Virus record (IMG/VR): IMGVR_UViG_3300009285_000401
Span: 1-26,310 of that record
Source of the DNA: a virus
Length of the DNA stretch: 26,310 bases
Strand: one strand, 5' to 3'
Shown here: positions 1-26,310 of the stretch, piece by piece
Layout of the letters: every line of letters begins with the position of its first letter
Numbering within the stretch: the stretch's first letter is position 1
The notes under the pieces: model-generated
What the model was told of the DNA's origin: nothing
Database searches by the model: none
Seen by the model: only the letters and a program-made list of their open reading frames with translations
Translations under genes and position numbers: made by a program

Positions 1-2
1 TT

Positions 3-380
3 TGCTTCTCCACGTTCGTATTGCCCAGGCACGAACTCAGCGTGTTTGATGGCTCGCCGATCACATCGCTCAATGAAGTTCTCCCACCATTCTGCATGGT
101 TTTCATTGTGGAAAGAGCAGTGGCGGATTATTTAGCGGAGGAGGTATTGGGGATAGCGGACGGGTGTGAGGAGAGTACGGCAGGAGTGGCGAAGGGGCGG
201 TTGATGTGTGATGTGCGGAAGTGGTATGCTGGGTGTTTGCGACCTGGGCGGTGGGGGAGCACGAGTTTATTGGACGGTGGGAGTGGAGCAGGGATAACGG
301 TAACGATCAAGAGGTTGGAGGCGGACACGAGTGAGGGAGATGGTGGGGTAGGGACAGTGGTGGAGAAGTTGGAAAGATGA
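3..380 (+). CDS. terS: Terminase small subunit, 5'-incomplete (Sf6 gp1-like C-terminal part)
   Basis: The frame is open from the window edge to the TGA at 378-380, so no start can be fixed; TTG at 21 and ATG at 96 are in frame but lack a good Shine-Dalgarno. From about base 111 the protein matches what I know of Sf6-type small terminases: an ADYLAEEVLGIADG helix, a VAKGRLMCDVRKWYAG helix, then RPGRWG and a short beta tail (ITVTIKRL). These proteins recognise viral DNA and load it onto the large subunit. The stop overlaps the terL start as ATGA. The first ~110 bases do not encode the expected N-terminal helix-turn-helix and differ in composition, so the front may be lost or joined artificially. 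Identity rests on the C-terminal motif and the position before terL. Confidence 0.7.
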   Translation, partial: CFSTFVLPRHELSVFDGSPITSLNEVLPPFCMVFIVERAVADYLAEEVLGIADGCEESTAGVAKGRLMCDVRKWYAGCLRPGRWGSTSLLDGGSGAGITVTIKRLEADTSEGDGGVGTVVEKLER

Positions 381-1795
381 ACATTTCGATAAATTTAACA
401 CCTAGGCAGATAGATTTTTTGGATGCGAGTTATCGGTATGCGGTGGTATTTTTTGGTGGAGCGAGGGGAGGAGGGAAGAGCCATGGGATGCGGACGATTT
501 GTATGGTGAGGGCGTTGGAGCAGTCGGGAGTGAGGATAGGGTTATTTAGGCGAAGTCATCCAGAGTTGATGAGCAATCATGTGCGGACGTTGTTGGCGGA
601 GCATCCATGGTTGGCGAGGAATTACAACAAGAGTGAGCATTTGCTGACGTTTCCGAATGGGAGTACGATAGAGTTTTGTTATTGTGACAGTGAGGACGAT
701 GTATTGAGGTATCAGGGGAGAGAGTTTCACATATTGGGGATAGACGAGGCGGGGCAGTGGCCAGAGGGGATGTGGTGGACGTTGTACGGGTCGTGTCGGT
801 CGAGCAAGGTGGATATAAAGCCAGTGGCGTTGCTGACAGGAAATCCTGGTGGAATCGGACATTCGTGGTTGAAAAGGTTGTTTGTAGATCGGAATTATCG
901 GAAGTCTGAGAGGGGTGAAGATTATCATTTTGTCAAGAGTTTAATTTATGATTGTGCTCCGATCATGAGTGCGGATCCTGGGTATTTGCGGAGGTTGGAG
1001 GCGGAGCCGAACGAGGTATTGAGGCGAGCGTATTTGCATGGGGACTGGACAGTATTTGCTGGGCAGTTTTTCAACGAGTTTGATTTGGACACGCACATAT
1101 TGCCCCATGATTGGGAGCCAAGACCTTATTGGCCAGTGTACGTTTCGCACGATCCTGGGCATTGGCATCCGTGTGTTTGGTTGTTGTGGTGTGCCGATGA
1201 GCAGGGAGGGGTTTATTTGATTAGGGAGATTGTGGAGAGGGGTTTGGATATTGACCGACAGGCAGAGAGGGTTTGGCAATGGCCAGAAATGGAAAGGGTT
1301 GAGGTTGTGATAAGCGGAAGGGATGCTTGGACGAGGCTAAAAGATGGTGGCCCTTGCATAGCAGAACAGTATGCGACGATAAAGCCAAGGCCGATTTATT
1401 TTGTTGAGGCAAACACGGATAGGGTTCAGGGAGCAGGGCAGGTAAGGGCGTTTTTGGCAGTAAGAAACGGGCGTCCGAGAATGATGATACACCCTCGATG
1501 CAGAAGAACGATTGAGTGCATTCCAAGATTAGTACACAACAAAGACAGACCGGAAGATGTTTTGAAGATTGACGCAACCGATAGCGATCCGTTTAGTGGA
1601 GATGATTGCTATGACGCAGTGCGTTATTTTTTAATGAGCAGACCAGCGGCAAGTGCAAGTGATCCAGAAGCAGATGTCATTCCAACGACTTATGAAGAAA
1701 GAATAAAGAAGTTCATGAAGAAAAGAAGGGTTAGGTTGGCAAAACAGTCAAAGAACAGGGTTGGTGTTGATCCTGTTTTGGGATCTAAATTTTGA
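377..1795 (+). CDS. terL: Terminase large subunit (packaging ATPase/nuclease)
   Basis: This is the DNA-packaging motor. The 472-residue protein has a Walker A loop GGARGGGKS (residues 27-35), Walker B ILGIDEA (119-125) and a coupling motif LLTGNPGG (about 152-159). LHGDWTVFAGQFFNEF leads into the RNase H-fold nuclease, with candidate metal ligands at D259 (SHDPG) and in DDCYD (409-413). Length and motif order fit the family. The ATG lies in an ATGA overlap with terS. Two oddities stand out. The first ~900 bases are extremely G-rich on the coding strand with G-ending codons, and this fades after about base 1280. The C-terminus ends in a DPVLG motif (465-469) that recurs at the end of the next gene. 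The terminase call is secure. Confidence 0.96.
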   Translation: MNISINLTPRQIDFLDASYRYAVVFFGGARGGGKSHGMRTICMVRALEQSGVRIGLFRRSHPELMSNHVRTLLAEHPWLARNYNKSEHLLTFPNGSTIEFCYCDSEDDVLRYQGREFHILGIDEAGQWPEGMWWTLYGSCRSSKVDIKPVALLTGNPGGIGHSWLKRLFVDRNYRKSERGEDYHFVKSLIYDCAPIMSADPGYLRRLEAEPNEVLRRAYLHGDWTVFAGQFFNEFDLDTHILPHDWEPRPYWPVYVSHDPGHWHPCVWLLWCADEQGGVYLIREIVERGLDIDRQAERVWQWPEMERVEVVISGRDAWTRLKDGGPCIAEQYATIKPRPIYFVEANTDRVQGAGQVRAFLAVRNGRPRMMIHPRCRRTIECIPRLVHNKDRPEDVLKIDATDSDPFSGDDCYDAVRYFLMSRPAASASDPEADVIPTTYEERIKKFMKKRRVRLAKQSKNRVGVDPVLGSKF

Positions 1796-1834
1796 TAGCA
1801 TTTTGATAGACAAAAGATAGCGGCTTGCATTCTC

Positions 1835-1868
1835 CTCTACTCTACTCTACTCTACTCTACTCTACTCT
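1835..1868 (+). repeat. CTCTA pentanucleotide tandem repeat
   Basis: Six full CTCTA units plus CTCT run without interruption between the terL stop and the small membrane gene. The unit is not a multiple of three. The tract is probably untranslated: the frame through it from a TTG at 1825 has no ribosome-binding site and a composition unlike its neighbours. Such tracts can change length by polymerase slippage. Confidence 0.95.
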
Positions 1869-1936
1869 GGGGCGAAAATTTTGTGTTGGCAAAAAAGTGT
1901 TTTATTTATTTTTTTGTTTGTGGCATGCTTCTTGGC

Positions 1937-2164
1937 ATGGAAATAATTACAATAGGAATTTTATTTTTAGTTATTGTTGTTTTAAGTATTTCCCAAATTT
2001 TCGAGCGTCGAGACCATGTCAAACAAATCAGCGAGATGACGAGCAAGCTGATGTCAAATAGTTTTTCTGAGTTTGCGATTTATAACAACGGCCAGCGGGT
2101 TAGTGATAAGGCCAAGCCGGCAAAGAGGTCTGTCACTGATCCTGTTTTAGGCGATACATACTAG
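1937..2164 (+). CDS. Small membrane protein with C-terminal DPVLG motif
   Basis: The 75-residue protein has one hydrophobic segment at residues 3-21 and then a charged, mostly helical part. It ends in SVTDPVLGDTY, matching the end of the large terminase just upstream. The predicted form is a single-pass inner-membrane protein with a soluble tail. The frame stays open upstream to a GTG at 1883 and an ATG at 1925. I chose ATG 1937 because the hydrophobic segment then begins at the N-terminus, but no start has a clear Shine-Dalgarno. Function is unknown. The gene sits between terL and a virion protein, and the shared motif hints that both proteins contact one partner. A holin role is conceivable but unsupported. 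Confidence 0.65.
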   Translation: MEIITIGILFLVIVVLSISQIFERRDHVKQISEMTSKLMSNSFSEFAIYNNGQRVSDKAKPAKRSVTDPVLGDTY

Positions 2165-2173
2165 AGGTTTATT

Positions 2174-3904
2174 ATGGCAATTACATATTCAAGCTTACAG
2201 CCCCCAACACCAATTGGCGGCGGCAAACGTGTGGTGCGTGGTCTTTTGGCGTTTGATTCATCCTATCCTACGGGCGGCGAATTAATAGATTCAGCCAAGT
2301 TTGGGTTGAAATTTGTTGAGTCGTTTGAAATTAAGGGAAGTGAATTGGGCTATGATTTTGAGTATGTACCCTCTACAAAAAAGTTAAAAGTTTATAGTGG
2401 TGGTTTGTCATCCCATGACCATGCTGTTGGGACATTGGCTAATAGCGGAGAAAGCGCAGGAACTCCTGCTGGTTCTGTTGCGGCACCAACGTTTACAGGT
2501 TCCCCTGATACAATTACTCCGAGTTTAAGTGCCGACAGTGCTGGCACACCTGCTGGGAATCTTGACAGTATTTCAGGTGGCACACCCGCTGGGACGCTTG
2601 ATTCTGTTAGCGGTGGCACACCGGCTGGAACAAATTCTGCTCCGGCGTTTACTGGAACTCCCGATACAATCACCCCAAGTTTAAGCACAGATAGTGCTGG
2701 AACTCCCGCAGGAACGTTGGATAGTATTTCAGGTGGTACACCTGCTGGGACGTTGGACAGTGTTTCAGGTGGCACACCGGCAGGAACCCTAGATTCAATC
2801 AGTGGTGGGACACCCGCTGGTACGAATGCCGATTCTGATGTTATGCCGATCAATATTGCATACGACATGAATGGTTATATCATTCCGTCATTTGCGCTAA
2901 CCCACAATGCCGATCCCGAAGGTGTTGGAATGTTGGCCACAAAATTGTATGCCATTCATGTTAACGGTTCTAACCTGGCACAGCTCAATTCGGTTTTAAA
3001 TGGTGTTGCAAGCACATCATTCACAAGTGCCGCTGATGGTGGCATTTACAGAGCAGATCAACGCGCCACAGGCTGGGTTAAATATAATGCTGTTCCTGAT
3101 GGCGTTCAGATTTTTGTTGATGAAGCTGATGGTGATAAATTGAAAGGTGACTTTAGTGCGGCTTTAAATCCTGGTGACAAGATGGTTTCTTTGAAACTTG
3201 ACACAGGCTCTCTTACACTTTTGATTAAAGATGCTCCAACAGCAGGAATGAAAGCCCTGTTTGTTGACGATGATGGTGCTGACAATGCTAAGCTGGTGTT
3301 TGTTGATACTGGTGCGGCTGGTGGAACAATAAACGCAGGGAATTTCGAGGCGGTGTGTCTGTCTGCGATGAAAGGCACAAAAGCAGGAAATGCAAAAGCT
3401 CAGACATTCAGTGGAGCGGCTCTTGGTGGCCATGTACATACGTTCAGCGGTGCGGCCTTAGGTGGCCATGCACATGCGTTTAGCGGAGCGGCCCTTGGTG
3501 GCCATGCCCACACGTTTAGTGGTGCGGCACTTGGCACACATGGTCACATAGTAACCGGCGCGGCTTACACTCCCGCTGGTTCCGTTGCGGCTCCTGCGTT
3601 TAGCGGAGCGGCCCTTGCCGGTCATGGTCACACGTTCAGTGGTGCGGCCTTGGGTGGCCATGCACATACATTCTCAGGTTCAGCGTTGGGCACACATGTT
3701 CATACTGTTACTGGTGCGGCCTATACTCCTGCTGGGTCTAACTCGGCCCCTGCATTCTCAGGTTCGGCACTTGGTAATCATGGTCATACAATTGGTGGCG
3801 CGGTTGCTGTTGTTGCCGCAACGGTTGCGTCTGAAGTTCCAAACACAACAAACTTGCAGGCCGCAGGACTTACAGCTTGTGAATTTGAAGTAATTGGTTC
3901 GTAG
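2174..3904 (+). CDS. Repeat-rich virion protein (head or tail fibre/decoration candidate)
   Basis: The 576-residue protein follows AGAGG-type ribosome-binding bases. Residues 1-76 form a compact domain (GELIDSAKFGLKFVE, then GYDFEYVPSTKKLKVY) of a type I recall at the start of phage structural proteins. Residues ~95-217 are eight GTPAG-centred repeats, low in charge and rich in Gly, Thr, Ser and Pro. Residues ~218-405 are a globular, beta-rich middle. Residues ~410-540 are about eight FSGAALGGHxH repeats, then a short Ala/Val tail. In trimeric phage fibres, HxH motifs can bind iron or another metal in the fibre core, so a trimeric fibre is my inference. Its place between terminase and portal is unusual for a tail fibre and would also suit a head fibre. 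Confidence 0.8.
   Translation: MAITYSSLQPPTPIGGGKRVVRGLLAFDSSYPTGGELIDSAKFGLKFVESFEIKGSELGYDFEYVPSTKKLKVYSGGLSSHDHAVGTLANSGESAGTPAGSVAAPTFTGSPDTITPSLSADSAGTPAGNLDSISGGTPAGTLDSVSGGTPAGTNSAPAFTGTPDTITPSLSTDSAGTPAGTLDSISGGTPAGTLDSVSGGTPAGTLDSISGGTPAGTNADSDVMPINIAYDMNGYIIPSFALTHNADPEGVGMLATKLYAIHVNGSNLAQLNSVLNGVASTSFTSAADGGIYRADQRATGWVKYNAVPDGVQIFVDEADGDKLKGDFSAALNPGDKMVSLKLDTGSLTLLIKDAPTAGMKALFVDDDGADNAKLVFVDTGAAGGTINAGNFEAVCLSAMKGTKAGNAKAQTFSGAALGGHVHTFSGAALGGHAHAFSGAALGGHAHTFSGAALGTHGHIVTGAAYTPAGSVAAPAFSGAALAGHGHTFSGAALGGHAHTFSGSALGTHVHTVTGAAYTPAGSNSAPAFSGSALGNHGHTIGGAVAVVAATVASEVPNTTNLQAAGLTACEFEVIGS
2459..2821 (+). repeat. GTPAG-type coding repeats
   Basis: Eight copies of a roughly 11-residue unit (GTPAGTLDSISG and variants) are encoded here. 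A larger block containing FTGTPDTITPSLS is present twice. DNA copies differ mostly at third codon positions, so the array is old enough to have diverged while the protein repeat was kept. Confidence 0.85.
3404..3787 (+). repeat. HxH coding repeats
   Basis: Eight units of about 12 residues (FSGAALGGHAH and variants) carry His-x-His pairs: HVH, HAH, HAH, HGH, HGH, HAH, HVH and HGH. A TPAGS spacer splits the array twice. An earlier HDH pair lies near residue 80. Confidence 0.85.
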
Positions 3905-3922
3905 TGACACATCCTCCATGAA

Positions 3923-3966
3923 GATTGCCCCTGTTGGCATTCGCCTTCGGGGGCAATCAACTTTTC
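3923..3966 (+). terminator. Rho-independent terminator candidate
   Basis: A perfect 9-bp stem (GATTGCCCC 3923-3931 with GGGGCAATC 3950-3958) encloses an 18-base loop. It is followed by AACTTTTCT. It lies 18 bases after the fibre-like gene's stop and ahead of the next ribosome-binding site, as expected of a partial terminator between transcription units. The long loop and short T run suggest leaky termination. Confidence 0.6.
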
Positions 3967-3981
3967 TCTGAAAGGATTTTT

Positions 3982-4257
3982 ATGTATTACGTCTCAGAAG
4001 AAACTTTCAAAACACTCGATGAAGAAACACAAAAGAAAATTTTAGAAGATACAAAAGAACACGAAAGCGAACAATCAGAAGATGTTGAAGAATTATCAAC
4101 AGAAGAAAAGATTGGCGAGGTGAACAAAAAATCCATGGTTGATAAAATGGATGAAGATGACAAAGTGAACAAAATAAAAGATTTTGATGAAGCCGACAAG
4201 AAACATCATATGGCGATAATAATTGGAATGGGTGCCCCAAAGAAAAAGGGAAAGTAA
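3982..4257 (+). CDS. Small highly charged protein before the portal
   Basis: The 91-residue protein is dominated by Glu, Asp and Lys and probably forms helix or coiled coil for most of its length. A short hydrophobic patch (HMAIIIGMG) and a basic KKKGK end close it. AAAGGA six bases before ATG 3982 fixes this start over an upstream in-frame ATG at 3925 that lies inside the terminator hairpin. Its stop abuts the portal ATG, so the two are probably co-translated. I do not recognise the family. Position suggests a capsid-assembly accessory. Confidence 0.8.
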   Translation: MYYVSEETFKTLDEETQKKILEDTKEHESEQSEDVEELSTEEKIGEVNKKSMVDKMDEDDKVNKIKDFDEADKKHHMAIIIGMGAPKKKGK

Positions 4258-6372
4258 ATGTTAAATATTATTACGTCAAACCAATCAGCAAATATAAACG
4301 AAGAAGGTTTGATTGCTGACATTCAAAAAAAAATCAAATCAGCAGATCCGGTTTTACAGGCTTTTCATAGCCAGTGGTTTCAAAACATAGCAATGCGTCG
4401 AGGCTTGCAGAATGTTCAGATAACAAGCGGACAATCAAACAAGGTTGTTTTAAATCCACCTGAAGTTAAGGGCAGGGTTCGTATTACAATTAATCGCATG
4501 AAGGCTATTCATCAAACAAGATTGGCAAAAATGGTAACTGACATGCCAAAGATGGAAGTGATGCCCGCAAGCGATCAGGAAGAAGATAAAGAACTTGCAA
4601 GAAAAGGAACAAAAATTTTAGCCTATAAATGGCAAGACGAAAGAATGGTTGAGAAGATTACCGATGAATGTTCATGGATGATTGATTGTGGATCGAGTTT
4701 TTTTCATGTTTATTGGGATCCAACAAAAGGCCCTAAAGTTCCAATCTATAAAAGATTTGAAGGAAAAGAAATTAATCCAGAGATTGACAGGGTTGATTCA
4801 GATGGATTTGTTCTTGATGAAACTGGACAGAGAAGAATTGTTGAAGAATCAATCGGGGATGTTGCGATTGATGTTGTCCCGCCTTTTGACATTGTGAACG
4901 ATCAGACAAGTCCGACGGTAGAAGATTCAGGATGGATTATTATTCGCAAGTGCATGAGGGTCAAAGACATTAAAATGATGTGGCCGATAACAGGAAAAGA
5001 TGTTGTTGCGGAAAAAGACACAAGTCAACGAGCATATTTTCAAAGAAGGTTGATGTCAATGGTTGGGGGTGTTTCTGAAGCATATGCAACAGAGGCGATG
5101 ACAGATGAGGAAATGGCGACAATAATTTATTTTTACGAAAAGAAATGTCCTGATTTTCCAGAAGGAAAATTTTTGATTATTTGTGGATCAATTGTTTTAG
5201 AAAGCACAACCATGCCGTTTAATGATGGTGTGACTTTTCCAATTATAAAAACTGATGACACGTTTGTTTCTGGGGCTTTTTGGGGAAATGGCACAAACGA
5301 TGACCTGATCCCAATACAAAAAGGTTACAACAGAACAATATCACAGATTGCAGAAAATGCAAACAATCACGGAAACACAAAACTGCTTGTTCCTCGTGGT
5401 GCAAATCTTGATCCAGATGCTTATGATGATAGTGGAACTGAGTGCATAGAATTTAATTCAGGGTTTCAGCCGACTCAAATGCAACCAGCTTCATTGCCAG
5501 GTCACATGACAGCATTACTAAATTTTTATGATAAAGCTTTTGAAGATGTTTCTGGTCAACACGAAGTGACAAGGGGAGAGGCTCCGTCTGGTGTAAAGTC
5601 TGGAAGGGCCATTATTGCTTTACAGGAAAAAGATGACACGCAAATGGCTCCGACGAAAATAAAATATTTTAGACAACTCGAAAGACTTGGTGTGTTAATT
5701 TTAAGATTGTACGAACAGCATCAGAACGAGGATAGAACTTACAGGTTAATAGGTGAAAACCTGAATGACATTGAAACTTTTAAGATCAGCAAAGCAGAAT
5801 CAATATCAATGAACAAAGATGTGCGTGTCCAAACAGAAAATATAATTGCGTCACACAAGAGAGTAATGCAAGAAAATGCGATGGAAATGTTTGGAGAAGG
5901 ATTGTTTGGAGATCAAGCAGACCCAGAAACAAGAAAAAGAGTTTTGAAGATTATGGAGTTTGGAAATATAAATGAGATTTTTTCAGCCTATAATCAAGAC
6001 TCATTAAATGCCAGAACTGAAAACGAGAATTTTTGTTTATGGACGCCTGATGTTTTAATTCAAAAACAAGACGAAAAAACAGGTGTTTCTATTTGGACAC
6101 AAGAGGCGTTTGTTTTTGACGATCACATTGTTCACTTGAATGAACACAACAGATTTAGAAAGTCCCCACGTTATCATTCGTTTACACAACTACAAAGACG
6201 TGGAATAGACAATCATTGTGAACAACATGAAGTTTTTTTAAAGGGGCCAACACCTCAAGAAGCTCCTCCTGCACAGACCGGACAAGGGGCCATGCCTCCA
6301 TCTCCGATACCTGAACAACCAGCGATGCCAGCTCCAATGCAGGGGCCGGTTCCAATGGTGCCAGCAGGATGA
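4258..6372 (+). CDS. Portal protein (P22-like)
   Basis: The portal is the ring at the capsid vertex through which DNA enters and leaves and to which the tail attaches. At 704 residues it is close to the P22 portal (about 725). The N-terminal part (residues ~75-160: RVRITINRMKAIHQTRLAK, then an ELARKGTKIL helix and CSWMIDCGSSFFHVYWDP) is typical of podoviral portals. The middle carries NRTISQIAENANNHGN and the SGVKSGRAIIALQEKDD segment expected near the tunnel. The last ~42 residues are rich in Pro, Met and Gln and probably disordered. The ATG directly follows the previous stop, with GGGAAAG upstream. The scaffold and coat genes after it support the call. Confidence 0.92.
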   Translation: MLNIITSNQSANINEEGLIADIQKKIKSADPVLQAFHSQWFQNIAMRRGLQNVQITSGQSNKVVLNPPEVKGRVRITINRMKAIHQTRLAKMVTDMPKMEVMPASDQEEDKELARKGTKILAYKWQDERMVEKITDECSWMIDCGSSFFHVYWDPTKGPKVPIYKRFEGKEINPEIDRVDSDGFVLDETGQRRIVEESIGDVAIDVVPPFDIVNDQTSPTVEDSGWIIIRKCMRVKDIKMMWPITGKDVVAEKDTSQRAYFQRRLMSMVGGVSEAYATEAMTDEEMATIIYFYEKKCPDFPEGKFLIICGSIVLESTTMPFNDGVTFPIIKTDDTFVSGAFWGNGTNDDLIPIQKGYNRTISQIAENANNHGNTKLLVPRGANLDPDAYDDSGTECIEFNSGFQPTQMQPASLPGHMTALLNFYDKAFEDVSGQHEVTRGEAPSGVKSGRAIIALQEKDDTQMAPTKIKYFRQLERLGVLILRLYEQHQNEDRTYRLIGENLNDIETFKISKAESISMNKDVRVQTENIIASHKRVMQENAMEMFGEGLFGDQADPETRKRVLKIMEFGNINEIFSAYNQDSLNARTENENFCLWTPDVLIQKQDEKTGVSIWTQEAFVFDDHIVHLNEHNRFRKSPRYHSFTQLQRRGIDNHCEQHEVFLKGPTPQEAPPAQTGQGAMPPSPIPEQPAMPAPMQGPVPMVPAG

Positions 6373-6397
6373 AGAACATTGAGATTGGCAAAATAAA

Positions 6398-7414
6398 ATG
6401 GAAGAAATAACAAACACACAACCGACTCAAGACCAAGCTGATGTAACACCACAAGTGATGGACTCGTTTGAACAGGTTACAGATAATTTGTTGAACAAAG
6501 CGGCAAGTGATTCTGAGACACAGACAAGCGAACAGCCAGAACAGGATGTTAAATCAGAAGTCAGCCAAGACTCGGTAAAGCAGACTCCTGAACAAGCCAA
6601 AACCACACAAGCAGTTCAAACAGAGGAATTTGAAATCGGACAGAATTTAAAACTTCGTTCCGGTAACAAACTAACCCCAGAGCTGTTTAATGAGATCAAG
6701 TCGGGTTATTTGCGACAAGCAGATTATACTCGAAAGACTCAAGAGGTTAAGGCAATCAGAGAAGAAGCAATGGGGGTTCTCGCCGCAAGAGAGCGAATTG
6801 CAAACAATCCACAAGAGTTAAGACAGTTTCTTGATGATGTGCATATTCTAAATGCGTTTCATCCTCATGAATTGCTTAACAATGCTTTGGAAGCAAACGG
6901 TGTCGATGCAGAGGCGTGGAATCAGTTTTTGACAAACTATGAGGAGGGTGGCTTTGAGGTCAAAAAAGACTGGCGGGCCGATCCTTACGCAAAGAAATTT
7001 GACGAGTTTGGGAAAGAACTGAAGCCACTTAAAGAATTTGTTTCTAACTACAACAGAGACAGAGAAGCCTTTACAAAGAGACAGGTTGAAGAAAAAGCAA
7101 AAGTTGAATTGGATGCAGAAATTGGCTCTGCAATGAAAAAGTTTTCTGGTGTTACTCGCAAAGAGATACTGGTTGAAATCGTAGCCGATCAAACTGGAAG
7201 GACAGTTGAACAAATTGCCCAACAGTTAAAGGTCGAAAAAGACAAGACCTTATCTGAGTACCAAAAGACTTTGAGCGAAACCAAACAAAAAACCAAGTCA
7301 GGGCAGGCTAAAGGCATTTCAATACCGCTAATGAAAAAGGCTCCTCAGAGTTTTGACGAGGCCACAGATGCGGCGTTGGAATCGTATGCCGCCGGACAAC
7401 TAGGACAAAGGTAG
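6398..7414 (+). CDS. Scaffolding protein candidate
   Basis: The 338-residue protein lies between portal and major capsid genes, the usual scaffold position. Residues 1-85 are acidic and Gln/Thr/Ser-rich, probably disordered. Residues ~95-125 hold IKSGYLRQADYTRKTQEVK, a pattern I know from phage scaffold-like proteins. The rest is mostly charged helix with coiled-coil character, ending in a small Ala-rich tail (ATDAALESYAAGQLGQR). Scaffolds guide coat assembly and then leave or are cleaved. No protease motif is visible here and no separate prohead protease gene is seen, which fits the P22 style of scaffold exit. The ribosome-binding site is weak. Confidence 0.85.
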   Translation: MEEITNTQPTQDQADVTPQVMDSFEQVTDNLLNKAASDSETQTSEQPEQDVKSEVSQDSVKQTPEQAKTTQAVQTEEFEIGQNLKLRSGNKLTPELFNEIKSGYLRQADYTRKTQEVKAIREEAMGVLAARERIANNPQELRQFLDDVHILNAFHPHELLNNALEANGVDAEAWNQFLTNYEEGGFEVKKDWRADPYAKKFDEFGKELKPLKEFVSNYNRDREAFTKRQVEEKAKVELDAEIGSAMKKFSGVTRKEILVEIVADQTGRTVEQIAQQLKVEKDKTLSEYQKTLSETKQKTKSGQAKGISIPLMKKAPQSFDEATDAALESYAAGQLGQR

Positions 7415-7421
7415 GTAATTT

Positions 7422-8612
7422 ATGACCACAATGGCAGAAATTGCTGATGTGCTTAAACATTTTTATTTAGGCCCAATCAGAGAACAATTAAATAACAAAA
7501 CTGTTTTGCTCGCTAACCTTAAAAAATCTTCAAAAGAAGTGGTTGGCGATCAGGTTGTGCTTCCTTTGAGAAAAGGGCGCAACTGGGGTATTGGTGCTCG
7601 TGGAACTACTGGTACAGGCGTATTGCCGACAGCAGGGAGTCAACAGTACAAAAAGACATACTTTCTTACGAAAGATATGTATGGCCGTATTTCGATTTCA
7701 GGCAAGACAATTCGTGCTACCAAGAGCGACAAGGGTGCTTTCTTGAGGATCGTGCAAACCGAAACAAAGGGTTGTTCCGATGACGTGGCTTCTGACGTAA
7801 ATCGACAGATGTTCATGGACACCACAGGGACATTAACTCTTGCAGGAACAGGCGCAACGTCTGTTACGGTTCCGGTGGCATCAACTCAATACCTTGAAGA
7901 AGGAATGTATGTCGACTTCAATCATGGTGCTGGCGGTTCTTCCACCAACGTTTTGATTGATAGGGTTGATTCTGAGACTCAAATTACAGTTCATGCGGCG
8001 GCCACATGGACAACAGCTGATCCTATTTCGATCACTGGTGTCGCAAGCGGTTCCGAACTGAACGGTTTGAGTTTGATTACAAGCAATACTGGTGCCTTGC
8101 AGAATCTCAATCCTGCGTCTGCTGGTGAAAGCTTCTGGGCTGGTAACGTCTATGGTGACGACACTTCCCCTGCGGCTCTTACCGAAGATCGCATGCAAGA
8201 GATTCAGGACTCGATTGAAGAAAAAGGTGGCAAAGTGAACCTGATTGTTGGTCACTTTTATGCTCGTCGGGCTTATGCTCGATTGCTTACCGCAATGAAA
8301 ATGTTTACACCTCCCCAGGTTGGTAAACTCAAAGGCGGTTTTGATTACCTTGACTTCAACAATGTTCCTGTAACCGTTGATCGTCACAGCCAGAGAACAC
8401 CTACGACAACAAGATTTTACTTCTTGTCTACAGATTCTCTTGGTATTTACCGAATGGCTGATTTCGACTGGATGCAGGAAGATGGTGCTATTCTGGCTCG
8501 TCAAACTGGTGCTTCAGCTACGGAAACGTATGAAGCCACATTGGTTTGCGATATGGAATTTGCAACCGATTGTCGTCGTCATAATGGCGTGTTGAAAGGC
8601 ATTACACCCTGA
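7422..8612 (+). CDS. Major capsid protein (HK97 fold expected)
   Basis: The 396-residue protein has a strong ribosome-binding site (AAAGGTAGG), uses better-distributed codons than its neighbours, and is followed by a strong hairpin, all typical of the most abundant virion protein. Residues 1-130 include DVLKHFYLGPIREQL and LRKGRNWGIGARG, then DMYGRISISGKTIRATKSD, as in many environmental podovirus coat proteins. Residues ~135-206 form a beta-rich insert (VDSETQITVHAAATWTTA) resembling small domains in three tail genes of this window. The C-terminal part (GGKVNLIVGHFYARRAYARL, FNNVPVTVDRH) looks like the HK97 A-domain and its return. No N-terminal pre-sequence for protease cleavage is obvious. 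Confidence 0.92.
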   Translation: MTTMAEIADVLKHFYLGPIREQLNNKTVLLANLKKSSKEVVGDQVVLPLRKGRNWGIGARGTTGTGVLPTAGSQQYKKTYFLTKDMYGRISISGKTIRATKSDKGAFLRIVQTETKGCSDDVASDVNRQMFMDTTGTLTLAGTGATSVTVPVASTQYLEEGMYVDFNHGAGGSSTNVLIDRVDSETQITVHAAATWTTADPISITGVASGSELNGLSLITSNTGALQNLNPASAGESFWAGNVYGDDTSPAALTEDRMQEIQDSIEEKGGKVNLIVGHFYARRAYARLLTAMKMFTPPQVGKLKGGFDYLDFNNVPVTVDRHSQRTPTTTRFYFLSTDSLGIYRMADFDWMQEDGAILARQTGASATETYEATLVCDMEFATDCRRHNGVLKGITP

Positions 8613-8631
8613 TAGACACTAACTAAGAAAA

Positions 8632-8659
8632 GGGGCTTCCCGTTTATTCGGGAAGCCCC
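8632..8659. terminator. Strong hairpin after the capsid gene
   Basis: A perfect 11-bp stem (8632-8642 with 8649-8659) has a TTTATT loop. On the plus strand it is preceded by GAAAA and followed by CCCC, with no T run. On the minus strand it would be followed by TTTTC, the canonical arrangement. It may still slow or end capsid mRNA, protect its 3' end, or act as a 5' hairpin for the next gene, whose ATG is only 10 bases downstream. Confidence 0.75.
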
Positions 8660-8668
8660 CCCCTGATT

Positions 8669-9121
8669 ATGAGCAGAATAGAAATAGTACAGGACACAAG
8701 CAAATTTAAATGGGCAGGAACTCCGTTTAAACAAAGGTATTCTCAGGCAACGCCACCTCAGTGGCTTTTAAAAAAAATGAGAGAATATGACGATTTGGTT
8801 GATTTAAAGTTTTACTTGCCTACGATGAAATGGCATTTGGTGAAACATATTGGAAGTCGAGACAGTGGTAAGTGGATGATGTGTTATGAGTTAAGAGACG
8901 ATCCAGCAAGGGGAACTTCTGAGCGGCTCGGCGAATGGCTGATTGGTGCTTTACGACAAGGTGATGTTACAGGAGAAAACAAAGATTTTCTTGAAAACAT
9001 TGAAAAGAATGAGGCAGAAAAGGAAAGAAATGATGACAGAAAAACGGATGATATATGCCTTGAAACAGCAGAAAGATTAAGAAAACCAATGCAAAGGCTT
9101 TATGACTATGGTGAAAAATAA
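8669..9121 (+). CDS. Hypothetical protein after the capsid gene
   Basis: The 150-residue protein has a mixed N-terminal half (KFYLPTMKWHLVKH, then SGKWMMCYELRDD) that looks globular and a strongly charged helical C-terminal half with probable coiled coil. I do not recognise the family. The ATG has no visible Shine-Dalgarno because the C run of the preceding hairpin occupies that place. The next in-frame ATG would cut off the first ~36 residues, so 8669 remains the best start. It overlaps the next gene by 20 bases. Its place in the head-tail module suggests a structural or assembly accessory role, which is inference. Confidence 0.75.
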   Translation: MSRIEIVQDTSKFKWAGTPFKQRYSQATPPQWLLKKMREYDDLVDLKFYLPTMKWHLVKHIGSRDSGKWMMCYELRDDPARGTSERLGEWLIGALRQGDVTGENKDFLENIEKNEAEKERNDDRKTDDICLETAERLRKPMQRLYDYGEK

Positions 9122-9491
9122 AAACTTATTGTGTCCTTTGTGTGAAAAACCAAGAATTATGCAAGACGTTGTAAGTGGCATCTATGATGTTTATTTCAAA
9201 CTCGATGGTGCTTATTCTTTAATGCGTGTTGGATTGTGCAAAGATTGTTTTGCAATTCATGAAAGTGTGAAGTTGGATGATGCACACAAAAAGGTTTTGG
9301 ATCATAATGAGGCGACAGCAACAGTGTTAGATCATTTTAAAAAAAAATGGTTGGAAGGAATTAGAAAAGACAAGTTCACAGGAATTGTTGGTGTAAAAAA
9401 ATATTGGGTTGATCTGGAGAAAAAACATGGGCAGAATCCAGAAAAGAAGTTGTCAGGAAAACAATTTGTTGATGAGGTTAAAAACAAATGA
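9102..9491 (+). CDS. Small protein with a four-cysteine zinc-ribbon candidate
   Basis: The 129-residue protein has two CxxC pairs, C11/C14 (LCPLCEK) and C46/C49 (LCKDCFA), spaced as in a zinc ribbon. The C-terminal ~75 residues are charged helix rich in Lys. ATG 9102 lies inside the previous gene; a second in-frame ATG at 9108 is equally possible. The stop overlaps the next start as ATGA, so translation is probably coupled to the adaptor gene. Function is unknown; zinc ribbons in phage proteins bind nucleic acid or stabilise small structural folds. Confidence 0.8.
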   Translation: MTMVKNKNLLCPLCEKPRIMQDVVSGIYDVYFKLDGAYSLMRVGLCKDCFAIHESVKLDDAHKKVLDHNEATATVLDHFKKKWLEGIRKDKFTGIVGVKKYWVDLEKKHGQNPEKKLSGKQFVDEVKNK

Positions 9492-10429
9492 ACGTTTCTG
9501 AAATTATTGACCTTCAACGATCTTATATTGACGAAACGCTTTCTGAGTACAGTGCAGGAAATGGAGACTATTCAGACACAGAGCTTCTTTCGTTTGTAAA
9601 TGCAGAACAAGACCATCTTTTCAACATAACAAGGCAGACTGATGGCGATTGGTTCGGCAGAGAATTTGTTTTTTCAACAACAAGTTCAGTTGTTAAATAT
9701 TATTTTCCACGAGACATGATTGCTTTACGACGATTGGAGATGATTAAATCAAATTATGTGACAGGTGTTGCGCCTTTTTATGTTGTAGATGATGCCAATG
9801 CCGAGGTGATCGAACTAAGCAAACAATCATTAAATGAAAAATCTTATTCTGTATCAATAACGGGGACAGATGCGCTTTATAAAGCAGAGGGCTATCATGT
9901 TTTTAGCAATCAATTAATTTTTACAGACACAACCTTTTTGGGCACTGGCTATTTTTGCAGAATCTTTTATCAACCATCAACACCAAAACTTCATAGATCA
10001 CAAGCGCAAGCCGGAGGGACAAACACAATAACGCTTGGAATGGTTTCAAATCCAAACACGATCGGAACAATAAAAACAATTAACAACTACTATCAGGGAA
10101 TGATTGTCGAAATTATTAGTGGGACAGGTGAGGGGCAACAAAGATGGATTACTCAGTATGTTGGTTCAACAAAAGTTGCTACCGTTGATTCAAACTGGGA
10201 TACAGCACCAGACGCAACAAGCATTTATTCTATAGTAAGTCCAATCATTGAAGATTCACAAGAGTTGTTTGCCCTTGGTGGTGCAATAAGGGCAAAAGGA
10301 ATTAAGACGGAAGATGATATTGGTGTTGTTGGAAGCCTTTATGAATCTCTGATGGCCGATTTTAAAATAGCTATTGAATCTAGAAATAAGCATGGTGCCA
10401 TGAGAGTGAAACAAACAAACTGGGATTAA
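9488..10429 (+). CDS. Head-tail adaptor (connector) candidate
   Basis: The 313-residue protein begins with a helical segment (IIDLQRSYIDETLSEYSAG, then LLSFVNAEQDHLF) like phage connector proteins that dock on the portal. It continues as a beta-rich body (YYFPRDMIALRRLEMI). Residues ~176-252 form a small beta domain (GMIVEIISGTGEGQQRWI, then STKVATVDSNWDTAPDATS) that recurs in the nozzle and tailspike candidates. The C-terminal ~60 residues are helical again, so the beta domain looks inserted into a helical core. Gene position after portal, scaffold and coat supports an adaptor role. Direct similarity to P22 gp4 cannot be checked here. Confidence 0.7.
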   Translation: MNVSEIIDLQRSYIDETLSEYSAGNGDYSDTELLSFVNAEQDHLFNITRQTDGDWFGREFVFSTTSSVVKYYFPRDMIALRRLEMIKSNYVTGVAPFYVVDDANAEVIELSKQSLNEKSYSVSITGTDALYKAEGYHVFSNQLIFTDTTFLGTGYFCRIFYQPSTPKLHRSQAQAGGTNTITLGMVSNPNTIGTIKTINNYYQGMIVEIISGTGEGQQRWITQYVGSTKVATVDSNWDTAPDATSIYSIVSPIIEDSQELFALGGAIRAKGIKTEDDIGVVGSLYESLMADFKIAIESRNKHGAMRVKQTNWD

Positions 10430-10430
10430 T

Positions 10431-10685
10431 ATGAAACTAAAAAATATTTCAGACATGAAGGTTACAATAGATCAGGGTTGTTGGCATTATGTTATGGATG
10501 CCGGAGAAGAAAAAGAATGGCCTGATTATTTGGCAAATATGTTTTTATCACGATGGAACTTGCATGTAATACCATCTGAGAAAGTTAAGGAATACGAAAA
10601 GAAAACAAGTGATATTGATTTTCTCGAAGATATTGAAGATGTTGATGACGGAACAAACGAAGAAGAAAAGGAAGGTAGTCTATGA
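10431..10685 (+). CDS. Small hypothetical protein with acidic tail
   Basis: The 84-residue protein has a compact N-terminal half (MKVTIDQGCWHYVMDAGEE, then LSRWNLHVI) and an acidic C-terminal half rich in Asp and Glu. The start lies one base after the adaptor stop, and its own stop overlaps the next ATG as ATGA. I do not recognise it. Position and size would suit a minor neck protein. Confidence 0.75.
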   Translation: MKLKNISDMKVTIDQGCWHYVMDAGEEKEWPDYLANMFLSRWNLHVIPSEKVKEYEKKTSDIDFLEDIEDVDDGTNEEEKEGSL

Positions 10686-11092
10686 AAATAAGTTCAAAAC
10701 AAAATCCAAACATTGCTGGAGAAGTTGCTGTAAATTATGATGGTGGATCAATAGCAAGATTTTCTGAGGGAAAAATTTTAAGACAGGTTGCTTATGGCAA
10801 TTATTTGATTGTGCCTTTTCCTGCAATTCTAATTGAGATTAGAGGATATTCAACGAGAATCTCAACACAGCTAATTCAAGTTCATAATAGCATAACTTTG
10901 CCTGCCAATGGGTCTGTCCCTGTTGAGTGGTGGAAAGTTAATGCTTCTGATAATTTTTCTTTGAAACCAACCGTTCAATCATATGATGTTAGATACACAG
11001 CAGGAATTTGTGTTTGCAATTCAAGCACTGGGCCAACAAAAACAATTGGAAATGTAGACTGTACTTTTTATATTGAGTACATTCCAATTTAA
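10682..11092 (+). CDS. Small beta-rich hypothetical virion protein
   Basis: The 136-residue protein has alternating hydrophobic residues throughout (YLIVPFPAILIEIRGYSTRI), suggesting a beta-sandwich, and no membrane segment or signal peptide. It lies between a small neck-region protein and the tailspike candidate, with an AAGGAG ribosome-binding site for the spike just after its stop. A minor tail or decoration protein is likely from context; no family was recognised. Confidence 0.75.
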   Translation: MKISSKQNPNIAGEVAVNYDGGSIARFSEGKILRQVAYGNYLIVPFPAILIEIRGYSTRISTQLIQVHNSITLPANGSVPVEWWKVNASDNFSLKPTVQSYDVRYTAGICVCNSSTGPTKTIGNVDCTFYIEYIPI

Positions 11093-11103
11093 GGAGTTAA
11101 ACG

Positions 11104-12621
11104 ATGCCTTTTAATTCAGCACCAAACTATGATTCCAGATATATTGAGGACGAACTATATACATCAGCCCAGACGTGGTGGGTTTCGACCACTGGTGATG
11201 ATGGAAACGAAGGAACAAATTCGTCTCCACTGCGAACAGCGTATGGCGCATGGTTAAGAATTTCTTCTCGCCCACAGTATGCACACAGAGTCCATTTCAT
11301 GGCTGGTACGCATACGCTTTCAAATCATTTTAACAATGCTTATGGGCAGAGCAATATTTTCTTTGATGGAGATACTCCAACCGAAAGTGCATCTCAGGTT
11401 GTTGATACGATTGTATCAAACACAAGGGCTTTGGGATTAAAGTTTAGTTGTGTTGGTGTTGCATGGACTCCTAGCGAACATAAAAGAAAAATTATTAAAT
11501 GGAAAACTGGTGCTTTGGCAGGTCATTATTCTTGTGTTAAAAGCAACTCTGCCACTGAATTGGTTGTGACGGTTGACACAACCGAATGGGGAACTTTATT
11601 ACCTGTGGCGACAGATACGTTTGTGTTTTTAACACAGCCAAGTATTTTAACGATGTCAACCACGATTGGAACGCAGTTCAGCAAGATTACTTTAACTGAT
11701 CTTAAAGTAACTGGTGCTGGTAAGCTGGCAACACAATCATCTATTGTTCAGTATACACGTTGCATGGTTGAGTTCGACCAGATTGCTATTGGACACAATG
11801 GCGTTGTTCGTTTCAACACATCTACATTCAAACAATTAGGCGGATCAAATCCAAGAGGGATTAGTTCAAATCCACATTCTTCCATATATGTTGGGAAAGG
11901 TTCTGTTCTTGATTTTAAGACAACACAACAAGTTTACCTTACTGAACATAGCATACTTGAATTAGAGGGTGAGGTTGTTTTTCAGAATCTTAGTAGTTCT
12001 GGGATTACACTTCGTGGTGCTATTATTCAGGGCTATGAGGATAATTTTGCAACGGTCGATCCAACGCTTGAATTAAAGGATTGTGCGGCGGGATTTATTG
12101 ATGATACCTACAACAACTTTGCGGCCTCTGATGTGAACATTGCTTATATCAGGGGGAACATTTCTGGTAATTGGTTAGTGAATCAACTGGGACTTTCAAG
12201 TTACAAGTTTCTTGCTGGCTCTGTGACTACGGCTCTGGGCACGAATACATGTACTGTGGATGGTATGATTGAAGGATATGCGGCACCAAATAGGAATGCT
12301 TTTATCGCGGTAGCAGATAAACCATTTCATTCGTTTTACGAAATAGCTTATTCGGCAACAGATTATTTGGCCGATCTAAATAATGATCTGATTCACATCA
12401 CGAATACAGCGGCCCCAAGAACAGTGACATTGCCAACGGCGGCGTGTATGAAGGGGAAAAAATATACTGTTAAAGATGAAAGCGGTGGTGCCGCAGGAAA
12501 CAATATCACGATTGTTGGGGCTAGTGGTGAGTTGTTTGACGGTGCGGCTTCTTCGGTGATTGCGACTAACTACGGATCACGAACAGTAGTCGCTCGTAAC
12601 GGTGCTTGGTGGGTAATATGA
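11104..12621 (+). CDS. Tailspike candidate with beta-helix-like body
   Basis: The 505-residue protein starts after AAGGAG. Residues ~24-50 (WWVSTTGDDGNEGTNSSPL, then AYGAWLRI) match the opening of right-handed parallel beta-helix proteins such as phage spikes and pectate-lyase-like folds. Residues ~113-180 contain a small beta domain (TGALAGHYSCVKSNSATEL, then TEWGTLLPVATDTF) that also occurs in the adaptor and nozzle candidates. Many short beta strands follow in helix-like rungs. The last ~75 residues (RTVTLPTAACMKGKKYTVKD to NGAWWVI) form a tip domain common on phage fibres. Spikes bind and sometimes cleave surface polysaccharide. No catalytic residues can be named here, so enzyme activity is open. 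Confidence 0.78.
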   Translation: MPFNSAPNYDSRYIEDELYTSAQTWWVSTTGDDGNEGTNSSPLRTAYGAWLRISSRPQYAHRVHFMAGTHTLSNHFNNAYGQSNIFFDGDTPTESASQVVDTIVSNTRALGLKFSCVGVAWTPSEHKRKIIKWKTGALAGHYSCVKSNSATELVVTVDTTEWGTLLPVATDTFVFLTQPSILTMSTTIGTQFSKITLTDLKVTGAGKLATQSSIVQYTRCMVEFDQIAIGHNGVVRFNTSTFKQLGGSNPRGISSNPHSSIYVGKGSVLDFKTTQQVYLTEHSILELEGEVVFQNLSSSGITLRGAIIQGYEDNFATVDPTLELKDCAAGFIDDTYNNFAASDVNIAYIRGNISGNWLVNQLGLSSYKFLAGSVTTALGTNTCTVDGMIEGYAAPNRNAFIAVADKPFHSFYEIAYSATDYLADLNNDLIHITNTAAPRTVTLPTAACMKGKKYTVKDESGGAAGNNITIVGASGELFDGAASSVIATNYGSRTVVARNGAWWVI

Positions 12622-12788
12622 ACAGATTAGATTTCATGCCTCTCACACAGTCTGAAGCTGAGTTTTGGTACGATTTATCGGTTGAAACTGAAGATGAAAA
12701 GAAGCAGGATAATTACGAGAAGGTTGAGAAAACAATCGAGAACAACATTAGAGACTATCGACCCGCATGGGTTAAAAGGTGGTTTTAA
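12618..12788 (+). CDS. Very small hypothetical protein
   Basis: The 56-residue product is charged, with clustered aromatics (EFWYDLSV, and a C-terminal RPAWVKRWF). ATG 12618 overlaps the spike stop as ATGA, and the stop overlaps the next ATG as TAATG, so translational coupling on both sides supports it as a real gene. An in-frame GTG at 12609 has no better ribosome-binding site. Function unknown. Confidence 0.7.
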   Translation: MNRLDFMPLTQSEAEFWYDLSVETEDEKKQDNYEKVEKTIENNIRDYRPAWVKRWF

Positions 12789-13072
12789 TGGACGAACTTA
12801 ATCTTGCAGAAAACATTGGAGTCATAAAGACAGATCTTAAATACATCAGAGAGGACAATGTTGAAATTAAGTCTGGAATTAAGGCCATGTGGAACAGGTT
12901 CGACGAGTTCAGGTCTGCCAATGACGATGAACACAGAACGCTTAAGGACGAGTTTGAGGACAAGATTCAGACCATTAATAAGAAGGTTTATTACTTATTT
13001 GGAACGCTAGGTGGTGTTGGACTTATAGCCACATTGATTAATATAATTGATGATGTTTTCATTAAAAAATGA
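12788..13072 (+). CDS. XhlA-like coiled-coil membrane protein
   Basis: The 94-residue protein has a charged, heptad-like N-terminal ~60 residues (NIGVIKTDLKYIREDNVEI) and one membrane segment at about residues 67-86, ending in a short basic tail. This layout matches XhlA-type holin-associated proteins of Gram-positive phages and similar anchors elsewhere. AAGGTGG lies upstream, and ATG 12788 shares a base with the previous stop. An in-frame GTG at 12779 is less likely. The gene sits inside the tail module, over 11 kb from the endolysin, so a membrane or tail-anchoring role is as possible as lysis. Confidence 0.75.
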   Translation: MDELNLAENIGVIKTDLKYIREDNVEIKSGIKAMWNRFDEFRSANDDEHRTLKDEFEDKIQTINKKVYYLFGTLGGVGLIATLINIIDDVFIKK

Positions 13073-15195
13073 AACAAAGAAACTTCGAGCCGATCTTTAA
13101 CGGTGTTCTTGGCGTTAAGCAGGGCGTTGCTCTGACTAATATGCCAATCGGCTCGCTGATTGATTCTCAAAACATGTATCTTGATAATCGTGGCGGCAAG
13201 TACATGCGCCCAGGTTATTCAAAGTTATTTTCACTTCCAATCAATCAAGAAACAAGACAGCTTCACGAATATAAAAGAATGTCTGGAACACAGCTAATAA
13301 TGGCTTATGCCCATGACACAATTTATCAATGGAATGGTGCGGCTGTTACTTCTGTCAAAGGATCATGTGCGCTTGATACTGATTGGCAATTTATTAATTA
13401 TAATGACAGGTGTCTTGGTGTAAATGGTGCTGATTTGTTTGATTACAACGGGACGAACTATTACGAGATTGGTGTTTCTCCTCCAACTGCACACGTTGCA
13501 TTGACAGTTGCGGCGAATCCGGCATCTACGCTTGACGGACATTATTCTTATTTGGTTACGTTTTATGACCAGAATAGAACGGCAGAAAGCAACCCGTTCT
13601 CATACGCAACCGCCTTGTCTGCCGATGCAGGCCCAATAAACACAAATCAGATTGTTCTTGGCCCTTTTCCTGTTTATGCCACAGGAGAATTTGCGACCCA
13701 CTATCGTGTTTATAGAAAATGGATTGAGAACAATGCTGGAATATTGCAAGAAACAGTTTATACTCGTGTTGCCGAACTTGTTTATGCGACTTATGTTGGA
13801 AACACATATGCAGACACGGGGCTTTTAACTGGAGACATAGAGATTGTTTACGACAATGGTCAGCTAGATACAGGAAATACCACACCTCCAAACTCAAGAA
13901 TCATAGTTGAAATGTGGGACAGGGTTTTTATGGTTTCTGAGACAGATGCTACCATGCTTATTTATTCTGTTGCAGGAAGAACACACGCTTTTCCTTCTGC
14001 AAATTATTTCCCGATAGGCAAAAAAGACGGAGAAAGAATTTTACGAGTAGAGAAAAATGGGTCAACTTTATTGATTCATAAAAAGAACAGTGTTTATGTT
14101 TTGGAAGGTGATCCAAATACAAACACACCGAGAAGGCTTAATGGCAGGGGAACAGCAAATAAATACACGTCATGTGCAGACATTGATGGGAATGTTTATC
14201 GTCTGGCTCAAGATGGGTTTTATGCCCTTAATCCAACTGATTATAGTTCAAATGATTTGAGGGATACCTATATTGGAAATGATGTTGCCACAGAAGAATC
14301 TGAAATAACTTGGAGTTCGTCCGATTATATCAGGATGGTTGGATATACAAAACAATCACAGACGCTTGTGTATGCGTTTTTCCCGAACACGTCAGATGTA
14401 TCAACAAAGGTTTTGTCTTATGACGTAACGACAGGCCAGTGGATGATTCATTACGTTGGAACTGATGTTTATTCAATAACATCAATTGAGAACCAAACAA
14501 CAAAAGAAAAGCGCATTATTTTTGGTGATGGTTATGGAATTGTGTGGCAATGGGATGATGGTTACTCTGACGGTGCTTCTGGTGGCCCTGATGATCTAAA
14601 TGGAAACGCAACGAACATTACAGGTGCAGTTCTTACAGATTCCACAAGAGGCGTTTCAACCCCAGCATGGACAGTAAACGCTTTGATCGGTTGTGTCATT
14701 GAACTGCTGACAGGATCGGCAGGACATCAAAGACGACGCATTGCGTCAAACACTGCAAACACTATTACTACGACATCTTCTTGGGCTGGTTCACCTTCTG
14801 TTGGGGCTGAATATGCGATTGCGGCAATAGATCATTGGGCAGATGAGTTTTGGAACGCGGAAAAACTTGAAAACAGGTGGAAGCGCATGAGGTGGGTTGT
14901 TCCTTATATTCGTCAAATTGGTGACTATACGATTGACGTGTCATGGAGAAGGGATTTTGCTTCTGGATTTGACCATGCCCAAACCGTCTCTCTTTCGGCT
15001 TCTTCTTCTTTGTGGGGATCAATGCTTTGGGGCGTAGCTCTTTGGGGATCGTCCACGTCAAACCTTAGACGGCTTAGATTCTCTGGTAAATACCATTTTT
15101 ATTCGATACGTTACAGATCACAGAAAGCGGCACAACCTATTTATTGGGATGGCCACGGGGCTGTCTTTCAGGTTTTGCAAGACAGGAACAAATAA
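13069..15195 (+). CDS. Tail nozzle / hub protein candidate (P22 gp10-like)
   Basis: The 708-residue protein opens with a segment (residues 31-53, DSQNMYLDNRGGKYMRPGYS) typical of podoviral proteins closing the tail after the adaptor. The body repeats short blades (HDTIYQWNG; DRCLGVNGADLFDYNGTNYY; GNVYRLAQDGFYALNP; GYGIVWQWDDGY) as in a beta-propeller. Residues ~510-588 carry the small beta domain (IGCVIELLTGSAGHQRRRIA, then ITTTSSWAGSPSVGAEYAI) shared with other virion genes here. The C-terminal ~120 residues are Trp-rich and beta-rich (WGSMLWGVALWGS). The start overlaps the XhlA-like stop as ATGA. The P22 gp10 assignment is inferred from architecture. Confidence 0.78.
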   Translation: MKQRNFEPIFNGVLGVKQGVALTNMPIGSLIDSQNMYLDNRGGKYMRPGYSKLFSLPINQETRQLHEYKRMSGTQLIMAYAHDTIYQWNGAAVTSVKGSCALDTDWQFINYNDRCLGVNGADLFDYNGTNYYEIGVSPPTAHVALTVAANPASTLDGHYSYLVTFYDQNRTAESNPFSYATALSADAGPINTNQIVLGPFPVYATGEFATHYRVYRKWIENNAGILQETVYTRVAELVYATYVGNTYADTGLLTGDIEIVYDNGQLDTGNTTPPNSRIIVEMWDRVFMVSETDATMLIYSVAGRTHAFPSANYFPIGKKDGERILRVEKNGSTLLIHKKNSVYVLEGDPNTNTPRRLNGRGTANKYTSCADIDGNVYRLAQDGFYALNPTDYSSNDLRDTYIGNDVATEESEITWSSSDYIRMVGYTKQSQTLVYAFFPNTSDVSTKVLSYDVTTGQWMIHYVGTDVYSITSIENQTTKEKRIIFGDGYGIVWQWDDGYSDGASGGPDDLNGNATNITGAVLTDSTRGVSTPAWTVNALIGCVIELLTGSAGHQRRRIASNTANTITTTSSWAGSPSVGAEYAIAAIDHWADEFWNAEKLENRWKRMRWVVPYIRQIGDYTIDVSWRRDFASGFDHAQTVSLSASSSLWGSMLWGVALWGSSTSNLRRLRFSGKYHFYSIRYRSQKAAQPIYWDGHGAVFQVLQDRNK

Positions 15196-16283
15196 TGTCT
15201 ATACCTATAAAACCATTTACTTTTTCAAATGGAACGTCGGCAGATGCCATTGAGGTCAATGCTGATTATGATGCACTGTATAGTTGGGCCGCAGGAAACG
15301 TTGAATCCGACAATATTAAGTCAGCATCTATTTATGACAGTGACATTAATTGGGGGACTGGATCGAATCAAATTAGTGCTGTAGACCTTCCTGTTGCCGA
15401 CGCAGGATCATTTTTTACAGGAACCAATACAGAGACAGCATTGCAAGAGATCGGGGCAGGAATGGTGCCTGTAGGCTCTATAATCCCGTTTTATGATCTT
15501 GGTGGCCTATGCACCTTTACAGCGGCAAACTGGGAATATTGTAATGGGGCGGCTGTTGTTTCGGCAACCAGCCCGATTGTTGGGCAGACAAAGCCAGACT
15601 TGTCAGGACGCTATTTGGTAGGCTTTTCGGCGGCAGGGACAGAAGGTGGCGGCGACATCGGAACAGAGCCATGGGCAACACCAGCGGTTGGGAATACAAC
15701 CCATCAAGTTAATTTGACCCACACCCACACAATTTCGCATAACCACACTCTTTCTGCTCATACGCACGCTGGGCCGAGTCACTCTCATACTGGGCCAAGC
15801 CACACCCATACGACAGACATTGCTTCTTTTACTTCAGGGGCAGGAACAGCGCACGATCACTCAGGCCCTAGCCATACACATTCTTTTTCAGATTCGTTCT
15901 CAATTTCTAGCTCTGGAAACCATATTCACTCATCTGATGCTGGTGCTTCTGGTGGCTGGATCGAATCAAGTTCGCCAGGTCGTTACACCGATGCGGCAGA
16001 CGGTGACCACACACACACAGGAAGTGTTTCAGGAACAACAGGGGCCGGAGGAACTGGAAACACCGGAACTGAGAACGCTCACACCCATGCTGTTAATCCG
16101 CCAAGCACCACCAGCGCGGCGGCAGGGACAGGGGCCACAGGTCCAAGCGGAACTGACGCCACAGGTGTGCCTTCAACAGACCAGACAGGCACAGACGCAA
16201 CAGCAAGCACTTCGGCCCTGTCTGCCACTCAATCAATTCAGCCAAGATCAATCAGAGTTCGCTACATAATGAGGGTTCTTTAA
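15195..16283 (+). CDS. Tail-collar-domain fibre with His-rich stalk
   Basis: The 362-residue protein starts in a TAATG overlap with the nozzle candidate. Residues ~1-90 attach it (KPFTFSNGTSADAIEVNADY). Residues ~93-150 look like a phage tail collar domain (VGSIIPFYDLGG, WEYCNGAAV, PDLSGRYLVGF). From ~170 to 300 it has about ten HxH pairs (HTH, HNH, HSH, HDH, HIH) in Ser/Thr/Gly-rich sequence, then a Gly/Ala/Thr-rich stretch and a short basic end (IRVRYIMRVL). HxH pairs in fibre shafts can bind metal in trimers. It is probably a short tail fibre or tip involved in host contact. An in-frame ATG at 15144 lies inside the nozzle gene and is rejected. Confidence 0.82.
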   Translation: MSIPIKPFTFSNGTSADAIEVNADYDALYSWAAGNVESDNIKSASIYDSDINWGTGSNQISAVDLPVADAGSFFTGTNTETALQEIGAGMVPVGSIIPFYDLGGLCTFTAANWEYCNGAAVVSATSPIVGQTKPDLSGRYLVGFSAAGTEGGGDIGTEPWATPAVGNTTHQVNLTHTHTISHNHTLSAHTHAGPSHSHTGPSHTHTTDIASFTSGAGTAHDHSGPSHTHSFSDSFSISSSGNHIHSSDAGASGGWIESSSPGRYTDAADGDHTHTGSVSGTTGAGGTGNTGTENAHTHAVNPPSTTSAAAGTGATGPSGTDATGVPSTDQTGTDATASTSALSATQSIQPRSIRVRYIMRVL

Positions 16284-16537
16284 TGATAAAAGCCATGATA
16301 CCAAAAGAAGGCGACATTCCTGATAGCTACGTTATAACAGTGACTTATGTCACAGGAAAAAAAGAGTCGTTTGATACCGCTCATCATAGGTTTGTCAACG
16401 AGTCTGGTTTTTTTGAGATTGCAACAAAAGATGATTTGTGGATTTTATTGCCAACTTCAAATATAATGAAGCTCGAATTTGACAGAAGTTTTTCAAAGAT
16501 TGTAACCGAAGGAAACAAGCCTAAGGGAAATGCCTAA
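16283..16537 (+). CDS. Small hypothetical protein
   Basis: The 84-residue protein looks like a compact mostly-beta fold (YVITVTYVTGKKESFDTAHH, then LWILLPTSNIMKLEF). It starts in a TAATG overlap with the fibre gene and ends in a TAATG overlap with the acetyltransferase, so the three are probably co-translated. The pattern of strands resembles small modules on fibre-associated proteins, but I do not recognise a family. Confidence 0.75.
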   Translation: MIKAMIPKEGDIPDSYVITVTYVTGKKESFDTAHHRFVNESGFFEIATKDDLWILLPTSNIMKLEFDRSFSKIVTEGNKPKGNA

Positions 16538-17085
16538 TGCTTAAAAAAGCAGGATATACGTATCTCAGATTATTTGAACCTTGTTATATTGAACAGGCAA
16601 AAGAATGGTATTACGACACTGAAAATGCAACATTTTTTTATGAATTTGGAATGATGTCTAATGACGATTTTGCAAGTTTTGTCAAAATGTCAAATGGCAT
16701 GGCGTTTACGATTCACGATGACAGATTTGATACAAAAATCCCTATTGGGATGGTCATGGTACATGATCTAAAATGGAAGGCAAAAGTAGCCAGTGTTGGA
16801 ATTATGATCGAAAAGGAATACAGGGGGCAGGGCCATTGCAAAAATGCTATTTTTATTGTTTGTGATTACTTGATAAACGAACTGGGGATTGAAAAACTTG
16901 TGTTTGAAACGATTGGAACAAACCAGCGGGTTGATGAAATTTTATCAGCAGACATTAAACCAGAGGCATGTCTTTACAACGAGGCAATTTTTCAGGGTAG
17001 GCGTGTGAATGTTGTAAGATATTCAGTGTTTAAAGATGAAGCGTCAAAAATGATTGATGCCTTCTTCAAGAAGAAAAGAGGTTGA
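16537..17085 (+). CDS. GNAT-family N-acetyltransferase
   Basis: This 182-residue protein should transfer acetyl from acetyl-CoA to an amine. The acetyl-CoA-binding motif A is clear at residues ~87-108 (VGIMIEKEYRGQGHCKNAIF), with the loop R96-G-Q-G-H100 and the following helix. A strand before it (IPIGMVMVHD) and the IEKLVFET strand after it fit the fold. The substrate is unknown. GNAT genes are common in phage tail regions and may modify a virion or host protein; that is inference. Codon use is like the neighbours, so no recent capture is evident. Confidence 0.88.
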   Translation: MLKKAGYTYLRLFEPCYIEQAKEWYYDTENATFFYEFGMMSNDDFASFVKMSNGMAFTIHDDRFDTKIPIGMVMVHDLKWKAKVASVGIMIEKEYRGQGHCKNAIFIVCDYLINELGIEKLVFETIGTNQRVDEILSADIKPEACLYNEAIFQGRRVNVVRYSVFKDEASKMIDAFFKKKRG

Positions 17086-17086
17086 T

Positions 17087-17344
17087 ATGGCGGTTCAAGC
17101 AGTACCAGGAATTGTAACTACGGCGATTATATCTGCCCTAAGTGGTGCGGCAACAGCTTTAGGAGCGGCTTTATTAACTCCAGAAGAACAGCAACGCCAA
17201 CAGAAAGCCGCCTATTCTAATCCAGGGGTTGGCAATGTTGGTTCAACAGCCAAGGGAGCGGGGCAGTTTGCAGGAAGAATGAATCTTGGGTCAGACACCC
17301 CTAGGTCGTCAATTGCGTCACAACTTTTAAGAGGGCGAGGATAA
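17087..17344 (+). CDS. Small Ala-rich hydrophobic protein, ejection-module candidate
   Basis: The 85-residue protein has a hydrophobic Ala/Gly-rich segment at residues 8-30 (GIVTTAIISALSGAATALGA) and a polar, Gly- and Gln-rich remainder ending in RGRG. AAGAGG precedes ATG 17087; an earlier in-frame ATG at 17054 lies inside the GNAT gene. Small proteins with such amphipathic or membrane helices often start podoviral ejection modules, as with T7 gp14 or P22 gp7. No direct match is claimed. Confidence 0.75.
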   Translation: MAVQAVPGIVTTAIISALSGAATALGAALLTPEEQQRQQKAAYSNPGVGNVGSTAKGAGQFAGRMNLGSDTPRSSIASQLLRGRG

Positions 17345-17345
17345 T

Positions 17346-17573
17346 ATGGCAAAAGCACCAAAACCAGCACAAGGAAAGACACTTGCTCAAAACGTTCCCG
17401 TTGGCACACTTAAATCAACAATACCGACAATGAATCCTTTGCAGAGACAAACTCTTGGGCAATCACCACAAGGGCCTTCTCCGGCAGAACAAATGGTTGG
17501 ATCACAACAACCACGAAACAGATATGACCAGAACGCTGTATTGGCAATGTTAAAACAAAATCCGACAGCGTAA
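17346..17573 (+). CDS. Small Pro/Gln-rich protein
   Basis: The 75-residue protein is rich in Pro, Gln, Ala and Lys, with few hydrophobics, and is probably disordered except for a short C-terminal helix (NAVLAMLKQN). GAGG lies before the ATG, and the gene begins one base after the preceding stop region. Its position suggests a minor internal virion protein. Family not recognised. Confidence 0.7.
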   Translation: MAKAPKPAQGKTLAQNVPVGTLKSTIPTMNPLQRQTLGQSPQGPSPAEQMVGSQQPRNRYDQNAVLAMLKQNPTA

Positions 17574-17585
17574 AGGAGTTTTTTT

Positions 17586-18935
17586 ATGGTAGCACCAACA
17601 AACACTTTTGGCAAATATGGACAGCCTCCAGCAATGGGGGCCGGTGGCCTTCAATACGATCCGGCAAGTGGCAAGTGGTATAATGCGGCAACGGGTCAAG
17701 AAGTCTCAAATCCTGAAAACCCTACTTGGTCACCAGACATGCAAGGATTGTACCAAAGCTCACAGGCAGGGCTTGATAAGTATTATGGATCACTCCCTGG
17801 CGAAGCCGATCAGCTCACAGGTCTTGGCAAAAAGATTGAAGAAGCAGGAACGTATAAGGGTTATAATTGGAATATTCCACAAGACTATGAGCTTCCCGAT
17901 TATCAGAAGTTTGGTGGCTACGATAAACTTGCGATGGAGAGAACTGATTTTACCACTCCTCAAATAGACGCATTGAAAGACGTGTCACCAATCGCCGAAG
18001 GCATTTACGGCGGACAAATGGCAAAGTCAAACGAGGCCATTGGTGGCAAATACAAAAGCCTAAAGTCTCAAGTGGACGAAGAAACAAGGCGAAACATGGC
18101 TAGGCCAGAGCAGGCGGCGGCATTGCTTTCAAGCCTTGGGGTTGAAGAAGCAAAAGCCAAAACAGAGGCAGGACGAGACATTCAGTTTGAACAAGCACAG
18201 CAACAACTTGATCTTGAAAAGAAAGCTCAAGAACTTGGTTTGCAACGATCAACATCACAGGCGGGAATTGAACAGACCGGACAACAAATGACTGCATCAG
18301 AACGACAGGCGGCGGCTGACTATGCTAGACAAGTGGCCGAACTACAAGGCGGAGAAGGAAGATATGGATACGAGCAAGATGTTGCCAAGAAACAGTATGG
18401 AACAGGCATGGAAACTTGGTTGCAAGAACAACAGGCCGCAGAAGCAGAAAAAGAATACCAATCCAAATATGGGCAGGCGCAAGACCTAACTTCTTTGCAG
18501 GCTCAAGAATGGGAATCTAATCAGGCTTCAAAGTACGATCTTGCAAACGCTCTTTTGCAAGGGCAACAGGCTCAGACTGGATTAACATCACAAGCTGGAA
18601 CGTACATGACAAATCTTCCAGAGGACATTCAAAAAGACGTTTTGAAATCACAACCAATTCAGCCTGCTTATAATCCTCAGAGCTACGCAACAACAGCAAC
18701 AAAACCTCAGACACAGATAAAATACTCGATGCCAGGACAGACGACAACACAGCAAACAAATAAATACTCAATGCCGTCACAGCAAAAACAAGCGACAACG
18801 CAAGGACAAGCAGAACAAGGCTTTGCTAACGCAGAACAAGGCTTTGCTAACGCATCAAAACAAGCAATAGCAAGCCAAGGGAAATACAAACAACCTCAAG
18901 CGACATCGCAGAAAAGGGGGGCAACATGGGCTTAG
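17586..18935 (+). CDS. Gln-rich internal virion (ejection) protein candidate
   Basis: The 449-residue protein follows an AAAGGAG ribosome-binding site. Residues ~1-110 are Gly/Tyr-rich (LQYDPASGKWYNAATGQEV). Residues ~140-340 are long helix and probable coiled coil, dense in Gln, Ala and Glu (EEAKAKTEAGRDIQFEQAQQ). Residues ~345-449 are low-complexity Gln/Thr/Ser with a KYSMP motif twice and a duplicated AEQGFAN. Helical Gln/Ala-rich proteins at this point in podoviral genomes are typically carried inside the capsid and ejected with the DNA. It overlaps the next gene by 10 bases. Confidence 0.78.
   Translation: MVAPTNTFGKYGQPPAMGAGGLQYDPASGKWYNAATGQEVSNPENPTWSPDMQGLYQSSQAGLDKYYGSLPGEADQLTGLGKKIEEAGTYKGYNWNIPQDYELPDYQKFGGYDKLAMERTDFTTPQIDALKDVSPIAEGIYGGQMAKSNEAIGGKYKSLKSQVDEETRRNMARPEQAAALLSSLGVEEAKAKTEAGRDIQFEQAQQQLDLEKKAQELGLQRSTSQAGIEQTGQQMTASERQAAADYARQVAELQGGEGRYGYEQDVAKKQYGTGMETWLQEQQAAEAEKEYQSKYGQAQDLTSLQAQEWESNQASKYDLANALLQGQQAQTGLTSQAGTYMTNLPEDIQKDVLKSQPIQPAYNPQSYATTATKPQTQIKYSMPGQTTTQQTNKYSMPSQQKQATTQGQAEQGFANAEQGFANASKQAIASQGKYKQPQATSQKRGATWA
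18810..18851 (+). repeat. Perfect 21-bp tandem duplication in the Gln-rich gene
   Basis: Bases 18810-18830 and 18831-18851 are identical, encoding AEQGFAN twice in frame. Perfect identity suggests a recent event. Confidence 0.95.
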
Positions 18936-19318
18936 GACGTAAAGCTATCGGAGCGGCTCTTTTGGGGCTTGGTGCCGGTGGAAAATATATTGGAGACATC
19001 AAACAAAAACAGATTGAGTCTGAACTGTTCCCAGAGTCAACCGCAGACATAAAAGACTACAACAAACTTCTTACACTAAAACCTGAAGAACGATCCTTGT
19101 TTATTTCTTCTAAGGCGGCAGGAAAGGCGATGTATGATCCTGCAAGCGATACTGTAAAACAAGTTTTTAAACCGTCAACAGGCAACAAATCTAAAAGTGA
19201 AACAAGCCTAGATTACAAAAAAAGGATGGGAGAAGTCGGAAGAAAATTGAGAAACAAAGAGCCGGTTACAAACAAAGAAGTAAATGAATATTCTGTTTAC
19301 AGTGAAGAAAACTTTTAA
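18926..19318 (+). CDS. Small Gly/Ala-helix protein, ejection-module candidate
   Basis: The 130-residue protein starts inside the previous gene, with an AAAAGGGGGG ribosome-binding site nearby. Residues 1-23 form a Gly/Ala-rich, weakly hydrophobic helix (GRKAIGAALLGLGAGGKYIG) with positive residues; the rest is charged and helical. It lies between the Gln-rich internal protein and the giant polyvalent protein, so a role in the ejection complex is likely from context only. Confidence 0.75.
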   Translation: MGLGRKAIGAALLGLGAGGKYIGDIKQKQIESELFPESTADIKDYNKLLTLKPEERSLFISSKAAGKAMYDPASDTVKQVFKPSTGNKSKSETSLDYKKRMGEVGRKLRNKEPVTNKEVNEYSVYSEENF

Positions 19319-19340
19319 ACAATCCAAGAGCTAGTTTATT

Positions 19341-22300
19341 GTGGCATCTCAAAACGATACAAATAACGATTATTATCAATATGGATCGAACCCTGAGCTT
19401 GAAAAGAGACTTGGTGTTAAGTCTGATAAAGAGAAAAGAAAAACAATTGAGATTGAAAAGAAAAATGAACAAGGTCAGATGTATCAATATGGATCGAACC
19501 CTGAGCTTGAAAAGAGACTTGGTGTTAATAAAGAGGTAGAACAGAAACAACCATCAATCATAGGCAAAGCAATCACAAAGTCAAAAGAATGGTTTAAAAA
19601 ACCAGAAGAAAAAAACGAATCAGACCAGTATGAAGAAATAAAAGAAATGCAGAAAAGAATGGTGCCTCAACCATTTGGGCTTGTGAGGGCATCACCTTCT
19701 GGATCGGCCACACCACCAATCCCAAAAAAGCTGTCGGCGGAAGAAGAAAAAAAAGCAAACACTTCTTTGTTAAATAAATTATATCCTGAAAAGGGGGTTC
19801 CATACAAAGATGTTCACCCTGGTGGTGCCGAAGGTTTTACAAAACTTATTTCTGATAAACTAATAAAGAACGAGGATACTCCACGAAAGAGATTGGCGTC
19901 AGGAATGTTAAAAGGTTTTGGACAAGAAATTGATGAATTTACAACACCCAAAGCCTTGGAAGGATTGGCAACCCAGACGGTAATGCTTGGGCAACTAGCT
20001 CCATATTTCTTTGGCCCAATGATGGCTAGTTCCGCCACAAAAAACATCACAGAGGGAATAATTGATGTTAGCCAAGGGAAAGAAAAAGAAGGTGGAGAAA
20101 AGATTGGGAGAGGAACCCTTGTTGCTGGGCTTCTTGCAGGTGGTGGAAAAGCAAAGGCAAAGATAGAACAAAGAATGGGCAGTGGGAAAAAGATTGGAGA
20201 ACCATTCTACGAAACACCTACTGAAAAATACTATGAAACATTGCCACAAGGAACGTCTCAGGCTCCGACAATAGAGCCAACAGGGTTTAAACTTCCACAA
20301 GAAAAGATTGCAGAAATCCCTGTCAGTGAACCGGTGGCAGGTGATGGCAAATTTGGAATTACCAAACAGCAAGGGCCACAAGAACCCCCAATGTTCAAAA
20401 TGCCAAAGACAAGAAGGGCGAAGCCGCCGATAGTGCGACCAGAGCCAAGTCCTATCTTACCAATTACACAGCCATTACAGAAAGAGCCGTTGTTAAAAAA
20501 GAAAGTAAAACCACAAAAGCCACAAAAGCCACAAAAGGCTTATTCGCTTGTGAATTTTATTAGAGACTCTGGCGGACTTTGGGACCCATATTTTAATTCT
20601 GAAATAAAAAGGTTTGGAGATATTAAAGAAGGAGGAATGAATCTAAAGAACAAAAAAACAGGGTCTAGTTTAGACAGAATGAGAATGATGGCAAACGAAA
20701 ATGATTATGGCCCATATGAAACAACATCAGATTTTATCGAAGCAATAAGACAAGACACAACCGCAATAAAACAAGGAGAACACGGAAAGAGGCTTGTTGC
20801 GCCAGAACAATCTGGAGAATTTTACAACCAACTATACGAAGATAATTTGAAAGAACAAGGAAGATTGTATGAGGAAAACAAACACACAATTCCGGTCACG
20901 CTTACAACCGGCAATCTTAACCTAGCCAAAGGAGATAAAGTAAAGGTTGAAGGAGAATGGTTAAAGGTTAAAGAAAGTACAGACGAAAGACTTGTTTTGA
21001 AAGACGGAAAAGAGATTGAGGTTGATTCTGTGTTTGGCCAAATTCCAGTAGAAGGCGGAGAAGAATTTGGTATTAAAAGAACGAAACAACCAACAGAACA
21101 GCCACTAAGTATTGACGAGTTTTCAAGACAGGCACAGACAGAAGCCAAAAGGCAGAAAGACATCTTGCTTGCACAACAAGGTATGGAAAGGTTGCAAAAG
21201 CCGAGGCCAGAGCAAAAGCCTGTGGATGAAGGATTGTTTGAAGAAGGGCAGGACGAACTGTTTTCTGGTATTTCTGGTGAAATTGCCGCAAATTTACCTA
21301 AACGCGATCAAGAAATGCACTTGACACCGGCACCAGATTACAAGTCTCAAAAGCCAATTGGAGCATACGACGTTGTTCAAGAAATTGCCAAGATTTGGAA
21401 TACACCTGTAAGGCTTAGCAAGTTCAGAACACACACAAAAACGGGTTATAGGTCTGGTATTTATAAACCTAAATCAGAAGTAATAAGGATTGACGTTGCA
21501 AACGACATACCAACGGCGGCGCATGAGATAGGTCACTGGTTCGATTATTCAACACCAGTAAAGCAAATGCGTAGTAGAAAATTTGCCTTTGAATTAATGC
21601 CACTTGATTATAATAAAAAACGGGCAGATTCAGGAGAAGGCTTTGCAGAATTTATCAGGCTTTATCTTACAAACAACAATGTTGCAAAACAGGTAGCACC
21701 ACGATTTTATGATGCTTTCAACAGCTTCCTATCCGACCAACCACACCTTAAAGACATGATGACAAGATCGAAAGACCTTGTAGAATTGTGGAACAAGCAA
21801 GGGGCCGAAAATAGGATGAAGGGGCAAATGGCTTCGCTTGGAGAAAAGCCGAGAAAGTCTTATTTGACAACACCACAAAGACTCAAACTACAACTTCGAT
21901 CTGCCTTTACAGATACTTTTGCTGTTCTTGATTTTGCCACAAAACAAATGGTTGGAGAGCGAAAGATTGCACCGGCAAAAGACCCTTATAAGCTTGCTCT
22001 TTATTCTCTTGGATCAAGCGCAAGATCGAGGGCAAACCTTCTTTTTGATTCTGTTGACTTTGCTGGTAGACGAACAGGTGACTCATTAAAAACAGTTCTT
22101 AGCCAAATAAAAGATGCAGATTTTGAGAACTTTTTAAATTTTGCTTACTCAAAGATTGCTGTTGAAAGGCTTAAACAAGGCAGGAATCCAGGCATTGGAA
22201 TTGATGAAGCCAAGTTTGTTTACGACAAATACAAAGACTTTCCTTTTTTTGAGGATACAGCGACAGCATGGGCAGGGTGGTATGATCGCCTTTTGGATTA

Positions 22301-24458
22301 TACGTTTCAAGCCGCAAACATTGACAAGGTTACACTTGATAAAATCAGAGGATCAACATCTTATTATTTGCCATTGACGAGATTGATTGACGATTCAATT
22401 GGCTCACTAGGTGGCTCCAGAAAATCTTTCCTCATGCCAGGGCAGGCGGTCAAAAGAATGTCTAAAACCGGTAGTGGTCGCAAGGTTAAAGACTTTATTC
22501 AGCAGGCAATCAACATGAGCGAACGCATGGTTGCAGTAGCAGACAAAACGAGGGTTGGAAATGCTTTGGTTGATTTGGCAATGGATTCACCAAAAGGAAA
22601 GTGGTGGATTAGAGAGATTGCTACGCCAATGGAGGCTCATAAGGTTACGATTGGCAAATTACAAGACGTCTTAGCAAAAGACATGAAGGAAATCTTTGAT
22701 CTTGAAACTGATCGGCCTGTTGGGAAACCAAGCAAAGAAGAACTTGAATCGTTAAAGGAAGAATTTGATGAGTCAGGAAAAGAAGGCAAAAGTGAATTGA
22801 AAGATGAGTTTAGAGAAGAACTCGACCAAGTTGTTACATACTTTTCAAATGCAATCAAATACAAGGGTGGCGAACCGATTATAACACAGACAAGAAATGG
22901 AAAAACAAAGTTTTATGAGGTTGATCCAACACTTTATGAAGCCATGCATGGCATGGACACAGTTGAATTAAAAGGAATGATGAAGTTTGTGGATGCCATT
23001 GGGAACATTCCTAAACAAGTCGTTGTCCTTGGGGCCACAGGATTGAGAGCTTCATTCACAATAATGAATGCAATGCGTGACGCATTGATGTCCGTTATAA
23101 CATCCCAGAAGCAGGGCATTGGTGCTGTTGGACGACACGCCAAGGCGTATGGAGATATTGCCAGAAGATCAGAAGCATACAAGCAATGGCGTGCGACTGG
23201 TGGTGAAATGTTCAATCAAGTACGCGAAGATCAGAAACAACTTAATTCAATCATGGGCGAATTAAGATCAAATACGAAGGCTCAGAAGGCTTTGAACATT
23301 ATCAAAAACCCACTAGATTTTTACAAGTCTCTTGTGTCTGTTAGTGAAAGCGCAACAAGGGTAGGAGAATTTAAGTTGATAAGGGATAGGATGGAAAAAG
23401 AAGGAAAATGGACTGCCGAAGATATTGCTGTTGAATCCTCCGTGGGTGCATCGGATGTCACTTTAAATTTTAAACGTGCTGGCTATGTTATGAAGTGGCT
23501 TAATCGTTACGTCCCTTTTCTTAATCCTTGGACACAGGGCTGGTCAAAAACATATAGAACTTTCACAGGAAAGAACTGGAAACAAAGCGCGGCGGCTGGA
23601 TTCAAATATATTACACTTCCGGCAATAGCTCTTTATTTGTTAAACAGAAAAGACAAAGACTATGATGAACAGCCATGGTGGAGAAAAACAGGTTTTTTGT
23701 CTTTCAAATTATCACCTGAAGGAACTCGGTTTAACATTCCACTTCCTCAAGATGCTATTGGTTTTATGTTTGCTTCTTTTCCAACAGCCTTGCTCGAATC
23801 AATTGACAAACAAGACAGGACATATCTTGATGAAGTTTCAAAACAATGGTTTAGAAATAGCGTTTTGCCGCCTTATATGTTTGCCTTTGCCGCACCAGTA
23901 ATGGAGTGGTGGGCCAACAAATCAATATTTACAGGTAGACCGATTGAAAATCTTGGCCAACAACGATTAATGCCAGAGTACAGAACAAACGAATGGACAG
24001 ACCCACTAATCGAGGAAATTGGAATGGGTCTTGGTATAAGTCCGGCCAAATTAAATCAGGCATTACGAACAGCGACGGGCGGCCTCGGAACAGACATAAC
24101 AAACATGTCAAAATACTTCATGACAGATAAAACAGTAACGGCTGAAAGGCCAAAAGAAAAGGCTGATATTCCTGTCGTTGGTAGATTTTTTGAAAGAAAA
24201 AACAAAGCTGGAAGGTCTATTGATGATTACTTTGACAAGTATAAGCAACAAGAGATGGTTCATGATACAGCTATGTCGGAATTTAAAAAGACAAAATCGT
24301 ATGAAGAAAGACAGAAAATTGCTGACAAATATGGTTATGACAAACACGAATACAAAAAACTGAAGAAATATTACGATGGCATAATAGATGCTTTACGTAA
24401 AAAAGATTTTCAAACAGCAACAGATTTGGCACGAAAAGCATTAGGCAAAGAAGAATGA
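19341..24458 (+). CDS. Giant polyvalent ejected protein with zinc metallopeptidase and LPD38-like domain
   Basis: The 1705-residue product is by far the longest in the window. GTG 19341 has AAGAG upstream; an internal ATG at 19479 with AAGGTC is an alternative. In order it has a duplicated YQYGSNPELEKRLGV motif (to residue ~63), a Pro/Lys-rich linker with a PQK triplet (391-399), and a small beta segment (~515-570). A metallopeptidase-like domain (~673-800) has HEIGHWFDY with H728, E729 and H732, plus E766 and E770 as third-ligand candidates. Long helical stretches follow. Residues ~1373-1600 (NRYVPFLNPWTQGWSKTYRT, LYLLNRKDKDY) resemble the large polyvalent-protein-associated domain LPD38. 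Polyvalent proteins are packed in virions and enter the host with the DNA. Confidence 0.85.
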   Translation: MASQNDTNNDYYQYGSNPELEKRLGVKSDKEKRKTIEIEKKNEQGQMYQYGSNPELEKRLGVNKEVEQKQPSIIGKAITKSKEWFKKPEEKNESDQYEEIKEMQKRMVPQPFGLVRASPSGSATPPIPKKLSAEEEKKANTSLLNKLYPEKGVPYKDVHPGGAEGFTKLISDKLIKNEDTPRKRLASGMLKGFGQEIDEFTTPKALEGLATQTVMLGQLAPYFFGPMMASSATKNITEGIIDVSQGKEKEGGEKIGRGTLVAGLLAGGGKAKAKIEQRMGSGKKIGEPFYETPTEKYYETLPQGTSQAPTIEPTGFKLPQEKIAEIPVSEPVAGDGKFGITKQQGPQEPPMFKMPKTRRAKPPIVRPEPSPILPITQPLQKEPLLKKKVKPQKPQKPQKAYSLVNFIRDSGGLWDPYFNSEIKRFGDIKEGGMNLKNKKTGSSLDRMRMMANENDYGPYETTSDFIEAIRQDTTAIKQGEHGKRLVAPEQSGEFYNQLYEDNLKEQGRLYEENKHTIPVTLTTGNLNLAKGDKVKVEGEWLKVKESTDERLVLKDGKEIEVDSVFGQIPVEGGEEFGIKRTKQPTEQPLSIDEFSRQAQTEAKRQKDILLAQQGMERLQKPRPEQKPVDEGLFEEGQDELFSGISGEIAANLPKRDQEMHLTPAPDYKSQKPIGAYDVVQEIAKIWNTPVRLSKFRTHTKTGYRSGIYKPKSEVIRIDVANDIPTAAHEIGHWFDYSTPVKQMRSRKFAFELMPLDYNKKRADSGEGFAEFIRLYLTNNNVAKQVAPRFYDAFNSFLSDQPHLKDMMTRSKDLVELWNKQGAENRMKGQMASLGEKPRKSYLTTPQRLKLQLRSAFTDTFAVLDFATKQMVGERKIAPAKDPYKLALYSLGSSARSRANLLFDSVDFAGRRTGDSLKTVLSQIKDADFENFLNFAYSKIAVERLKQGRNPGIGIDEAKFVYDKYKDFPFFEDTATAWAGWYDRLLDYTFQAANIDKVTLDKIRGSTSYYLPLTRLIDDSIGSLGGSRKSFLMPGQAVKRMSKTGSGRKVKDFIQQAINMSERMVAVADKTRVGNALVDLAMDSPKGKWWIREIATPMEAHKVTIGKLQDVLAKDMKEIFDLETDRPVGKPSKEELESLKEEFDESGKEGKSELKDEFREELDQVVTYFSNAIKYKGGEPIITQTRNGKTKFYEVDPTLYEAMHGMDTVELKGMMKFVDAIGNIPKQVVVLGATGLRASFTIMNAMRDALMSVITSQKQGIGAVGRHAKAYGDIARRSEAYKQWRATGGEMFNQVREDQKQLNSIMGELRSNTKAQKALNIIKNPLDFYKSLVSVSESATRVGEFKLIRDRMEKEGKWTAEDIAVESSVGASDVTLNFKRAGYVMKWLNRYVPFLNPWTQGWSKTYRTFTGKNWKQSAAAGFKYITLPAIALYLLNRKDKDYDEQPWWRKTGFLSFKLSPEGTRFNIPLPQDAIGFMFASFPTALLESIDKQDRTYLDEVSKQWFRNSVLPPYMFAFAAPVMEWWANKSIFTGRPIENLGQQRLMPEYRTNEWTDPLIEEIGMGLGISPAKLNQALRTATGGLGTDITNMSKYFMTDKTVTAERPKEKADIPVVGRFFERKNKAGRSIDDYFDKYKQQEMVHDTAMSEFKKTKSYEERQKIADKYGYDKHEYKKLKKYYDGIIDALRKKDFQTATDLARKALGKEE
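19374..19420 (+). repeat. 47-bp perfect direct repeat, copy 1
   Basis: These 47 bases recur without a mismatch at 19482-19528, exactly 108 bases (36 codons) further on, so both are read in the same frame. They encode the same YQYGSNPELEKRLGV segment near the N-terminus of the polyvalent protein. Confidence 0.95.
19482..19528 (+). repeat. 47-bp perfect direct repeat, copy 2
   Basis: This is identical to 19374-19420. It begins three bases after an in-frame ATG (19479) with AAGGTC upstream, so an alternative start could yield a protein with one motif copy. Confidence 0.95.
20511..20537 (+). repeat. Three perfect 9-bp coding repeats (PQK)
   Basis: CCACAAAAG occurs three times head to tail, encoding PQKPQKPQK in the linker before the middle region of the polyvalent protein. 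It is probably an extended, flexible hinge. Confidence 0.9.
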
Positions 24459-24844
24459 CACAGGTCACCAAACATTTTAGGATCGAGGAATTTGATTGCA
24501 AGGATGGTTCTTCATATCCAGAAAGCTGGGTTGAAGCTAGGCTACAGCCACTGGCCGAAGCCCTTGAGGTTGTGAGAAAACAGACGGGAACAAGCATCAG
24601 GGTTTTGTCTGGATATAGAACCCCAGAACACAACAAAGAGGTTGGTGGCGCCAAGGATTCGATGCACCTAAGAGGTGTGGCCGCAGACATAAAGGCCGGA
24701 GCAGTAAAACCACACGATCTTTATCAGCTAATTGAGACGCTCATAAAGAGAAAAAAGATTCCAGATGGGGGCCTCGGTCTTTATCCTGGGTTTGTTCATT
24801 ACGACCTAAGAACGTTGTTTGGCAGAGAGCCAACAAGGTGGTAA
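24455..24844 (+). CDS. Endolysin, M15-family peptidase
   Basis: The 129-residue single-domain enzyme has the M15 zinc signature: SGYRTPEHN (residues 52-60), SMHLRGVAAD with H71 and D78, and GLYPGFVHYDLR with H115. These residues bind zinc in the family, which cuts peptide cross-links of peptidoglycan. There is no signal peptide or membrane segment, so it should need a holin to reach the wall. The small size and lack of a wall-binding domain suit a phage of a Gram-negative host, though not exclusively. The start overlaps the polyvalent gene as ATGA, and a holin candidate follows. Confidence 0.93.
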   Translation: MTQVTKHFRIEEFDCKDGSSYPESWVEARLQPLAEALEVVRKQTGTSIRVLSGYRTPEHNKEVGGAKDSMHLRGVAADIKAGAVKPHDLYQLIETLIKRKKIPDGGLGLYPGFVHYDLRTLFGREPTRW

Positions 24845-24903
24845 AAATGATTTGCAAATACTTTAAAATTGTTAAACAATTACTCTTAATCGAAAGGGCC
24901 TTT
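24835..24903 (+). promoter_or_regulatory. Two ribosome-binding sites before the holin candidate
   Basis: AAGGTGG at 24835-24841 lies 5 bases before an in-frame ATG at 24847, and GAAAGGG at 24892-24898 lies 5 bases before ATG 24904. A small AATTG/CAATT stem (24867-24871 with 24877-24881) sits between them. The first site also encodes the last sense codons of the endolysin, so it may be coincidental. Confidence 0.5.
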
Positions 24904-25098
24904 ATGGTTAGCAAAACAAAAATAGTTGGTATTTCAATTCTCATAACCGCAGTAGCAAAGATTGTCTGTGATGCTTTTGACGGCAATGGCTTTGCCTTCC
25001 AAGCCAATATTGATTCATTAATCTATGCTATGAACGGCCTTGGATTTTTCTTCCTTAGAGATGCTGTCAAGAAAATCAAAGACGTTGCAGTTAAATGA
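24904..25098 (+). CDS. Holin candidate (small two-segment membrane protein)
   Basis: The 64-residue form has two hydrophobic segments, residues ~7-23 (IVGISILITAVAKIVCD) and ~37-53 (IDSLIYAMNGLGFFFLR), and a basic C-terminus, as in class II-type small holins. GAAAGGG five bases upstream supports ATG 24904. A longer 83-residue form from ATG 24847 would add 19 residues with four basic and one acidic side chain. It directly follows the endolysin gene, the usual pairing. A holin would pore or lesion the inner membrane to release the endolysin. Other small phage membrane proteins can look similar. Confidence 0.72.
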   Translation: MVSKTKIVGISILITAVAKIVCDAFDGNGFAFQANIDSLIYAMNGLGFFFLRDAVKKIKDVAVK

Positions 25099-25235
25099 TT
25101 TAACACATAGCGTCATTATACCAAACCCTTAAAAACAAGATGGTTTTATCTGAAAATTTGTTCCAGTTTAATCCTACCTAATACGATTTAATCAGATATA
25201 GTTTGCAGACATACCTTTATTTTGATAATAAAAAA
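25099..25235 (+). promoter_or_regulatory. Intergenic control region with promoter-like elements
   Basis: This is the longest non-coding stretch in the window and is AT-rich. TTGCAG (25203-25208) and GATAAT (25224-25229) form a sigma70-like pair with a short 15-base spacer. TATAGT (25197-25202) is another -10-like hexamer without a good -35. TTTAATC is repeated at 25167 and 25187, 20 bases apart. Together these suggest a start point for the downstream replication/recombination-type genes. Confidence 0.4.
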
Positions 25236-25262
25236 GCCGGAGCTGAATGGTCAGCTTCCGGC
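25236..25262. terminator. Hairpin before the 25280 gene
   Basis: GCCGGAGCTGA (25236-25246) pairs with TCAGCTTCCGGC (25251-25262) with one bulged T and an ATGG loop. On the plus strand it follows AATAAAAAA and precedes TATATA. On the minus strand it would be followed by TTTTTTATT, a classic terminator. It could end lysis-module transcription weakly, block antisense transcription, or form a 5' hairpin on the next mRNA. Confidence 0.7.
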
Positions 25263-25279
25263 TATATACAGGGGAAATT

Positions 25280-26167
25280 ATGAATAATAACGACGAGAAA
25301 AACTTACCTTCTTTTGATGAGGAAGTCAACTCAAAGCCACAGGAAGCCCTTGTGGTACAAAATCTGAACACGACGAACACGGCTCTTGAAGCCTTCGAAC
25401 AAAGGGAGAGTTTGTTTAAGAAGGTGCTTGCCGCCGCCATTTCTTCGACTTCCCCGAAGGATTGGGTAGACCAGGACGGCAAACCGTACCTTCAGGCCAG
25501 CGGTGCCGAGCGGGTGTCCATGCGCTTTGGGGTACAGATTTTTGGTGTAACTCAAGAACGGCAGAACTTCTCAGACGCCAAAGGGGATTACTATATTTTT
25601 GTTACGAAGGGGTCTGCCTCATTTGGGCAAGCCTCAGCTATTGAGACGATGGGAACCTGCTCAAGCAGGGACAAGTTCTTTGGCAGGGCAAAGGGCCAGT
25701 TGAGAGCCGTGGAAGATGTAGACATGGCCAACATCATGAAGAAGTCTTACACCAATTTTACAGTGAACGCCATCACCAGACTATTGGGAATCAGGGCGTT
25801 GACATGGGATGAACTGGCTCAATACGGAATCAGACGGGAAGGGGCCGGAACGGTTTCATACAGAAAACCTCCGTCATCATCATCATCCTTACCTAGACAA
25901 CAAGAAAACCCAGCCCCACAGCAAGACAAATCCCCACAGCAAGACAAACAGAAAAAACCGTACTGGCAATCAGAATGGAAGGGTAAGTCTTACATAAACG
26001 CTTATCAAGGTAGGCACTTTACAGATGTTTTTCTCATACAAGCTGGATTCAAAAGGGGGAACAAAGAAGGGGTGTGGTACACAGAATTTGACATAAACAA
26101 AATGCTTGAACTTGATGTTGAGTTTGTAAAAGCAGAAAAGTTTTTAAACGATGAAGGGGGGGTATGA
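25280..26167 (+). CDS. Conserved phage protein, possible recombination/replication factor
   Basis: The 295-residue protein starts at ATG 25280 after AGGGGA; an upstream in-frame TTG/ATT region falls in the hairpin and is rejected. Residues ~45-185 are one domain (DWVDQDGKPYLQASGAERVS, FGVQIFGV, GTCSSRDKFFG, ANIMKKSYTNFTVNAITRLL). I recall similar hypothetical phage proteins near recombination genes, but no function is established to my knowledge. A polar linker (~187-225) has a Ser run and a duplicated PQQDK. A C-terminal domain (~226-295) contains a GF-x8-WY motif (AGFKRGNKEGVWY) like small modules on phage DNA-metabolism proteins. A single-strand DNA binding or annealing role is inference. 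Confidence 0.8.
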   Translation: MNNNDEKNLPSFDEEVNSKPQEALVVQNLNTTNTALEAFEQRESLFKKVLAAAISSTSPKDWVDQDGKPYLQASGAERVSMRFGVQIFGVTQERQNFSDAKGDYYIFVTKGSASFGQASAIETMGTCSSRDKFFGRAKGQLRAVEDVDMANIMKKSYTNFTVNAITRLLGIRALTWDELAQYGIRREGAGTVSYRKPPSSSSSLPRQQENPAPQQDKSPQQDKQKKPYWQSEWKGKSYINAYQGRHFTDVFLIQAGFKRGNKEGVWYTEFDINKMLELDVEFVKAEKFLNDEGGV

Positions 26168-26310
26168 TGGATTATTCAGATTCAGATGCTTCAAAAAAAG
26201 TGTGCGATGCCTTGAAGCTCAAGGTTTCATCAGAACTGGCCATACTTGCCGAGGATTATGTTTGGCAGGTTGAAGAAGTAAAGTCGTATAATTATCCTGC
26301 AATTTCAGAC
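26164..26310 (+). CDS. Unidentified gene, truncated by the window end
   Basis: An ATG at 26164 (or the next codon, 26167) overlaps the previous stop as ATGA, and the frame stays open for 49 codons to the last base. The visible part is acidic then helical (KVCDALKLKVSSELAILAED). Too little is present to assign a family. Coupling to the preceding gene suggests a shared pathway. Confidence 0.65.
   Translation, partial: MMDYSDSDASKKVCDALKLKVSSELAILAEDYVWQVEEVKSYNYPAISD

Follow-up and report, generated by a model that had tools for sequence, protein, structure and literature searches.

The phage polyvalent class of proteins was named by Iyer et al. 2017 (PMC5512222), together with the domain LPD38, which they describe as of the phage type only. 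MPTases are the commonest domain of these proteins, and the same authors already proposed that they release cargo by processing their own chain or, alternatively, cut host proteins (PMC5512222). P1 DdrB provides a precedent for MPTase self-processing and is cut before packaging, while the virion RNA polymerase (vRNAP) of N4, which has an MPTase-type domain yet is packaged unprocessed, counts against cargo release in cis (PMC5512222). Another described group is that of the DarB-like LPD38 proteins, found in Bcep22-like phages (JC1 gp69, PMC9144972) and in Vibrio, Shewanella and Thalassomonas phages (VvAW1, X14 and BA3). Mass spectrometry of JC1 virions purified on CsCl yielded 51 unique peptides of gp69 (PMC9144972).

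Here we describe a protein of 1705 aa encoded in a linear IMG/VR virus sequence of 26,310 bases, the whole of which is called the window below. We conclude that it is a further member of the class of Iyer et al. 2017, as it combines LPD38 and a zincin-type metallopeptidase with an ejection-protein position in the operon; its placement among polyvalent proteins by a first-pass annotation is thereby upheld. Like the MPTase polyvalents of that survey (PMC5512222), it is a giant late-gene phage protein with LPD38 and variable N-terminal domains, and its zincin likewise consists of three strands, an HExxH helix and a Glu helix. Unlike them, it contains only one recognisable enzyme domain, and the C-terminal unit of its family extends over ~800 aa, compared to 189 aa in the LPD38 model. 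With the DarB-like proteins it shares the C-terminal order C1-C2-LPD38 (C1 and C2 being the conserved blocks listed below), a zincin-type motif upstream of it, and a position as the last virion gene ahead of the lysis or tailspike genes, whereas those proteins are 2600-4500 aa long and hold methylase/helicase cargo (in JC1 also a transglycosylase). The N4 vRNAP, described as ejected, has the same layout of cargo, zincin and C-terminal domain, and a profile comparison of its MPTase with the window family (hhalign probability 0.9%, a single sequence representing N4) picked up 16 residues at the HExxH helix and nothing significant outside them.

The giant gene and its genomic setting

Upstream of the giant gene, and on its strand, lie genes for a terminase, a portal, a scaffold, a major head protein and a virion structural protein, a location among late virion genes as in the polyvalent proteins of Iyer et al. 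2017. The surrounding features are as follows.

4258-6372, same strand as the giant gene: portal, P22/SU10-like, by similarity
7422-8612, same strand as the giant gene: major head protein, phrog_14242, by similarity
13069..15195, + strand: virion structural protein, phrog_3287, by family match
16537..17085, + strand: GNAT acetyltransferase, an upstream neighbour of the giant gene
17586..18935, + strand: 449-aa Gln/Ala-rich protein at the place of an internal virion (ejection) protein, judged by position only
18926..19318, + strand: 130-aa protein with a hydrophobic Gly/Ala-rich N-terminus (from its sequence), immediately upstream of the giant gene
19341..24458, + strand: giant ORF, phage polyvalent / ejection-type protein, GTG start, 1705 aa, 0 internal stops
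24455..24844, + strand: M15 peptidase endolysin, by family match, overlapping the stop of the giant gene

The order seen in the window, from structural proteins through the acetyltransferase and the internal-virion-protein-like genes to the giant protein, recurs in the annotations of Pelagibacter phage HTVC034P and Manatee podovirus, where acetyltransferase-annotated genes likewise stand ahead of those for internal virion proteins. The giant protein of Burkholderia phage JC1 comes after two virion-associated proteins and before the lysis genes. These comparisons support the conclusion that the giant gene belongs with the ejection proteins in a late operon of podovirus-like type. A family search with the 130-aa upstream neighbour gave no match.

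No nucleotide-level relative of the record was present among 50,697 phage records, which makes this a deeply divergent podovirus-like phage, and a search of IMG/VR for exact peptides of the 1705-aa protein returned 0 matches, so that this collection contains no near relative. Further upstream, a 379-aa ORF (15144-16283) contains a long His-Thr repeat run (THTHTISHNHTLSAHTHAGPSHSHTGPSHTHT), in which it resembles proteins that bind metal or form trimeric tail tips; the first ATG of this ORF is internal to the reading frame.

The zincin module and the C-terminal unit behind it

The motifs in which candidate ligands had been picked out at first pass, HEIGHWFDY (aa 728-736) and EGFAE, were borne out by comparison with relatives: the ORF proved exact and the motif residues are invariant across a diverse family. 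The module and its motifs are located as follows.

21351..21929, + strand: zincin metallopeptidase module of the lethal factor / PPEP type fold (aa 671-863), from profiles, an AlphaFold model and a fold search
21522..21536, + strand: HEIGH catalytic motif (aa 728-732), from the alignment
21636..21650, + strand: EGFAE motif (aa 766-770), from the alignment

In a tblastn search against phages, podophages of Vibrio, Shewanella and Thalassomonas matched from aa 677 on at ~24% identity, and the pattern AHExxHxxD ... EGFAEFxRLxLTN was kept in all five aligned proteins. Scans of IMG/VR and GTDB genomes with two motif baits (EGFAEF and the AHE pattern) added 91 further loci, and an iterated profile brought the family to 97 proteins with the peptidase module, reduced to a non-redundant set of 64 (both counts including the window). 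These 64 modules are diverse, at about 25-30% identity, and nonetheless share ten invariant residues (H728, E729, H732, E766, G767, A769, E770, R716, G706 and P787). This invariance does not stem from the choice of baits, since each bait-only subset carries the other motif: HExxH/HExxxH was present in 36/36 members retrieved solely via EGFAEF, and EGxAE in 16/16 retrieved solely via the AHE pattern. When EGFAE is aligned with the FAE motif of lethal factor and its family, E770 emerges as the likely third zinc ligand. Two members (L026 and L051, with modules at aa 558-759 and aa 593-794 of their ORFs) replace HExxH with HExxxH (HEAVGH and HEVIGH) while retaining EGFAEF, and such rare variants are also known from the MPTases of Iyer et al. 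2017 (PMC5512222). As in the widespread phage MPTase clade of that survey, an Asp follows three residues past HExxH (D735, common to 34/64 modules); unlike in that clade, there is no conserved His at the end of strand 2, none being found ahead of HExxH among columns at least 60% conserved in the 64 modules.

A PDB sequence search with the single 1705-aa protein gave no match and an NCBIfam search nothing meaningful, but the family profile matched lethal factor and PPEP structures in the PDB (best E 5e-4). Pfam ATLF was matched by 13/65 members, the module of the window itself giving no match at E 0.01. The check by structure prediction proposed at first pass did not overturn the first reading and yielded a model of a zincin: in the AlphaFold (AF2) model the core is predicted with a pLDDT of mostly 93-98, and the top matches in both Foldseek and VIA-align (aa 661-803) were lethal factor (Z 8.7 over 140 residues, rmsd 5.8) and PPEP-1 (Z 8.2 over 123 residues, rmsd 3.4), on a VIA-align scale where unrelated rows start near Z 6. 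Taken together, the alignment and the predicted model place HExxH and a next-helix Glu on a three-strand/two-helix core, supporting the presence of a zincin-type metallopeptidase domain in the giant protein. The anthrax lethal factor catalytic domain and the Pro-Pro endopeptidases (M34, ATLF) share with it the fold and the HExxH and FAE motifs, and this likeness extends over 120-140 residues; however, identity is ~20% and the window protein is without secretion or cell-binding parts, so that we regard them as distant fold relatives only. The predicted fold is nearest to protein-cutting enzymes, yet a common fold proves no function.

Directly behind the peptidase follows a conserved C-terminal unit, termed the carrier here.

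21972..22673, + strand: conserved carrier block C1 (aa 878-1111), from a profile
22878..23654, + strand: conserved carrier block C2 (aa 1180-1438), from a profile
23652..24176, + strand: Pfam LPD38 (PF18857; aa 1438-1612), E 9.6e-24

The LPD38-like C-terminal region had been recognised at first pass, and the match to PF18857 scores 84.9 bits against a curated cut-off of 27; over aa 1-1437 Pfam gave no match. Residues 800-1370, previously described as without a nameable domain, largely resolve into the blocks at aa 878-1111 and 1180-1438, which are conserved in about 97 proteins. The order peptidase, C1, C2, LPD38 is that of every complete member, with a gap of only 8-51 aa (median 15) between peptidase and C1 in 63/63 non-redundant members, and a free-standing peptidase without carrier was never seen among the retrieved proteins. 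The length behind the peptidase is near-constant (785-1035 aa, sd 55), whereas the length ahead of it lies anywhere between tens of residues and 2611 aa (sd 648), the shortest values probably reflecting short or fragmentary ORFs.

A model of the 841 C-terminal residues shows one predicted fold (pLDDT 86, pTM 0.84), and in BFVD it aligns with numerous viral LPD proteins across >850 columns, with E down to 3.5e-30. The second of the AlphaFold predictions was built without rows from annotated phage records. Searches of the PDB with the C-terminal model found nothing significant, the best hits reaching E 0.2 in Foldseek and, on a C-terminal hairpin of helices, Z 5.4 in VIA, a result that does not establish a new fold. 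C1-C2-LPD38 forms a module of ~800 residues common to many phage proteins, and since it is conserved as a single confident predicted fold, the 189-aa Pfam LPD38 is one piece, the tail, of a far larger unit without a significant solved-structure match in the searches run. JC1 gp69 carries the same three parts (E 5e-13, 7e-30 and 2e-10 with profiles built here), and its detection in virions gives the strongest indication that proteins of the carrier family travel in the virion, which extends to the window protein by analogy only. In Pelagibacter phage HTVC010P (KC465898, locus L105, 8001-10111), an LPD38-type protein is annotated as several short ORFs and matches in three pieces, which may be due to frameshifts or sequencing errors.

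The N-terminal part, the linker and the peptidase slot

The region ahead of the peptidase (aa 1-610) is disordered in part and has two small domains by prediction and 0 named domains. It contains or is followed by these features.

19374..19418, + strand: 45-nt direct repeat, copy 1, encoding YQYGSNPELEKRLGV (aa 12-26), 45/45 nt identical
19482..19526, + strand: 45-nt direct repeat, copy 2, encoding YQYGSNPELEKRLGV (aa 48-62), 45/45 nt identical
20544..20876, + strand: helical segment (SLVNFIRDSGG...; aa 402-512), from the model
20937..21020, + strand: small predicted beta-barrel, SH3-like (aa 533-560), from the model and alignment
21171..21350, + strand: flexible linker ahead of the peptidase (aa 611-670), Pro-rich at the equivalent site across the family

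The two repeat copies match even at silent sites; they may have arisen by recent duplication, or may form a motif for packing or binding. A Pro/Lys-rich stretch lies around aa 300-400. No relatives of the helical segment (aa 402-512) were found, and aa 394-613 had no relative in phage records at E 1. The predicted beta-barrel, common to five relatives (L014, L046, L053, L061 and L066), falls within residues 515-570, for which the first-pass annotation could name no domain. The N-terminal 640 aa contain no recognisable enzyme, leaving the cargo of the window protein unnamed; one enzyme, the peptidase, is recognised in the whole chain, searches of Pfam and NCBIfam adding no other, while relatives do combine activities, with domains for a DNA methylase, a helicase/SNF2 or an inorganic pyrophosphatase in their N-terminal parts.

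Across 61 members, the 60 aa preceding the peptidase hold 10.7% Pro, compared to 6.7% in the remaining N-terminal part (Wilcoxon p 4e-8, an optimistic value as the sequences are related), and hydrophobics are depleted there. Relatives without the peptidase show no Pro-rich linker before C1 (6.8 vs 6.2% Pro, p 0.8). No degenerate peptidase was found in the peptidase-less relatives. One group of relatives, of 1170-1280 aa, consists of a domain X fused directly to the carrier, with neither methylase nor zincin motif; relative L018 contains domain X, a DNA methylase, the peptidase and the carrier.

The LPD38 proteins of phages 1.232.O, phiARM81mr, CF418P1, PTXU04 and JC1 (L102, L103, L104, L010 and L223) have zincin-like motifs upstream of the carrier (HELVVH, HEVLAH, HEVVGH, HEIIVH and HEAFH, respectively). 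By motif match only, the motif is placed ~200-230 aa before C1 in 1.232.O, phiARM81mr, PTXU04 and JC1 gp69, and farther from it in CF418P1; the HEAFH motif of JC1 gp69 gave no match to the window peptidase profile. Raw median cargo size is 766 aa with a window-type peptidase, 1696 with another motif and 443 with none, and in some members that carry the peptidase the N-terminal part measures no more than 270-470 aa. A link between zincin presence and cargo size is not claimed, since it is not significant after allowing for relatedness, which leaves 5-6 independent pairs.

Proposed role of the peptidase

The giant protein is built of three parts, a variable N-terminal part (aa 1-610, with the linker at ~aa 611-670), the zincin (aa 671-863) and the ~800-residue carrier. 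We suggest that it is a late product that is most likely incorporated into the head and leaves it along with the DNA at ejection. Virion presence of JC1 gp69 and a gene order matching that of ejection-protein blocks support this. The carrier may pack and/or translocate the giant protein, a packing role being uncertain since in DarB of phage P1 the packing signal is N-terminal, with the first 30 residues targeting the capsid (PMC9024508). The zincin may cut its own chain in cis, at the Pro-rich linker that precedes it or close by, either as the particle matures or once the protein has been ejected, and the N-terminal part would thereby be freed from the carrier. That the zincin of this combined cargo, protease and carrier cuts mainly in cis is a proposal to which we give about an even chance, and cargo release is the likeliest of the roles considered, with a host-directed effector as its main rival. 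Besides the N4 vRNAP, the short N-terminal parts of some peptidase-bearing members, the non-significant link to cargo size and the lack of a recognisable enzyme in the N-terminal 640 aa of the window protein weigh against it.

If the peptidase is instead the payload, delivered by the carrier to cut proteins of the host once ejected, whether in defence, in the envelope or in regulation, the resemblance to lethal factor and PPEP, which act in trans on other proteins, and the lack of a second recognisable enzyme in the window protein would be expected, and Iyer et al. allow effector roles for some MPTases (PMC5512222). We consider this doubtful: the peptidase is joined to the carrier in every complete member and never free in the retrieved set, the linker lies on the cargo side and not between peptidase and carrier, and many members have other enzymes (methylase, helicase or pyrophosphatase) upstream. 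Cargo release in cis is favoured over a free effector because the peptidase is locked to the C-terminal module, behind the Pro-rich linker. It is further supported by the presence of the peptidase in the methylase-bearing L018 and the lack of both in relatives made of domain X and carrier, as well as by the different HExxxH/HExxH motifs held by large relatives in the equivalent slot. The emphasis of the first-pass annotation on host, defence or peptidoglycan targets therefore fits less well than cargo release, a host-protein target being possible but unsupported, and the undescribed host-takeover function it foresaw gives way to a role already proposed for such domains (Iyer et al. 2017, PMC5512222). 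What it had observed is confirmed, and its interpretation partly supported.

Action inside the prohead, on the protein itself or on scaffold/capsid proteins, appears unlikely. In its favour, cleavage of P1 DdrB precedes packaging (PMC5512222), and the window, whose capsid genes include a scaffold-like ORF, yielded no dedicated prohead protease; on the other hand, same-carrier relatives without zincin assemble (Pelagibacter and Bacillus phages), and 1705 aa is an improbable size for a dedicated maturation protease. Help in the passage of the complex or DNA through the envelope, by trimming ejection or envelope proteins in the manner of the lytic domains that other ejection proteins have, would suit the ejection-protein position of the gene, and published polyvalent proteins bear wall-cutting domains (an SLT domain in JC1 gp69). 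This too we think quite unlikely, as zincins of the lethal-factor/PPEP fold cut protein chains and not peptidoglycan cross-links, the usual wall cutters are M15 and SLT enzymes (a separate M15 endolysin adjoins the giant gene), and close C-module relatives exist without any zincin. A dead, structural zincin, for which the domain retained uncut in N4 vRNAP (PMC5512222) is a parallel, is very improbable given that the catalytic residues are all invariant across 64 diverse modules.

Cargo release in cis would amount to a natural delivery-and-release design, where a single injected chain could serve several cell locations once the protease frees its front part. For giant injected phage proteins, whose working order is mostly obscure, we offer a layout of constant carrier, fixed protease, Pro-rich linker and swappable front. 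Added here to the proposal of Iyer et al. 2017 are the fixed peptidase-carrier unit, the linker and the extent of the carrier fold, together with the suggestion that other zincins have refilled the peptidase slot. It is conceivable, though we put it forward tentatively, that the carrier is a general protein-delivery module of phages and the slot preceding it a cargo-release site refilled several times by unrelated zincins; if so, any N-terminal cargo could be packed, ejected and cut free.
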